Positions 1 to 64,000 of a stretch of 64,000 bases of DNA are shown here, piece by piece. The notes under the pieces are model-generated. The model did not search any database. It saw nothing but the letters and a program-made list of their open reading frames with translations, and was not told the origin of the DNA. Position numbers and translations under genes: made by a program. The DNA comes from Sphingomonas sp. 28-66-16 (lineage in GTDB: Bacteria > Pseudomonadota > Alphaproteobacteria > Sphingomonadales > Sphingomonadaceae): contig NCGF01000002.1 in the NCBI GenBank assembly GCA_002281485.1, positions 186,001 to 250,000 on the forward strand, in the 5' to 3' direction. How positions within the stretch are numbered: the first letter of the stretch is position 1; every line of letters starts with the position of its first letter.

Positions 1-661
1 GTCGTTGGGCGTTGCGCTCCTCTTCGGCAAAGACCTGTTCTGTCCACGCCTCGAACCCGCCGAAGCCGATTTCGGCACGCCGGATCGTCCCGCGATCGAG
101 CCACAAGGTCTGGCGCGTCAATTTGGTCAGGAACGTGCGGTCGTGGCTGATCGCGATAAATGCCCCCGAGAAGCGGGCGAGCCAGGTTTCGAGCCATTCG
201 ATCGCGGCGATGTCGAGATGGTTGGTCGGCTCGTCGAGCAGCAGCACATCGGGCTCCTGCGCCAGCGCGCGGACGATCGCTGCTCGCCGCCGCTCGCCCC
301 CCGAGGCCGAGCCCGCCTCGCGGCTCAGGTCGATGCCGAGCTGGTCGGCGATCGCCTCGGCCTCGTGGCGCGGCGGGGCATCGTCGCCCGCGAGGACGAA
401 ATCCTCGAGCGTCGCGAAGCCTGCGACCGACGGGTCCTGATCGAGCAGGATCACACGGGTACCCGGCTGGATCGTCCGGCGCCCCTCATCGGCGTCGATC
501 CGCCCCGCGATGAGCTTGAGCAAGGTCGTCTTGCCGGCGCCGTTGCGGCCGATCAGCGCGAGCCGGTCGCGCGCGCCGACATGGATGTCGAGGCCGCGGA
601 ACAACCAGCCCGAGCCCTGGACGAGGCCGAGATTTTCATATGCAAGAACGGGTGCTGCCAT
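1..661 (-). CDS. ABC-F family ATPase (Uup-like), 3' end outside window
   Basis: Reverse-strand reading from the ATG at 661 gives 220 residues that run off the left edge without a stop. A Walker A motif (GRNGAGKT, about residues 38-45), an SGGER signature (about 120-124) and a Walker B with the ABC-F hallmark DEPTNHLD (about 143-150) are followed by an ISHDR switch histidine. No membrane segments are seen, so this is a soluble ABC-F protein acting on ribosomes or translation rather than a transporter subunit. Family members have two ATPase domains and about 600 residues, so only the first domain is visible. It is divergent from the PepSY gene across about 90 bp. Uup, EttA or another ABC-F subtype cannot be decided from the first domain. 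Confidence 0.9.
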   Translation of the reverse strand, partial: MAAPVLAYENLGLVQGSGWLFRGLDIHVGARDRLALIGRNGAGKTTLLKLIAGRIDADEGRRTIQPGTRVILLDQDPSVAGFATLEDFVLAGDDAPPRHEAEAIADQLGIDLSREAGSASGGERRRAAIVRALAQEPDVLLLDEPTNHLDIAAIEWLETWLARFSGAFIAISHDRTFLTKLTRQTLWLDRGTIRRAEIGFGGFEAWTEQVFAEEERNAQR

Positions 662-749
662 GACAGCAGCCGTTAGGCGGCTTGGTGCGGCGCGGCAAGT
701 TGCTGTCGCCTGACAGACGCATTCACAGGCTGTTCAACGCGCCATCCCT

Positions 750-1064
750 ATGCGAAGCCTGATGAAGATGAAGCTCCCCCTGGTTCTCGCCGCCTCTGCG
801 GCCCTGGCCGCTTGCGGCGACGCCAGCGCGCAGCGCCGCGGCGATCAGCAGGAGGCGTTCGATCAGATGCGCAACGGGCGCATCCTGCCGCTGAAGGAAA
901 TCGAACGCCGCGTGCTGCCGGTGATGGGCAACACGCAATATATCGGCGTCAACTTCGATTCGGCGAGCGGGATTTACACCCTGAAGTTCCTGCGCAATGG
1001 CAATGTGATCTGGGTCGATGTCGATGGCCGTTCGGGCCAGATCATCGGCCGGAGCGGCAATTGA
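750..1064 (+). CDS. PepSY-domain small exported (lipo)protein
   Basis: A 104-residue protein with a hydrophobic N-terminal signal ending in a lipobox-like LAAC, so it is probably a lipoprotein or periplasmic. The remaining ~75 residues resemble one PepSY domain (alternating strands with YIGVNFD, YTLKFLRNG and WVDVDGRSG). It lies 32 bp upstream of a response regulator and histidine kinase in the same direction, the usual setting for PepSY proteins thought to modulate a sensor kinase. An ATG at 762 (MKMKLPL) is an alternative start; neither has a strong ribosome binding site. The modulating role is inference. Confidence 0.75.
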   Translation: MRSLMKMKLPLVLAASAALAACGDASAQRRGDQQEAFDQMRNGRILPLKEIERRVLPVMGNTQYIGVNFDSASGIYTLKFLRNGNVIWVDVDGRSGQIIGRSGN

Positions 1065-1096
1065 GCCCGGGGCTCGTGGGGCAAGGGGAAGAGATT

Positions 1097-1762
1097 ATGC
1101 GCGTTTTGATCGTCGAGGACGAGCCCAGCCTGGGCCAGCAACTGAAGAACACCCTCGAAGGCGCGGGCTATGCGATCGATCTGGCGACCGACGGCGAGGA
1201 AGGCCTGTTTCTCGGCCAGACCGAAAGCTACGACGCGGTCGTGCTCGATCTCGGCCTTCCCGAAATCGACGGGCTGACGGTGCTCGATCGCTGGCGCAAG
1301 GAGGGCAAGGTGATGCCCGTGCTGGTGCTCACCGCCCGCGACAGCTGGTCGGACAAGGTCGCCGGGCTCGATGCCGGGGCCGATGACTATGTCGCCAAGC
1401 CCTTCCAGTCGGAGGAACTGATCGCGCGGTTGCGCGCGCTGATCCGGCGGGCATCGGGCAATGCCTCGTCCGAGCTGACGGCGGGCGGAGTCCGGCTCGA
1501 CACGCGCTCGGGCAAGGTCACGCTGGCCGGCGAGCCGGTCAAGCTGACCGCGCAGGAATATAAGCTGCTCAGCTATCTGCTTCATCACAAGGGCAAGGTG
1601 GTCAGCCGCACCGAGCTGATCGAGCATATCTATGATCAGGATTTCGATCGCGATTCGAACACGATCGAGGTGTTCGTCACGCGTATCCGCAAGAAATTGG
1701 GCCAGGAGGTGATCACCACGATCCGCGGGCTCGGCTACAGCCTCGAAGACCCCGATGCCTGA
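1097..1762 (+). CDS. OmpR/PhoB-family response regulator
   Basis: 221 residues: a receiver domain with the acidic pocket VEDE, phospho-acceptor Asp at about residue 51 (VVLDLGLP), LTARD and the conserved Lys in AKPF. It is followed by a winged-helix DNA-binding domain (about 125-218) ending TIRGLGYSLE, typical of OmpR/PhoB regulators. The ATG at 1097 follows GGGGAAGAG. It sits between the PepSY gene and its likely partner kinase (76 bp gap), so the three form one operon. The sequence resembles PhoP-type regulators of the PhoPQ group, but the regulon cannot be read from the sequence. Confidence 0.93.
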   Translation: MRVLIVEDEPSLGQQLKNTLEGAGYAIDLATDGEEGLFLGQTESYDAVVLDLGLPEIDGLTVLDRWRKEGKVMPVLVLTARDSWSDKVAGLDAGADDYVAKPFQSEELIARLRALIRRASGNASSELTAGGVRLDTRSGKVTLAGEPVKLTAQEYKLLSYLLHHKGKVVSRTELIEHIYDQDFDRDSNTIEVFVTRIRKKLGQEVITTIRGLGYSLEDPDA

Positions 1763-1838
1763 CGCATTGGCCGCTGCCAAGGGCGCGCGCCGTGCGTGCG
1801 CGTCGGCGGGGCCGATCCCGGCGGGGGGCTGATCCGCC

Positions 1839-3227
1839 ATGGCCGATGCATCCGCTGCCGGCGAAGATTTCACGCCGGAGCGCCCGGTCGCTCGCACCAC
1901 CGGTTCGCTCAGCCGCCGGATGATCGGGATCGCGGCGGTGTGGATCCTCGTGCTGCTGACGGGGGGTGGCTTCGCGCTCGATCGGGTGCTGACGACCGCG
2001 ATCACGCGCAATTTCGACGATCAGCTCGAATATGTGCTGACGGCGCTGATCGTCTCTGCCGAGATCGGCCCCGAGGGCGAGGTCTATTTCAATCGCGAGC
2101 CCGCCGACCAGCGCTTTCTCGAACCCTATTCAGGGCTTTACTGGCAGGTCAGCGGCGCGGGTCGAGAGGATTTTCCGTCGCGCTCGCTGTGGGATCGGCG
2201 GCTCGCTTTCGGCGGCGCGCACAATGATCTGGGCATTCACGGCTATGACAGCGAGCAGTTTCCCAAGGAAAAACTGCGGATTCTAGAACGCGACGTCAAG
2301 CTGCCCGGCTCGCCGGTGCGCTGGCGGTTCAAGGTCGCGCAGAGCCGCGACGGGCTCGATGCGCAGATCCGTACGCTGCGCCAGACGCTGCTCACCAGTT
2401 TCCTGCTGCTCGCGCTCGGCCTGATCGTGATGGCGGCGCTTCAGACCTTCTACGGGCTGTGGCCGCTGCGCAAGGTGCGCGAGGAGATCGCCCGGATGCG
2501 CAGCGGCCAGTCGCGTCAGATCGATCGGCCGATGCCCGTGGAGGTCGTGCCGATGGTCGAGGAGCTCAACGGGCTGATCGCGCATAACGAGCGTCAGGCC
2601 GAGGAGGCGCGGCGCCACGCCGGCAACCTCGCGCACGCGCTCAAGACCCCGCTGACGGTGATCATGAACGCCGCGACCGCGCAGGCCGACGATCTCGCGC
2701 CGACCGTCATCCGCGAAGCGACGACGATGCGGCGCCAGGTCGATCACCATCTCGCGCGCGCACGCGCAGTCGGGCGACGCGGCAATGCGCACAGCCGCTG
2801 CGACGTGTGGCCGAGCCTCGAATCGGTCGAGCGCGCGGTCGGGCGGCTCTACAGCCATGTCCGCTTCGATCTCGACGGGCCCAGGGATTTGCAGGTTCAT
2901 GTCGAGCGTCAGGATCTCGACGAGATGCTCGGCAATCTGATCGAGAATGCCGCCAAATATGGCGGCGGCAGCGTGTTCGTGACGGTCAGCGCGCAGGCGG
3001 GCTATGTCGAATTTCTGGTCGAGGATGACGGACGTGGCATCGCCGAGGACGATCGTGCGCGCCTGTTCGATCGTGGCGCGCGGCTCGATACCGGCAAACC
3101 CGGCACCGGCCTGGGGCTCGCGATCGTCCGCGACGTCGCCGAAATCTACGACGGCACCGTCAGCCTCGAAGAGAGCGAGGATCTGGGCGGGCTGATGGTG
3201 CGGTTGCGGCTGCCGGCGGCGGTGTGA
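1839..3227 (+). CDS. Sensor histidine kinase (PhoQ-like)
   Basis: 462 residues. Two membrane segments (about residues 27-48 and 184-206) enclose a periplasmic sensor of about 135 residues. A HAMP-like linker follows, then an H-box NLAHALKTPL with His at about 266, an N-box NLIENAAKYG (about 366), a G1 box VEDDGRGI and a G2 box GTGLGLAIV. All catalytic boxes are intact. An in-frame stop at 1830 limits the start to 1839 or later. It phosphorylates the regulator encoded just upstream. The sensed signal is unknown; the upstream PepSY protein is a candidate periplasmic partner. It is convergent with the M20 peptidase, with only 10 bp between stops. Confidence 0.92.
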   Translation: MADASAAGEDFTPERPVARTTGSLSRRMIGIAAVWILVLLTGGGFALDRVLTTAITRNFDDQLEYVLTALIVSAEIGPEGEVYFNREPADQRFLEPYSGLYWQVSGAGREDFPSRSLWDRRLAFGGAHNDLGIHGYDSEQFPKEKLRILERDVKLPGSPVRWRFKVAQSRDGLDAQIRTLRQTLLTSFLLLALGLIVMAALQTFYGLWPLRKVREEIARMRSGQSRQIDRPMPVEVVPMVEELNGLIAHNERQAEEARRHAGNLAHALKTPLTVIMNAATAQADDLAPTVIREATTMRRQVDHHLARARAVGRRGNAHSRCDVWPSLESVERAVGRLYSHVRFDLDGPRDLQVHVERQDLDEMLGNLIENAAKYGGGSVFVTVSAQAGYVEFLVEDDGRGIAEDDRARLFDRGARLDTGKPGTGLGLAIVRDVAEIYDGTVSLEESEDLGGLMVRLRLPAAV

Positions 3228-3237
3228 GCCGCGCCGA

Positions 3238-4524
3238 CTAGCGTTTCCCGCTTTCCATGCCCGCCATCGCCAGCAACGACAGCAGCCCGACCGACATCCC
3301 GCGCAGGCTCTCGGGCTTGGCGACGTCGATATGTTCGTCGAGGCTGTGGGCGCGCGCGGCGGTGCCGCCCGAGCCGATCGTGATCGCGGGAATGCCGAGG
3401 CTCATCGCGATGTTCGCATCGGTCGAGGAGGATTCATAGTCGGGGGTGTAGCCCATCGTCCGGGCAGCAGCGGCGGTGGTCGTGACGATCGTTGAATTGG
3501 CCGCGGTCGAGCCCGCCGGGCGCTCGCCGATCAGCTTCAGCTCGGCGCTGATCTTGCCGACGCGAGTCGATCGCGCGGCGTTCTCGGCGGCGACGGCCCG
3601 GTCGACGACGGCGACGAACGCATGATCGAGCGTCGCGAGCGCCGCGGCCTGTTCGGATCGCATGTCGACCTCGAGAAATATCTCGGCCGGAATCGAATTG
3701 ACCGAGGTGCCGCCGCCGGTGACGCTCGCCGCATAGGTGGTCTTGGGGTTGGTCGGTACGGGGATCGCGTAGAGCCCGCTCACCGTGGCTGCCATCGCCG
3801 CCATCGGGTTGACGATGCCGAAGGCGCCATAGCTGTGGCCGCCCGGCCCCTTGAAGGTGACCCGGTAACGCTTCGAACCGACCCCGCCGAGCGTCACGCG
3901 CGCCGGATTGGCGCCGTCCATCGAGTAAAAGGCGGCGATGCGATCCTTGTAGCTGCCCTTTGTGAACAGATAGCGGACGCCGCGCAGATCGCCTTGCCCC
4001 TCCTCGCCGACCGTCCCGACGAACAGGATCGGATGCCGGGTGCTGATCTTGGCAGCATCGAGCGCGCGGACATAGGCGAGCAGTACCGCCAGGCTGCGCG
4101 TGTCGTCGCCGATGCCGGGCGCGCGCAACGTCGTGCCGTCGCGCCGCACGGTGACATCGGTGCCCTCGGGAAAGACGGTATCGAGGTGCGCCGAGAAGAC
4201 GATGAACGGCGCCTTGGGATCGGTGCCCGGGCGGATGCCGAGCACATTGCCCTCGGGGTCTATCGTCACGTCGCGCAGGCCCAGCGACCGGAATTTGGCG
4301 GCAAAGGCGGCGGCGCGCCGGGCTTCTTTGAACGGCGGCGAGGGGATCTGGGTCAATTCGACGATCTCGTCGATGAAATGGTCATGCCCCTGGTCGAGCG
4401 ACGCCTGCGCGAGACGGAACGGCGCGGCGGCGGCGATCGCCCTGGGATCGGTCAGCGTCTTTGCCGAGACGGGCAGGGCGGCGAGGCAGCAGATTGCCCC
4501 TGCGAGCAAAAAAGGACGCGACAT
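3238..4524 (-). CDS. Secreted M20 family metallopeptidase
   Basis: About 428 residues with a cleavable signal peptide (hydrophobic stretch then LPVSA) at the ATG at 4524; the frame is open upstream but has no better start. M20 metal ligands are visible: the His of SAHLDTVFP, Asp of GIGDDTRS, paired Glu of GTVGEEGQGD, Asp of YSMDGA and the C-terminal His of HSLDEH. Such enzymes hydrolyse di- or tripeptides or acylated amino acids with a co-catalytic zinc pair. The central dimerisation insert is present (GGHSYGAFG). The signal peptide implies a periplasmic role. The closest subtype appears PepT-like, but the substrate is not readable. Confidence 0.9.
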   Translation of the reverse strand: MSRPFLLAGAICCLAALPVSAKTLTDPRAIAAAAPFRLAQASLDQGHDHFIDEIVELTQIPSPPFKEARRAAAFAAKFRSLGLRDVTIDPEGNVLGIRPGTDPKAPFIVFSAHLDTVFPEGTDVTVRRDGTTLRAPGIGDDTRSLAVLLAYVRALDAAKISTRHPILFVGTVGEEGQGDLRGVRYLFTKGSYKDRIAAFYSMDGANPARVTLGGVGSKRYRVTFKGPGGHSYGAFGIVNPMAAMAATVSGLYAIPVPTNPKTTYAASVTGGGTSVNSIPAEIFLEVDMRSEQAAALATLDHAFVAVVDRAVAAENAARSTRVGKISAELKLIGERPAGSTAANSTIVTTTAAAARTMGYTPDYESSSTDANIAMSLGIPAITIGSGGTAARAHSLDEHIDVAKPESLRGMSVGLLSLLAMAGMESGKR

Positions 4525-4712
4525 TCGGGTTGGTCTCCGGACAAGCAAGAGCGCGAGGGGTGGCAATCGCCTCAACCCTAATCGGCCCCGACGGCGATGT
4601 CCAAGAGCACGCTGCCCGGCGCGCGGCCGAGAAGCTTCGCTTCGCAGATCGGTAATAAGGGTGTATGGATAACGTGCGGAGTCGGCCCGCACACCCTCGT
4701 GGGAGTGGCGAC

Positions 4713-4943
4713 ATGGCGATCAATTTGGAACGGCAATATCTTTCGCGGCGCGCCCGCGAAGAACTGAAGGCGGTCGAAGAGGCCGCCTGCGTCGAAGCGG
4801 CGAGCGCGCACAAAAAGTTGGAACGGCTGTACATCGAGGAGTGCATCGCTTGCGATCATGGCCGCACCGACGAGTGTATCGAGTGCGATCTGCGGGCACA
4901 GTGCGACGCGATCCAGGCGCAGCAGGCAGAAACCGACGCCTGA
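4713..4943 (+). CDS. Small cysteine-rich hypothetical protein
   Basis: 76 residues from the ATG at 4713, preceded by GTGGGAG. The N-terminal half is helical and charged (RRAREELKAVEEAA). The C-terminal half carries five cysteines, including CIAC and CIECDLRAQC, which could bind a metal ion, but no known zinc-ribbon family was recognised. It stands alone between two minus-strand genes. A short GC hairpin (4954-4974, GACCGC/GCGGTC) lies just downstream, between its stop and that of the convergent oxidoreductase. Function unknown. Confidence 0.6.
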   Translation: MAINLERQYLSRRAREELKAVEEAACVEAASAHKKLERLYIEECIACDHGRTDECIECDLRAQCDAIQAQQAETDA

Positions 4944-4975
4944 GCTGGCACGCGACCGCTCAGGGCCGGCGGTCT

Positions 4976-5974
4976 TCAGGCGGCGATGCTGAGCGTCTGC
5001 ATCGCCTCGGCGGCAATCGTCAGGCTGCGCTTGCGCGCCTCATGATCGTAAATCGAGCTGGTCAGCATCAGTTCGTCGGCGCCGGTGCGCGCGACGAACG
5101 CGGCGATCTCGCGCGCGATTCGCGCCGGCCCGCCGACCGCCGAGCATTGCAGGACATGGTCGAGGATCGCGGCGCCCTGCGGCCCGAGGCTCTCGCGATA
5201 GCGCGCCACCGGCGGCGGCAGCTGGCGTGGCTGGCCCGTGCGCAGCGCGACGAACGCCTGTTGCTGCGAGCTCGCGAGCAACTCCGCCTCGGCGTCGCTA
5301 GCGGCGGCGAAGACGTTGAAACCCGCCATCACATGCGGCCTGGCCAGCGCCGCCGACGGCCGGAAGTGGCGGCGATAGAGCGCGATCGCCTCGTCGAGCG
5401 CGTCAGGCGCGAAATGCGAGGCGAAGGCATAGGGCAGCCCAAGCGCGGCCGCGAGCTGCGCGCCATAGGTGCTCGATCCCAGAATCCAGATGTCGACCTT
5501 GGCGCCCGCGCCGGGGGTTGCGCGGATGCCGGTCTGGCCGTCGTCGGCGAAATAGCTTTGCAGTTCCATCACGTCCTGGGGGAAGGCGTTGGGATCGCTC
5601 TCGAGCGTTCGCCGCAGCGCCCGCGCGACCTTCATGTCGGAGCCCGGCGCGCGGCCGAGCCCGAGGTCGATCCTGCCGGGAAACAGCGCATCGAGCGTGC
5701 CGAACTGTTCGGCGATCACCAGCGGGGCGTGGTTGGGCAGCATGATCCCGCCCGCGCCAACCCGGATTGTGCTCGTGGCGGCGGCGACATGGCCGATGAC
5801 GACCGAGGTCGCGCCCCCGGCGATCCCGCTCATCCCGTGATGCTCGGCGACCCAGTAGCGCGAGAAGCCGAGCGCCTCGACGTGACGCGCGAGATCGGCG
5901 GCGTTGGCGAGTGCCTGGGGAATGGTGCCGCCTTCGACGACGGGAACGAGATCGAGCAGCGAATAAGCAGTCAT
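4976..5974 (-). CDS. LLM-class flavin-dependent oxidoreductase
   Basis: 332 residues from the ATG at 5974 ([12 protein letters not shown]). The fold signature of the luciferase-like monooxygenase family is clear: VAEHHGM near residue 48, [34 protein letters not shown] and [25 protein letters not shown]. These match the group often named MsnO8 or 'alkane monooxygenase-like', a TIM-barrel using reduced FMN. No flavin reductase is encoded next to it. The substrate is unknown. It is close to the S8 protease upstream (54 bp gap) on the same strand. Confidence 0.9.
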
Positions 5975-6027
5975 GTCACCAAGATGGGCACTCGCGATCG
6001 GTTTCGCCAGCCCCTTAACCAGCCCCG

Positions 6028-8334
6028 TCAAAATCCGATGCTGAAGCGCACCGCCGCGCCGACATCGTCGGCCAGCGCGGCAATGTTGCCGGGATCGCGC
6101 CGCCAGAACAAATGAGTCTGGAGCGCGCCGCCGGCCAGCGGAAAGCCATAGCGCGCCTCGATATCGATCTCGCGCCCGGTCGGCGTCAGGTTGAGCCGCT
6201 GGCGGGTGACGTCGCTGACCCCGCCCGTGGCATAGTCATAATTGGTCGGCAGGGCCAGATCGATGCCGCCCGCCGCCACGCGCAGCGGCTGGGCGATGCG
6301 CAGCCCGAAACTGTCGCGCGCGCCGAACACGCGATCCTTGCCAAGGTCTGCCGCGAAGCCATTGGTGCGAACGAGCCCCGATCCGGTCACGGCGCGGACC
6401 GCCGCCAGCGTCCATCCTTGCCGGACCGATCCGCCGACCGACCAGCCCCCGCCCGCTTCGATCCGGGCGCCCGCGTCGACAAACCAGCTCGTCGCGCGCG
6501 CCGCGCCGAGTCCGGCACCGAAATGCGCGCCGAGCAGCGTGTTGCTCTCGTCGAGATAGGTTGCGGTGACGCGCGCGATCAACGGCCCGAGCTGGCGATC
6601 GACGCCGATCGACAGCCGATCATAACCGAAGCGATCGGCGCGGCCGCGCAAGGCGGCGAGATCGCTGGTCCCGGCGCTCAAGACCGCACCGTGCTCGCCG
6701 GTGACCGTCATGCCCCAGGCGCCGATCGCGCGCCGGATGGCGACCGAGGCGGCCGGGGTGCTGGCAAAGCCCTGTGCCTGGGCGGGATCGCGCGCGATCA
6801 GGAACGCCGGATCGCGCCGGCCGGCAAGCTGCGCGCCCAGCATGCCCGCCGTTTGCGCCAGCCCGATCGCGAAGCTTGCCTTGCTGCCGATACGACCCGC
6901 GATCGTCGCGGCGATCGTGCGCGCCCGATCGGCGTTGCCGGGCGAAAGCAGCGTCCGTTCGATCCGGGTCTCGCTGCCCGATGAAGCGATCGTCACGGCG
7001 ATCGCCGTGTCGCCCGTCGCGAGCGAATAATGATGCTGGCTGCCATCGAGTGCGGCGGTGAGCGGGCGATCGGGGCCGCTCGATTGCAGCGTGCGCGCCA
7101 GCTCGATCCCGAAGGCGCGGCCATAGCCGTCGAGGATCACTGCCCCGAGCCCGGTCTGGACGGCATCACCCATCGGCGCGGACAGCTGCCCGTTGCTAGT
7201 CAGCGAAACCGCCGCCCCGGTGCTCGCGAGCGAAGTCGCTCCCAACGGCGCAAAGGCCCGCGTCAGATCGAGGATCCCGCGGCCATAGACGGGGTCGACG
7301 CCAACCGCGCCGGCATCGCGCGCGCTGCGATAGAGGATGTCGACGATCTGCGCGCCGGTGAGATTCGGAAAGGCCTGGGCGAGCAGGGCGATCGCGCCCG
7401 ATATCTGCGGTGCGGCGAACGAGGTGCCACTCCAGAGGAAGGGCACGTCGTTATTGTCGGGCGCGCGTACCCGCTCGCCGACGGCGGTCAGATAGTAATT
7501 GGCGCCGCTGCCGGCGCGGTCGCTGAAATCGGAAATGCCGTCGGTGCTGCCGACCGATCCCGCGACGATCACGAGCCCGCGCGCGACGGCGTCATTTTGG
7601 GCGATCTGGGCAAGCGGATCGGGCTGGGCGCTGGCATCGTTGCCCGCTGACAGGACGACGATGACGCCGGCGGCGGTCGCCCGGTTGATCGCCTGCACCA
7701 ACGGCGCCGAGGCACCCGAGCCGCCCAGCGAGATGTTGACGACGCGCGCGCCGTTGGTCGTCGCGACATCGAGCGCGCGGGCGATGTTGGCGTCGTTGTG
7801 GGTGCACCCGCCATTGGTGCCCGTCGTCGCGCAGCTGCCGGGATTGTCGGTGCGCAGGACGAGCAAGGTCGCATCGAAGGCGACGCCGTGACTGCCTGTG
7901 TCGTTGCGCCGCCCCGCGAGCGTGAAGGCGACGGCGGTGCCATGCCCGCCTTCATCGTCGATCGAGCCATTGCCGGCGAAATCGGCCGAGGCGGGATCGA
8001 TCCGGTTGCCGAACTCGGCGCTTTGCAGGTCGATGCCGCTGTCGATCACCCCCACTTTCACGCCCGCGCCGGTGGCCCCGCGCTGATAGGCGGCGAGCGC
8101 GTTGGCGGAGACCGCACCGACGGTCGCGCGATATTCGGCCGTGTCATAGTTGATCGACGGTGGTGGCGTCGGGGTGGGAGTCGGCGCGGGAACGGGGGTC
8201 GGGGTCGGCGCGGGCGCCGGTGTCGAGATCATCTGGACGCCACCGCCGCCGCCCGAGGAACATCCCGTCACCAGCATCAATGCGATGACCGAAGTGCCGC
8301 GCCAGGCCGAAACGCGGAACGACCTGGTCGTCAT
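6028..8334 (-). CDS. Subtilisin-like (S8) protease autotransporter
   Basis: About 768 residues. An N-terminal hydrophobic signal ends in a lipobox-like LVTGC, then a Gly run and a Pro/Thr-rich PAPTPTP linker (about residues 33-60). The S8 domain follows with the catalytic Asp in VGVIDSGID, His in GGHGTAVA and Ser in GTSFAAPQ. The C-terminal ~280 residues look like beta-barrel strands ending in a terminal Phe (AVRFSIGF), as in type V autotransporters. ATG 8334 is preferred over ATG 8343 because a GGGGGGATGAG ribosome site is well spaced only for 8334. Substrates are unknown. Confidence 0.88.
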
Positions 8335-8362
8335 GCTGCTCATCCCCCCGCTGGCCCTGCCC

Positions 8363-8390
8363 TTGCTGACCCTGCGCTTGCTGACCCTGC
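8363..8390. repeat. 13-bp tandem direct repeat in divergent intergenic region
   Basis: TTGCTGACCCTGC occurs twice, at 8363-8375 and 8378-8390, in the 95-bp gap between the S8 autotransporter and the nucleotidase. The repeat could be a regulator site or simple slippage product. Confidence 0.5.
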
Positions 8391-8429
8391 CTTGCCCGTC
8401 GCCGCGACTGCGCCTAGAGCACGCGGCGC

Positions 8430-9095
8430 ATGCTCGCGCGTCTCGCCCATATCCGCAACTGGATTTTCGATCTGGACAACACGCTCTACCCGGCGAGCAT
8501 CAATCTGTTTGTCCAGGTCGATCAGCGTATTACCGACTATATCGCGATCGAGCTCGGGCTCGACCAGGTCGCCGCCCGCACGCTGCAGAAGCAGTATTTT
8601 CACAGCCGGGGCACGACGCTCGCCGGATTGATGGCCGAACATGGCACCGATCCGCACCATTATCTCGATTTCGTCCATAACATCGAAATGGACGTGCTCG
8701 CGCATGATCGCTCGCTCGCCGCCGCGATCGCCCGGCTGCCGGGCCGCAAGCTGATCTTCACCAACGCCGACGCGCCCTATGCGCAGCGGGTGCTCGCGCG
8801 ATTGGGGCTGGGCGAGAGTTTCGAAGGCATTTTCGACATTCACGCGACCAATTACGTACCCAAGCCGGTGCCCGAGGCCTATGCGGCGATGTGCGCCGCC
8901 TTTGCGATCGATCCGGCCGAAAGCCTGTTCGCCGAAGACATGGCGCGCAACCTGACCCCGGCCAAGGCGATCGGCATGACGACGGTGTGGGTCGACAATG
9001 GTTCCGAGCAGGGGCCGGGCGACGCGCGTGATCATATCGATTACACCACCCGCCATATCGGCGACTGGTTGCACGAAATTCTGGAGGCAGCATGA
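8430..9095 (+). CDS. HAD-type pyrimidine 5'-nucleotidase
   Basis: 221 residues. HAD motif I is FDLDNTLY near the N-terminus, motif II is FTNADAPY, the motif III Lys lies in [10 protein letters not shown] and motif IV is the acidic FAEDMARN. The layout is that of the SDT1/PhoE-like pyrimidine 5'-nucleotidase group (TIGR01993-type), which dephosphorylates UMP/CMP or related phosphates. The stop overlaps the dapD start by 4 bp (ATGA), so the two are translationally coupled. This gene next to dapD is a common arrangement in alphaproteobacteria. Confidence 0.92.
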
Positions 9096-9919
9096 GCGCA
9101 CAATTGCAGGCAGTGATCGACGCGGCGTGGGAGATGCGCGAGACGATCGGCTTCGCGACGCAGGGCGAGGTGCGCCACGCGGTCGATCGGGCGCTTGCCT
9201 TGCTCGATTCGGGCAGCGCGCGGGTGGCCGAACCCGATGGGGCGGGCGGCTGGCACGTCAATCAGTGGCTCAAAAAGGCCGTGCTGCTGTCGTTTCGGCT
9301 CAACGACAATGCGCTGATCTCGAACGGGCCGGGCGAGGGGCACTGGTTCGACAAGGTCCCCTCGAAATTTTCGGGCTGGGGCGAAGCCGAATTCCGCGAG
9401 GCGGGCTTCCGCGCGGTGCCGGGCAGCATCGTCCGGCGCGGCGCGTTCATCGCCAGGGGCGCGGTGCTGATGCCGAGTTTCGTCAATATCGGCGCGCATG
9501 TCGGCGAGGGGACGATGGTCGATACCTGGGCGACGGTCGGCAGCTGCGCGCAGATCGGCAAGGGCGTGCACCTGTCGGGCGGCGCCGGCATCGGCGGGGT
9601 GCTCGAACCGCTCCAGGCGGGCCCGGTGGTGATCGAGGACGGCGCCTTCATCGGCGCGCGGGCCGAAGTCGCCGAGGGCGTGCGCGTGGGCGAAGGCGCG
9701 GTGCTGTCGATGGGGGTCTATCTCGGCGCCTCGACCAAGATCGTCGATCGCGCCACCGGCGAGGTCCACCGCGGCCATGTGCCACCCTATTCGGTGGTGG
9801 TGCCCGGCACGCTGGGCGGCGGCAACGGTACCCCGGCGCTCTATTGCGCGGTGATCGTCAAGCAGGTCGATGCGCAGACGCGGTCGAAGACCAGTATCAA
9901 CGAGCTGCTCCGCGATTGA
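9092..9919 (+). CDS. dapD: 2,3,4,5-tetrahydropyridine-2,6-dicarboxylate N-succinyltransferase
   Basis: 275 residues, the standard DapD length. An alpha-helical N-terminal domain precedes a left-handed beta-helix of hexapeptide repeats (about residues 110-240: [47 protein letters not shown]). It transfers succinyl from succinyl-CoA to tetrahydrodipicolinate in the lysine and meso-diaminopimelate pathway; the enzyme is a cytoplasmic trimer. It is the middle gene of a three-gene coupled operon: its start overlaps the nucleotidase stop (ATGA) and its stop overlaps a TTG start (TTGA). Confidence 0.97.
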
Positions 9920-10695
9920 TCCGCGCGGGCATCCTGATCGCACTTTTGCTTGCGTCGCTCGCGCCGGCGGGGGCGGCCGACGAGGCCGCGCCGGTCGTCC
10001 GCGCCGAAGTGATCAGGCGCTTGCCGCATGACCGTCGCGCCTTTACCGAAGGGCTCTTCATCCGCGACGGCATGCTCTACGAGAGCACCGGCGAAGTCGG
10101 CGCGTCGTCGATCCGCAAGGTTGATCTCGCGACGGGGCGGGTGCTCAAGCGAGCGATCGTGCCGCCGCCCTATTTCGGCGAGGGGATCATCAGCTGGGGC
10201 GATCAGCTGATCAGCCTCACCTGGCAGCACCAGAAGGGATTTCGCTGGCGGCTAACCGATTTCAAGCGGCTCGGCAGCTTCGACTATCCCGGCGAGGGCT
10301 GGGCGCTGACCAGCGATGGCAAACAGATCATCATGTCCGACGGCACGCCCGAACTGCGTTTTCTCGATCCGCTCACGCTCAAGGAGACCCGGCGGTTGCA
10401 GGTGACGGCGGACGGCCAGCCGCTCAGGCGAATCAACGAGCTCGAATATGTCGAGGGCGAGATTTACGCCAATATCTGGATGACCGACTGGATCGCGCGG
10501 ATCGACCCCGAGAGCGGCCAGGTCGTCGGCTGGATCGACGTCTCTAAACTGGCGGCGGATTCGGGATCGGACGGGGTCAATTCGGTCGCCAACGGCATCG
10601 CCTGGGATGCCAAGCGCCGGCGGCTTTACGTCACCGGCAAGAACTGGCCCTGGCTCTACGAAATCAAACTGCCGCCCGCCGCCCATAAGCGATAG
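9916..10695 (+). CDS. Secreted glutaminyl-peptide cyclotransferase (beta-propeller type)
   Basis: 259 residues from a TTG at 9916 that overlaps the dapD stop (TTGA). A hydrophobic signal peptide ends AGAADEA. The mature part matches the plant-type glutaminyl cyclase fold (five-bladed propeller): [77 protein letters not shown] and VANGIAWD. It forms N-terminal pyroglutamate on exported peptides or proteins. No nearby ATG gives an intact signal, so TTG is the best start. It belongs to the nucleotidase-dapD operon. Confidence 0.88.
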
Positions 10696-10774
10696 CCGGC
10701 TTCACGCCGCCCCGCCTCGACAAGCCGGTGTCGGCGGCTTATCGCGCCAGCGACAACAAAACAGGATGCCTCCC

Positions 10775-11743
10775 ATGCCCAAGGCCAGCAAGGTGCTCGA
10801 CCGCGTTCTCGTCCTCGAAATGGTGCGCGTGACCGAAGCCGCCGCCGTCGCCGCCGCCAAGCTGGTCGGGCGCGGCGACGAAAAGGCCGCCGATGCCGCC
10901 GCCGTCGAGGCGATGCGCGGCGCGCTCAACGAGCTCTACATGGACGGCACCGTCGTGATCGGCGAGGGCGAGCGCGACGAGGCGCCGATGCTCTACATCG
11001 GCGAGAAGGTCGGCTCGGCGATCGGCAAGGGCCCCAAGATCGACATCGCGCTCGATCCGCTCGAGGGCACGACGATCACCGCCAAGGCCGGGCCCAACTC
11101 GCTCGCCGTGCTCGCGATCGCCGAGGAAGGCTGCCTGCTCAACGCGCCTGACGTCTATATGGACAAGATCGCGGTCGGACCGGGCTATCCCAAGGACATC
11201 ATCGATCTCGACAAGACGCCGACCGAGAACGTCAAGGCGATCGCCAAGGCCAAGGGCGTGAAGCCGCGCGACATCGTCGCCTGCGTGCTCGACAGGCCCC
11301 GCCACGAGAAACTGATCGCCGAGCTGCGCAAGCTCGGCTGCGGCATCATGCTGATCCCCGACGGCGACGTGGCGGGCGTGATTGCGACGACCAACCCCGA
11401 TACCCAGATCGACATCTATATCGGTCAGGGCGGCGCCCCCGAAGGCGTGCTCGCGGCGGCTGCGCTGCGCTGCGTCGGCGGCCAGTTCAAGGGCCGGCTG
11501 GTGTTCCGCAACGACGACGAGCGCGCCCGCGCCGCCAAATGGGGCATCAAGGATCTCGACAAGCAGTATGATCTGAAGGAGCTCGCCAAGGGCGACTGCA
11601 TTTTCGCCGCCACCGGCGTCACCGACGGTTCGCTGCTCGCCGGAGTCAAGCGGACGAAGGGCAAGATGACCACCGACAGTGTCGTCATGCGCTCAAGTTC
11701 GGGCACGGTGCGCTGGGTCAAGGGCGAGCACCGGATCGATTGA
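10775..11743 (+). CDS. glpX: Class II fructose-1,6-bisphosphatase
   Basis: 322 residues beginning MPKASKVLDRVLVLEMVRVTE in the family register. ATG 10775 is preferred over 10766 because the AGG ribosome site abuts 10766. Metal and substrate motifs are present: GEGERDEAPML, ALDPLEGTT, DKIAVGP, IYIGQGGAPEGV and ATGVTDG. The enzyme hydrolyses fructose-1,6-bisphosphate to fructose-6-phosphate in gluconeogenesis, and in some bacteria sedoheptulose-1,7-bisphosphate too. No truncation or substitution is evident. Confidence 0.97.
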   Translation: MPKASKVLDRVLVLEMVRVTEAAAVAAAKLVGRGDEKAADAAAVEAMRGALNELYMDGTVVIGEGERDEAPMLYIGEKVGSAIGKGPKIDIALDPLEGTTITAKAGPNSLAVLAIAEEGCLLNAPDVYMDKIAVGPGYPKDIIDLDKTPTENVKAIAKAKGVKPRDIVACVLDRPRHEKLIAELRKLGCGIMLIPDGDVAGVIATTNPDTQIDIYIGQGGAPEGVLAAAALRCVGGQFKGRLVFRNDDERARAAKWGIKDLDKQYDLKELAKGDCIFAATGVTDGSLLAGVKRTKGKMTTDSVVMRSSSGTVRWVKGEHRID

Positions 11744-11793
11744 CGTCGCGATTTCGCTGGCGGGAATCGGGCCATCGGCGCAATTGTGAGCTT

Positions 11794-12351
11794 ATGGACA
11801 TCGAGGTCAGTGCCGAAGCCAAGGACAAGCGGCTGAACCGAATGGTCGCGGTGACCGTGGTCGTGCTGTCGGTGTTCACCGGGCTGTGCAACATCAAGGA
11901 CGGCAACATCGTCCAGGCGATGCAGGTCGCCAAGGCCGATTCGGTCGATCGCTGGGCCGAGTATCAGGCCACCAAGACCAAGCTCCATATCGCCGAGGAC
12001 ACCCGGCTGGAAATCGCCGTGCTCGGCGGGGATCGCCTGGCCAGCCTGGCCGCCGACAGGACGCTCGTCGCGGAGATCGCCAAATACAGCGCCGAAATCC
12101 CCAATCTCGCGCGCGACGCCAAGGCGCTCGCCGCGCAATATGACGCGCTCAACGTTCATGACGATCAGTTCGATGCCAGCGATGCGGCGATCGCCACGGC
12201 GATCTCGATGGCGGCGGTCGCGGCGCTGGCCGAAAGCTTCTGGCTGCTCGTCGCGGCATGGGGCATCGGCGGGTTCGGGCTGTTCATGGGCCTGTGCGGC
12301 TTTGCCGGCTGGGCATTCCACCCGGATGTGCTGAGCAATTTTCTGGGCTGA
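11794..12351 (+). CDS. DUF4337-like membrane protein
   Basis: 185 residues: an N-terminal membrane segment (VAVTVVVLSVFTGLCNI), a soluble helical region of about 90 residues rich in Lys, Asp and Ala (WAEYQATKTKLHIAEDT), and a C-terminal hydrophobic pair (AAVAALAESFWLLVAAWGIGGFG). This matches the DUF4337 layout, a membrane family of unknown function. It starts 50 bp after glpX in the same direction and may be cotranscribed. Confidence 0.75.
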   Translation: MDIEVSAEAKDKRLNRMVAVTVVVLSVFTGLCNIKDGNIVQAMQVAKADSVDRWAEYQATKTKLHIAEDTRLEIAVLGGDRLASLAADRTLVAEIAKYSAEIPNLARDAKALAAQYDALNVHDDQFDASDAAIATAISMAAVAALAESFWLLVAAWGIGGFGLFMGLCGFAGWAFHPDVLSNFLG

Positions 12352-12413
12352 GCGATTCGCTTTACAGCACCGGCGAGCGGGCTAGGGTCTGGCGTCGACC
12401 AGGAGGATCACCG

Positions 12414-14264
12414 ATGCGCTTTCGCTATCTCGCGCTGTTGCTTGCCGCCGCTGCGCCCGGATTGGCCCAATCGCCGTCGGTCGCCCCGCCGGCCGTCGCG
12501 CAAGCGCCCTTCACCTTCGAAAAGGTCATGGTCCCGATGCGCGACGGGGCGAAGATGGAGACGGTGATCCTGCGCCCGCGCGACCGGAAGGGGCCGCTGC
12601 CGATCCTGTTCCAGCGCACGCCCTATGGCGTCCCGCAAGCTGCCCCGCTGCGCGTGCCCAACAGCTGGCAGGGGCTCGTCAAGGACGGCTATATCTTCGT
12701 GTTCCAGTCGATGCGCGGGCGGTTCGGCTCGGACGGGAAGTTCACGCTGTCGACGGCGGTCCATCCCGGCCAGCCCAAGATCGTCGACGAGGCGACCGAT
12801 GCCTATGATTCGATCGACTGGCTGGTCAAGAACGTCAAACCCAACAACGGCAAGGTCGGGATGTGGGGCGTCTCCTATCCGGGCTTTGCGGCGGCGGTCG
12901 CGCTGGTCCATCCGCATCCGGCATTGAAGGCGGTGAGCCCGCAGGCGGCGTGGATCGATTACTGGCAAAATGACGATCTCCACCGCAACGGCGCGCTGCG
13001 GCTGAGCTATGTCGCCGACTGGGTGCATTCGCTCCAGGCGACCAAGGAATCGCTCGACGATTTCCCCTATGGCACCGTCGACACCTATGATTTCTTCCTG
13101 AAGCTCGGGCCTGTCGCCAATCTCGACCGCGATTATTTCAAGGGCAGCTTGCCGATGGCGACCTCGCTGTTCGACCATCCCAACCACGACAGCTTCTATA
13201 CCGACCAGAACTGGCAGAAGGCGCTCGGCAAGACGACGGTGCCGACGCTGAATGTCGCGGGGTTCTGGGACCAGGAAGACCCGTGGGGGTCGTGGCAGAT
13301 CTACGCGAAGCAGGAGGAGAACGATCCCGATCATCTGAACGTGATGGTCGCCGGCCCCTGGGCGCATGGCACCTGGCAGGGCAGGATGGACATGCTCGGC
13401 AACATCCCGCTCGGCCGCGACACCGGCATCGAATTCCGCGAGCAGATCGAGGAGCCGTTCTTCCGCTATTGGCTCCACGGCGTGGGGGAGAAGCCGGCTT
13501 ACGAAGCGCGTATCCTGCAATCGGGCTCAAATGTCTGGAAGAGTTATGCGAGCTGGCCGCCCAAAACCGCGACCGCGACCAGCCTGTACCTCCATATCGA
13601 CGGGAGCCTCAGCTTCGACAAACCCGCCGCAGGGGAGGCGTGCCGCAGCTATATCTCCGACCCCGCCAACCCGGTGCCGTTCCGCGAGCGGCCGATCTCC
13701 CCGACCTATCCGCGTCCCGAATGGCGCTGGTGGGAAAGCGCCGACCAGCGCTTCGTCGATCATCGCCCCGATGTCCTGAGCTATGTCTCCGCGCCGCTGG
13801 ACGCCGACCTGACCGTGACCGGCAAGATCGCCGCAGAACTGATGGCCTCAACCAGCGGCACCGACAGCGATTTCATCGTCAAGCTGATCGACGTGCTGCC
13901 CGACGACTATGCCAAGTTCGACGAAAACGCCCCGCTGGGTGCGTATCCGCGCCAGTTGAACGGCTATCAATGGCCGATCGCGATGGAGGTGCGCCGCGGC
14001 AAGTTTTTGACGAGCGAGACCGATCCGAAACCGCTGGTGCCCGGGCAGGTAACCAAATGGGACGTGCCACTGCGCGACCACGACCATGTTTTCCAGAAGG
14101 GCCACCGGATCATGGTGCAAATCCAGTCGAGCTGGTTCCCGGTGATCGACCGCAACCCGCAGACCTTCGTGCCGAACATCTCGCGGGCGAAGGAGGCGGA
14201 TTTCGTGAAGGCGGAACAGAAGGTGTGTGCCGGATCGGCGGTGGTGTTGCCGGTGGTGAAATAA
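12414..14264 (+). CDS. Secreted CocE/NonD family alpha/beta hydrolase
   Basis: 616 residues with a strong AGGAGG site 8 bp before ATG 12414 and a signal peptide ending GLAQ. The Xaa-Pro dipeptidyl-peptidase/CocE architecture is present: a hydrolase core with nucleophile Ser154 in GVSYPG, Asp in WDQEDPWG, His in GPWAHGTW, and a C-terminal jelly-roll domain (about 400-610). Known members cleave acyl esters, glutaryl amides or cocaine, and some act on alpha-amino acid esters. No neighbour suggests the natural substrate. The protein is likely periplasmic. Confidence 0.93.
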   Translation: MRFRYLALLLAAAAPGLAQSPSVAPPAVAQAPFTFEKVMVPMRDGAKMETVILRPRDRKGPLPILFQRTPYGVPQAAPLRVPNSWQGLVKDGYIFVFQSMRGRFGSDGKFTLSTAVHPGQPKIVDEATDAYDSIDWLVKNVKPNNGKVGMWGVSYPGFAAAVALVHPHPALKAVSPQAAWIDYWQNDDLHRNGALRLSYVADWVHSLQATKESLDDFPYGTVDTYDFFLKLGPVANLDRDYFKGSLPMATSLFDHPNHDSFYTDQNWQKALGKTTVPTLNVAGFWDQEDPWGSWQIYAKQEENDPDHLNVMVAGPWAHGTWQGRMDMLGNIPLGRDTGIEFREQIEEPFFRYWLHGVGEKPAYEARILQSGSNVWKSYASWPPKTATATSLYLHIDGSLSFDKPAAGEACRSYISDPANPVPFRERPISPTYPRPEWRWWESADQRFVDHRPDVLSYVSAPLDADLTVTGKIAAELMASTSGTDSDFIVKLIDVLPDDYAKFDENAPLGAYPRQLNGYQWPIAMEVRRGKFLTSETDPKPLVPGQVTKWDVPLRDHDHVFQKGHRIMVQIQSSWFPVIDRNPQTFVPNISRAKEADFVKAEQKVCAGSAVVLPVVK

Positions 14265-14291
14265 GGGGGGCATCCCTGACTCAACGCTCCT

Positions 14292-14441
14292 CGTCACCTA
14301 GGGCTTGACCGGGGTCCCGCTTCTTCTTCGGATGCGTGCCCCGATGGCGATCGGCGAAGATGGTGGCCCAGCCGCCCTTTTTGCGCGCGCCATCATCGTT
14401 GGATGGGAACAGCGGGACCCCGGGCCAAGCCCGGGATGACG
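14292..14441. repeat. Intergenic inverted-repeat element (sphingomonad-type palindrome)
   Basis: Between the CocE gene and the ABC permease, an arm at about 14292-14321 (CGTCACCTAGGGCTTGACC...) is the imperfect reverse complement of an arm at about 14412-14441 (...GGGCCAAGCCCGGGATGACG). The roughly 90-bp spacer has no gene. Both arms share the core GGGCTTG and GGGGTCCCGCT. The pattern resembles mobile palindromic repeats that are abundant between genes in sphingomonads. Confidence 0.75.
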
Positions 14442-14482
14442 AAAAGGGAGAGGGGCGGCAGGCGATTAATCTGAGCTCGGGA

Positions 14483-15253
14483 TCAACTCTTCAACCGATA
14501 CCCCGTCCGAAAAATCCACGCGATCGTCGCGAGCGACACCGCCAGAAACCCGCCGATCGCAACCAGACTCCACCCGATCGCGACATCGCCCTGGCCGAAA
14601 AAGGTCCAGCGAAACCCGCTGATCAGGTACACGATCGGGTTGAACAAGGTGACCGTCTGCCACGCGTCGGGCAGCATCTTGATCGAATAGAAGGTGCCGC
14701 CCAGGAAGGTGAGCGGGGTCACCACCAGCAGCGGCACGATCTGCAATTGCTCGAAACTCTTCGCCCAGATGCCGAGCACGAAGCCGAACAGGCAGAAGGT
14801 GATCGCGGTGAGCAGCATGAACCCCACCATCGCCACCGGATGCGCAAGCGGCAGCGCGACGAACAGATGCGCCGTGCCGAAGATCACCATCCCGAGGATC
14901 ATCGATTTGGTTGCCGCCGCACCGACATAGGCGATGACGGTTTCGAACGGCGAGATCGGCGCGGAGAGCAGTTCATAGATCGTGCCCGACCATTTCGGCA
15001 TGTAGATGCCGAAGCTCGCATTGCCGATTCCCTCGGTCAGCATCGACAGCATGATCAGGCCGGGGACGATGAACGCGCCGTAGGGCACGCCGTCGACCGT
15101 CGAAATCTTCGAGCCGATCGCCGAGCCGAACACCACGAAATACAGCGCGGTGGTGATGACCGGGGTCAGCAGGCTGGTCAGGATCGTGCGGCCGAACCGC
15201 GCCAGTTCGAAGCGATAGATGGCGGCGATGCCGTGCCAGTTGAACCCGGTCAT
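14483..15253 (-). CDS. ABC-2 type transporter permease (YadH-like)
   Basis: 256 residues with about six membrane segments and the ABC-2 permease pattern ([25 protein letters not shown] at the start, [17 protein letters not shown] near the end). The start overlaps the ATPase stop by 4 bp (ATGA), so the two subunits are coupled. Together they form a YadGH-type exporter. The substrate of this family is poorly defined. Confidence 0.92.
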
Positions 15254-16200
15254 GCGGCTCGCTCCCCAACATCCTGGGCCGATTGGTGGACGAGCCCCAC
15301 GAAGATATCCTCGAGCGAGCTTTGCGCGGTGTTCAGATCCTTGAAGCCGATGCCGAGATCGCCCATCGCGCGCAGCAGCGACGGGATGCCGGTGCGCTCG
15401 TTATGCGCCTCGAACACATATTCGAGCTCATTGCCCTCGGCCTTTAGCGTGGGGCTCCACTGCGCCAGTTCGGGCGGCACCGCGTGAAGCGGCTCGGACA
15501 GGTTGATCGTCAGCGTCTTCTTGCCGAGTTTCTGCATCAGCGTGGTCTTGTCCTCGACCAGAATCAGCTTGCCCTTCAGGATCACGCCGACCCGGTCGGC
15601 CATTTCCTCGGCCTCCTCGATATAATGCGTGGTCAGGATGATCGTGGTGCCACGCTCGCGCAGCTGGCGGACCAGCCCCCACATGTCGCGGCGCAATTCC
15701 ACATCCACGCCAGCGGTTGGCTCGTCGAGGAACAGGATGTCGGGTTCATGGGAGAGCGCCTTGGCGATCAGCACGCGGCGTTTCATGCCCCCCGACAGCT
15801 CCATGATCTTGCTGTTGCGTTTGTCCCACAGCGACAGGTCGCGCAGGATCCGCTCGATCACGGCGGGCGCGCGCGGGCGGCCGAACAGCCCGCGCGAGAA
15901 GGTGACGGTCGCCATCACGGTCTCGAACGCGTCGGTCGACAGTTCCTGCGGCACCAGCCCGATCCGGAAGCGCGCCGCGCGATAATCGCGCTGGATGTCG
16001 TGGCCGGCGACGGTCACGCTGCCCTCGCTTGGCGTCACCAGCCCGCAGATGATGCTGATCAGCGTCGTCTTGCCCGCGCCATTGGGCCCGAGCAGCGCGA
16101 AGATTTCGCCCTTGGCGATGCTGAGGTCGACATGGTCGAGTGCGGTCAGCCCCGACGCATAGGTCTTGGTGAGGCCGGAGACGGCCAAAATTGGTTGCAT
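15250..16200 (-). CDS. ABC transporter ATP-binding protein (YadG-like)
   Basis: 316 residues with Walker [10 protein letters not shown] (about residues 39-47), a Q-loop (LVPQEL), signature LSGGMKRR, Walker [11 protein letters not shown] and H-loop TTHYIEE. A C-terminal extension of about 90 residues is typical of the CcmA/YadG group. It energises the permease encoded by the overlapping downstream gene. No other exporter parts are nearby, so a two-gene half-transporter dimer is inferred. Confidence 0.94.
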
Positions 16201-16260
16201 GACACCCCTTTGCGCTTGACCCGGGAGGTAGGGCGCGCGGAGGCGATCTTCAATCGCTGG

Positions 16261-17016
16261 TCAGCTTTTCGCGGCGGCGCGGGCCTTGGCGATCGCGGCC
16301 TGCAATTCGTCGAGCGGCAGCGCCGCCGAGACGACATGATCGCCGATCACCCAGCTTGGCGTGCCCGACATGCCGAGCCGCTGCGCGATGGCGAGGTTGC
16401 TCTGAATCTCGGCCTCGATCTCGGGGCGCCCGGCGGCCTGGCGCGCGACGGCAGGATCGATTCCGGCGACCGCGACGGCCTTGGCGAGCGAAGCCTCGCT
16501 GATCGGCCCGCCGGCATAGAGCGCATCGTGGAACGCCTTGAACTTGCCGCGCTGCGCAGCGACGAGGCTGTAGCGCGCGGCGACGCGGCTTTCGTCGGAG
16601 AGGATCGGCAATTCGCGGAACACGACGCGCAGCTCGGGGTCGCTCGCCACCAGCTTGGCGATCGTCGGCAGGCTCGATCGGCAGAAGCCGCAATTATAGT
16701 CGAAATATTCGACGATCGTCAGATTGCCGTTGGGATTGCCGATCCAGGCGTCGCCGAACGGCTTGACGATCGCATCGCGATTGGCGGCGATTTCGCGCCC
16801 GGTCTCGCGATCGCGCATCAGGCCCATCGCCTCGGGAATGATCTCGGGATGGGCGAGGACGTAATCATGGACGACGCGCTCGATCTGACCGCGCCCGCTG
16901 ACCGGGCCGCCACCCGACAAATGGGTGACGGCGGCCATCGCGCCGGCACCGAGCAGCGCCGAGCCGCCGGCGATCGCGGCGAGCAGAAGCCGGTTGTTGC
17001 CGAACGCGGGGCTCAT
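16261..17016 (-). CDS. DsbA-family thiol:disulfide interchange protein
   Basis: 251 residues: an N-terminal signal/anchor (LLLAAIAGGSALLGAGAMAA), a helical pre-domain (about 42-90) and a thioredoxin-fold domain with active-site CGFC at residues 109-112 plus the cis-Pro loop GTPSW. The helical pre-domain before the thioredoxin fold resembles ScsC/Com1-type proteins rather than classical DsbA. It acts in the periplasm on disulfide formation or isomerisation. Its start overlaps the M48 gene stop (ATGA), linking it to envelope proteolysis. Confidence 0.9.
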   Translation of the reverse strand: MSPAFGNNRLLLAAIAGGSALLGAGAMAAVTHLSGGGPVSGRGQIERVVHDYVLAHPEIIPEAMGLMRDRETGREIAANRDAIVKPFGDAWIGNPNGNLTIVEYFDYNCGFCRSSLPTIAKLVASDPELRVVFRELPILSDESRVAARYSLVAAQRGKFKAFHDALYAGGPISEASLAKAVAVAGIDPAVARQAAGRPEIEAEIQSNLAIAQRLGMSGTPSWVIGDHVVSAALPLDELQAAIAKARAAAKS

Positions 17017-18359
17017 CGTTTCTTACCCTTCTGGTCGTCGAGTTGGTTCTGCGCGGTCAGCGCGATATCCTGCGCGCGGATCCAGTCGTTGGAATTCTGC
17101 GGCAGGCCGTTCATCGCCACCCGCGCGCTATAGGCGGCGGTGCGGAGATCGCCGGTCAGGCTCGCACGCTCGGCGGTCGCCAGCATCGCCCGGGGCTGAT
17201 CGCCACGCAGTTCATAGACGACGCCGAGCTGATACCAGGCAAAGGGATTGTCGTCGTCGCGCGCGACCGCGAGCCGAAGCGCCTTTTCGGCCTCGGCATA
17301 ATTGGCCTTGTCCTCGGTGGCGATCAGCGCGTGGCCGAAGGTGGTGGCGATCAGCGGCTGATAGTTGGTGGCAAGCGTCGCTTCGCGCAGCGGCACGATC
17401 GCCTCGCGCGGCTTGCCCGATTCGAGCAGGATCTGGCCCTTGATCTCGAGGAAATAGGGGTCGTCGGGTGCGGCCTTGATCAGCGCATCGGTCTCGGCGT
17501 TGGCCTTCTGCGGATAGCCGCCCTTGTGATAGGCGTAAGCCCGCGCATAATGCGCATAAATGCTCTGATCGGTGAGCGGATATTCGATCAGCGTGCGCGG
17601 CGGTTCGTTGACATACCCTGCGAGCTTCGCCTTCACCCGCAGGAAGCGGATCTGCATTTCGGGATCGGCCGGCTTGTTCCAGGCGGGGGCCGCCTCGAGC
17701 GTCTCGGTGAGATTGGCGATGCGTTCGCTCGAAACGGGGTGGTCGAGCTGGAAATTGTCCTGGCGGGTGATGCCATAGCGATTTTCGAGCTTTTGCAGCT
17801 TGGCGAAGAACGACAGATAGCCGCGCCCGGTGATTCCCGAGGCATTGAGATATTTGGCGCCGGCGGCATCGGCCGAGGCCTCCTGCGCGCGCGAAAAGGC
17901 CAGATAATTGGCGAGCGCGACCTGCTGGCCCGCAGCGATGATCCCGGCGGCGCCCTCCCCCGATCCGGCCGCTGCCGCCGCGATCCCCAGCGCGAGGCTG
18001 AGAATCTGGATGCCGAGCGCCGGCTTGATCGCGCGATCGCCGAGCGGGACATGGCCGCCGGTGATATGGCCGAGTTCGTGGGCGATCACGCCCTGGACTT
18101 CATTGGCGGTATCGGCGTTGTGGATCGTGCCCGAGTGCAGATAGACGACCTGCCCGCCAGCGACGAAGGCGTTGATCGATTCATCGTTGATGAGCACGAC
18201 CTTGACGTCGCGCGGGTTGAGCCCGGCCGCCTTGACGAGCGGGGCGGACATGTCCGCGAGCAGCGATTCGGTTTCGGCATCGCGCAGGATGGACTGCGCG
18301 GTAGCCGGCTGGACGGCCGCCAGCAGCGAAAGTGCCAGGGCACCGATCAGTTTCTTCAT
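17013..18359 (-). CDS. Periplasmic M48 metalloprotease with TPR tail (BepA-like)
   Basis: 448 residues from ATG 18359; the open frame continues upstream into the rne end, so the signal-peptide start (MKKLIGALALSLLAAVQPATA) is chosen. Zinc motif HELGH lies at 94-98, and the third ligand Glu is in the RAQEASADAAG region near residue 155. The C-terminal half (about 240-440) has TPR-like helical repeats (YAHYARAYAYHKGGYPQKA, PFAWYQLGVVYELRGD). This is the BepA/YfgC layout, which monitors outer-membrane protein assembly. It is coupled to the downstream DsbA-like gene, fitting a role with disulfide-bonded envelope proteins. Confidence 0.92.
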   Translation of the reverse strand: MKKLIGALALSLLAAVQPATAQSILRDAETESLLADMSAPLVKAAGLNPRDVKVVLINDESINAFVAGGQVVYLHSGTIHNADTANEVQGVIAHELGHITGGHVPLGDRAIKPALGIQILSLALGIAAAAAGSGEGAAGIIAAGQQVALANYLAFSRAQEASADAAGAKYLNASGITGRGYLSFFAKLQKLENRYGITRQDNFQLDHPVSSERIANLTETLEAAPAWNKPADPEMQIRFLRVKAKLAGYVNEPPRTLIEYPLTDQSIYAHYARAYAYHKGGYPQKANAETDALIKAAPDDPYFLEIKGQILLESGKPREAIVPLREATLATNYQPLIATTFGHALIATEDKANYAEAEKALRLAVARDDDNPFAWYQLGVVYELRGDQPRAMLATAERASLTGDLRTAAYSARVAMNGLPQNSNDWIRAQDIALTAQNQLDDQKGKKR

Positions 18360-18404
18360 GAAGACGATATCGGCCAATTGACCCGAGCATTCAACGCCGG
18401 GCGC

Positions 18405-18450
18405 AGAAATTTGCGCCGCGCGACCGCTTTGAAGCGTCCGCGCGGCGCAA
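18405..18450 (-). terminator. Stem-loop downstream of rne
   Basis: A perfect 12-bp stem (TTGCGCCGCGCG at 18411-18422 with its complement at 18439-18450) encloses a loop that can pair further (CGCTT/AAGCG). It begins 10 bp after the rne stop. The T-run on the minus strand is weak (ATTTCT), so it may act as a terminator or an RNA stabiliser before the M48 gene. Confidence 0.6.
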
Positions 18451-18459
18451 TTGGCTGCG

Positions 18460-21207
18460 TCAGGCGCCGAAAGTACGCTGCCACCAGCCGCGGCGGGCCG
18501 GGCCGCCATCGGCGGCGACCGACTCCCCGGTCGCCGAGTCGCCCGCGCCATCGCTCGCCGCGTCGACGGCGGCGTCGTTGTCGGCGGTCGCCGCCACCGG
18601 CGCGGCGCTGACGGCCGACGTCGGTGCCGCTTCGACGGCAGGTGCCGGCGCGTCAGCGGTCGCCGCCGTCGCTTCTGCAGCCTTTTTCTTGCTCGCGCGG
18701 CGCTTGGGCTTGGCAGGCGCCTCGGGCTCGGTCTGCTCGGTTACCGCCGCTGCAGGCGCTTCGGCGGCCTTGCTGGCCTTGGTCCGGCGCGCGCGCTTGG
18801 GCTTGGCCGGTGCGTCGGCAGCATCGGCCGGCGGAACCGGTTCAGCGGCCGATTCGACCGGCGCATCGACTGCCTCGGTCGACGGCAGGGCCGGCTCTTT
18901 GGCGCGCGGGCGTCGGCGGGCACGCTTGGGGGCTTCGGTCACGTCGCCGTCACCTGGGCCTTCGGCGGACACATCCTCGGCCACGGGCGTCGAATCGGTG
19001 CCGGTGACAGCATTCGGCTCGGCTTCGTCGCCGGCGCCCTCCGCGGTCCGCTCGCCATCGGTCCGCGGCTCGCCACGGCGGCCGCCGCGACGCCCGCGCC
19101 GCCCGCGCCGGCGCTTGGGTTCGCCGTCATCGGACGCGCCCGATTCGGCGGCCTCGGGTGCCGTCGAGTCGCCCTCGGCCTCGTCGTCGTCGCCGGCATC
19201 GGTCGGGCCGGCCTGATCGCTGCCGCCTTCGACATGATCACCACTGCCCTCGCCCTCACCTTCGGGACGGCCGCGACCGCGCCGGCCGCGCCGCCGCCGC
19301 CGTTTGCGACGGGCGTCGCGCTCGCCCTCGGTCTCGCCTTGGCGCGGGGCATCCTCACGGGCCTCGGCCTCGCGTTCGGCGTCGCTTTCCTCCTCGTCGA
19401 TCTCCTCGATCTCGTCTTCGATCTCGTCCTCGATCTCCGGCACCACCGGGTCGAACCGGGGGGCATAGGCGGGCGGCGGGCCGCTCGCTTCGACCGACAT
19501 GCGGGCGCCCTCCTGCTCGCCATCGGGGGCAACCTCGATCATCACGCCGTAGCGTTCCTCGATTTCGGCGAGTTCGGCGCGCTTGCGGTTGAGCAGGTAG
19601 AACGCCGCCTCCTGGCTGGCGCGGAGCAGCAGTTGCGAGCCGCGACCGCGTGCGGCCTCGTCCTCGATCAGGCGCAGCGCGCTCAAGCCCGCCGACGAGG
19701 CGGTGCGCACGAAGCCCGAACCCTCGCAATGCGGGCAGGGGCGTGTGGAGGCCTCGAGCACGCCGGTACGCAGCCGCTGGCGGCTCATTTCCATCAGGCC
19801 GAAGGAAGAGATGCGCCCCACCTGGATGCGGGCGCGATCGTTCTTCATCGCCTCCTTCATCGCCTTTTCGACTTTGCGGACGTTCGAGTTGTTGTCCATG
19901 TCGATGAAGTCGATGACGACCAGACCCGCCATGTCGCGCAGCCGCAGCTGGCGGGCGATCTCGTGCGTCGCCTCGAGGTTGGTCGCGGTCGCGGTTTGCT
20001 CGATGTTATGCTCGCGGGTCGAACGCCCCGAGTTGATGTCGATCGAGACGAGCGCCTCGGTCGGGTTGATCACCAGATAGCCGCCCGATTTGAGCTGGAC
20101 GACGGGGTGATACATCGCGCCGAGCTGATCCTCGACATGGTTGCGCTGGAACAGCGGCACCGGATCCGAATAATGCTTCACCCGCCGGGCATGGCTGGGC
20201 ATCAGCAGCTTCATGAACTCCTTGGCCTGGCGATAGCCCTCGTCGCCCTCGACGATCACCTCGTCGATATCCTTGTTATAGATATCGCGGATCGCGCGCT
20301 TGATCAGATCGCTGTCGCCATAGACGAGCGCGGGCGCCGCCGATTTGAGCGTGGTTTCGCGAATGCCGTCCCACAGCCGGGCGAGATAGTCGAAATCGCG
20401 CTTGATCTCGACCTTGGTGCGCTGGAGCCCGGCGGTGCGGACGATGCAGCCCATCGACGGCGGCAGCTTCAGATCGGCCATGATCGACTTGAGCCGCTTG
20501 CGATCGCCGGCGTTCGATATCTTGCGGCTGATCCCGCCGCCATGCGACGTGTTGGGCATCAGCACGCAATAGCGCCCGGCAAGGCTCAGATAGGTGGTCA
20601 GCGCCGCGCCCTTGTTGCCGCGTTCTTCCTTGACGACCTGAACGAGCAACACCTGCCGCCGACGGATCACGTCCTGGATCTTGTAGCGACGGCGCAGGTT
20701 CATCCGGCGTTCGCGCAGCGCATCGACGGCATCCTCGGAGCCATTGCGCCCGCGCCGGCCGCGCCGCTGGCCATTGTCCTCGGCGGCGGCTTCGGCGCCC
20801 TCGCCGCCATCGTCCTCGAAGCGTTCGATCGTGTCTTCGTCGAGATCGTCGTCATGGCCGTCGCCGTCGAGATCGTCTTCGCCATCCTGTTCGGCACGCA
20901 GCGCGGCTTCCTCGGCGGCATGCTCGGCTTCCTCGCGGAGCAGCGCGTCGCGATCCTCCTTGGGGATCTGATAGTAATCGGGGTGGATTTCGCTGAAGGC
21001 AAGGAAGCCGTGGCGGTTGCCGCCATAATCGACGAACGCCGCCTGCAGCGACGGTTCGACGCGGGTTACTTTCGCCAGATAGATGTTGCCCTTGAGCTGT
21101 TTGCGCTCGGCAGACTCGAAATCAAACTCCTCGATTCGGTTCCCTTTGACGACGGCGACGCGGGTTTCCTCCCGGTGCCGTGCGTCGATCAGCATACGCA
21201 TGGTCAT
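18460..21207 (-). CDS. rne: Ribonuclease E/G
   Basis: 915 residues from ATG 21207, which has GGAGA eight bases upstream. The S1 RNA-binding domain is split by a long acidic/basic low-complexity insert (about residues 75-160), typical of alphaproteobacterial RNase E. Then come the 5'-sensor/RNase H-like parts, the DNase I-like catalytic Asp motifs VSIDINSGR and VVIDFIDMD, and the zinc-link CPHCEGSG. The C-terminal ~370 residues are disordered, rich in Arg, Glu, Ala and Pro (degradosome scaffold region), ending GWWQRTFGA. It cuts mRNA and processes rRNA at the inner membrane or in condensates. It starts the conserved rne-amiC cluster divergently. Confidence 0.97.
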   Translation of the reverse strand: MTMRMLIDARHREETRVAVVKGNRIEEFDFESAERKQLKGNIYLAKVTRVEPSLQAAFVDYGGNRHGFLAFSEIHPDYYQIPKEDRDALLREEAEHAAEEAALRAEQDGEDDLDGDGHDDDLDEDTIERFEDDGGEGAEAAAEDNGQRRGRRGRNGSEDAVDALRERRMNLRRRYKIQDVIRRRQVLLVQVVKEERGNKGAALTTYLSLAGRYCVLMPNTSHGGGISRKISNAGDRKRLKSIMADLKLPPSMGCIVRTAGLQRTKVEIKRDFDYLARLWDGIRETTLKSAAPALVYGDSDLIKRAIRDIYNKDIDEVIVEGDEGYRQAKEFMKLLMPSHARRVKHYSDPVPLFQRNHVEDQLGAMYHPVVQLKSGGYLVINPTEALVSIDINSGRSTREHNIEQTATATNLEATHEIARQLRLRDMAGLVVIDFIDMDNNSNVRKVEKAMKEAMKNDRARIQVGRISSFGLMEMSRQRLRTGVLEASTRPCPHCEGSGFVRTASSAGLSALRLIEDEAARGRGSQLLLRASQEAAFYLLNRKRAELAEIEERYGVMIEVAPDGEQEGARMSVEASGPPPAYAPRFDPVVPEIEDEIEDEIEEIDEEESDAEREAEAREDAPRQGETEGERDARRKRRRRRGRRGRGRPEGEGEGSGDHVEGGSDQAGPTDAGDDDEAEGDSTAPEAAESGASDDGEPKRRRGRRGRRGGRRGEPRTDGERTAEGAGDEAEPNAVTGTDSTPVAEDVSAEGPGDGDVTEAPKRARRRPRAKEPALPSTEAVDAPVESAAEPVPPADAADAPAKPKRARRTKASKAAEAPAAAVTEQTEPEAPAKPKRRASKKKAAEATAATADAPAPAVEAAPTSAVSAAPVAATADNDAAVDAASDGAGDSATGESVAADGGPARRGWWQRTFGA

Positions 21208-21689
21208 TGAATTTTCTCCGGGCGCGCGTGCCGGGGCCATTCAGGCGGGGCCGCGCGCGATAGACGGGCGCCGCCCGGCGGACGGCAACGCCATCCATTC
21301 CGGGCAAGCGGGTGAGTGTAGAAATTGCCTCTGCTGGCCGTGCACGCCGGAACCGATGGTTCGCGACACCCCACGCGCCCGCGATCCCGCCGGTTTCGAC
21401 CGGGCGGAGGACGGGGCAAGGGAAATGCAACATGCGAGCGTCAACCTGATGGACTGCGCTGAGGCCGGAATCGGCCCAGGTCGGTCATTTGACCAGCGCC
21501 GCGCACGTCGCGCGGAACCAGAACAGTTTCAGGCCTAGCACCGCTCGCGCCGGGCAGCAACCGGCAGCTTCTTGCCGCCAGCCGGCAATAAAATGCCGAA
21601 CGGCGAGTTAACCCCATCGTTTCACCGCGATTTGAGGCGCCAGTGTCTAGTCGGGGCGTAACAGTCCTATCAACGGGAGCGATCCCCCA
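21208..21689. other. Divergent rne/amiC intergenic region (482 bp)
   Basis: No coding frame with a plausible ribosome site was found. The side next to rne should contain its long 5' leader, which in other proteobacteria binds RNase E and autoregulates rne. Several GC-rich short inverted stretches are visible (for example GCCGGCAGCTTCTTGCCGCCAGCCGGC around 21560-21586 in compact form), but no specific structure was matched. Confidence 0.4.
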
Positions 21690-22943
21690 ATGCCTTTTTG
21701 CTGGACCGCCGGGGCCTCCGCGCGGCATTACCGCCCTGTGTCCTTTGTTCTTGCCCTGCTCGCCTGCTGGCTCGCCGGCGCGCCCGGCTGGGCAGCGAGC
21801 GTCGAACGCGTCGAGGTGCATGGCGACCGGATCGTCGTCCGCTTCGATGCGAGCGTCGCCGATGCGTCGAGCTTCATCCTCGATACGCCGAGGCGAATCG
21901 CGCTTGACGTCAAAGGGGCGACCCCGGGCGCGACGGTCGCCGCCGACGGCGCGGTCGCGGCGGTGCGGCAGGGCGCGCTCGGCGACAGCGGTGCGCGGAT
22001 CGTGTTCGATCTGGCCGAGCCGGCGATCGTCAGCGACGGCAAGTTCGATCGCAACGGGCGTACGCTGACGCTCGCGCTCAGGACCGTCGACGATGCCAGC
22101 TTCGCGCGCGCTGCGGCCGAGGGGCGGCTGCGTTTTCTGCCGCCGTTCAGCTATGGCGCCGGCGCGGTGCCGGCGAGCTACCATGTATCGATGCCGGTGC
22201 CCCCGCCGAGCCGCACGCTCGCGCTGCCGCACGTCTATGGCGACGACGACAGCCGGCCGCTGGTGGTGATCGACGCCGGGCATGGCGGGGTCGATCCGGG
22301 CGCCATCTCGCCCGACAGCGGCCTCAAGGAAAAGGACGTGACGCTCAAGATCGCCAAGGCGATCCGCGACGAGCTGCTCGCCTCGGGCCGCGTCCGGGTC
22401 GCGCTGACCCGCGAGGACGATCGCTTCCTGGTGCTCCAGGAGCGCTATGGCATCGCCCGCAAGCTCAAGGCCGATCTGTTCATCTCGGTGCATTGCGACA
22501 GCGTAGGGGCGGGCGACGCGAGCGGGGCGACCGTGTATACGCTGTCCGAAGTCGCCTCCGACAAGGAATCGGCGCGGCTCGCCGCGCGCGAGAACAAGGC
22601 CGACATCATCCAGGGCGTCAATCTCGCCTCGACCTCGGCCGACATCTCGTCGATCCTGATCGATCTGACCCAGCGCGAGACGATGAACAGCGCGGCGAGC
22701 TTTGCCCGGCTGCTCGGCCGCGAGGCCAAGCCGCTGATGCCGCTCAAGCCCAATTTCCATCGCATGGCCTCGCTCGTCGTGCTCAAGGCGCCCGACATGC
22801 CGTCGATCCTGTTCGAAACCGGCTATATCTCGAACCCGCACGATGCCGCCTTCATCGATTCGCGCGATGGCCGCGCGGCGATCGCGGAGAGCATCCGCCG
22901 CGCGGTCGACATCCATTTCGCCCGGCGGCTGGCGTCGAACTAG
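21690..22943 (+). CDS. amiC: N-acetylmuramoyl-L-alanine amidase
   Basis: 417 residues: a signal peptide (hydrophobic stretch ending GWAAS), an AMIN domain (about 38-140, SVERVEVHGDRIVVRFD) and an Amidase_3 domain with zinc ligands His in DAGHGGVDPG, Glu in LKEKDV, His in SVHCD and catalytic Glu in FETGYISN. GGGAG precedes ATG 21690. It cleaves the amide between MurNAc and the stem peptide during cell separation. In many alphaproteobacteria amiC is followed directly by mrcA; here a 6-kb insert intervenes. Confidence 0.95.
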   Translation: MPFCWTAGASARHYRPVSFVLALLACWLAGAPGWAASVERVEVHGDRIVVRFDASVADASSFILDTPRRIALDVKGATPGATVAADGAVAAVRQGALGDSGARIVFDLAEPAIVSDGKFDRNGRTLTLALRTVDDASFARAAAEGRLRFLPPFSYGAGAVPASYHVSMPVPPPSRTLALPHVYGDDDSRPLVVIDAGHGGVDPGAISPDSGLKEKDVTLKIAKAIRDELLASGRVRVALTREDDRFLVLQERYGIARKLKADLFISVHCDSVGAGDASGATVYTLSEVASDKESARLAARENKADIIQGVNLASTSADISSILIDLTQRETMNSAASFARLLGREAKPLMPLKPNFHRMASLVVLKAPDMPSILFETGYISNPHDAAFIDSRDGRAAIAESIRRAVDIHFARRLASN

Positions 22944-23136
22944 CGCGCGGCGAGGGGGCGGGCGGGGCACCGGTCCGGGTTGTCATGCCGGACAAAGACG
23001 GTGCGCTGGCGGTCGTTGGATCGAGGACCGTTGAGAGTCATGGGCCCAGAATTGTGCTCGAGCCGCACCGGGCACTTGCCAAAGGCTGCCGGCCCGGGAT
23101 CCCGAACGGCTGATTGCCCGGGCCTATCCGGATCGC

Positions 23137-23526
23137 TCAAGCGCTATCGAGCGCCTCGATGATCGGACAATCCGGCCGCCCGTCGCCATGGCACCGCTCC
23201 GCGAGATCGAGCAGCGCCTTTCGCATCGCCTCCAGCGCCAAGGCCTTGCGATGAAGTTCGTCGGCGCGCGCCAAGGCAAGCCGTTTGACATCGATGCTCT
23301 GGCGGTCGCGATCATGCCACAGGCCAAGCAGCGAGCGAATGTCCTCGATTCCGAAGCCCAGATCGCGCGCGTTGGCGATGAAGCGAAGGCGGTGGACATC
23401 GGCATCGGCATAATCGCGGTAGCCGCTGTCCCGGCGGGCGGGTGCGGGGATCAGCCCGATCGCCTCATAGTGGCGGATCATTCGCTGCGAGACGCCGCTC
23501 GCCTGCGATGCCAGCCCGATGTTCAT
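23137..23526 (-). CDS. cueR: Cu(I)-responsive MerR-family regulator
   Basis: 129 residues: a MerR winged helix-turn-helix ([23 protein letters not shown]), a long dimerisation helix and a C-terminal metal loop [11 protein letters not shown] with two Cys separated by seven residues. This spacing is diagnostic of CueR, which binds Cu(I), Ag(I) or Au(I). Its start overlaps the copA stop (ATGA), so it is autoregulated from the copA promoter at 25891-25921. Confidence 0.93.
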
Positions 23527-25883
23527 AACTTCGCCCTGTTCAGCCAGAGTGCATTGGTCACGACGGTGACGCTCGACAGTGCCATCGCCGCCCCCGCGAT
23601 CATTGGCGACAGGAGAAGGCCCGTCACCGGATAAAGCACGCCCGCCGCGATCGGCACCCCGATGCCGTTGAACACGAACGAGAAGAACAGATTCTGCCGG
23701 ATGTTGCGCATCGTCGCGCGGGCGAGGCGGCGCGCGCGCACCATTGCCGCCAGATCGCCCTTGGTCAGCGTCATCCCGGCGCTTTCGATCGCGACATCGG
23801 TGCCCGTGCCCATCGCCACACCGACATCGGCGGCGGCAAGCGCGGGGGCGTCGTTGATGCCGTCGCCCGCCATCGCGACCTTGGCCCCCTTTGCCTTCAA
23901 CTCGGCGATGATCCGCGCCTTGTCTTCGGGTTTGAGCCCGGCATGGACCGCGTCGATCCCGCCGATCGCCTTGGCGACGGCTTGCGCGGTGCCTTCCGCA
24001 TCGCCGGTCAGCATGACGATCCGCAGCCCTTCCGCCTTCAGCGCGGCGATCGAATCGCGGGCGGACTCGCGCAGCGGATCCGCGACCGCGATCAGGCCGG
24101 CGAGCTTGCCCTCGATGGCGATCAGCATCACGCCTGCGCCGTCCCGGCGATAGCGATCCGCTGCGTCGGCCAGCGGCTCTGCATCGACCCCGATCCGCTC
24201 CATCTGGGCGGTATTGCCGACGACCACGTGCTTGCCATCAACTTGCCCGCCGACGCCCAGCCCGGTTTGCGATTCAAACTGCTCGAGCGACCCAAGGCTG
24301 AGCTTGGCGTCCTGCGCGGCAGCCGCAATGGCATGGGCGAGTGGATGCTCCGACCGACTCTCCACCGCCGCCACCGCCGCGAGCAGCGCATCCTTGGTGA
24401 AGCCGTCGCTCGGCTCGATCGCCGTCACCTTCGGGCGGCCCTCGGTCAGGGTGCCGGTCTTGTCGATCACCAGCGTGTCCACGCTCGCCATCATCTGCAG
24501 CGCTTCGGCATCCTTGATCAGCACCCCGGCGCGCGCGCCGCGCCCGGTGCCGACCATGATCGACATCGGCGTGGCGAGCCCGAGCGCGCAGGGGCAGGCA
24601 ATGATCAGCACCGCGATGGCATTGAGCAGCGCATGCCCGAAGCGCGGCTCGGGCCCGACCAGGTTCCAGACGATGAAGGTCAGGATCGCGATCCCCACCA
24701 CCAGCGGGACGAACCAGCCCGCCACGCGGTCGGCAATCGCCTGAATCGGTGCACGGCTGCGCTGTGCCTCGGCGACCATCTGGACGATCCGCGCCAGCAC
24801 GGTGTCGGCGCCCACGGCGCGTGCCTCGATCAGCAGCGCGCCCGTACCGTTGATGGTCCCGCCGGTGACGTCGGCATCCTTCTGCTTGAGCACCGGTGCC
24901 GGTTCGCCGGTCAGCATCGCTTCGTCGACCGAGGATCGACCGTCGACCACCACGCCGTCGACCGCGATCGATTCTCCGGGGCGCACGCGGAGCCGGTCGC
25001 CGGTCGCGACGGCGGAAAGCGGTACTTCTTCCTCGCTGCCATCGTCGCGCAGCCGTCGCGCGGTCTTGGGCGCGAGATCGATCAGCGCGCGGATCGCCCG
25101 GCCGGTCGCCGCGCGGGCGCGCAGTTCGAGCACTTGCCCGAGCAGCACCAGCGTCACGACCACGCCGGCCGCCTCGTAATAAACCGGGATGACCCCGTGG
25201 ATGCGGAAAGAGGGCGGCAACAGGCCGGGCGCGATCGTTGCCACCAGACTATAGGCGAACGCGGCCCCGACGCCCAGCGACACGAGCGTAAACATGTTGA
25301 GGTTGCCCGTGCGGATCGACGTCCAGCCGCGTTGAAAGAACGGGGCGCCCGCCCACAGCACGATCGGGGCGGTGAGCGCGAGCTGGACCCAGGGCGAATA
25401 GGGCGGCGGCACAAAACTCATCCCGAGCATCTCGGCCACCATCGAAATCGCCAGCAACGGCACGCTCAATACCCCGGCCACCCAGACGCGCCGGGTGAAA
25501 TCGACGAGTTCGGGGTTGGGGCCAGTGTCGAGCGTCGGCTTCTCCGGCTCGAGCGCCATGCCGCAGATCGGGCAGGTGCTGGCACCGTCTTCAAGAATTT
25601 CGGGATGCATCGGGCATGTCCAGATCACGCCGGGCGCCGCCTTCGGCCGATATAGAGGCTTGTCGCCGAGATAGGATTCGGGGGCGGCAACGAATTTGCG
25701 CCGGCAGCCTGCGCTGCAAAAATGATAGCCTCGCCCGCCATGGTCGGCGTGATGCACGGTCTTGGCCGGATCGACGGCCATGCCGCAGACCGGATCGGAG
25801 ACCAGGTCGTCCGCTCGGTCGGCATGTTGGCCGTCCCCGTTATGGGTGGAGGCGTGCGCATCGCTGGTCATCGGGGTGTTCAT
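23523..25883 (-). CDS. copA: Cu(I)-exporting P1B-type ATPase with YHS and HMBD N-terminus
   Basis: About 786 residues. The N-terminus lacks the classical CxxC HMA domain. It has a YHS-type domain ([10 protein letters not shown] ... [12 protein letters not shown]) and a heavy-metal-binding segment (TCPMHPEI ... CPICGMAL). Eight membrane helices include the CPC motif (IIACPCALG); A-domain TGEP, P-domain DKTGTLT, N-domain SEHPLAHA, hinge [11 protein letters not shown] and the final-helix MALSS are intact. It pumps Cu(I) outward at the inner membrane. The upstream ATG at 25967 lies before the promoter, so 25883 is the first usable start, giving an almost leaderless mRNA; ATG 25871 is an alternative. 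Confidence 0.93.
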
Positions 25884-25890
25884 GCCAGTC

Positions 25891-25921
25891 CAGATAGGGT
25901 CTGACACCATGTCAGGGTCAA
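25891..25921 (-). promoter_or_regulatory. CueR-type promoter and operator of copA-cueR
   Basis: On the minus strand TTGACC (-35, 25921-25916) and TATCTG (-10, 25896-25891) are separated by exactly 19 bp. The spacer contains the dyad CTGACATGGTGTCAG (25901-25915). An over-long 19-bp spacer with a central dyad is the hallmark of MerR-family activated promoters. The copA start is only 7 bp beyond the -10. Confidence 0.88.
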
Positions 25922-26278
25922 GCCCTGGGCGCAGCCGGTCGGAAAAGCACCAGGCGCCAGACATGCCGTCACCCCGGAAGGCGTCATGTCGCGCCGGTCG
26001 GCATCTCGGCACGCGGTGAGGCTATCGCTTGTTGATCCGCGCCGATCGCGGTGTGGCGCTGCGTTTCACAGGACGATTGCTTTGCCGAATCGGATGTTTG
26101 CAAAAGAAGAGCGCAGCATTCGCCATTCGGCCCTCCAGTTAAATCCTCCCAACCTTTCGGCAATGTGCTGCCAGAGTCCCGCAAGCGTAACAAAGCGACA
26201 GCATCAGCACCCCATCGGACACCGGCCAAGCGGTGTCGACAAACGCGAATTGATGACAATGAATGGGGAATTTTCGTT
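25922..26278. other. Intergenic region between copA promoter and TonB receptor
   Basis: About 357 bp of lower G+C. No gene is supported. GGGGA, nine bases before ATG 26279, is the ribosome site of the receptor. No Fur-, Zur- or LacI-type dyad was recognised. Confidence 0.4.
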
Positions 26279-28846
26279 ATGAAAATCCGAACGATGGCGC
26301 TCGTCTCGACGACACTGGCAACAATCTTGCCGATCAGCGTGCACGCCCAGACTTCGTCGGCGCCGGATTTTTCACGATCTGCAAAAGAGCGGTCCACCGA
26401 CATCGTCGTCACCGCGCAACGGCAAGCCAAGACCGCGCGCGCCGAAGAACAGGCCGCGCCCAACGTGGTCAATATTCAGTCGGCGGAAACGATTGCCAAA
26501 TACCCCGACATCAACGCCGCCGAAGCGTTGAGCCGCATCCCCGGCGTCGCTCTGTCGATCGATACCGCCGAGGGGCGTTTCGTCAACATCCGGGGACTGG
26601 ACGGCAATTTGAACGGCGCGACATTTGGCGGCGTCGTATTGCTCAACACCCAGCCTGGCGGGACGTATTTCAATGCTTCGGGGCGCGCGGTCGAATTCGA
26701 TACCGTGCCGGTCGGCGCGATCGACAGGATCGTCGTGACCAAGACGGGCTTGCCCGATCATGATGCCGAGGGGCTCGGCGGCACGGTGGAACTGACGCCG
26801 CGGACCGCGATCGGTGCCAAGCGGCCCTTTCTTGAAGTAACGCTGGGAGGCGGTGTTCAGCCGCTGCGCGGTCATGGTCTTTACCGCGATGAAGTCGTCT
26901 TCGGCGCGCCGTTCGGCGGCACCAATGCTGAAGGCAATGCGCCTTTCTCGGTCGTGCTGACCCAATTCCTCTACAATGATCGCCGCTCATTCGACGATCT
27001 CGAGGCAGCCTATATCAACGATCAACCCGCCACCCCCGACAAGGCCTTCGACGCGCTCGAGCTGCGGAACTACAACTATAATCGCAAGCGCTTCGGATTT
27101 AGCGGCGAGTTCGATTTCACGCCCAACGACAACCACCGCCTCTACGCTCGAGTCAGCATCGCGGGTTATAATGAAAGCGTTCATCGGCTGAGACTCGAAA
27201 TCGACGGCCTCGCCGACGGCGTCGTCGTCGATCCGGCCAACCCGAATGGCTTTGTCGTGACCGCCGCATCGACGGTGAAAACCTTGCGCGATGAAGATGA
27301 AACGCACCGCAACGTCGTCTATCAGATCGGCGGCGAGCATCGGTTCAACGACATCAAGCTTGACTGGTTCGGTGCGTATTCGCGCGCAACCTATGTGAAG
27401 CACTTCGACTATAATTCCAATTTCAACGGACCCGATCGTCTTGCCGTTGGCTATGACAACATCACCAATCCGGATTTTCCGACCTTCCGGGTGCTCGGGG
27501 GTGCGTCGATCACGGACTCTGCAAATTACTCGCTGGCGCGGATCACCAATCAGATCGAATCCGATCGCGATCGCGAATGGTCGGGCGCCATCAATCTCTC
27601 GACGCCGCTGCATCTGCTGGACGATGATCAGCTCAAATTCGGTGCCAAGTTGCGCCTCCGCCGCAAGATCGCTGCGCCGCAGAGCTTCCGCTATAATTAT
27701 GGCGGGCCTGCAGCCAGCCTGTCATCGTTCGCGACAGGGGCGCCCATCACCGATTTTTACGGCCTTTACGCCATCGGGCAGGACATCAATGCTTCCGCAG
27801 TCCGCAGTTTCCTGACGACGACGTTCAATCCGGCCGCACCGGGTGCCGCGACGCCGCTCTTCGACGACAGCGAGGATGTGATTGCCGGCTATGCGCAGTA
27901 CAAGGCCGTTTTCGGCAATGTCAGTGCCCTTGCCGGTGTCCGCGTCGAAAACACGCATTCGATCTATCGCGGCACGACGGTGGTGACGCCGGCGGCCGGT
28001 GCTGACATCGTCACGGCAACGTCGCAGTCGCGCAGTTACACCAATGTCTTCCCGACGATTCAGCTTCGCTACCAGCCGATCGAGTCGGTGATCGCCAGGG
28101 CTACTTGGTCGACCGGCATCGCTCGTCCGGGCTTTTTCCAGACAATCAACAATACCCAGATCGACGTCGGCGCCGGCACGGTGTCGACCGGCAATCCCGC
28201 GCTCAAGCCCACCTATGGGAACAATTTCGATCTGGCCTTCGAGTACGCCCCCTCCGCCGATACCTTTGTCTCGATCGGGCTCTTCGACAAGGAATTCCAG
28301 GACTATATCGTCACACGCACCGTCCGCGGCAGCTTTCCCGGAATAACCGGGATTGCGACGATCGATACGTTTTCGAACATATCGGGGGCGCATGCGCGCG
28401 GTATCGAGGTCGCCGGGTCGACCAAATTTTCGGGGCTGCCGGGATTGTTCAGCGGTTTCGGAATCGATGCCAATGGCAGCTATGTGACCTCGGCAGGGCA
28501 AATTCGACCGGGTGAATCGATCACCTTGCCGGGCACGTTCAACTACACCGCCAACGGCGCGCTGTTTTACGAGGCGCGGGGACTGAAGTTGCGTCTCGCG
28601 GGCCAATATGAATCGGCCGTGTTGTTCGGGATCGGCGGCAGCCGCGCGACCGACGTCTTTCAGGACAAGCGCCTGACGCTCGATTTCAACGGCAGTTACG
28701 ACGTCAATCGCCATCTCGGCTTGTTCGTCAATCTCAAGAATCTCACCGACGAACCGCTGCGCTTCTACGAAGGCAGCGCGAACCGACCGATCCAGCGTGA
28801 ATTCTACGATCTGACCTTCGAGGGAGGGGTCAAGCTCAGATTCTGA
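26279..28846 (+). CDS. TonB-dependent outer-membrane receptor
   Basis: 855 residues with a signal peptide (ends SVHAQ), a TonB-box-like DIVVTAQR, a plug domain (AAEALSRIPGVALS, RFVNIRGLDGN, DRIVVTKTG) and a large beta-barrel ending KLRF. It resembles the OMR group of Caulobacter/Xanthomonas/Sphingomonas receptors for carbohydrates and other nutrients. It stands alone, divergent from copA-cueR, with no adjacent enzyme. The ligand is unknown. Proximity to copper genes is not enough to call it a copper receptor. Confidence 0.92.
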   Translation: MKIRTMALVSTTLATILPISVHAQTSSAPDFSRSAKERSTDIVVTAQRQAKTARAEEQAAPNVVNIQSAETIAKYPDINAAEALSRIPGVALSIDTAEGRFVNIRGLDGNLNGATFGGVVLLNTQPGGTYFNASGRAVEFDTVPVGAIDRIVVTKTGLPDHDAEGLGGTVELTPRTAIGAKRPFLEVTLGGGVQPLRGHGLYRDEVVFGAPFGGTNAEGNAPFSVVLTQFLYNDRRSFDDLEAAYINDQPATPDKAFDALELRNYNYNRKRFGFSGEFDFTPNDNHRLYARVSIAGYNESVHRLRLEIDGLADGVVVDPANPNGFVVTAASTVKTLRDEDETHRNVVYQIGGEHRFNDIKLDWFGAYSRATYVKHFDYNSNFNGPDRLAVGYDNITNPDFPTFRVLGGASITDSANYSLARITNQIESDRDREWSGAINLSTPLHLLDDDQLKFGAKLRLRRKIAAPQSFRYNYGGPAASLSSFATGAPITDFYGLYAIGQDINASAVRSFLTTTFNPAAPGAATPLFDDSEDVIAGYAQYKAVFGNVSALAGVRVENTHSIYRGTTVVTPAAGADIVTATSQSRSYTNVFPTIQLRYQPIESVIARATWSTGIARPGFFQTINNTQIDVGAGTVSTGNPALKPTYGNNFDLAFEYAPSADTFVSIGLFDKEFQDYIVTRTVRGSFPGITGIATIDTFSNISGAHARGIEVAGSTKFSGLPGLFSGFGIDANGSYVTSAGQIRPGESITLPGTFNYTANGALFYEARGLKLRLAGQYESAVLFGIGGSRATDVFQDKRLTLDFNGSYDVNRHLGLFVNLKNLTDEPLRFYEGSANRPIQREFYDLTFEGGVKLRF

Positions 28847-29049
28847 TCACCGCGTGGCCGAACCGGAGCGCGATTATCCCGGCATTGCCGGCCAGCATCG
28901 CCGAAATGCCGATCCGGCAATTGTGGACGGCAGCTTCGGCCGGTGCCGTCGCCGCCGGCCCTGATGCTCGCCTCCCTTGCCCTGCCGGCTTCCCTTCCGA
29001 AATGTCAGGCTGGCAACGTGCGTGAAACTTGCTAGAGCCTCGCCTCTCT

Positions 29050-31614
29050 ATGGCGCCGTCCGACTCCACCGTGAATTTCCGCATCCGTCGCGAGGTCAGC
29101 GGCGTGCGCGGCTTCGTCGAGCGTGCCTGGGCGCGCTGGTGGGTGAAGGTGCTGGCGGTGCTGGCGGTGCTCGGCGCGATCGCCATGGCCGTGCTTTGGG
29201 TCATTTTCGCGCGCGATCTGCCCTCGGTCGACGGCTTGCGCGCCTATGAGCCGCCGCTGCCGACCAATGTCCGCGCGATCGACGGAACCCCGATCCACAG
29301 TTATGCCAGCGAACGCCGCGTCGAGCTGAGCTATGACGAATATCCGCCGCTGCTGGTGCGCGCTTTCCTCGCTGCCGAGGACAAGACCTTTTTCGAGCAT
29401 CACGGCGTCGACTATCCGGGCACGATCGGCGCGGTCATCGACTATTTTTCCAAGATGGGGACGGGGCGCCGCGCCAAGGGCGGATCGACGATCACGCAGC
29501 AGGTCGCCAAGAATCTGTTGATCGGCAACAGCTATTCGCCCGCGCGCAAGATCAGGGAAGCGATCCTTGCCTATCGGATCGAGGATTCGCTGACCAAGCA
29601 GCAGATTCTGGAGCTGTACCTCAACCAGATCCCGCTCGGCCGCAACGCGTTCGGCGTCGAGGCGGCGAGCCACGCCTATTTCGACAAGGAGCTCGACGAG
29701 CTGACGCTCGGCCAGCTCGCCTATCTCGCCATCCTGCCCAAGGGACCGGCCAATTACGATCCGTTCCGCAACACCGCGCGGGCGCTCGAACGCCGCAACT
29801 ATGTGCTGCGTGAAATGGTCAAGAACGGCTTCATCAGCGATGCGCAATTCGCCCAAGCCTCGGCCGAGCCGATCGGCGCGGTCGCGCGGCAGACGCCGAA
29901 GTTCGAGCGGGTCGGCGGCTATTTCGTCGAGGAAGTGCGGCGCGAGCTGATCGACAAGTTCGGCGAGAACGAGAAGGCGGGGCCGTACAGCGTCTATTCG
30001 GGCGGGTTGTGGGTGCGCACCTCGTTCGACGCCCGCTTGCAGGAATATGCCCAGCAGGCGCTGCGCGACGGGCTGTTGCGCTATGATCGCGGGCGTGGCT
30101 GGGACGGCCCGATCAAGCATCTCGATCTTGCCGGGCCGCCACCATCGGCCGACGACGACGTCGAAGCCGACGACCCAGGCCCGTCCAAAGGCTGGCTGCA
30201 GGCGCTGCTCAACACCAATATCGGGCTCGATTATCAGGATTGGCGCGCGGCGATCGTCATCGATCATGGCAGCGATGCGGCGACGATCGGCTTTGCCGAC
30301 GGCAAGACCGGGACGCTGCCGCGCTGGGCGGCGCAGATGCCGGTGCGCGGCAAGGGCGGCACCGCTTTCGCCGCGTTGCAGCCCGGCGACATCATTGCGG
30401 TGGCGCCCGAAGGCGGCGCCTTTGCGATCCGCGCGCTGCCGCGGGTCTCGGGCGGGATGGTCGTCGAGGAACCCGGCACCGGGCGCGTGCTGGCGATGCA
30501 GGGCGGGTTCGACCAGCGGCTCGGCTCGTTCAACCGCGCGACCCAGGCGATGCGCCAGCCGGGATCGACGATCAAGCCGATCGTCTATTCGGCTGCGCTC
30601 GAAAACGGGATGACCCCGGCCTCGATCATCATCGACGGGCCGTTCTGCGTCTATCAGGGCGCCCGGCTCGGCCAGAAATGCTTCCGCAACTTCGGTGGCG
30701 GGCGCGGATCGGGGCCGCACACGATGCGCTGGGGGATCGAGCAGTCGCGCAACCTGATGACGGTGCGCGCCGCCGCGCAAACCGGCATGGAACGCGTCGT
30801 CGATACGATCAATCGGATGGGGGTGGGCAAATATCCGCCCTATCTCGCGATCGCGCTCGGCGCGGGCGAAACGACGGTGCAGCGCATGGTCAATGCCTTT
30901 TCGATCCTCGCCAACCAGGGGCGCGGCCACCCCTCGACGCTGATCGATTTCGTTCAGGATCGCCACGGCAAGGTGATCTGGCCCGAGAACTGGCGGCCGT
31001 GCGATCGCTGCAACGCGCCCGATTGGAACGGCCGGCTGATGCCGCGCCCGGTGGTGCGCACCCGCCAGGTGATCGATGCGATCACCGCTTACCAGATGGT
31101 CCATATCACCGAAGGCGTCGTCCAGCGCGGCACCGCGACCGTGTTGCGCGATCTCAATCGGCCGATGATGGGCAAGACCGGCACCTCGACCGGGCCGACC
31201 GACGTCTGGTTCATCGGCGGCACGCCGCAGATCATCGCGGGGCTCTATATCGGCTACGACAAGCCGAGCAATCTCGGCGGCTATGCGCAGGGCGGCACGC
31301 TCGCAGCGCCAATCTTCAAGCAATTCGCGCAAAAGGCCTATGAGGGGCTCGATCCGATCCCGTTCCGCGCGCCGGCGGGGGTGCGGATGGTCCGGATAGA
31401 CCGCGCGTCGGGCAAGCCGGTGTTCGGCACCTGGCCGAGCGAAGAGCCCAAGGCGGCGGTGATCTGGGAGGCGTTCAAGCCCGAAAGCGAACCCCGCCGC
31501 GCGGTCGCGCCGACCGAAGACGCCGCCGATCGACCCAAGGAAGTCAAGCCGGTCAAGCGGGCGCCGACCCAGAGCGACAGCGATTTCTTGCAAAGGCAGG
31601 GCGGAATCTACTAG
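29050..31614 (+). CDS. mrcA: Penicillin-binding protein 1A
   Basis: 854 residues: one N-terminal membrane anchor (about 33-58), a GT51 transglycosylase (EDKTFFEHHGVD, GGSTITQQVAKN, LYLNQIPLGRNAFGVEAA) and an OB-like insert. The transpeptidase has SxxK in GSTIKP, SxN in EQSRN and KTGTS. It polymerises and crosslinks peptidoglycan at the inner membrane. ATG 29050 is used; an in-frame TTG at 29029 is less likely. It is normally next to amiC and before prfB; the prfB side is retained here. Confidence 0.95.
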   Translation: MAPSDSTVNFRIRREVSGVRGFVERAWARWWVKVLAVLAVLGAIAMAVLWVIFARDLPSVDGLRAYEPPLPTNVRAIDGTPIHSYASERRVELSYDEYPPLLVRAFLAAEDKTFFEHHGVDYPGTIGAVIDYFSKMGTGRRAKGGSTITQQVAKNLLIGNSYSPARKIREAILAYRIEDSLTKQQILELYLNQIPLGRNAFGVEAASHAYFDKELDELTLGQLAYLAILPKGPANYDPFRNTARALERRNYVLREMVKNGFISDAQFAQASAEPIGAVARQTPKFERVGGYFVEEVRRELIDKFGENEKAGPYSVYSGGLWVRTSFDARLQEYAQQALRDGLLRYDRGRGWDGPIKHLDLAGPPPSADDDVEADDPGPSKGWLQALLNTNIGLDYQDWRAAIVIDHGSDAATIGFADGKTGTLPRWAAQMPVRGKGGTAFAALQPGDIIAVAPEGGAFAIRALPRVSGGMVVEEPGTGRVLAMQGGFDQRLGSFNRATQAMRQPGSTIKPIVYSAALENGMTPASIIIDGPFCVYQGARLGQKCFRNFGGGRGSGPHTMRWGIEQSRNLMTVRAAAQTGMERVVDTINRMGVGKYPPYLAIALGAGETTVQRMVNAFSILANQGRGHPSTLIDFVQDRHGKVIWPENWRPCDRCNAPDWNGRLMPRPVVRTRQVIDAITAYQMVHITEGVVQRGTATVLRDLNRPMMGKTGTSTGPTDVWFIGGTPQIIAGLYIGYDKPSNLGGYAQGGTLAAPIFKQFAQKAYEGLDPIPFRAPAGVRMVRIDRASGKPVFGTWPSEEPKAAVIWEAFKPESEPRRAVAPTEDAADRPKEVKPVKRAPTQSDSDFLQRQGGIY

Positions 31615-31642
31615 CGGCGACCGTGCCGCGTTATCAAATAGG

Positions 31643-31708
31643 CGTCACCCCGGCGCGAGCCGGGGTCTTTCGGGTAACCGCGAGATGCCAGCTTTCGCTG
31701 GCATGACG
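31643..31708. repeat. Double-hairpin palindromic repeat between mrcA and prfB
   Basis: Two perfect stems are present: ACCCCGGC-GCGA-GCCGGGGT (31647-31666) and ATGCCAGC-TTTC-GCTGGCAT (31685-31704). Terminal CGTCA and TGACG complete an outer inverted repeat. This is a sphingomonad-type intergenic repeat. It could also reduce read-through from mrcA into prfB. Confidence 0.8.
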
Positions 31709-31731
31709 CGTCAGGAAAAGGTTCAGATTCA

Positions 31732-32740
31732 ATGCGCGCCGAAGCGCAAGCTCATGTCGACCAGATCAACGAGGCGCTGGCGCTGCTCCGCCGTTTCCTC
31801 GATTGGGACCGTGCGCTCCGCCGGCTCGACGAACTCAACGCGCGGGTCGAGGACCAGGCGCTGTGGAACGACCCCAAGGCCGCCCAGGAAGTGATGCGCG
31901 AACGCCGCCGGCTCGACGAAGCGATCACCGCGACGCGCGCAATCGAAAGCGAGCTTTCCGATACCGTCGAGCTGATGGAGATGGCCGAGGCCGAGGGCGA
32001 TACCGCGATGGTCGATGAGGGCGTGGCGGGGCTGGCCAAGCTGGCCGCGCGCGCCAATGAGGACAAGATAAAGGCGCTGCTCGCGGGTGAGGCCGATGCC
32101 AACGACACCTATATCGAGGTCAACGCCGGTGCCGGCGGCACCGAGAGCCAGGACTGGGCAGGCATGCTCAGCCGGATGTACACAAGATGGGCCGAACGGC
32201 GGGGCATGAAGGTCGAACTGATCGACCAGCATTCGGGCGAACAGGCCGGGATCAAGTCGGCGACGTTGCTGCTGAAGGGCGAGAACGCCTACGGCTATGC
32301 CAAGACCGAGAGCGGCGTCCATCGGCTGGTGCGGATCAGCCCCTATGATTCGGCGGCGCGGCGGCACACCAGCTTCGCCAGCGTCTGGGTCTATCCGGTG
32401 ATCGACGACAACATCGAGGTCGATTACAATGAAAGCGATCTGCGCATCGACACCTATCGCGCCTCGGGCGCGGGCGGGCAGCACATCAACACCACCGATT
32501 CGGCGGTGCGCATCACGCATATCCCGACCGGCATCGTCGTCCAGTGCCAGAACCAGCGCAGCCAGCCACCAGATCCGGTCCTATGTGCTGCAGCCCTACC
32601 AGATGGTGAAGGACCTGCGGACCGGGGTCGTTTCGACCGCACCCGGCGACGTGCTCGACGGCGCGCTCGATCCGTTCATGGCGGCGGCGCTGTCGCAGCG
32701 CGTGACCGGCGAGACGGTCGAAGTCGAGGATGTCGACTAG
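31732..32740 (+). pseudogene. prfB: Peptide chain release factor 2, disrupted by internal deletion and frameshift
   Basis: Residues 1-278 (31732-32565) read as RF2: the N-terminal helical domain, a codon-recognition region with [13 protein letters not shown] and the catalytic loop [16 protein letters not shown]. After CQNQRSQ the frame changes. The rest of RF2 ([20 protein letters not shown] to the stop at 32740) continues in the +1 frame from 32567. By comparison with E. coli RF2, 40 codons between RSQ and HQIRSY are missing less one base, about 119 nt. Continued reading in the first frame gives a nonsense tail to 32772. No UGA is present at the usual programmed-frameshift site near codon 25, so that mechanism is not used here. 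As written this gene cannot make normal RF2. Confidence 0.88.
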
Positions 32741-32741
32741 C

Positions 32742-33455
32742 ATGGGCCGGCCGATCTGCCTTGCCGTGCTGATCCTGCTGGCGGGCTGTGACAGCCTGTC
32801 GACGGTGGCGCGCGGCAAGGATGACCAGGCAGGACCGTTCCCCGCCGCCGACCGCCCGGTCGCGCGGATCGTGTCGTCGCGCTGGTCGACCGAGGAAGCG
32901 CGCGACCGCAAGAACGAGGCGGGCGAGGTGATGGACAAGGCCGGCATCGCGCCCGGCATGACCGTCGCCGATATCGGCGCCGGCGAGGGCTATTACACGA
33001 TTCGCCTCGCCGAGCGCGTCGGCAAGGACGGGCGCGTGCTCGCCGAGGATATCGTCCCGCAGGTCCGCGACGCGCTGGCGGACCGCGTCGCGCGCGAGCG
33101 GCTGCAAAGCGTCAGCGTCCGGCTCGGCGAGCCCGCCGACCCGAAACTGCCCGAGCATAGTTTCGACCGCGTGCTGATGGTGCATATGTATCACGAGATC
33201 GCGCAGCCCTATGAATTCCTGTGGCGGATGCGGCCCTCGCTCAAGCCCGACGGGCTGGTCGTCGTCGTCGATGCCGATCGCCCGACGCAGAACCACGGCA
33301 CCCCGCCCGCGCTGCTGAAATGCGAATTCGCCGCCGTCGGCTATCAACTGGTCGCGACCGACGACATGCCTTCGGCGGGGGGCTATCTGGCGACGTTCCG
33401 GGCCAAGGGGCCACGTCCCGACCCGAGCACCATCAAGCCCTGCCGGATCAACTGA
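32742..33455 (+). CDS. Exported (lipoprotein) class I SAM methyltransferase-like protein
   Basis: 237 residues from ATG 32742, directly after the prfB remnant. A signal peptide ends in lipobox LLAGC, so Cys is the likely lipidated first residue. The mature part has class I methyltransferase motifs: motif [17 protein letters not shown], an acidic end of strand 2 (LAEDIV), and [11 protein letters not shown] before a Rossmann-like [16 protein letters not shown] is not known in the periplasm, so either the fold is used for something else or the signal is not used. No partner is obvious; the location after prfB may only reflect order. Confidence 0.85.
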
Positions 33456-33460
33456 TCGCC

Positions 33461-34255
33461 ATGCAGGCTTATCACGATCTCATGCAGCGCATCCTCGACG
33501 AAGGGGTCGAGACCGCCGATCGCACGGGCGTCGGCACGCTGTCGGTGTTCGGGCACCAGATGCGGTTCCGGTTGGACGACGGCTTTCCCGTCGTCACCAC
33601 CAAGAAGTTGCACCTGCGATCGATCATCATCGAGCTGCTGTGGTTCCTGCGCGGCGACACCAATGTCCGCTGGCTGCAGGAGCGCAAGGTGGGCATCTGG
33701 GACGAATGGGCGCGCGACGACGGCGATCTCGGGCCGATCTATGGCAAGCAGTGGCGCGACTGGGCGGCGAGCGACGGCCGCCATATCGACCAGATCGCCG
33801 AGCTGATCGGCCAGATCAAGACCAACCCCGCCTCGCGTCGCCAGATCGTGTCGGCATGGAACCCCGGTGATCTCCACGCGATGGCGCTCGCGCCGTGCCA
33901 CTGCCTGTTCCAGACCCATGTCGCCAATGGCAGGCTCTCGCTCCAGCTCTATCAGCGTTCGGCAGACGTGTTCCTGGGGGTGCCGTTCAACATCGCGAGC
34001 TACGCGCTGCTCACCCATATGCTCGCGCAGCAATGCGGGCTCGAAGCGGGCGACTTCATCTGGACCGGGGGCGATTGCCACCTCTATCTCAATCACCTCG
34101 ATCAGGCCCGTCTCCAGCTGACGCGCACCCCGCATCCGCTGCCGCGGCTCGAAATCCTGCGCAAGGCCGACGGCATCGATGATTATGCCTATGAGGATTT
34201 CCGGCTCCACGATTACGTCGCCGATGCGCATATCGCGGCGCCCGTCGCGGTCTGA
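33461..34255 (+). CDS. thyA: Thymidylate synthase
   Basis: 264 residues, the E. coli length, with the catalytic Cys at residue 146 (LAPCHCLFQ). Other family motifs are [16 protein letters not shown], the Arg pair [36 protein letters not shown] and DCHLYLNH. It converts dUMP and methylenetetrahydrofolate to dTMP and dihydrofolate, which dihydrofolate reductase recycles. A DHFR gene follows 360 bp later, but it is compositionally foreign. Confidence 0.97.
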
Positions 34256-34329
34256 CGCCGACATTCATCGCGCGTTCACGGCCGACGATTACATACGTAA
34301 TCGTAATCGAGGGATGTGGGAGCAAGACG

Positions 34330-34482
34330 ATGGGAAAGGCGTATTTCGCGCTGCTGGCGGCGGCATTGCTGATCGGCACCGCCGGCCAGCGCCAAAAGCC
34401 CAAGCCCGCGCCGGCCGACGCGCGACACACCATCCTGAACGCCGATCTCGGCACGGTACATTTCAGCCTGTCGATCGGCTGA
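34330..34482 (+). CDS. Small putative exported protein (50 aa)
   Basis: Between thyA and the DHFR gene, ATG 34330 with GGGAG eight bases upstream opens a 50-residue frame. It begins with a signal-like stretch (MGKAYFALLAAALLIGTAG), then a Lys/Pro-rich linker and ILNADLGTVHFSLSIG. The end resembles the first strand of a cyclophilin-type isomerase, so it may be the truncated start of such a gene. Length and lack of relatives keep confidence low. Confidence 0.4.
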   Translation: MGKAYFALLAAALLIGTAGQRQKPKPAPADARHTILNADLGTVHFSLSIG

Positions 34483-34617
34483 TGCGCGGGCGCTTGGCAG
34501 CGGCGGCCAGCACAATTTTGCACATCCAATCCACAGCTTCGTTAACCGTCTTTTTTTGAACCAAGGATTCCCTCGGCGCGTTCTGTGTGTCAGGATTGAG
34601 ATAGAGGACGGGGCATC

Positions 34618-35250
34618 ATGTTGCGTAGTTTAACATCCATTTTGGCCGTCAATGAAGACGGAGCGATAGGCGCCGGGAACACGCTGCCGTGGCGGGTTCG
34701 TACTGATCTGCGCTTCTTCCGCGAGCATACGCTGCGAAATGTCGTGATCATGGGGAGGAAAACATACGATTCGCTAGGTGGCGGTCTCCCTGACCGAAGC
34801 AATATCGTTGTAACCCATGGCTTTGGGATGTTTCCAACGACACCCTCCTGCCGAGCAGCGGGAAGTATCGTCGAAGCGCTATTAATGGCGGATGATATTA
34901 AGACTAAAAAACAGGAAGTTCTCATTGTCGGCGGCGCAAGTATGTACGAGCAATTTGCGCCTTATGTAGATCGGTATTTGATCACGGAGATTCAAAAACC
35001 CGTTCCCAACGCAGACACATTTTTTGATCGTGCTATTATCGGAAACACAAGGGATTGGGACATCGCAGTTGTCGCCCAGGGGCGAGCCGATGGACTTCAC
35101 GACGAATGCGATTTCACCATCTACGAATTTAAGGTCAAGGACGCGGATAGACCCATGCGCCGCAGGGAAGGTGTTTTGGAGGATCTGAAGCGTCGCCGTC
35201 GCGGTCAAACCTTGCACGATGAATTTCCCCGAATGCGGGCAGCCGGTTAA
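34618..35250 (+). CDS. folA: Dihydrofolate reductase, divergent, low-G+C
   Basis: 210 residues. Type I DHFR motifs are clear: AVNEDGAIGAGNTLPWRVRTDL (first strand, loop and Asp of the DL pair), VVIMGRKTYDSLGG, LPDRSNIVVTH and LIVGGASMYEQFAPYVDRYLITEI. It reduces dihydrofolate with NADPH. A basic C-terminal tail of about 40 residues (KVKDADRPMRRR...) exceeds the usual 160-170-residue length. Base composition and codon use are strikingly unlike flanking genes, roughly half G+C by eye with many A/T third positions, which suggests transfer. GAGG lies upstream. Trimethoprim sensitivity cannot be predicted. Confidence 0.88.
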   Translation: MLRSLTSILAVNEDGAIGAGNTLPWRVRTDLRFFREHTLRNVVIMGRKTYDSLGGGLPDRSNIVVTHGFGMFPTTPSCRAAGSIVEALLMADDIKTKKQEVLIVGGASMYEQFAPYVDRYLITEIQKPVPNADTFFDRAIIGNTRDWDIAVVAQGRADGLHDECDFTIYEFKVKDADRPMRRREGVLEDLKRRRRGQTLHDEFPRMRAAG

Positions 35251-35261
35251 GTGGCTATGGC

Positions 35262-35414
35262 GTGAATCTGAGGCTGGTTTGGGGCTTCTTTGCGCTGCTG
35301 CTGCTCGCGGCGATCGTCCTTTTTTCGTTTCCCGCTGGGGATCGTCGAGCGATCGATGAACAGGATGGCGCCACAGCCGTGACGGCTAGCGCCCCTGCCG
35401 ACGCACCCCTATAG
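35262..35414 (+). CDS. Small membrane protein (50 aa)
   Basis: A GTG at 35262 opens a 50-residue frame. It has one hydrophobic segment (LVWGFFALLLLAAIVLFSF) and an acidic/alanine-rich C-terminus, and it ends 8 bp before ribF. No clear ribosome site precedes it. The single-span pattern in a gap of normal composition makes it plausible. Function unknown. Confidence 0.4.
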   Translation: MNLRLVWGFFALLLLAAIVLFSFPAGDRRAIDEQDGATAVTASAPADAPL

Positions 35415-35422
35415 CGCGGCGC

Positions 35423-36349
35423 ATGGAGCGTCTCGACGGGGGTGCGCCGGTGCCCGACCGCTATCGCGGCGGGATCGTCGCGCTGGGCAATTTCGATGGA
35501 TTTCATCTCGGGCACCAGGCCGTGGTTGGCCGCGCGATCGGGCGCGCCCGTGCCGCCGGGGTGCCCGCGCTGGTCGCGACCTTCGATCCGCACCCGGTGC
35601 GCTATTTCAAGCCCGACGTCGCGCCGTTCCGGCTGACGACGCTCGACCAGCGCCAGCGGCTGTTCGCCGGCGCGGGCGCCGACGCAATGGTGGTGTTCGG
35701 TTTCGATGCCGCGCTCGCCGGGCTGACCGCCGAGGCGTTCGTCGACGAGCGGCTGATCGGCGCGCTGGGGGTGACAGGCGTCGTCACCGGCGAGGATTTC
35801 ACCTTCGGCAAGGCGCGCGGCGGCAATGTCGCGGTGCTCGCGGCGCTGGGCGCGGCCCGGCGGTTTTCGGTCGAGACGGTCGGCGCGGTCGCGGCCGAGT
35901 CGGCGGTCGTATCGTCGAGCCGGATCCGCGATTTGCTCAAGGCGGGCGATCCGCAGGGCGCCGCCGCGCTGCTCACCCGCCCGTTCGCGATCGAGGGACG
36001 GGTGCAGCACGGCGACAAGGTCGGCCGGACGATCGGCTATCCCACCGCCAATATCGACCTGGGCAATTATCTTCGTCCGGCCTACGGCATCTATGCGGTG
36101 CGCGGGCGCCTGGCAGACGGGCGCGTGCTGGACGGCGCGGCGAACATCGGCGTGCGCCCGACCTTCGATCCGCCCAAGGAATTGCTTGAGGTGTATTTCT
36201 TCGACTTTGCCGGGGATCTGTACGGGCAGATGATCGAGGTCGAATTGATCGCCTACCTGCGCCCCGAGGCGAAGTTCGACAGCCTCGACGCGCTGGTGGC
36301 GCAGATGGACGCCGATTGCGTGGCGGCGCGGGCGGTGCTGGCTGCCTGA
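35423..36349 (+). CDS. ribF: Bifunctional riboflavin kinase/FAD synthetase
   Basis: 308 residues. The N-terminal FMN adenylyltransferase half has GNFDGFHLGHQAV, TFDPHPVRYF, VTGEDFTFGKARGGN and SSSRIRDLL. The C-terminal flavokinase half has GRVQHGDKVGRTIGYPTANI and GVRPTFD. It makes FMN from riboflavin and FAD from FMN in the cytoplasm. The order ribF-ileS-lspA is conserved in many proteobacteria and holds here. Confidence 0.96.
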   Translation: MERLDGGAPVPDRYRGGIVALGNFDGFHLGHQAVVGRAIGRARAAGVPALVATFDPHPVRYFKPDVAPFRLTTLDQRQRLFAGAGADAMVVFGFDAALAGLTAEAFVDERLIGALGVTGVVTGEDFTFGKARGGNVAVLAALGAARRFSVETVGAVAAESAVVSSSRIRDLLKAGDPQGAAALLTRPFAIEGRVQHGDKVGRTIGYPTANIDLGNYLRPAYGIYAVRGRLADGRVLDGAANIGVRPTFDPPKELLEVYFFDFAGDLYGQMIEVELIAYLRPEAKFDSLDALVAQMDADCVAARAVLAA

Positions 36350-36418
36350 CGATCGCGGGTGCGCGCCAAATCTTCGGCTTTGTCACAGGCGCAGCGCTAC
36401 GCTATTGCCCGCCGACTT

Positions 36419-39400
36419 ATGACTGACAGCACCGCACCCGATTACAAGGACACCGTCTTCCTCCCGAAGACCGCGTTCCCCATGAAAGCCGGCCTTCCGC
36501 AGAAGGAACCGGGCATTCTGGCGCAGTGGCAGTCGATCGGCCTGTACGAGAAGCTGCGCGAGGCCCGCAAAGGCCGCGAGAAGTTCATCCTGCATGACGG
36601 GCCCCCGTACGCGAATGGCGACATGCATATCGGCCATGCGCTCAACCATATCCTGAAGGACACGGTCTGCCGCACGCAGAGCCTGTTGGGGAAAGACGCG
36701 CCCTATGTCCCCGGCTGGGACTGCCACGGCCTGCCGATCGAGTGGAAGGTCGAGGAGCAATACCGCGCCAAGAAGCGCAACAAGGACGAGGTGCCCCCGG
36801 CCGAGTTCCGCGCCGAATGCCGGGCGTACGCGCAGCATTGGGTGAACGTGCAGCGCGAGCAGCTGAAGCGGCTCGGCATCAATGGCGACTGGGACCATCC
36901 CTATCTGACGATGGATTTCCAAGCCGAGGCGACGATCGTCACCGAGCTGATGAAGTTTGCGGAGAGCGGGCAATTGTACCGCGGTGCGAAGCCGGTGATG
37001 TGGTCGCCGGTGGAAAAGACCGCTCTCGCCGAGGCTGAGGTTGAGTATGAGGACGTCGTGTCGACGCAGATCGATGTGGCGTTCGAGATTGTCGATGCGC
37101 CGAACGCGCCGGAGCTGGTCGGTGCCTATGCGGTGATCTGGACGACGACGCCGTGGACGATCCCGGTGAACCAGGCTTTGGCTTATGGGCCGGAAGTTGA
37201 GTACGTCTTGGTCGGCGAGCACAAAGGGCCAAAGTATCTTGTCGCCGAGGCGCTAGTTCTTTCCGGGGCACTTTACGGCCGCTGGCTCAGTCAGGACGCG
37301 CGCGAAATTTTTTGGCGTGGTAAGGGCTTGCAACTCGCCGGCGCCACCGCCCTCCACCCAATGGCGAAGTTCTTCAAGCCCCTCCCCTTCAGGGGAGGGG
37401 TTGGGGGTGGGGGCTCTCCAATTAGCGCGGCGCTTGGGGATGGAGCTGTCTCCCCAACCGCATTCTTCGACTCCAGCGACGCGCCTGCGGACAGCCCCCA
37501 CCCCAACCCCTCCCCTGAAGGGGAGGGGCTTAGTGTTGATGTGAACTCCCCGCTGGCCGAGTTCTTCCTGCGGCCGCGGCCATTCCTGCCCGGCGATTTC
37601 GTCACCACCGATGCGGGCACCGGGCTCGTCCACATGGCCCCGGATCACGGCGAGGACGATTTCCTGCTGTGCAAGGCGCATGGCATCGAACCCGTCTTCG
37701 CGGTCGACGCGGCGGGGATGTACCGCGAGGATTGGGCGTGGCTCGGTGGGCAGGGGTCGGTGATCAACAAGAAGTTCGTCGCCGCCGATGGCCCGATCTG
37801 TTCGGATTTGCGCGCGGCGGGGGCGTTGCTCGCCGCGAGCGATGATTTCAAGCACAGCTATCCGCATAGCTGGCGGTCGAAGGCGAAGGTGATCTTTCGG
37901 TGCACGCCGCAGTGGTTTGTGCCGATGGATAAAGCCCTCTCCCCTGCGGGGAGAGGGTTGGGTGAGGGGGAGCGCGGCGAAGCCGCGCGTGGCCCGCTTG
38001 CGATCGTGAGCGCGGACCACCCCCACCCAACCCTCCCCCTCCAGGGGGAGGGCTTTAAGGGAACGTTGCGGGAAAAGGCGCTCGCCGCGATCGAGGCGAC
38101 GCGGTGGCTGCCGGCCAAGGGGCAGAACCGCATCACCGCGATGGTCGCGGGCCGCCCCGATTGGGTATTGTCGCGCCAGCGCGCCTGGGGCGTGCCGATC
38201 ACCTTGTTCGTCAATCGCAAGACCGGGCACTATCTCTGCGACCCGGCGGTCAACGCGCGGATCATCGCGGCGATCGCCGACAAGGGCGTCGATGCCTGGA
38301 CCGACGAGGCGGCGCCCGACCTGCTCGGCCCGGACTATGACGTTGCCGATTACGAGCGCGTCACCGACATTCTCGACGTGTGGTTCGACAGCGGCTGCAC
38401 CCATGCCTTTGTGCTCGAATCGGGACGCTGGCCCGACATGCGCTGGCCGGCGGACCTGTATCTCGAAGGATCGGACCAGCATCGCGGCTGGTTTCAGTCG
38501 TCGCTGCTCGAAAGCTGCGGCACACGCGGCCGCGCGCCGTACAATGCGGTCCTGACGCACGGTTTCACGATGGATTCCAAGGGCATGAAAATGTCCAAGT
38601 CGCTCGGCAACACCGTCAATCCGCTCGACCTGATGAAAGAGTCGGGCGCCGACATCCTGCGGCTCTGGGCGCTGACGGTCGATTTCACCGAGGATCACCG
38701 GATCGGCAAGGAAATCCTGAACGGGGTGTCCGACCAGTATCGCAAGCTGCGCAACACCTTCCGCTATCTGCTTGGCGCGCTGGACGGGTTCGATGAGGCG
38801 GAAAAGCTGCCGATGAGCCAGATGCCCGAGCTGGAACGCTATATGCTCTGGCTGCTCGCCGACATGGATTACAAGCTGAAGGCGGCAATCGGCGATTTCG
38901 ATTTCAATACGTACGTCCGGTTGCTGACCGATTTCGCGAACGAGGATCTGTCGGCCTTCTACTTCGATATCCGCAAGGATTCGCTCTATTGCGATGCACC
39001 CGACAGCGTGAAGCGGCGCGCGGTGCGGACGGTGATGGACGTGCTGTTCCACGCGCTGGTGCGCTATCTGGCGCCGGTGCTGGTCTTCACCGCCGAGGAA
39101 GTGTGGCAGACCCGCTTCCCCGATCCGGACGGCTCGGTCCACCTGCTCGAATGGCCCGAGGTGCCGCGCCCCGCCGCCGATCATCCGCTCGCGACGAAGT
39201 GGGGCGACATCCGCGCGCTGCGCCAGCAGGTGACCGAGGCGATCGAGCCGCTGCGCCGCGACAAGATCGTGCGGTCGAGCCTGGAGGCCGAGGTCACCGT
39301 CCCCGCGCTGCCGCTCGACGAGGCGGCGCTCGCCGAGCTGTTCATCGTGGCGAAAGTCAGCAAGGCCGATGGCATCGCCGTGGCGCGCACCGACTTTCAC

Positions 39401-39484
39401 AAATGTGGCCGCTGCTGGCGGCTGCTGCCCGAAGTGACCGAGGACGGCGCGCTGTGTGATCGCTGTGCCGGAGTGGTGGCATGA
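36419..39484 (+). CDS. ileS: Isoleucyl-tRNA synthetase with two repeat-derived insertions
   Basis: 1021 residues from ATG 36419. The HIGH-like motif is PPYANGDMHIGHAL and the KMSKS loop is GMKMSKSLGNTV. The CP1 editing domain carries TTDAGTGLVHMAPDHGEDD. A C-terminal zinc knuckle has CGRCWRL ... CDRC. It charges tRNA-Ile. Removing two in-frame palindromic elements (residues about 320-371 and 505-546) would leave about 927 residues, the usual size. The first insert lies just before the editing-domain threonine-rich loop; the second lies between PMDK and the GTLREKALAAIE segment. The reading frame stays open through both, so the protein may still be functional. The stop overlaps lspA (ATGA). 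Confidence 0.96.
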   Translation: MTDSTAPDYKDTVFLPKTAFPMKAGLPQKEPGILAQWQSIGLYEKLREARKGREKFILHDGPPYANGDMHIGHALNHILKDTVCRTQSLLGKDAPYVPGWDCHGLPIEWKVEEQYRAKKRNKDEVPPAEFRAECRAYAQHWVNVQREQLKRLGINGDWDHPYLTMDFQAEATIVTELMKFAESGQLYRGAKPVMWSPVEKTALAEAEVEYEDVVSTQIDVAFEIVDAPNAPELVGAYAVIWTTTPWTIPVNQALAYGPEVEYVLVGEHKGPKYLVAEALVLSGALYGRWLSQDAREIFWRGKGLQLAGATALHPMAKFFKPLPFRGGVGGGGSPISAALGDGAVSPTAFFDSSDAPADSPHPNPSPEGEGLSVDVNSPLAEFFLRPRPFLPGDFVTTDAGTGLVHMAPDHGEDDFLLCKAHGIEPVFAVDAAGMYREDWAWLGGQGSVINKKFVAADGPICSDLRAAGALLAASDDFKHSYPHSWRSKAKVIFRCTPQWFVPMDKALSPAGRGLGEGERGEAARGPLAIVSADHPHPTLPLQGEGFKGTLREKALAAIEATRWLPAKGQNRITAMVAGRPDWVLSRQRAWGVPITLFVNRKTGHYLCDPAVNARIIAAIADKGVDAWTDEAAPDLLGPDYDVADYERVTDILDVWFDSGCTHAFVLESGRWPDMRWPADLYLEGSDQHRGWFQSSLLESCGTRGRAPYNAVLTHGFTMDSKGMKMSKSLGNTVNPLDLMKESGADILRLWALTVDFTEDHRIGKEILNGVSDQYRKLRNTFRYLLGALDGFDEAEKLPMSQMPELERYMLWLLADMDYKLKAAIGDFDFNTYVRLLTDFANEDLSAFYFDIRKDSLYCDAPDSVKRRAVRTVMDVLFHALVRYLAPVLVFTAEEVWQTRFPDPDGSVHLLEWPEVPRPAADHPLATKWGDIRALRQQVTEAIEPLRRDKIVRSSLEAEVTVPALPLDEAALAELFIVAKVSKADGIAVARTDFHKCGRCWRLLPEVTEDGALCDRCAGVVA
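37376..37531. repeat. Palindromic repeat element 1 inside ileS
   Basis: An arm at 37376-37415 (AAGCCCCTCCCCTTCAGGGG...) is the near-exact reverse complement of 37493-37531, differing by one G. Each arm itself folds (CCCCTCCCC/GGGGAGGGG). The total of 156 nt is exactly 52 codons and encodes a Pro/Gly/Ser-rich stretch (LPFRGGVGGGGSP ... SPHPNPSPEGEG). Confidence 0.93.
37930..38057. repeat. Palindromic repeat element 2 inside ileS
   Basis: An arm at about 37930-37972 (TAAAGCCCTCTCCCCTGCGG...) is the imperfect reverse complement of about 38016-38057. A central hairpin GCGCGGC-GAA-GCCGCGC lies at about 37972-37988. The AAAGCCC-to-GGGCTTT core is 126 nt, 42 codons. It shares the CCCTCxCCC and GGGTTGGG motifs with element 1, so both belong to one repeat family. 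Confidence 0.92.
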
Positions 39485-39999
39485 AGCGGGTGCCGGTCGC
39501 CGGCCTGATCGCGGCGGCGATCATCTTCGCGCTTGATCAGCTGTTCAAATGGATCATCATCGGCCCGCTCGCGCTCGATCGGCTGGCGGGGGATCCGATC
39601 GATCTGCTGCCGATCTTCCGCGTCCGCTTCGTCCCCAACATGGGCGTGTCGCTCGGCCTGCTCCACGCGAGCAGCGACACGACGCGCTGGCTGCTGGTGG
39701 CGATGACCGGAGCGATCGCCGCTGGTGTGTCGATATGGATGTGGCGTGAGCGCAATCGCCAGGATCAGGTCGCGCTGGGGCTGGTGCTCGGTGGCGCGAT
39801 CGGCAATATCCTCGACCGCGCCCGGTTCGGCTATGTCGTCGACTGGGCCGATTTGCACTTTGGCGCGTGGAGCCCGTTTTTGGTCTTCAATCTCGCCGAT
39901 GCGGCGATTACGATAGGGGTACTCGTCCTGCTGGTGCGCGCGTTGCTCGTGCGCGACAAGCCGGCGCCTCGAGGTTCAACGGAGAATGGCAATGCGTAA
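39481..39999 (+). CDS. lspA: Lipoprotein signal peptidase (signal peptidase II)
   Basis: 172 residues with four membrane helices and the LspA motifs: ALDQLFKWII, the NMGVSLGLL loop, GGAIGNILDR, the catalytic Asp in VVDWADLHF and the second Asp in FNLADAAITIG. It cleaves prolipoprotein signal peptides after diacylglyceryl addition in the inner membrane. It overlaps ileS by 4 bp and the following lipoprotein gene by 8 bp. Confidence 0.96.
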   Translation: MKRVPVAGLIAAAIIFALDQLFKWIIIGPLALDRLAGDPIDLLPIFRVRFVPNMGVSLGLLHASSDTTRWLLVAMTGAIAAGVSIWMWRERNRQDQVALGLVLGGAIGNILDRARFGYVVDWADLHFGAWSPFLVFNLADAAITIGVLVLLVRALLVRDKPAPRGSTENGNA

Positions 40000-40408
40000 A
40001 TTTTCGGCCGTCGTCACTGGCCTCGGCCTGACCGTTCTTCTCAGCGCCTGCGGCGGCGGCAGCGGGCTCAATCGCGCCCGGCCGGACGAATTCGCGGTCG
40101 CGCGCCAGGCGCCTTTGGTGGTGCCGCCCGATTATGCGCTGGTGCCGCCGCGTCCGGGTGCTGCCCGCCCGCAGGACAACAACCCCAATGTGCTCGCGCT
40201 CGATGCGCTGTTCGGCGGCACAGCGGCGCGCAGCGCGACCGAGGCTTCGGTGCTGCAGGATGCCGGTGGTGATAGCATCACGCCGGGCGTGCGATCGGAA
40301 GTGGGGGACCCGAAGACGGTCGTCGTCGACAAGGGCTCGACGACCCGCGACATCGTCGCCGCGCCCGAAGGCGACGGTCAGAACGCGACGACCAGGACGC
40401 CCAAGTAG
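39992..40408 (+). CDS. DUF3035-type lipoprotein
   Basis: 138 residues. ATG 39992 has GGAG seven bases upstream, inside the end of lspA. A lipobox signal (TVLLSACGGG) is followed by RARPDEFAVARQAPLVVPPDYALVPPRPG, the conserved segment of DUF3035 outer-membrane lipoproteins. The rest is low complexity. It follows lspA, the enzyme that would process it. Function unknown. Confidence 0.85.
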   Translation: MRKFSAVVTGLGLTVLLSACGGGSGLNRARPDEFAVARQAPLVVPPDYALVPPRPGAARPQDNNPNVLALDALFGGTAARSATEASVLQDAGGDSITPGVRSEVGDPKTVVVDKGSTTRDIVAAPEGDGQNATTRTPK

Positions 40409-40454
40409 GCAAGCGCGGCGGCGGGCTGCGGCGCCATGCGGGCGCCGCTCCGGT

Positions 40455-40500
40455 CGACGCGCCCTGCCTCCCCGTTCAGATCGGGGCGCAAGGCGCGTCG
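40455..40500. terminator. Bidirectional stem-loop between convergent genes
   Basis: CGACGCGCC (40455-40463) pairs with GGCGCGTCG (40492-40500), and the inner CTCCCCG/CGGGGCG pairs further. It lies between the stops of the DUF3035 gene and the minus-strand porin. There is no T-run on either side, so it is a likely but not classical terminator. Confidence 0.5.
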
Positions 40501-40515
40501 AAACGTCGACCGCGC

Positions 40516-41292
40516 TTAGAAGCTGACGCCGATCGAGCCCACGACGCCCGAACTGCTGGCATTCCTGCCCGTGGTGGTGATGAAGGTCGCGTCGGTATCG
40601 ACATATTGAACGCCGAACGTCAGCACCTTGTAGGTATAGGATGCGCCGAGGTTCCAGTCGGTATATCCCTTGGCACCGAGCGCGTCGGTGGCGAGCCAGC
40701 TCGGCCCGAAGCTGTGGCCGACATGCGCCGCGAGGCTGATCGGGGTCTTGGGGATGCCGAGCGCGAAATCGCCCGCGAGATAGAGGCTGTCGCGGCTCGG
40801 CCCGATCTGGTTGAGCGACAAGGCCTTTTGCTTGGGGGCGTAATTCACCGTTGCCTTGGCCGACACCGGCCCGATCGTGTGCGACACCGAGACATAGGGT
40901 TCGATGAAGTTCGAGCTCGAAACGTCGCCGGGCAGGCGCGATTTGGGGTAGAAATAATAAAGCGCGCCGATATCGATCGTGGTGCCGCCGAAGGTCGTCT
41001 TGTAGCCGCCGATGATGTCGATTTCCTGATGCGCCTGGGTCGAGGCAGTCACATAATCGTCGACCGATGATCCCCAGACCGAGACGTAGAAGCCCGATTT
41101 ATGGGTGATCGTCAGCGAGCCCTGAACCGCGAAATTCTTGTCGGTCTGCGAAACCCCGCGAAAGCGATAATCGCTGACCAGCGTGGCCGTCCCGTTGATG
41201 GTGATCGCTGGCGGCGGATCGGTGTCTTCCGCGAATGCCGGCGTGGCGGTGGCGAGCAGCAGCGCGCCGAAGCTGAAAATCTTGAGGCCCAT
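40516..41292 (-). CDS. TorF-family putative porin
   Basis: 258 residues with a signal peptide (TPAFAED) at ATG 41292, preceded by AAAGGG. The mature protein alternates beta-strands (GTATLVSDYRFRGVSQTDKNFAVQGSLTI, FYVSVWGSSV, IDIIGGYKTT) and ends with a Phe (GVSF), the outer-membrane barrel signature of the TIGR02001 group. It is in the outer membrane. The transported solute is unknown. Confidence 0.88.
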   Translation of the reverse strand: MGLKIFSFGALLLATATPAFAEDTDPPPAITINGTATLVSDYRFRGVSQTDKNFAVQGSLTITHKSGFYVSVWGSSVDDYVTASTQAHQEIDIIGGYKTTFGGTTIDIGALYYFYPKSRLPGDVSSSNFIEPYVSVSHTIGPVSAKATVNYAPKQKALSLNQIGPSRDSLYLAGDFALGIPKTPISLAAHVGHSFGPSWLATDALGAKGYTDWNLGASYTYKVLTFGVQYVDTDATFITTTGRNASSSGVVGSIGVSF

Positions 41293-41470
41293 CGTATCCC
41301 TTTCCGATTGAGAGGCGATGTCCCTGCCTGCCGGGCCGAAGCGGTGTCTTTTGATACGCGCGCCGCTAATCGATCCGGCCCGCACCATGCGTCCTGTTGC
41401 TGCGTTGCACAACAATAATCAGAAACATTTCGTTACAGAACTGTTCGACTGTTGCGCTCAGGCCACAGTT

Positions 41471-42658
41471 TCAGGCAAGGGTACGAAAGCGATCGAGTCC
41501 CGCCGCCAGATCGTCGATCAGGTCGTCGGGGTCCTCGAGACCGATGCTCAGCCGCACGATCGGGCCCGCAAAATCGGGGGTCGTGGCGCTGCGGTAGCGG
41601 TGCGGATCGCATGGCAGCGCAAGGCTTTCGAAACCGCCCCAGCTATAGCCGATGCCGAACAGGTCGAGCCCGTCGATCAGCGCGACCCGCGCGGCATCGC
41701 CGCCGCCGTTGAGGACGAACGAGAACAACCCCGACGATCCCTTGAAATCGCGCACGAAATGCGCGTGGCCCGGGCAATCGGGCAGAGCAGGGTGCCGCAC
41801 CTGCGCGACTTCGGGTCGAGTCGCCAGCCACCGCGCAATCTTGAGCGCGCTCTTTTCGTGCTGGGCAAGCCGCACCGCCATCGTCCGCAGGCCGCGCGAG
41901 CCTAGCCAGCAATCGTCGGGGCTGGCCACCTGGCCGAGCTGGAAACTGGTGTCACGCAGCGCCGCGAAGCGGCCAGGCCCGGCGGTGACCGATCCGAGCA
42001 TGGCATCCGAATGGCCGACGACATATTTGGTGCAGGCCATGATCGTCAGATCGACGCCGCGCGCGATCGCCGGAAACAGCAGCGGGGTCGCCCAGGTGTT
42101 GTCGAGCAGGGTCGCGATGCCCTGCGCCTTGGCGACCGCGATGATCGCCGGCAGATCGGGCACTTCGAAGGTCAGGCTGCCGGGGCTTTCGAGCATGATC
42201 GCACGGGTATTGTCGCGGATCAGATCGGCGATGCCGGCGCCGATCATCGGATCGAAGAAGCGCGCCGTGATTCCCAGCCGCGCGAGCAGCCCGGTGGTGA
42301 GTGACCGGGTGGGATCATAGGCATTGTCGATGACCAGCAGGTCGTCGCCGGGGTTGAGCACCGAGAGCAGCGCCGCCGCGATCGCAGCGACTCCGGAGCA
42401 ATAGAGAAACGTCCCCTCGGCGCCGGGCTCGAGCGCGGTCAGTGCATCGGCGAGCGACCACTGCGTCGGCGTGCCACGCCGGCCATAGAACAACCGGTGG
42501 TGGGTGTCCGCGCCCGCCGCGCGCATCTCGGCCACCGAATCGTAGAGGATCGTCGAGGCACGCCAGACCGGCGTGCTGACGACCCCCCGGGTCCACTCGG
42601 CGCGGCGGCCAGCCCCGACGACTCGCGTCGCGTCGCGCCGGTCGCCGGGATCGCTCAC
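41471..42658 (-). CDS. metC: Cys/Met metabolism PLP-dependent lyase (cystathionine beta-lyase-like)
   Basis: 395 residues from GTG 42658, which overlaps the sseA stop (GTGA). PLP-fold motifs: YGRRGTPTQWSL, SGVAAIAAALLS, DNAYDPTR, ESPGSLTFEVPD, DNTWATPLLF and the Schiff-base Lys in ACTKYVVGHSDAM. C-terminal SIGLEDPDDLIDDLAAGLD is typical of the family. It probably splits cystathionine to homocysteine in methionine synthesis. Other gamma/beta-lyase activities are possible. It is coupled with the sulfurtransferase, so it fits sulfur amino acid metabolism. Confidence 0.93.
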   Translation of the reverse strand: MSDPGDRRDATRVVGAGRRAEWTRGVVSTPVWRASTILYDSVAEMRAAGADTHHRLFYGRRGTPTQWSLADALTALEPGAEGTFLYCSGVAAIAAALLSVLNPGDDLLVIDNAYDPTRSLTTGLLARLGITARFFDPMIGAGIADLIRDNTRAIMLESPGSLTFEVPDLPAIIAVAKAQGIATLLDNTWATPLLFPAIARGVDLTIMACTKYVVGHSDAMLGSVTAGPGRFAALRDTSFQLGQVASPDDCWLGSRGLRTMAVRLAQHEKSALKIARWLATRPEVAQVRHPALPDCPGHAHFVRDFKGSSGLFSFVLNGGGDAARVALIDGLDLFGIGYSWGGFESLALPCDPHRYRSATTPDFAGPIVRLSIGLEDPDDLIDDLAAGLDRFRTLA

Positions 42659-43494
42659 GCCGCGCCCGTCGCCTTCGGCGTCGACAGGTCGGCGCCCCAT
42701 TCGGACCATGACCCGTCATAGAGCGCCGCCTCGTTGCCGAGCAGATGGGCGCCGAACACGAGCACGGCCGCGGTGATGCCCGAGCCGCAGGTGCCGACGA
42801 GCGGCTTCGACAGATCGATCCCGGCATCGTCGAACACGGCCTTCAGCGCGTCTCCCTGCTTCCAGCTGCCATCGGCATTGAAGAGCGTGCCGTAAGGGAT
42901 GTTCTTCGATCCCGGGATATGGCCGGGCATCGTCGCGGGCCGGGGGTCGGGCTCCTGCCCGGTGAATCGCGCCGCCGAACGCGCATCCACCACCTGTTCG
43001 GCTCCCGATTCGACATTGGCCTTCATCTGATCGAGCGTGCGCACCCCCTTGTCGTCGGCCCAGACGGTGAAGTGGCGATGGCGCAGGCTTTCCTTGCCGC
43101 TCGCGACAGGGCGTCCTTCGGCCTGCCATTTGGCGAGGCCGCCATCGAGGATCGCGACGTCGTGCGCGCCGAAGGTGCGCAGCATCCACCAGGCCCGCGC
43201 GGCCGTGTGCAGCGGGGAATTGTCGTAGAGCACGATCCGGCTGCCATCGCCGAGGCCGAGCGACTGCATTCGGCTCGCGAATTTCTCGGGCGACGGCAGC
43301 ATCGAGGGCAGCGGATTGGTCGTGTCGGCGATCTCGGCGAGGTCCATGAACACCGCGCCGGGGATGTGCGCCGCTTCATACTCGGCCGCCGCTTTGCGGC
43401 CCTGATCGGGCAGGAAATAGCTGGCATCGACGATCCGCAGATCGGTCGCGTGCAACTCATTCGCCAGCCATTCAGTCGTCACCAACGCATCCAT
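42655..43494 (-). CDS. sseA: 3-mercaptopyruvate sulfurtransferase (tandem rhodanese)
   Basis: 279 residues. ATG 43494 is preferred over 43500 because AGGAG is seven bases from 43494 but one from 43500. There are two rhodanese domains: the first is inactive-type (about 5-125), the second has active Cys in GTCGSGITA, matching mercaptopyruvate sulfurtransferases. It transfers sulfur from 3-mercaptopyruvate to thiols or cyanide. It is operonic with the PLP lyase. Confidence 0.94.
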   Translation of the reverse strand: MDALVTTEWLANELHATDLRIVDASYFLPDQGRKAAAEYEAAHIPGAVFMDLAEIADTTNPLPSMLPSPEKFASRMQSLGLGDGSRIVLYDNSPLHTAARAWWMLRTFGAHDVAILDGGLAKWQAEGRPVASGKESLRHRHFTVWADDKGVRTLDQMKANVESGAEQVVDARSAARFTGQEPDPRPATMPGHIPGSKNIPYGTLFNADGSWKQGDALKAVFDDAGIDLSKPLVGTCGSGITAAVLVFGAHLLGNEAALYDGSWSEWGADLSTPKATGAA

Positions 43495-43642
43495 CGCCAT
43501 ACTCCTGATCCTTGTTCGGCATTCCCTAGCCTTCGTCGGGAGCGCCGTCGAGACGGTCGCGATCGCGCGCAGCCGCCCGGCGGACATTCTATCGCATCGC
43601 GCCGCAGTTTGATTTCGGCCGGCGGCGCTCTAGATACGGGCG

Positions 43643-44089
43643 ATGACCCCCAAGTTTCTCGGCCAGTCCAGCGCACTGCCAGCGTCCCCCGAGCAGGCCA
43701 CGCTCGATTATGTGCCCAATCCGCGTCCGGCGACACCCTATCTGGTGCGCTTCACCGCGCCCGAATTCACCTCGCTCTGCCCGGTGACCGCGCAACCCGA
43801 TTTCGCGCATCTCGTGATCGATTATGTCCCGGCGGCAACGATCGTCGAATCGAAATCGCTCAAGCTCTTCCTCGGCAGCTTCCGCAATCATCAGGCGTTC
43901 CACGAGGATTGCACGATCGGCATCGCCGAGCGGCTGGTGGCCGAAATGGCGCCGGTCTGGTTGCGAATCGGCGGCTATTGGTATCCGCGCGGCGGGATTC
44001 CGATCGACGTCTTCTGGCAATCGGGGGCGCCACCCGAGGGGGTGTGGCTCCCGCCCCAGGACGTGGCCGGCTATCGCGGCCGCGGCTGA
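43643..44089 (+). CDS. queF: NADPH-dependent 7-cyano-7-deazaguanine reductase
   Basis: 148 residues, short YkvM-type QueF. The nucleophilic Cys is in [12 protein letters not shown], and the QueF signature [15 protein letters not shown] follows with a catalytic Asp in HEDCT. It reduces preQ0 to preQ1 in queuosine synthesis. It is divergent from sseA. No other que genes are in the window. Confidence 0.96.
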
Positions 44090-44233
44090 GCCGGGATCAG
44101 CGCGCGGTGGGCCGATTCTCCCCGGTGTTGCAATGCAGCATGCAATGTCGCACTATTGCAACCATATCGTTGATCACGGGTTGAATGCCCCAGGACGAAA
44201 TCGGCCTGTGGCCTCAGCGCTCGGTGTACGGCA

Positions 44234-46504
44234 ATGGCTTTATTGGATCGGGAAACCCGCATTACGCATCTGGCCCTCATCGGTAATTTCCTGCCCCGCA
44301 AGTGCGGCCTGGCCACCTATACGACTGATACCTTCACCGCGCTCAAATCGCGCTATCCCGAGCTTACCGTCGACGTCTATGCGATGGACGATCATCCCGG
44401 TCGCTATGCCTATCCCCCAGCGGTGACGGCGAGCATCCCGCAAGACGACCGCGCCGCCTATATCGCCGCCGCGCGCGCGATCGAATCGAGTGGTGCGGAA
44501 GCGATCTGGGTCCAGCATGAATATGGCATTTTCGGCGGTCCGGCCGGCGAATTCATCCTGACCCTGCTCGATCGCACCTCGCTGCCGGTGATCGTCACGC
44601 TCCACACCATCCTCGAACATCCCAATGCCGACGAGCGGCGGGTGATGGAAGGATTGTTGCGGCGTTCGGCGCGGGTGATCGTGATGGCCGAACGCGGGCG
44701 CGAGATTCTCCAGCGGGTGCACGGCTTCGGCGGCAAGGCCGTGGTGATGATTCCGCACGGCGTGCCCGAACGGACCTTCGCCGATTCGTCGTTGTTCAAG
44801 CCGCGCTTCGGCTGGCAGGGCCGCAAGGTGGTCCTCACCTTCGGCCTGCTCGCGCCGAACAAGGGCATCGAGACGATGATCGAGGCGATGCCGGCAGTCG
44901 TCGCCGCGCACCCCGATGCGCTCTACGTGGTGCTGGGCGCGACCCATCCCAATCTGGTCGCGCACGAGGGCGAGGCCTATCGTGACCGGCTCCGAGCCCA
45001 GGCGGCAACGCTCGGGATCAGCGATCATGTCCGCTTCGTCGATGCCTTTGTCGAGCATGAGGAACTGATCGATTTCCTCCAGGCCGCCGATATCTACGCA
45101 ACGCCCTATGTGAACCCCGCGCAGATCACCTCGGGCACGCTTTCCTACGCGGTCGGGGTCGGCAAGGCGGTGATCTCGACCCCCTATATCCATGCCACCG
45201 AGATCCTTGCCGACGGCCACGGCATTCTGGTCGATTTCGGCGATAGTGCCGCCTTCGCGCGCGAAATCATCGCCCTGCTCGACGATGATGAGAAACGACA
45301 CAACTTATCGGCGCGCGCCTATGCACGTGGCCAGACGATGGTGTGGCCGCGCCTCGCCGAAGCGGCGATGGCGGAGATCGACGCGATGATCGCCGCCAAG
45401 CCGCACCGGCTGGCGCAAACGCCGCATCAGATGCGCCCGCTGGCGCCCGATTTCGCTGCCGTCGAGCGGATGAGCGACGCGACCGGTATGCTCCAGCATT
45501 CGATCTATTCGGTGCCCGATCGCCGCCACGGCTATTGCATCGACGACAATGCGCGGGCGCTGATGCTGACTGCGCTCATGCCCGGGCTGGCCCCCGAAAT
45601 GCGCGACAAGTGGATGACGATCTATGCATCGTTCATCCAATATGCGTGGAACGACGGCGCGCGGCGCTTCCGCAACTTCATGAATTTCGATCGCACCTGG
45701 TGCGAGGATACCGGCTCGGAGGATTCGAACGGCCGCACGCTGTGGGCGCTGGGCACGGTCGTGCGCCACGGCGACCAGCGCAAGCATGTCGACTGGGCGT
45801 GCGCGATGTTCGACGATACCGCCTCGCTCGCGCTCGAACTCGGCAGCCCCCGCGCGCAGGCATTCGCGATGCTGGGCGCCGCCGAGATCATGGCGGTGCA
45901 TCCGGGCCATGTCCTCGCGCGGACGATTCTCGAGCGTTTCAGCGCCGAACATCTCGCGCTGCTGGCGGCCAGCCGCCGCCCCGAATGGGAATGGTTCGAG
46001 ATCGTCCTCGCCTATGACAATGCGCGCTTGCCCGAAGCGATGATTCGCGCCGGACAAACGCTCGGGCAAGCCGACCTGATCGAGACGGGGGTGGCGACGC
46101 TCGACTGGATCATGACCCACCAGACCTCGCCCGAGGGCCGGTTCCGCGCCGTCGGGACGGAGAGCTTCGGGCGGTCCTATCAGGCGCCGCTGCCGTTCGA
46201 TCAGCAGCCGCTCGAGGCGCAGGCCACCGTCGAGGCGTGCGCGGCGGCGTTTGGCGCGACCGGTGACCAGCGCTGGCTCGATCAGGCCCAGCGCGCCTAT
46301 CGCTGGTTCCTCGGCGCGAACGATCTCGATGTCGCGGTCGCGTCGGTTCAGGACGGCGGCTGCTATGACGGGCTGACTCCGACCGGGCTCAACCGCAACC
46401 AGGGCGCCGAATCGATCCTCGCGCTGCAATTGGCGTCATGCGCGATATCTGCGCTTTCAAAACTGGCCGAAACCGTGGCAGGACCCAATCACGCGGCTGC
46501 GTGA
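44234..46504 (+). CDS. GT4 glycosyltransferase fused to alpha-toroid-like domain
   Basis: 756 residues with no signal peptide, so cytoplasmic. Residues about 1-400 are a GT4 glycosyltransferase: N-terminal GNFLPRKCGLATYTTDTF, QHEYGIFGGPAG, HGVPERTF, FGLLAPNKGIETMIEA and the donor-site loop PAQITSGTLSYAVGVGKAVISTPY. Residues about 415-745 are helical repeats with HGYCIDDNARALML, NFMNFDRTWCEDTGSEDSNGRTLWALG and WEWFEIVLAYDNARLPEAM, resembling alpha/alpha-toroid glycosidase-like domains. It is 58 bp before a GH130-like gene on the same strand. The acceptor is unknown; mannose is suggested by the partner. Confidence 0.85.
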   Translation: MALLDRETRITHLALIGNFLPRKCGLATYTTDTFTALKSRYPELTVDVYAMDDHPGRYAYPPAVTASIPQDDRAAYIAAARAIESSGAEAIWVQHEYGIFGGPAGEFILTLLDRTSLPVIVTLHTILEHPNADERRVMEGLLRRSARVIVMAERGREILQRVHGFGGKAVVMIPHGVPERTFADSSLFKPRFGWQGRKVVLTFGLLAPNKGIETMIEAMPAVVAAHPDALYVVLGATHPNLVAHEGEAYRDRLRAQAATLGISDHVRFVDAFVEHEELIDFLQAADIYATPYVNPAQITSGTLSYAVGVGKAVISTPYIHATEILADGHGILVDFGDSAAFAREIIALLDDDEKRHNLSARAYARGQTMVWPRLAEAAMAEIDAMIAAKPHRLAQTPHQMRPLAPDFAAVERMSDATGMLQHSIYSVPDRRHGYCIDDNARALMLTALMPGLAPEMRDKWMTIYASFIQYAWNDGARRFRNFMNFDRTWCEDTGSEDSNGRTLWALGTVVRHGDQRKHVDWACAMFDDTASLALELGSPRAQAFAMLGAAEIMAVHPGHVLARTILERFSAEHLALLAASRRPEWEWFEIVLAYDNARLPEAMIRAGQTLGQADLIETGVATLDWIMTHQTSPEGRFRAVGTESFGRSYQAPLPFDQQPLEAQATVEACAAAFGATGDQRWLDQAQRAYRWFLGANDLDVAVASVQDGGCYDGLTPTGLNRNQGAESILALQLASCAISALSKLAETVAGPNHAAA

Positions 46505-46562
46505 CCCGGGTTCGGGAGCGTCTACCGCTGAAGTTGATCTCGTACGGGGGCGGTTCCGGTCA

Positions 46563-47846
46563 GTGCTTGAAGTCTTTCACCATCCGTTGCGGCTGCATGC
46601 CGATCCCTCCCGGGTCGTGGTGCGACCCTTTCACCTGGCCTGGCAATCGAACGGATCGGCGCCGAGCCGCACCGAACGGCTCGTCCGCGAGGTGATGGCG
46701 ATGAGCCCCGGCCAGACCCGCGACGAGCTGGAGGTTGTGCTCAAGGATTTCGAGGCGCGCCACTGGCAGACCCGGCGCGTCTTCATGACCCGCTATGACG
46801 AGATCGAGGCGATGCTCGGGCTCGACGGCGGGCTGATCGGCGACGAAAAGCGCCAGCTGATCGGCGCCTATTTCTGTCATGAATACAGCTATGCGGCCGC
46901 CGCGCTGATGAACCCCAGCGCGGTGCCGCATTTCGACCAGACGGGCATGCCCGAGGGTTCGATGCGAATCCTGATGTCGATGCGCGCGGTGGGCGAGGGG
47001 CACATCTCCTCGATCGCTTTTCGCGAGGGCATCATCACCAGCAACAACGAGATGCGGCTGGCGCCCGAGCCGCCGTTCGCGACCGCGACCGATTCGATCG
47101 ACAATGACGAGATGCAGCTGCCCGAAGGCCCGGTGACGGTGTTTCGCCACCGCGACAGCACGCTGTCGGGCACGGTGATCTTTCCGATCACGGCGGCCCA
47201 GTCGAAGGGGCTCGAGGATCTCCGCCTCGTCCAGTTCGAGCATGACGACGGCAGCGTCGAATGGCTTGGTACCTACACCGCCTATAATGGCTCGATGATC
47301 CAGTCCGAGCTGATGCGGACGAGCGATTTCCGGGCGTTTTCGCTCGTGCCGATGACCGGGAGCGCCGCGCGCAACAAGGGGATGGCGCTGTTCCCGCGCC
47401 TGATCGATGGTCGCTACATGATGATCGGACGGCAGGACGGCGAGAATCTGTTCCTGTTGCAATCCGACGACGTCACCCATTGGGAGGAAGGCGCGCGGCT
47501 GCTCCAGCCCGCCTATCCGTGGGAACTCGTTCAGATCGGCAATTGCGGGCCGCCGATCGAGCTCGACGAGGGATGGCTGCTGCTGACCCATGGCGTTGGC
47601 GCGATGCGCAAATATTCGATCGGGGCGGTGCTGCTCGACAAGGCCAATCCGTCGAAGGTGCTCGGTCGGACGCGATCGCCGATCCTGGCCGCTGCCAACG
47701 AGGACCGTGAGGGCTATGTGCCCAACGTCGTCTACAGCTGCGGCGCGATCCGCCACGGCGACACCTTGTTTCTGCCCTATGGCGTCGCCGACAGTTCGGT
47801 GGCGTTCGCCTTCATTCGGATCGGGGCGCTGCTGGCGCAAATGTGA
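46563..47846 (+). CDS. GH130/GT108-like mannoside phosphorylase
   Basis: 427 residues from a GTG at 46563, with GGGGGCGG upstream. It is cytoplasmic. Five-bladed propeller motifs are visible: RVVVRPFHLAW, AVGEGHISSIAFREG, GRYMMIGRQDGENLFLLQS, WELVQIGNCGPPIELDEGWLLLTHGVG and LPYGVADSSVAFAFI. GH130 enzymes phosphorolyse or hydrolyse beta-mannosides; related Leishmania GT108 enzymes build and break mannogen. The pairing with GT4 supports mannan metabolism, but linkage and direction are not readable. Its 3' end overlaps the convergent OPT gene by 35 nt. Confidence 0.88.
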   Translation: MLEVFHHPLRLHADPSRVVVRPFHLAWQSNGSAPSRTERLVREVMAMSPGQTRDELEVVLKDFEARHWQTRRVFMTRYDEIEAMLGLDGGLIGDEKRQLIGAYFCHEYSYAAAALMNPSAVPHFDQTGMPEGSMRILMSMRAVGEGHISSIAFREGIITSNNEMRLAPEPPFATATDSIDNDEMQLPEGPVTVFRHRDSTLSGTVIFPITAAQSKGLEDLRLVQFEHDDGSVEWLGTYTAYNGSMIQSELMRTSDFRAFSLVPMTGSAARNKGMALFPRLIDGRYMMIGRQDGENLFLLQSDDVTHWEEGARLLQPAYPWELVQIGNCGPPIELDEGWLLLTHGVGAMRKYSIGAVLLDKANPSKVLGRTRSPILAAANEDREGYVPNVVYSCGAIRHGDTLFLPYGVADSSVAFAFIRIGALLAQM

Positions 47847-49788
47847 CCACCGCCATCGTCCGGCGATAGAGGATGCCGGTGAGCGCGAGGAACAGGATCG
47901 TGCCGCCGATCAGCGCCGGCACCGGGAAATTGACCCCCGGGATTGCGAGCGGCGAATCGGTACCCGCCGCCCCGACGATGCCGGCAAAGACGACCCCGAA
48001 CAGGCTCTCCCCGACGATCATGCCGGTCGCCATCAGCACGCCCATCCGGTGCGCGCGCGCCGGATCGGGGCGGCGACCGGCCCAGTTGTCGTACAAGCGC
48101 CCGAGCACCGATCCGATCACCAGCGGCAGCGTGATCGACATCGGCAGATAGACGCCGATCCCGATCGCGAGCGGCGGCAGCCGCAACAGCCTGGCGCGAC
48201 CGAGCATCTCGTCGAGCACGATCGCCGCGACACCAGCGAGCGCGCCATAGCCGATCATGGCCCAGTTGAGATCGCCGCCGAGCACGCCCTTGGCGAGCGC
48301 CGAGATCAGCGCCGCCTGGGGGGCCGGCAGGGCGTTGGGGCCGGCGCCGGGCGCGCCGGCGAAACCGAACGCGACATTGAGCAATTCCATCACCGGCGGC
48401 ACGATCAGCGCGCCGAAGATCACGCCGATGATCAGCGCGACCTGCTGTTTCCATGGCGTGGCGCCGACCAGTTGGCCGGTCTTCAGATCCTGGAGATTGT
48501 CGTTCGAGATCGTCGCGACCCCGAAGACGATGCCGGTGACGATCAGCGCATAGGCGACCAGCGCCTGGGTGGTCGCGGGCGGATTGTCACGCCCGAACAG
48601 CCCGACGAGCATCAGCGAGGCGGCGATGATCGCAAGAATGCCGACGCCCGAGACGGGGCTGTTCGACGCGCCGATCAGCCCGGCCATATAACCGCACACC
48701 GCCGCGATCACGAGCCCGATGACGATCACGAACAGCAGCGCGCCGAGGATCAGCGGCAAGGCGCTGCCGGCGAGGACGCCGCCGGCGATATTGGTCCAGA
48801 GCAGCCAGCCGATCGGCAGCAGCATCCCCGCCGAAACCAAAGCGACGATGCCGATCGGCAGATCGCGCTCGCCAAGCGCGAGCGTCTCGCCGCCGCGTTT
48901 GGCGGCCGAGGCAGCCATCGCCGAGCGAATCCCCCCGATCACCGGGCCGGCGATCCGCAGCAACGTCCAGACCGCCGCGACGCCGATCACCCCGGCGCCG
49001 AAGAAGCGGACATCGGCCCTGAAGACGGTGTTGACCCAGACATCGACCGCGCCCGGAATCGGGTGCGCGGCGGTCAGGATCGGCAGCAGGATCCACCAGC
49101 CGAGCACCAGCCCGACGAGCTGGGCCATCCCGACCGACAGCCCGACGAGATGCCCCGCGCCGATCAGCGCGAACGACAGGCTTCCCGAGATACCGGTGGC
49201 GCCGGCGCCCGCGCGGAACCACACCGACGCCTCGGCGACGACGAGCTTGGTCTGGGCGAGCAGCGCGAAGCCGGCCGAGGCGACGGCGTTCCAGACGATG
49301 ATCCACAGCCCCTTGAGGCTTTCGTCGTCGCCGCCGCGGGCCTCGTCACCGACCTTGAGCACCTCGGCGGCGGCGCGGCCTTCGGGGTAGGGCAGATCGG
49401 TATCGACGACGAGCGCGCGCCGCAGCGGCACCGAGAACATCACCCCCAATATGCCCCCGGTCGCGGTGATCGCGGCGGTGGTAAGATAGGGGAAGCCCTG
49501 CCACCAGCCGACCATGATCAACCCGGGCAGCACGAAGATGATCGCCGCCAACGTGCCCGCCGCGCTCGCCACGGTCTGGACGATGTTGTTCTCCAGGATC
49601 GTCGCGCCCCTGAAAAAGCGCAGCACCGCCATCGAGATCACGGCGGCGGGAATCGAGGTCGCGAAAGTCAGGCCGATCTTCAGGCCGAGATAGACGTTGG
49701 CGGCGGTGAACAGCAGCGTGATGATCCCGCCCAGGATGATCCCGCGCAGCGTGAGCTCGGCGACTGGCGCCGGTTTCGCATCGGTCAT
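47812..49788 (-). CDS. OPT family oligopeptide/metal-chelate transporter
   Basis: 658 residues with about 14-16 membrane segments. ATG 49788 has GGAG seven bases upstream. OPT signatures: ELTLRGIILGGIITLLFTAANVYLGLKIGLT at the N-terminus, NNIVQTVASAAGTLAAIIFVLP and LLPPLAIGIGVYLPMSITLPLVIGSVLG-type segments near the C-terminus. OPT proteins import oligopeptides or metal-chelates with protons. The substrate cannot be assigned and no partner gene is adjacent. Confidence 0.93.
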   Translation of the reverse strand: MTDAKPAPVAELTLRGIILGGIITLLFTAANVYLGLKIGLTFATSIPAAVISMAVLRFFRGATILENNIVQTVASAAGTLAAIIFVLPGLIMVGWWQGFPYLTTAAITATGGILGVMFSVPLRRALVVDTDLPYPEGRAAAEVLKVGDEARGGDDESLKGLWIIVWNAVASAGFALLAQTKLVVAEASVWFRAGAGATGISGSLSFALIGAGHLVGLSVGMAQLVGLVLGWWILLPILTAAHPIPGAVDVWVNTVFRADVRFFGAGVIGVAAVWTLLRIAGPVIGGIRSAMAASAAKRGGETLALGERDLPIGIVALVSAGMLLPIGWLLWTNIAGGVLAGSALPLILGALLFVIVIGLVIAAVCGYMAGLIGASNSPVSGVGILAIIAASLMLVGLFGRDNPPATTQALVAYALIVTGIVFGVATISNDNLQDLKTGQLVGATPWKQQVALIIGVIFGALIVPPVMELLNVAFGFAGAPGAGPNALPAPQAALISALAKGVLGGDLNWAMIGYGALAGVAAIVLDEMLGRARLLRLPPLAIGIGVYLPMSITLPLVIGSVLGRLYDNWAGRRPDPARAHRMGVLMATGMIVGESLFGVVFAGIVGAAGTDSPLAIPGVNFPVPALIGGTILFLALTGILYRRTMAVVTFAPAAPRSE

Positions 49789-49963
49789 GCCTGGGCTCCG
49801 TGGGCGGCGGGGATCAATCGGGCGGGCGGGCTTGGCGCGTGAGACATCGCGGCACGCTCGCACATTCGCGCCTGATAGGAAATGACTTGTCGGCGCTTGC
49901 CGTCTTTCCTGCGCATTGCCACTGTCGATTGGCCGGACGGGACTCCGGTCGAGGAAGTCAGCG

Positions 49964-50314
49964 ATGGTCTATGTCTCGATTACGGGATTGACGCTCAAGG
50001 GGCCGTTCGCGGCCCCGCGTTTCTGGTGGCATGCGCTGCGGTCGATGGCGCAGGCGCAGGCGGCGCCGGGCAATATCTTGGCGACCGCGCGGTCCGTGGA
50101 CGGGGTCCAGCACACGCTGTCGATCTGGCAAAACCGCGCGGCGATGCGTCGCTTCATGATATCGGGGGCGCATGCCAGGGCGATGCGCGCCTTCCCGGCG
50201 ATCGCGAGCGGGTCGACCTATGGATTTGACGCCGAGGCGGCGCCGGGCTGGGACGAGGCGCTGGCCGCCTGGCGCGCCCACGGCAAACCCTATGCCCTGG
50301 ACGGCGCCAAATAG
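49964..50314 (+). CDS. Spheroidene monooxygenase-like small protein
   Basis: 116 residues from ATG 49964, with GAGGAA seven bases upstream. YVSITGLTLKGP, PRFWWHALRSMAQAQAAPGN, HTLSIWQNRAAMRRFMISGAHARAMRAF form an alpha/beta ABM-like fold resembling proteins annotated as spheroidene monooxygenase-like or DUF3291-like. There is no carotenoid gene beside it. The true reaction is unknown. Confidence 0.7.
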   Translation: MVYVSITGLTLKGPFAAPRFWWHALRSMAQAQAAPGNILATARSVDGVQHTLSIWQNRAAMRRFMISGAHARAMRAFPAIASGSTYGFDAEAAPGWDEALAAWRAHGKPYALDGAK

Positions 50315-50381
50315 ACGTTTCGTTCATGCAACATAAAAGCGCGATCGGTTGTTATAGGTGCACATCCGAAGGAGAGCTCCA

Positions 50382-50948
50382 ATGAACCGTGTTACCCGCC
50401 TGACCGCGCTCGTCGCCACCAGTTGCCTGGCGCTCGCGTCGCCTGCCATCGCCCAGACCGCGCAGGAAGAGGCCCGCTTCGAGCAGGCCCAGACGCGTTT
50501 CCAGAACGAATTGTCGATCTTCCGAACCGAGTTCGATCGCTATCAGCAAGCCCGCGCCAACCGCCCGGTCTATCGGGACCCGCGCGGCGGCGATCCACGT
50601 TACAATGATCCCCGTTACAATGACCCCCGCTACAACGGCACGAGCTTCAATGACGAGCGCGACGAGGGCAATTATGATCCCGCGCGCTATTATCGCAACG
50701 ATGCCCGCTATCAGGAGCGCGTGCTGGCGGCCGACGACCGCGTCTATCGCGGCAATGACGGGCGCTACTACTGCAAGCGCAACGACGGCACGACCGGGCT
50801 GATCGTCGGCGCACTCGGCGGCGGGCTGCTCGGTAACGTCATTCAGGGCGGTCGCTCGCGGACCGTCGGCACGCTGGTCGGCGGTGCGCTCGGCGCGGTG
50901 ATCGGCAAGTCGGTCGATCAGAACAGCCAGGAAATCAAGTGCCGCTAA
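50382..50948 (+). CDS. Exported glycine-zipper 2TM protein with DPRYN repeats
   Basis: 188 residues: a signal peptide (ASPAIAQ), a helical part, DPRYN repeated three times (about residues 75-88), a YRGNDGRYYCKRNDGTTGLI segment, then a glycine-zipper pair (GALGGGLLGN, GTLVGGALGAVIGKSV). GAAGGAGAG precedes ATG 50382. Glycine-zipper proteins like this (Rickettsia 17-kDa-type) are cell-envelope proteins of unknown function. A rho-independent terminator follows. Confidence 0.88.
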   Translation: MNRVTRLTALVATSCLALASPAIAQTAQEEARFEQAQTRFQNELSIFRTEFDRYQQARANRPVYRDPRGGDPRYNDPRYNDPRYNGTSFNDERDEGNYDPARYYRNDARYQERVLAADDRVYRGNDGRYYCKRNDGTTGLIVGALGGGLLGNVIQGGRSRTVGTLVGGALGAVIGKSVDQNSQEIKCR

Positions 50949-50960
50949 TCATCTGACGAA

Positions 50961-50997
50961 GGGCGCCGCTCCCCTAAGGGAGTGGCGCCCTTTTTTT
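50961..50997 (+). terminator. Rho-independent terminator
   Basis: GGGCGCC pairs with GGCGCCC across GCTCCC-CTAA-GGGAGT, followed by TTTTTTT. It is 12 bp after the glycine-zipper gene stop. This is the clearest intrinsic terminator in the window. Confidence 0.95.
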
Positions 50998-51000
50998 GCG

Positions 51001-51301
51001 CGTCGTCATCGGCGCCTTGCTTCACCATCGGCAGCGTTGGTGGGAATGGCTCCCACGGCTTCGAAAAGCACTCGGATGCTCGGGATCAAGATTCGGCTGG
51101 CCGGCCTCGCGGCGGCAACGCTCACCACGGCAATCGCGCCGCGTCGCCCGTCCGTTGTTCTAGAATCCGATGAGTTTACCTTGAACCGTTTGTCCCGAGC
51201 GAAGGCAAGGGACGTACCGCGAATCGCGTGGTGTCTCGACGTCGCGCGACACGAACGGATGAGGGTTTGATTCAACCAAAAGCTGTCCGCTCTAACTGCC
51301 A
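51001..51301. other. Intergenic region with degraded palindromic repeats
   Basis: No supported gene. TGTCCCGAGCGAAGGCAAGG (51198-51217) and GTGTCTCGACGTCGCGCGAC (51231-51250) look like remnants of intergenic repeats of the type GTCTCGAC...GCGACAC. A small plus-strand frame here (51037-51270) has no ribosome site or family features. Confidence 0.4.
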
Positions 51302-52285
51302 TCAAGACGTTCTTGCCACGCAGCGAAACCCGATATGTGTGGTGGAGGTCTCGATCATCTCGGGGTGGCGCGCGGCCGGGCGGTAGCGTTGGCAATAGTT
51401 GGCGGCACATAGATGTGAACCGCCCTTGAGGACCTTTCGGCCGATGCGAATCGCCGGTTTGCCGGGATCATAACTGTCCCTCAGTTTGCCGCCGCGCGGG
51501 TTGCTAACGGTGCAGCACGCGCCATGGGTTTTTCGAGGATCGGCGTCGGCGAGGCGATCGATCCACCAGTCGGCGGTCCATTCCCACGTATTGCCGATCA
51601 TGTCGTACAGGCCATAGCCGTTGGACGCATAGGATTTGACGGGCGAGGTGCGCTCCCAGCCGTCGAGGCACTGGTTGGCAAAGGGGAACAGCCCCTGCCA
51701 GTAATTGGCCATCATCGCGCCACCGGGCGCGAGCGCATCGCCCCAGGCATAGTCCTTGCCTTCCAGCCCACCGCGCGCGGCATATTCGTGTTCGGCCTCG
51801 GTGGGCAGTGCTTTGCCCGCCCAGTCGGCATAGGCTTTCGCATCGGCCCACGCGACATGGACGACGGGGTGATCCCACAGATCAAGACCGTCCAGCGAGG
51901 TGTCTGGGCCGAGCGGATGCCGCCAGTCGGCGCCGAATTCGAAGTGCCACCAATTGCCCGGCTGGGCGAGATCGACCGGACCGGACGTCTTGCGAAAAAC
52001 CAGCGAGCCGGCCCGGTCCATGCCGGGGAGCATGCCGGGATAATCCTCGATGCGGGGCGCCATCTCGGCATGGGTGACGTGGCCGGTCGCGTCGACGAAG
52101 CAGGCGAACTGGCGGTTGGTGACCGGCGTCTCGTCGATCCAGAAGGCATCGACCGATACGCGGCGTCGCGGCGCTTCCTCGGGATAGAAATTGTCGGCCC
52201 CCATCATGAACGTGCCGGCAGGGATGTGGATCATCCCTGCATGTGGATCGCGGCGGGTGGCAGGGGATTCAGCCAAGTCGAACAC
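51302..52285 (-). CDS. Formylglycine-generating enzyme
   Basis: 327 residues from GTG 52285; an ATG at 52234 (MIHIPAGTFMMG) is an alternative start. SUMF1-fold motifs: IPAGTFMMG, FYPEEAPRRRVSVDAFWID, WRHP, HPVVHVAWADAKAYADWAGKALPTEAEHEYAARGG, NTWEWTADWW and the active-site Cys pair 293/298 (CAANYC), then GFRC. The two Cys in this place distinguish true copper-dependent FGEs from non-catalytic relatives. It converts a sulfatase Cys to formylglycine. It ends the minus-strand run of the utilisation locus; no sulfatase is in the window. Confidence 0.92.
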   Translation of the reverse strand: MFDLAESPATRRDPHAGMIHIPAGTFMMGADNFYPEEAPRRRVSVDAFWIDETPVTNRQFACFVDATGHVTHAEMAPRIEDYPGMLPGMDRAGSLVFRKTSGPVDLAQPGNWWHFEFGADWRHPLGPDTSLDGLDLWDHPVVHVAWADAKAYADWAGKALPTEAEHEYAARGGLEGKDYAWGDALAPGGAMMANYWQGLFPFANQCLDGWERTSPVKSYASNGYGLYDMIGNTWEWTADWWIDRLADADPRKTHGACCTVSNPRGGKLRDSYDPGKPAIRIGRKVLKGGSHLCAANYCQRYRPAARHPEMIETSTTHIGFRCVARTS

Positions 52286-52318
52286 CTTCAGACATCGGGT
52301 GAATGCCGATCATGCGGA

Positions 52319-53305
52319 TCAGGCCAAAAGCCCATTATAGCGCGCAAACCGCACGAACAGTACCGGCCATTGGGCCGTCGGCACCGCTTGCGACAGCTGG
52401 ACCCCGAACCCGTGCCCGCCTTTCTGGAAGACATGCATTTCGGCCTTCGACCCGGCGTCGAGCGTTGCCCGATACAGCGCGAGCGTGTTGGCCGGTGAAA
52501 CCACCTGATCATCGCCAGCGCAGCACAGGAACAGCGGCGGCGTCCCTGATACGACATGCCTTTCCAGCGAATAGGCGTCGCACACCGCCGCTGATGGGGC
52601 CGCCCCGAGCAGGGCCGCGCGCGAGGGGGCGTGCGCGCCGTTCCCCATCGTCACCACCGGAAACAGCAGCGCCGCCAGATCGGGGCGGGCGGACAGATCG
52701 TCCTGCGCGTCGACCCGCTCATAGACTCGTTCATCGAAACGCGTGGCCAGCGATCCGGCGACGTGCCCGCCTGCCGACGATCCCAATAATCCGATGCGAT
52801 TCTTGTCGATGCCCAGGCGGTCGGCGTTGGCGCGCACCAGCCGGATCGCGCGCTGCGCGTCCTGCAGCGGCACGTCGGCACGCTGCGCCCAGCCTTCGCC
52901 GGGAAGACGATAGACGAGGATGAACGTCGTAATGCCCACCGCGGTCAGCCAGGCTGCGTGATCGGTCCCGGCAGCATCATAGTTGAGCACCGAAAAGCCA
53001 CCGCCGGGGATCGCGATGACGGCGGCGCCATTGGGCTTTGCCGCACGCTTCACGATCAGAACCGGGTTGCCGATCCGGCTCAGCCGCCGGTGGCGTTTCC
53101 CCTTGGGATCAGGATTGTCCTGGATCAACTCGGTCAGCGCTACCCCAGCACCGCCCGGCGGCGTGCCGGGCCAGAGCGGCAACACCTCATCGGCACCGTC
53201 GGCGGCGGGGGTATCGGCTGGCCTCGACCAGCCCGCGCGCGCGACGGCGAACGATGCGACCCCCATGCCGCCCAGGATCAACGATCGTCGCGACTGTTCC
53301 ACCAT
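52319..53305 (-). CDS. Tat-exported esterase-like alpha/beta hydrolase
   Basis: 328 residues. ATG 53305 has GGGGAAGG seven bases upstream. The N-terminus RRSLILGG... is a twin-arginine signal. A hydrolase core has an oxyanion GGGF, the nucleophile in GLLGSSAGGH, Asp in CAGDDQVVS and His in GGHGFG. It resembles acetylxylan esterase/BD-FAE-type carbohydrate esterases. It sits between the TIM-barrel-like gene (39 bp away) and FGE (33 bp), so it probably removes ester groups from the locus substrate. Confidence 0.88.
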   Translation of the reverse strand: MVEQSRRSLILGGMGVASFAVARAGWSRPADTPAADGADEVLPLWPGTPPGGAGVALTELIQDNPDPKGKRHRRLSRIGNPVLIVKRAAKPNGAAVIAIPGGGFSVLNYDAAGTDHAAWLTAVGITTFILVYRLPGEGWAQRADVPLQDAQRAIRLVRANADRLGIDKNRIGLLGSSAGGHVAGSLATRFDERVYERVDAQDDLSARPDLAALLFPVVTMGNGAHAPSRAALLGAAPSAAVCDAYSLERHVVSGTPPLFLCCAGDDQVVSPANTLALYRATLDAGSKAEMHVFQKGGHGFGVQLSQAVPTAQWPVLFVRFARYNGLLA

Positions 53306-53344
53306 GGCTTATCCTTCCCCGGCCTTTGTCGGCTTGCCCCATCT

Positions 53345-54661
53345 TCACTGCGCAGCGGCGGTTTGTCGCTCCGCCTGCGCCATCCGCTGCATCTTGTCGA
53401 AGCTGAGCGTCGTCAGCATATCGAGTGCTCTGGCTCTGAACGTGTCGCGCGAAGGCGCCATTCCGGTTTGCCGGCAGCTATCGGCGACAAAGTTCGTCAT
53501 CGCCTGCAGATATTGTTGGTGGAGGTAATAGAGCGCCCGCCGCTGTCCGGTTTCGTCCACGAGCGACATTTCGTGCGAGGTGCCGTCGGGCGCATATTCA
53601 TTATTGTAGAATTGCCAGATGAGCGCGAAGGGCAGATCGAGTTCGATGGCGACCTGCATGACATAGCGGCTCTTGAGATATTGCTGCTCGACGGTCAGCG
53701 GCCTGGTCTTGTCGGCATGATACCCATATTCGCCGATGAAGACGCGGTGGTCGAAGGGCAGGCCGGCCTTGGGTTTCAGTTGCCCTTCAAGATAGCGGAC
53801 GATCTGTGTCAGCGGCTGCCTGATCGAGTCGATATCGGGCGACGGCGACTGCTTGATGGCTTCGTAGCTGGAGTAGGATACAAGATCGACGTCGGTCGCC
53901 GGTAGCACGCTCAGCGCGACGCTCGGTTTGCCGTCCAGCGCCCGTTTCACCAGATTGACCTCGACATAGTGATATACCTCGACGCCGTCATGCGGGGTCG
54001 CGGCCTTGGCGTCGTCGATCGCCTTCTGGCGGATGTTCAGCCAATCGATCATGCCCTTGATCGCCTCCGGCGTCGGCGGCGTGTCCTTGCCCTGGCCGCC
54101 GTTGAGCAGCCAGTCGCCCTCCCAATTGCCCAGCATGAAGACCTTGCCCGTCCCGGCGTAGCGCTTGAGGAGCCACGCGGTCAGATCGTAGATTTCGTCA
54201 TAATATTGCTTCGCCGCGGCCTTGCTGACGCCGTGGTGCCAGTCGGCATCGGTGAAGGTCTGCACCCAGAATTGATAATATTTGAAATCGAGATCGAGCG
54301 TCTGCTGCAGGCCGCGCGCCGCCTTGAGATAGTCGAGTTCGGTGCGCGCCCGGGCCGCCGCATCGCCGAAGCCGTATTTCCCCGCCTGGCGCTTCCCGAG
54401 CGAGATTTTCAGGATGTTCGAACCGAGCGCCCTGATCGCCTTCGCCTGGTCGAGAAGCGTGCTGTCCTTCGCAAAATCATGATTGCCACCAAATGCCTGC
54501 GTGCCAAGGACATAATTGTAGTTTGCCGCCGTCTGCAAAGCCGTGGCGCTACACCTGTCATCCGGCTTTGCCTGCGCGACCGAGCTGAAAGCGAGCGGCA
54601 GCAGCACGGCGGCGCGGCGTATCGCCCGGCGCCGCCAAGGGTTCAAGGTGTGAAGAGCCAT
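53345..54661 (-). CDS. Secreted TIM-barrel-like glycoside hydrolase of unrecognised family
   Basis: 438 residues. The second of two ATGs (54661) is best spaced from GGAGG; the first ATG (54664) overlaps the GH2 stop (ATGA). A signal peptide ends VAQAK. The mature protein begins ANYNYVLGTQAFGGNHDF and carries candidate catalytic Glu motifs at a strand-4-like position (MLGNWEGDW) and strand-7-like position (VFIGEYGYH), plus WQFYNNEYAPDG. This is a GH-A-clan-like layout, but I do not recognise a CAZy family. It is coupled to the GH2 and probably cuts the same polymer in the periplasm. Function is inferred from fold and context only. Confidence 0.7.
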   Translation of the reverse strand: MALHTLNPWRRRAIRRAAVLLPLAFSSVAQAKPDDRCSATALQTAANYNYVLGTQAFGGNHDFAKDSTLLDQAKAIRALGSNILKISLGKRQAGKYGFGDAAARARTELDYLKAARGLQQTLDLDFKYYQFWVQTFTDADWHHGVSKAAAKQYYDEIYDLTAWLLKRYAGTGKVFMLGNWEGDWLLNGGQGKDTPPTPEAIKGMIDWLNIRQKAIDDAKAATPHDGVEVYHYVEVNLVKRALDGKPSVALSVLPATDVDLVSYSSYEAIKQSPSPDIDSIRQPLTQIVRYLEGQLKPKAGLPFDHRVFIGEYGYHADKTRPLTVEQQYLKSRYVMQVAIELDLPFALIWQFYNNEYAPDGTSHEMSLVDETGQRRALYYLHQQYLQAMTNFVADSCRQTGMAPSRDTFRARALDMLTTLSFDKMQRMAQAERQTAAAQ

Positions 54662-57600
54662 CATTTTCCTCCCGTAGGACCGGATGCGATGGCAACCGGA
54701 ATCGAGGCGTTTTCGACATTCCAGCCGTCTACCCGGATGCTGGCGGGCCGTGCCGCTGATGCCGGCAGTTGCAGCGTCACCGTCCGCGTTTCGCCGGGCA
54801 GAAGCGACACGTAATTGTCGCTCCAGTAAGCAGGCAGGACGCGTGCGCCCGCAGCGTCGAGCGCCGAAAGCCGGACCATCAGGGCGGGGAGGGTGGTATC
54901 GTTCAGGACGGTCACCCTGATCTCGGTTTCCGGCGTGTCCGCGGTCTGGCGTGCCCGCACGGTGACCTTCGCGGGTGGCATGCTTGTCATTGCTGAATAG
55001 GCCGACGGGTCGCGCGCAAGCCAATAGACATTCTCGCTGAGCGGCGCGCCGCGCGCATCGAACAGCTCCAGCTTGGTAAGCACGACAGGCGATCGATCGA
55101 ACATCGTCGCGTCGATCGCGTTGCCCGTTGCCGTCGTGGCGAGGGCGGCCGCGTCGATCCGGACCGATTGATCGCTCAACAGCGCGCCGTCGAGACGGTA
55201 GTTGCGAATCCGGACGCGCGCCCGAGCCAGCGTATTGGCCAGGCTGTTGACCACGGCCACCTCCCTCCCTGGAAGGTTCAGCTGGACATGGACCGGCTCG
55301 GTTCCCTTTTTGAACCCGAAATAGGAAGCCTGCGTGTCGTAGTTGTGGCTGTAGATTTGCCATAAGGTGCTCGGCCAGGCGGGATGCGTCATCCAGAGCA
55401 GTCGACCGCTGTTGCGGACGAACAGTCCGTCGTTCATCCCTTCGAAGATCGCGCGATGCGATTCATAGTTCAGCAACTGCGCCTTCTTCTCGAAATCGGC
55501 GAGATCGGCCGGCGCGCCAAATCGCTCGGTAAGTGCTTTCATGAAGCTTTTGACGTCGCCCGCCTTTGCCTGATGCCAATCGTGATAGGCCCAGCTGTCG
55601 CTGATCGGCCACTGATCGGCCGACGGCATCATCGCCTTGAAGGTTTCGAGCGTGGGGAAGGAGGGCGTGCCCACCTCGGTTGAGAAACCACGCGCCAGTC
55701 GGGTGAAATAGGATTCCGGCGGCTGATAGTTCCATGGGCCGCTATTCGCCATCTCGATCAGGCGCGAATTGGGCAGATAGAGCCGGGTCCCATCGATCTG
55801 CCGCACCGCCTGATCGAGCGCGACGTTCAACATGGGGGGCGGGACCCCCTCGTTGCGGCCGATCCACAGGGCAATTGATGGATGGTACTGGAACCGGCCG
55901 ATCGTGTCGCTGGCGTTGGCCATGAACAGCGCGTTGTCGGCCGGCTCGCCATTGTGATCCTGCGTCGAGATCCAGAAATCGTTCAACACCAGCAGCCCGT
56001 ATTCGTCCGCCAGATCGTAGAATACCTGTTCGGTGCTCTGGCCCAGCCAGTTGCGGATGGTGTTGACATTGGCCTGCTGATGCAGCCGGAAATAGGGCTC
56101 CATACGATCGCGCGAGACGCGCTTGAGCCAGTCATCCATGCCCCAATTGCCGCCGCGCACCGCGATCGGCACGCCATTGACCCGGATCAGCAAATGGGGC
56201 GTCAGCGATGGGGACGATACCGGGGCGAGCGCTGGCGAGCCATCAATGGCGCGAGCCAGTGAAACGGCCCATCCACCCTCGACCTTGCGAATCATCTCGT
56301 GCCGCACATCGAGCAGGCGCTCGCCCGGGCTTCGGTCTGGAATGACCGCTACGCGCTGCAACGCCTTCGCCGAATCGAGCGCCGACACTTCATAGCTGAT
56401 CTCGCGAATGCCGTAGCGGACGTCCCGCTCGTCGCTGGCGGCGCCACCGGTGCTCGCCGTCAGCTTCAGGCGGTGCAAGGTCGGCTTGCCATAGCCGTTG
56501 GGCCACCACAGATCGGGATGGACGATGCGCAGTGCGCGAAACCGGCTGGGCGCGAACGTCACCATCTGGCTGCTGCGCGGCGCCAGCTTCACGGTCTGGG
56601 CAAGCGTCACCCGGCCCAGCAGCGCCGAGACGGTTGCCGCGACCGCTGTCTCCCCCTGATTGATCACGGGAACCGTGATCGTCAGTTCCGCGACACGATT
56701 GTCGGGTTTCGGTAGCACGGATCTGACATGTGGGTCGCCCAGCCGGACGGCGCCTGTTTCCTCCAGCACGACGTCCTGCCAGATGCCGGTTTCGCGGTCG
56801 CGCACCGTCGGAATCCAGTCCCAGCCCTCGCTCGCGGCGAAAGTGGGGCCGTCGACTGCCATCGCGCCGCCATTCTGGCCGGGCCCGGCGGCGAGCGATT
56901 CCTCCTGCGCCAATCCCGGATGTGGCGGCGGGGAGACGCGGATCGCAACGGCCACGCGGGCGCCCGGTCGCAATCGTTCGTCGAGCGGGAATCGTCCGCG
57001 AATGAACGCGCCCACGATCGTGCCCAGCCGTTTGCCGTTGACCCAGATCTCCGCTGCATAGTTGATGCCTTCGAAATTCAGGGCGCTCAGCCGTTGGGCA
57101 TCGTTGTCAGGCAGCGTAAATTCGGTGCGGTACCAGTAATCCTGCCGGGCGAGCCGCTCGGGAATCAGCAGATTGTTCAATCCGTAGGCGGGATCTGCGA
57201 AGACGCCGTTGTCGATGTAGCTGGTCAGCACCGTCCCCGGCACCGTGGCCGTCAGCCAGTCGCCGTCGGCGAACCCAGGGCTGGAGATTTCCTCGGGCGG
57301 GGCGTGGGTCTCGGACTGGGCCACGAATCGCCACGCCCCGACCTTCCAGCGACCCGACGCCATCATCGTCAGTGGTGCGGAAGGGCGCGGCCGGGCGGTC
57401 GCCGGTAGCGGCAGCGATGGATCGCGGCTGACGGGAAGCGTCGCCGGGTCCTGTGGTCGATCCTGGCCCGGATATTGTTTCGTCTGGACAGGCCAGGACT
57501 GGCTGCCGCTTTCGGCAGCGCCGTTCGTTACGCCTGGCGTCGAGCTCGTCATATGGCGTGCTGCGTTCGCGACCCTGTTCGATGCGGCGATCCCGGCACC

Positions 57601-57750
57601 GTCACTCGCCGGGCCCCCGATCATCGCGACGACGCGCGGCTGCGCATAGGCGGCTTCCTCCCCCGTCACGACGCTAACGGCCGCCAGGGCAAGAGTGATG
57701 GCCAACCCGCCATGGAGCCGATGCACCATATTCCTCATCCCCAAGACCAT
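54661..57750 (-). CDS. Large secreted GH2 glycosidase (beta-mannosidase/exo-glucosaminidase group)
   Basis: About 1029 residues. An N-terminal signal (AITLALAAVSVVTGEEAAYAQ) is followed by a ~100-residue low-complexity region before the sugar-binding jelly roll (WKVGAWRFVAQSETH ... GDWLTATVPGTVLTSYIDNG). Then come immunoglobulin-like domains and a TIM barrel with RGGNWGMDDW, acid/base Glu in WIGRNEG and nucleophile Glu in FSTEVGTPSF. The WNxNNE-type variant and TEVG fit exo-beta-mannosidase or exo-beta-glucosaminidase (CsxA-like) rather than beta-galactosidase. ATG 57729 (MVHR) is an alternative start. It heads the minus-strand operon. Confidence 0.9.
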   Translation of the reverse strand: MVLGMRNMVHRLHGGLAITLALAAVSVVTGEEAAYAQPRVVAMIGGPASDGAGIAASNRVANAARHMTSSTPGVTNGAAESGSQSWPVQTKQYPGQDRPQDPATLPVSRDPSLPLPATARPRPSAPLTMMASGRWKVGAWRFVAQSETHAPPEEISSPGFADGDWLTATVPGTVLTSYIDNGVFADPAYGLNNLLIPERLARQDYWYRTEFTLPDNDAQRLSALNFEGINYAAEIWVNGKRLGTIVGAFIRGRFPLDERLRPGARVAVAIRVSPPPHPGLAQEESLAAGPGQNGGAMAVDGPTFAASEGWDWIPTVRDRETGIWQDVVLEETGAVRLGDPHVRSVLPKPDNRVAELTITVPVINQGETAVAATVSALLGRVTLAQTVKLAPRSSQMVTFAPSRFRALRIVHPDLWWPNGYGKPTLHRLKLTASTGGAASDERDVRYGIREISYEVSALDSAKALQRVAVIPDRSPGERLLDVRHEMIRKVEGGWAVSLARAIDGSPALAPVSSPSLTPHLLIRVNGVPIAVRGGNWGMDDWLKRVSRDRMEPYFRLHQQANVNTIRNWLGQSTEQVFYDLADEYGLLVLNDFWISTQDHNGEPADNALFMANASDTIGRFQYHPSIALWIGRNEGVPPPMLNVALDQAVRQIDGTRLYLPNSRLIEMANSGPWNYQPPESYFTRLARGFSTEVGTPSFPTLETFKAMMPSADQWPISDSWAYHDWHQAKAGDVKSFMKALTERFGAPADLADFEKKAQLLNYESHRAIFEGMNDGLFVRNSGRLLWMTHPAWPSTLWQIYSHNYDTQASYFGFKKGTEPVHVQLNLPGREVAVVNSLANTLARARVRIRNYRLDGALLSDQSVRIDAAALATTATGNAIDATMFDRSPVVLTKLELFDARGAPLSENVYWLARDPSAYSAMTSMPPAKVTVRARQTADTPETEIRVTVLNDTTLPALMVRLSALDAAGARVLPAYWSDNYVSLLPGETRTVTLQLPASAARPASIRVDGWNVENASIPVAIASGPTGGK

Positions 57751-58282
57751 TTCTTGCTGTCTTTTTATAAAGTCACTTTAATCAAATAAGAGGGGCATTG
57801 GTCAAGCATCAAAGCGTGGCGCCGTCGTCGCGGGCGTCGAAAGCGCGCCGCAAAATCATGGGAATCCAGCCGTTAAAGATATGGAAAAAGACGGAATTGA
57901 TGGGTGACGCGTGACGGCCGCGGCAAAGCCTGGCGACACCGATTAAATGAAACAAATTTCTTTACTAAAGCGATCGACTCGATATAGGGGTGCTATTCGC
58001 TCCGGTTTCGAGTCGGCCCGTCAGATGCCGATCACGCCGTGGCGAAAGGGTGGAGGGGAGCATGAGGCTGTCATTGGCAGTAAGGGAATGCCCGCGACCG
58101 GCAGTCGCCTGGCTCCCCGACACGCGCATCGGCAATCGGTTCGCCCCAAGGATATCGGCTCGAGCCGCCGCGCTTGCGGATCGCCGTGTGGCGCCCCCCT
58201 TCAGGGGGAGCGCTCCGGCATCGGCCGGTATCCTTGCGCACCGGATTGCTCGCATCATCATTTTCTGTGGGGGAGAAGCCAA
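57751..58282. other. Divergent control region of the utilisation locus
   Basis: 532 bp between the GH2 start and the TonB receptor start. It is AT-rich near both ends. Two small dyads are candidate operators: AAAGT-C-ACTTT (57769-57779) and CTTTA-C-TAAAG (57960-57970). A hairpin GCGCCCCCCTTCAGGGGGAGCGC (58191-58213, compact) resembles the CCCCTTCAGGGG core of the ileS repeat. No gene is supported; in-frame extension of the receptor upstream has no signal. Confidence 0.5.
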
Positions 58283-61200
58283 ATGAAACTGCGCCTTGTC
58301 GTGTCCGGATCCAGATTGGCGGTGGCCGTCAGCATCCTCACTTTTGCCTGCACTACCGCGAACGCGCAGGATGCAACGCCGCAGGCCGCGAAGCCCGATG
58401 CCCGCAAAACCGGTCCGAACGCGCCGCCGTCCGCCGCGACCATCGATACGGATTCGAGCGATACCATCGTCGTCACCGGGGTTCGTCAATCGATCGAATC
58501 CTCGATCGACGACAAGCGACTGGCGACGGAGATCAAGGATTCGATCACTGCGGAAGACATCGGCCAGCTGGCGAATGACAATGTGGCCGAAGCATTGCAG
58601 CGCATTCCCGGCGTCCAGGTCAACCGCAGCAATGATGGCGAGGGCAAGCAGGTCCAGATCCGCGGCTTGTCCGAGAATAATGTGACCATCAATGGCGCTA
58701 CTGCGACTGGCACGGGCGACGTCGATCTGTCCAACGGCAATGATCGCAGCGTCAATTTCCAGGACATTCCCGCCGAGCTGTTTTCCGGCGTGGAAATCCT
58801 GAAGGCGGCGACGGCGGACAAAATTGAAGGATCGCTGGGCGGCACGATCAACCTGCAGACCCGGGCCCCGCTGAAGGGCAAGCGCGACTTCGTCGTCAAC
58901 GCTTCGGCCTCGGACATTTATCGCCCTTATGGCGGCAAGTGGAGTCCGTCGGCAAACGTGTTCTTGCAGAAGAAATTTCGCAATACGCCGCTCGGCGACT
59001 TCGGCGTCATCCTCGATTTCGGCTACAAGCGGATCTCTTCGGTCACGGCGGTATATGGCGGCGGCGAATATTTCGGGGCACCCGGCGCCTGGCTGCGCCT
59101 GTCGGGGGCCGATCCGCTCCCGACCAGCACCGGCGCCAATCAGACTGCGGCGAATTACAATTTCTTCTCGCTGGCGACCATTCCCAACGCCACCGGCGGC
59201 GGTTCGGTGGCCAACCCGTACAGATATGCGCCGATCGACGCCAATGGCGACGGCGTCGCCAATGCCAGCGACACGGTCTACGTCCCCAACGCGTTCGGCG
59301 AATCCCGCCGTACCCGCGACGACGAGCGCAAGACCTTCAACGGCACGCTGGAGTGGAGGCCCGCTTCCAATCTCGATTTCCGGTTCGATACGGTCCTGTC
59401 CAGCCTGAATCAGAACCTGACCGGCGCCAATTTCAACATCGTATCGAACGTTCCGCGCGCGGGTATCCTGGGCGGCGGCCCCGCCAACGTGTTCCAGAAA
59501 CTGGAAGACTCGCCGGGGCTCGGCTCGGTCTATGTGATGACCGACGGCCGGCTTGCATCCTTCGTGCTGCGGGGCGGCGCCCAACCGTCGATCAACGAGA
59601 CCCGGCGCAATTCCAAACAGTTCTCGCTGCAGTCGACCTGGGACGTGTCATCGAACTTCAAGCTGTTCGCCGAGGGATCGATCTCGCGCGGCGACGCGAC
59701 GACGCTCAATTTCGGGCAGCTCAACACCTCGATCGAGCAGCAGGGCGGCAACAATGCGCGCCTCAACACCCAGGATTTCTACAATATCGTCGACTTCAGC
59801 CTGGGCAGCAATCTGATCCCCAATATCTCGTTCTACGAAGACCCCTTTCCGTCCTCGTTCTTCGGGGTCAATTCGGTGGTGCCGTCGTCGCAGCTCAAGG
59901 TCCTCAACCCGGGCGACCTGACGTACAATCGGCTTCGCTACTACACCTATCAGCGCAACGCTGCAGACACGAACAACAAGGACGATTCGGCCCGCATCGA
60001 TGCAAGCTGGACGACCGACCACGGTTTCATATCCGCGATCAAGGGTGGTTTCCGCTGGGCGCAGCGCGAGTTCCGGCGGCAGAGCTTCGTCAACCAGAAC
60101 CAGACCGGCGGTATCTACGGTGCCTCGGATGGCGTCAGCCCGCCGTCACAGTCGGTGCTGATCCAGCAGATCCCAGTCAATCCGGCCAACACCACCGATC
60201 CGGTCGCGGCCGCCACCTCGACGTTCCTGCAATCCTGCCTGACCACTGCGGACCTCGGCAACCAGCTGGCCAGGTTCGGCGGCAATCTGCCGACCAGTTT
60301 CGGCACGACCGGCGGCTGCGACATCACGGCGGTGCAGAATTATTTCAACCTGATCGACATCCGCGCGATCAACCCCGCCACCGGTGTCGGCTATTACGAG
60401 AATATCAGCGAGCGCTTCGCGGTGCGCGACGAAACCGTCGCCGGATATCTACAGGCCGATTTCAAGTTCCCGCTCGGCAGGGTGGACGTGTTCGGCAATT
60501 TCGGTGTGCGCTACGTGCGAACCGATACTTCGTCCTCGGGCAATTTCCTGAATCCCGGTGCGGTGAAGACGTACAGCGTCACCACCTTCAAGAATCACTA
60601 TGATGACTGGCTACCGACCGCCAACATCAACGTCCCGCTGAACCGCAAGCTCGTGCTGCGCATGGCCTATTCGCGGACCCTGGGCCGGCCGCAGCTGACG
60701 CAGATCGCACCGAGCCTCGTCCTCGTCCGCCCGGCGACGCCCGACCCGATCTATGCCGGCTCCGGCACGGCCGGGAACCCCTATCTGAAGGCGATCCATT
60801 CCGACAATTTCGATGCATCGCTTGAATGGTATTATGACAAAGGCAGCTATCTGTCTGTCGCACTGTTCGCAAAGAACATCGATTCGACCATCTATCTCGA
60901 TCCGACACCCGTCGACTATCAAATCGGCAACGAACTATTCTCGATCTCGACCTACCGGAATTTCGGGGGCACCAAGATCAAGGGCCTCGAGATCGGCGCG
61001 TCGCATGCGTTCAATTATCTGCCGGGGCTCCTCCAGAATTTGGGGATGACCGGCAATTTGACGGTCATCAGCGAGAGCAGCAGCCTGCGCGATCAGGAAG
61101 GTGATCAGATCGGCCGTCGCGGACTATCCAAGCTGACGTATAACGTTGGCGGCTATTATGACGATGGCAAGTTAACTCTCAGGCTGGCCTATAACTGGCG

Positions 61201-61453
61201 ATCGAAGTTCACGCGGATCGAAACCGTTCCGCTCGGCTTCGCCAGCGCAAACTCGCTGCCGGAAATCGAAGCCGCGCGCGGTCAGCTCGATTTCTCGGCA
61301 CGCTTCAAGATTGTCAAAGGCGTGAAGATCAATTTCGACGCGATCAACCTGACCAACACCGGCACCTTCCGCTACCTAAAATACCCCGTACTGGTGAACT
61401 ATGTGGCGAATGCCGGTCGGGCCTTCAACATGGGGGTTTCGTTCAACTTCTAG
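58283..61453 (+). CDS. OMR-type TonB-dependent carbohydrate receptor
   Basis: 1056 residues from ATG 58283, with GGGGGAG upstream. A signal peptide (ACTTANAQ) is followed by a TonB-box-like DTIVVTGVRQS, a plug (NVAEALQRIPGVQVNRSNDGEGKQVQIRGLSENN, SVNFQDIPAELFSGVEILKA) and a long barrel ending AFNMGVSFNF. VRQSIESSIDDKR is typical of the large OMR receptors tied to polysaccharide loci in Caulobacter, Xanthomonas and sphingomonads. It imports oligosaccharide across the outer membrane. It is followed closely by the kinase and permease. Confidence 0.94.
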   Translation: MKLRLVVSGSRLAVAVSILTFACTTANAQDATPQAAKPDARKTGPNAPPSAATIDTDSSDTIVVTGVRQSIESSIDDKRLATEIKDSITAEDIGQLANDNVAEALQRIPGVQVNRSNDGEGKQVQIRGLSENNVTINGATATGTGDVDLSNGNDRSVNFQDIPAELFSGVEILKAATADKIEGSLGGTINLQTRAPLKGKRDFVVNASASDIYRPYGGKWSPSANVFLQKKFRNTPLGDFGVILDFGYKRISSVTAVYGGGEYFGAPGAWLRLSGADPLPTSTGANQTAANYNFFSLATIPNATGGGSVANPYRYAPIDANGDGVANASDTVYVPNAFGESRRTRDDERKTFNGTLEWRPASNLDFRFDTVLSSLNQNLTGANFNIVSNVPRAGILGGGPANVFQKLEDSPGLGSVYVMTDGRLASFVLRGGAQPSINETRRNSKQFSLQSTWDVSSNFKLFAEGSISRGDATTLNFGQLNTSIEQQGGNNARLNTQDFYNIVDFSLGSNLIPNISFYEDPFPSSFFGVNSVVPSSQLKVLNPGDLTYNRLRYYTYQRNAADTNNKDDSARIDASWTTDHGFISAIKGGFRWAQREFRRQSFVNQNQTGGIYGASDGVSPPSQSVLIQQIPVNPANTTDPVAAATSTFLQSCLTTADLGNQLARFGGNLPTSFGTTGGCDITAVQNYFNLIDIRAINPATGVGYYENISERFAVRDETVAGYLQADFKFPLGRVDVFGNFGVRYVRTDTSSSGNFLNPGAVKTYSVTTFKNHYDDWLPTANINVPLNRKLVLRMAYSRTLGRPQLTQIAPSLVLVRPATPDPIYAGSGTAGNPYLKAIHSDNFDASLEWYYDKGSYLSVALFAKNIDSTIYLDPTPVDYQIGNELFSISTYRNFGGTKIKGLEIGASHAFNYLPGLLQNLGMTGNLTVISESSSLRDQEGDQIGRRGLSKLTYNVGGYYDDGKLTLRLAYNWRSKFTRIETVPLGFASANSLPEIEAARGQLDFSARFKIVKGVKINFDAINLTNTGTFRYLKYPVLVNYVANAGRAFNMGVSFNF

Positions 61454-61487
61454 CCGCCTTTTTTCTTCGCCCGGACCGGAGTTCGAC

Positions 61488-62465
61488 ATGAACCTTCATC
61501 CAATCCCGCGATCTTCCAACGATACGGGGGCATCCCGCCTGATCGTTGGTGTCGAACTCGGCGGAACGAAGTGCATTGCCACGCTGGCCGACGAAAATGG
61601 CGTGGTGATCGAGCAGCACAGAACGCCAACCACCGTGCCTGCGGAAACGCTCCCGGCGCTGGTCGCGCATGTCGATCGCTGGTGCGCGTCGAGTGAAATT
61701 GCCGCGATCGGCATAGCCAGCTTCGGGCCGCTGGACCTGCGCGTCGGGTCGCCGGGCTATGGCTGTATCGCGCAGACGACGAAGCGCGGCTGGTCGGGCG
61801 CCCAGGTCCGGCAGGCGCTGTCCTCGCGGTGGCGTTTGCCGACCGCCTTCGATACCGACGTCAATGGCGCGGCCGCTGCGGAAATGCGCTGGGGCGTCGG
61901 ACTGGGGCTTACCGACTTCGCCTATGTGACGATCGGTACCGGCGTTGGCGTCGGATTGTTCGTCAATGGTCGTCCGACGCGCGGGACCGGGCATTGCGAA
62001 ATGGGCCACATCCGCATTCCCCGGCTGCCGGGGGACGCCACCGCCAGCATCTGTTCGTTTCACGACGATTGCGTGGAGGGGCTCGCATCGGGGCCGGCCA
62101 TCAAGGCGGCGCTTGGCGGACGATCGTTCGACAGCGTGGCGGCGGACGATCCGATCTGGAATGGGGTGGCGCATGCCATTGCGTGCCTGTGCCATGCGCT
62201 GGTTTGTACCACCGGGCCGCAGCGCATCGCCATTGGCGGCGGCGTTCTGGAGCGTCAGCCGCATCTGCTTGCCCGCATTGAGCCGCTGCTCGGTGCAAGC
62301 CTCAATGGCTATTTGCAGATTCCCGACGACGTGCCCTTCATTGTAGCACCGGCGCTTGGCGATCAGGCCGGGGCGTTGGGGCCAATTGCTCTGGCCTGCG
62401 GCTTGCTCTCCGACCAATCAACGGCCGAGGCGGCGTCGGCCGAGCGGGAAGGGGTCTTGCATTGA
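61488..62465 (+). CDS. ROK-family fructokinase/mannokinase
   Basis: 325 residues from ATG 61488, with GGAG upstream. ROK motifs: VGVELGGTKC near the start, FDTDVNGAAAAE, GTGVGVGLFVNGRPTRGTGHCEMGH, and the zinc-site CSFHDDCVEGLASGPAI, which matches the fructokinase/Mak subgroup. It phosphorylates a free hexose, probably fructose or mannose, in the cytoplasm. A mannose product would suit a GH2 beta-mannosidase. Its stop overlaps the permease start (TTGA). Confidence 0.92.
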   Translation: MNLHPIPRSSNDTGASRLIVGVELGGTKCIATLADENGVVIEQHRTPTTVPAETLPALVAHVDRWCASSEIAAIGIASFGPLDLRVGSPGYGCIAQTTKRGWSGAQVRQALSSRWRLPTAFDTDVNGAAAAEMRWGVGLGLTDFAYVTIGTGVGVGLFVNGRPTRGTGHCEMGHIRIPRLPGDATASICSFHDDCVEGLASGPAIKAALGGRSFDSVAADDPIWNGVAHAIACLCHALVCTTGPQRIAIGGGVLERQPHLLARIEPLLGASLNGYLQIPDDVPFIVAPALGDQAGALGPIALACGLLSDQSTAEAASAEREGVLH

Positions 62466-63754
62466 AAGTCGAACAACGATCGGCAAGCACCGGCCTCGCT
62501 TTCGCGTGCGTCACCACGCTGTTCTTCGCCTGGGGGTTCATCACGTCGCTGATCGATCCGCTGGTGGCGGCGGTGAAGGGGATTTTCAGCCTGTCAGACG
62601 TCGAGGCCCAGCTGAGCGCATCGGCGTTCTTCATTGCCTATGGCGTCATGAGCCTGCCAGCCGCAGTACTGCTGGCCCGACGCAGGTCGGTTGCCACCGT
62701 GCTCATCGCGCTGGCGTTGATGATCGCGGGCTGCATGCTGATGCTGCTCGCGACGAACCTCGCCATCTACGGGCTGGTGCTGGTCGGGCTGTTCGTGCTT
62801 GCCAGCGGGATCACCATTTTGCAGGTCGCGGCAAACCCGCTCGCGGCGGTGCTCGGCAGGCCCGATCGCAGCCATTTGCGGTTGACGCTCAGCCAGGCGT
62901 TCAACAGCCTTGGCACCTTCATCGGTCCGTTCCTCGGCGCATCGCTGTTCCTCAAGGGCGTCGAAATCAGGCAGGGTGAACAGCTGAACGATGCGGTGCG
63001 CGCATCGGCGCTGGCCGGGATCGACTCCGCGTTCCTGGCGATCGCCGTTCTCATTGCGTTGCTCGCTTTGTTCATCTGGTTCGCACGTCGGCTGATCGGT
63101 GCCGCGGCGCCGGCGGCACCCGAGCAAGCCTCGTCCAGCGGTATCGCCGCCATGCTCGCGGAGGCCATCTCGTCGCGCTGGGCGTTGCTCGGCGGTGCTG
63201 CCATCTTCCTGTACGTCGGGGCGGAGGTTGCCATCGGCACGCAGATGGCGCTCTTCCTGCATAGCGATACGGTGCTTGGCGTGCCGCTCGAGCAGGCCGG
63301 AAAAATGGTCAGTCTCTATTGGGGCGGCGCGATGGTCGGTCGCCTGATCGGGTCAGCTTTGCTGGCGCGCGTCCGGGCCTCCGCGCTGCTCGCGACGTTC
63401 GCGGCGATAGCGTGCGCCATCTGCCTGTTCGTGTTTCTGATCGGTGGTGCCGCCGGTGGCTATGCCGCGCTGACGATCGGCCTGTTCAATTCGATCATGT
63501 TTCCGGTCATCTTCACGCTGACGCTCGAACGGTCGTCGGCGAGCGAAGCGGCGACATCCGGGTTCCTGTGCTTCAGCATCGTGGGCGGCGCGGCCATTCC
63601 GCTGCTCGTCGGCCTGGTGTCGGGTGCCACCAGCTACGCAACCGCCTTCGCGGTGCCGGCTGCCTGCTACCTGCTGCTGCTGGGCTTTGCGCTCGCCGCC
63701 GGGCGGGTGGCGGCGATCCGCACCGAGGATTTCGCGCCTCATGCCGCTCATTGA
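62462..63754 (+). CDS. FucP/GluP-type MFS sugar permease
   Basis: 430 residues from a TTG at 62462 overlapping the kinase stop. Twelve membrane segments and FucP/GluP motifs are present: FFAWGFITSLIDPLV in helix 1, ITILQVAANPLAAVLG, FNSLGTFIGPFLGASL, FLYVGAEVAIGTQM and FNSIMFPVIFTLTLE. This group carries fucose, glucose/galactose, mannose or fructose with protons. Placed beside the ROK kinase, it imports the monosaccharide that the kinase phosphorylates. Confidence 0.93.
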   Translation: MKVEQRSASTGLAFACVTTLFFAWGFITSLIDPLVAAVKGIFSLSDVEAQLSASAFFIAYGVMSLPAAVLLARRRSVATVLIALALMIAGCMLMLLATNLAIYGLVLVGLFVLASGITILQVAANPLAAVLGRPDRSHLRLTLSQAFNSLGTFIGPFLGASLFLKGVEIRQGEQLNDAVRASALAGIDSAFLAIAVLIALLALFIWFARRLIGAAAPAAPEQASSSGIAAMLAEAISSRWALLGGAAIFLYVGAEVAIGTQMALFLHSDTVLGVPLEQAGKMVSLYWGGAMVGRLIGSALLARVRASALLATFAAIACAICLFVFLIGGAAGGYAALTIGLFNSIMFPVIFTLTLERSSASEAATSGFLCFSIVGGAAIPLLVGLVSGATSYATAFAVPAACYLLLLGFALAAGRVAAIRTEDFAPHAAH

Positions 63755-63845
63755 CCGGAGACCGGCGATGGCCGCCCTGCACCGCGCGCCGCGCGCTGTG
63801 GCGGTGGGCTGGGGGAAGACAAGGCTGGACCTTAGGAGGTGATGA

Positions 63846-64000
63846 TGACGATGTTTTCCAAACGGCGGCGGGTATTCGGCAGCCTTGTTACTGCGCTACT
63901 GCTATCCGCGGTTTCCGGGCCGGTCGCGGCGATCGACAAGGGCGGCGATGCCCCCGCGCGGCCGGCCGCGCAGCCCCTCCCGCGTCCGGCGACACGACCC
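63846..64000 (+). CDS. 5' end of a further exported protein of the locus
   Basis: AGGAGG at 63834-63839 is six bases from ATG 63846 (other ATGs at 63843 and 63852). A signal peptide follows (KRRRVFGSLVTALLLSAVSGPVAA), then a Gly/Pro/Ala-rich linker; the frame is open at the window end. The position suggests another secreted enzyme of the utilisation locus; no domain is reached. Confidence 0.7.

Follow-up and report, generated by a model that had tools for sequence, protein, structure and literature searches.

Can a bacterium that ends most of its genes with TGA carry a broken gene for release factor 2 (RF2)? The question is raised by prfB of Sphingomonas sp. 28-66-16, which spans positions 31732-32740 (+ strand) of the window, the 64-kb stretch of DNA analysed here (bases 186001-250000 of contig C19, 304,669 nt), and is interrupted in it. 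The 5′ part (31732..32565, + strand) comprises codons 1-278 of RF2, with the PCRF domain and the GGQ loop of domain 3, up to the residues RSQ, and its 278-amino-acid translation contains zero stops. The 3′ part (32567..32740, + strand) lies in a different frame and translates as HQIRSY...VEDVD followed by a stop, which corresponds to the last 57 codons of RF2. The first-pass annotation had described RF2 as normal up to RSQ and resuming in another frame from 32567, and the translations of both pieces agree with that description. Read straight across the junction, the first frame forms an ORF of 346 amino acids (31732-32772), whose out-of-frame tail (32566..32772, + strand) is unrelated to RF2. 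The 5′ part was 96% identical in amino acid sequence to the intact RF2 of the relative L004 and aligned to residues 11-280 of the E. coli RF2 chain 1gqe, so that translation in the first frame would yield a protein that lacks everything beyond E. coli residue 280. Against the NCBIfam profile TIGR00020, the 5′ piece matched positions 2-270 of 353 with 376.6 bits (cut-off 370) and the 3′ piece matched positions 311-352 in the other frame with 54 bits; the whole-profile match of a functional RF2 was not obtained.

At least 571 relatives of prfB were confirmed, and the best 80 of these were kept for reading at residue level. The segment of 40 residues between RSQ and H[QT]IRS was recognised by pattern in 79 of these best 80; the last one (L075) reads HQFRS, which falls outside the text pattern, and has the 40 residues as well. 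The 40 codons that had been reported missing between RSQ and HQIRSY are therefore present in all 80 relatives read residue by residue, none of which shares the loss or the interruption of the reading frame. At the junction (32565..32567, + strand) a single base separates the two pieces, compared with 120 nt in the relatives, which leaves 119 nt absent relative to the best 80 of 571. A gap of 119 columns also appeared at this place in a DNA alignment with seven relatives, and the single deletion of about 119 nt that had been proposed fits the deposited sequence. Chance does not account for such a break. Relative to L004 as the intact gene, about 2 nt (GC) are common to both deletion ends by eye. 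No hairpin was indicated at the deletion ends, as the L004 region, folded as DNA, did not surpass shuffled sequences (z −1.0). E. coli prfB uses an in-frame UGA for programmed frameshifting. Near the start of the window gene (31732-31830) and in the 80 relatives L004-L083 no in-frame UGA was seen, and the frame is continuous there.

Substitution rates were compared on the two sides of the break. Against L004, dN/dS was 0.052 in the 5′ part (278 codons, dS 0.53) and 0.019 in the 3′ part (57 codons, dS 0.41); only one residue of the last 57 codons differs from L004. Against seven further relatives, dN/dS ranged from 0.08 to 0.13 before the break and from 0.05 to 0.16 after it. Judged from the ratios against L004, purifying selection acts strongly before as well as after the break. 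Neither relaxed selection nor further lesions, as expected of a pseudogene that arose by real mutation, were found in either piece. Since prfB is undecayed, the hole is either very young or absent from the organism; the lack of decay is also compatible with a very young pseudogene or deletion.

One way for a real and fixed deletion to be tolerated is a second, intact prfB in a part of the genome that was out of view, whether unassembled, unbinned or lying on short contigs that read as N. The first-pass annotation had suggested a genome search for another copy, and the visible genome yielded none when queried with PF00472, PF03462, the intact L004 RF2 and the lost 40 residues. Besides the broken prfB, these searches of the visible genome matched only RF1 (contig C30) and a short RF-1-domain protein (contig C5), and the lost 40 residues alone gave a single weak match, to RF1 (E 0.06). 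The draft assembly (3.14 Mb, 51 contigs, 86.4% complete) does leave room in which a copy could be concealed: in a sample of 20 stretches, the four from contigs shorter than 3 kb (L135, L137, L141 and L153, on contigs C3, C7, C15 and C49) read wholly as N and may escape searches. On the other side, the broken prfB and its neighbours stand in the same order as in genome G142, and a long-redundant copy should show the relaxed selection that the window prfB does not show. We regard a hidden second copy as very improbable.

Another possibility is that RF2 has truly been lost and that UGA is served by an RF1 of widened specificity, by rescue factors or by the 5′ fragment of prfB. Were this so, the rule that UGA-using bacteria need RF2 would be broken. 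A passage of PMC5373646 describes RF2 as essential in E. coli K-12. With a simple gene model, TGA was the stop of 173 of 241 scored genes on contig C19 and of 31 of 42 in the window (8 further genes on the contig and 4 in the window were without a scored stop), which bears out the earlier statement that most genes of the window end in TGA. TGA thus remains the commonest stop, and UGA must be read in the organism. The genome does hold candidates for a substitute. A tmRNA is present, the RF-1-domain protein on C5 is a 159-aa open frame which we take to be ArfB-like, and the 5′ piece of prfB retains the GGQ loop. RF1 was aligned with its counterparts from eight relatives (nine proteins including that of this genome, G142 being left out), and it stands apart from them at 10 columns that are invariant among the others, one of which falls in a conserved NFPQGR stretch. 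However, the motifs of RF1 that we take to be PAT and GGQ are ordinary in this nine-protein alignment and lie outside all 10 deviating columns, and an RF1 with widened specificity was not supported. The 5′ fragment, moreover, would end where the alignment to E. coli RF2 ends, and the purifying selection persisting on both pieces argues against a loss. Among RF1 motifs, TGA usage and prfB decay we found no sign of alternative UGA termination. A true loss of RF2 is extremely unlikely, and we attach hardly any credence to a free-living Sphingomonas-type bacterium without full-length RF2, in which UGA is the main stop and release is carried out by RF1, a rescue factor or a two-piece RF2.

The soundness of the assembly was assessed by a scan for frame breaks over contig C19 plus 16 and 20 readable stretches, which together make 1,015,798 readable bases, or 32% of the assembly. 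The scan returned 15 flags, or 1.5 per 100 kb (1.3 on C19 alone). The controls, each scored with its own model, gave 11 flags, nine in genome G138 (2.8 per 100 kb) and two in G142 contig C15 (4.1 per 100 kb). Ten of the 15 flags were inspected, as were five of the nine in G138 (at four places) and none of the two in G142. Three of the 15 correspond to prfB and to two junctions in an RND-pump gene on contig C33, and these two genes are the clear breaks from the scan. Five flags were ordinary by eye (C19 194390, C19 265311, L134 19308 and two in one L151 repeat). Two less clear flags fell at C33 113770 and at L147 2664, on the border of phage terminase and portal genes, and the remaining ones at C19 228714, C45 220276, C33 98507, L134 532 and L144 12143. 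By eye, L147:1865-3464 (contig C29) carries terminase- and portal-like genes, and the terminase frame continues into the portal gene for about 300 nt; a small change of frame may lie close to the end of the terminase. A generally error-ridden assembly was rejected on the count of 15 flags in 1,015,798 readable bases. The scan is blind to in-frame holes. In a tblastn check that took in 29 of the 254 reference ORFs, or about 29 kb of C19, prfB was the sole frame change, and four other proteins showed in-frame length differences of 8-26 residues.

Lesions like that of prfB, as an assembly artefact would predict, were found in the same assembly. The RND-pump gene (L195:12026-15103, − strand, contig C33 about 32026-35103) has two holes and is otherwise intact in its pieces. 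Its orthologues came from a search of 61 genomes, of which five full-length ones were measured and a partial sixth (G042) was left out. At the first hole there is 1 nt compared with 117 nt in the five full-length orthologues measured, so that 116 nt are missing; at the second, 280 codons further on, there are 8 nt compared with 36 nt in three orthologues, so that 28 nt are missing. Both RND pieces gave a dN/dS of about 0.2 against L204, as under purifying selection. As the cell can probably do without this pump, both deletions may be real. Only one run of N interrupts the stretches that can otherwise be read. It is 5 N long, lies in a CzcA-like efflux gene (L111:9371-9375, contig C19:299371-299375) and leaves room for 2 codons compared with 14 expected from TIGR00914 or 15 from Pfam ACR_tran; it represents about 41 nt. 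Several clean-flanked holes, from about 28 to 119 nt in size, are thus present in the draft, and at one of them the gap mark has the wrong length.

An artefact would also predict more frame breaks than in the controls. This was not observed, and the fact that the flag rate is no higher than theirs speaks against an assembly error. G138 has a listed completeness of 100%, and frame-broken genes seem to be present at two of its four viewed places; isolated breaks therefore occur in complete genomes too. One is an MFS-like transporter gene (L118:16022-17247, G138 contig C12, − strand), with 1 nt missing compared with five of five orthologues, a loss unlike the holes of the present draft; the other, by eye, is a nucleotidyltransferase-like gene in L120 near 13290 (G138 contig C12, − strand, 113290). 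The comparison with the controls is in keeping with a real deletion that some of the sampled cells carry, or that belongs to a very young lineage or one that is dying out, and that was taken as the consensus while most cells keep an intact gene. The flush junction with about 2 nt shared, as left by illegitimate recombination, fits such an event, and an undecayed prfB would be expected if the deletion were very young. Yet the similar holes in the same assembly point to a common technical cause, and the essentiality stated for RF2 in that passage of PMC5373646 weighs against cells living with the deletion. We consider a non-fixed deletion unlikely.

The state of prfB in other drafts of the genus bears on the same choice. 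In a TIGR00020 search of 295 genus genomes, the best match of 288 was no weaker than 2.3e-146, whereas it was weak or missing in the other seven: the present genome, G093, G221, G231, G255, G264 and G279. Completeness is below 90% in all seven; 28 of the 295 genomes are in that range, and none of the remaining 267 is affected (Fisher p 3e-8). Searched with RF2, G093, G264 and G279 gave solely matches of 36-38% identity, which are RF1-like, and G231 gave a 47-residue end. In G255 (5 contigs, 80% complete), prfB (C1:2018158-2019283, L154) has a frame change at codons 87-90. In G221 (L155, contig C121, about 940-1250), it is in two pieces with an N run near the GGQ codons, and an 18-nt stretch is repeated on either side of the N run. 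Damage to prfB accompanies poor drafts, and its causes are mixed, comprising an absent gene, an N gap, a frame break and a fragment.

Assembly graphs branch at conserved DNA that is common to several species. Along prfB, 25-mers common to relatives peak in the 30-nt blocks at 32370, 32430-32549 and 32640-32699, and the blocks 32430-32549 and 32640-32699 flank the hole, which lends weak support to an artefact. A wrong join caused by a word shared with prfA was rejected, since the longest exact matches to the RF1 locus, of 14 nt ahead of the junction and of about 16-17 nt at 32680, are too short for such an argument. The 2 nt or so shared at the join are atypical of a simple k-mer overlap error and fit a real illegitimate deletion too. 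If the assembly is at fault, two neighbouring stretches would have been joined flush over a short unresolved gap, in a draft presumably made from short reads and probably from a metagenome. The join may have been made in a scaffolding or gap-closing step, or by chimeric reads near conserved DNA.

Taken together, we put the probability at roughly 0.86 that the 119-nt hole is a local assembly error and that prfB is ordinary and intact in the organism. An assembly error is favoured because the gene shows no decay and UGA must be read, and because similar holes occur in the same draft and prfB defects are tied to incomplete assemblies. Most likely, then, the break is not a real feature of the organism. 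The first-pass annotation had left the choice between a second prfB, a wrong assembly and another way of UGA termination; the second of these is best supported, while neither a further prfB in the visible genome nor, in RF1 motifs, TGA usage or prfB decay, a sign of the last came to light. Even where frameshifts are few, the conserved genes of a draft can conceal holes of about 30-120 nt, and whenever an essential gene is broken in an incomplete draft the reads should be checked first.

In its flanking sequence, gene order and pattern of selection, the window gene resembles bacterial RF2 (prfB, TIGR00020), from which it differs by the loss of 40 codons and of the frame. Spurious pseudogenes arise from assembly errors, according to a passage of PMC11017572. 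The case described there resembles ours in that a conserved gene is broken in a draft while its flanks are under selection; the lesions in that passage are frameshifts and internal stops, whereas here there is a 119-nt hole. Core translation genes also go missing from metagenome-assembled genomes, as a passage of PMC9723686 reports, and in both cases a central-dogma gene is damaged in an incomplete draft. The cause given in that passage is largely binning, whereas the hole described here lies inside a gene on a 305-kb contig, in what is probably a metagenome bin.
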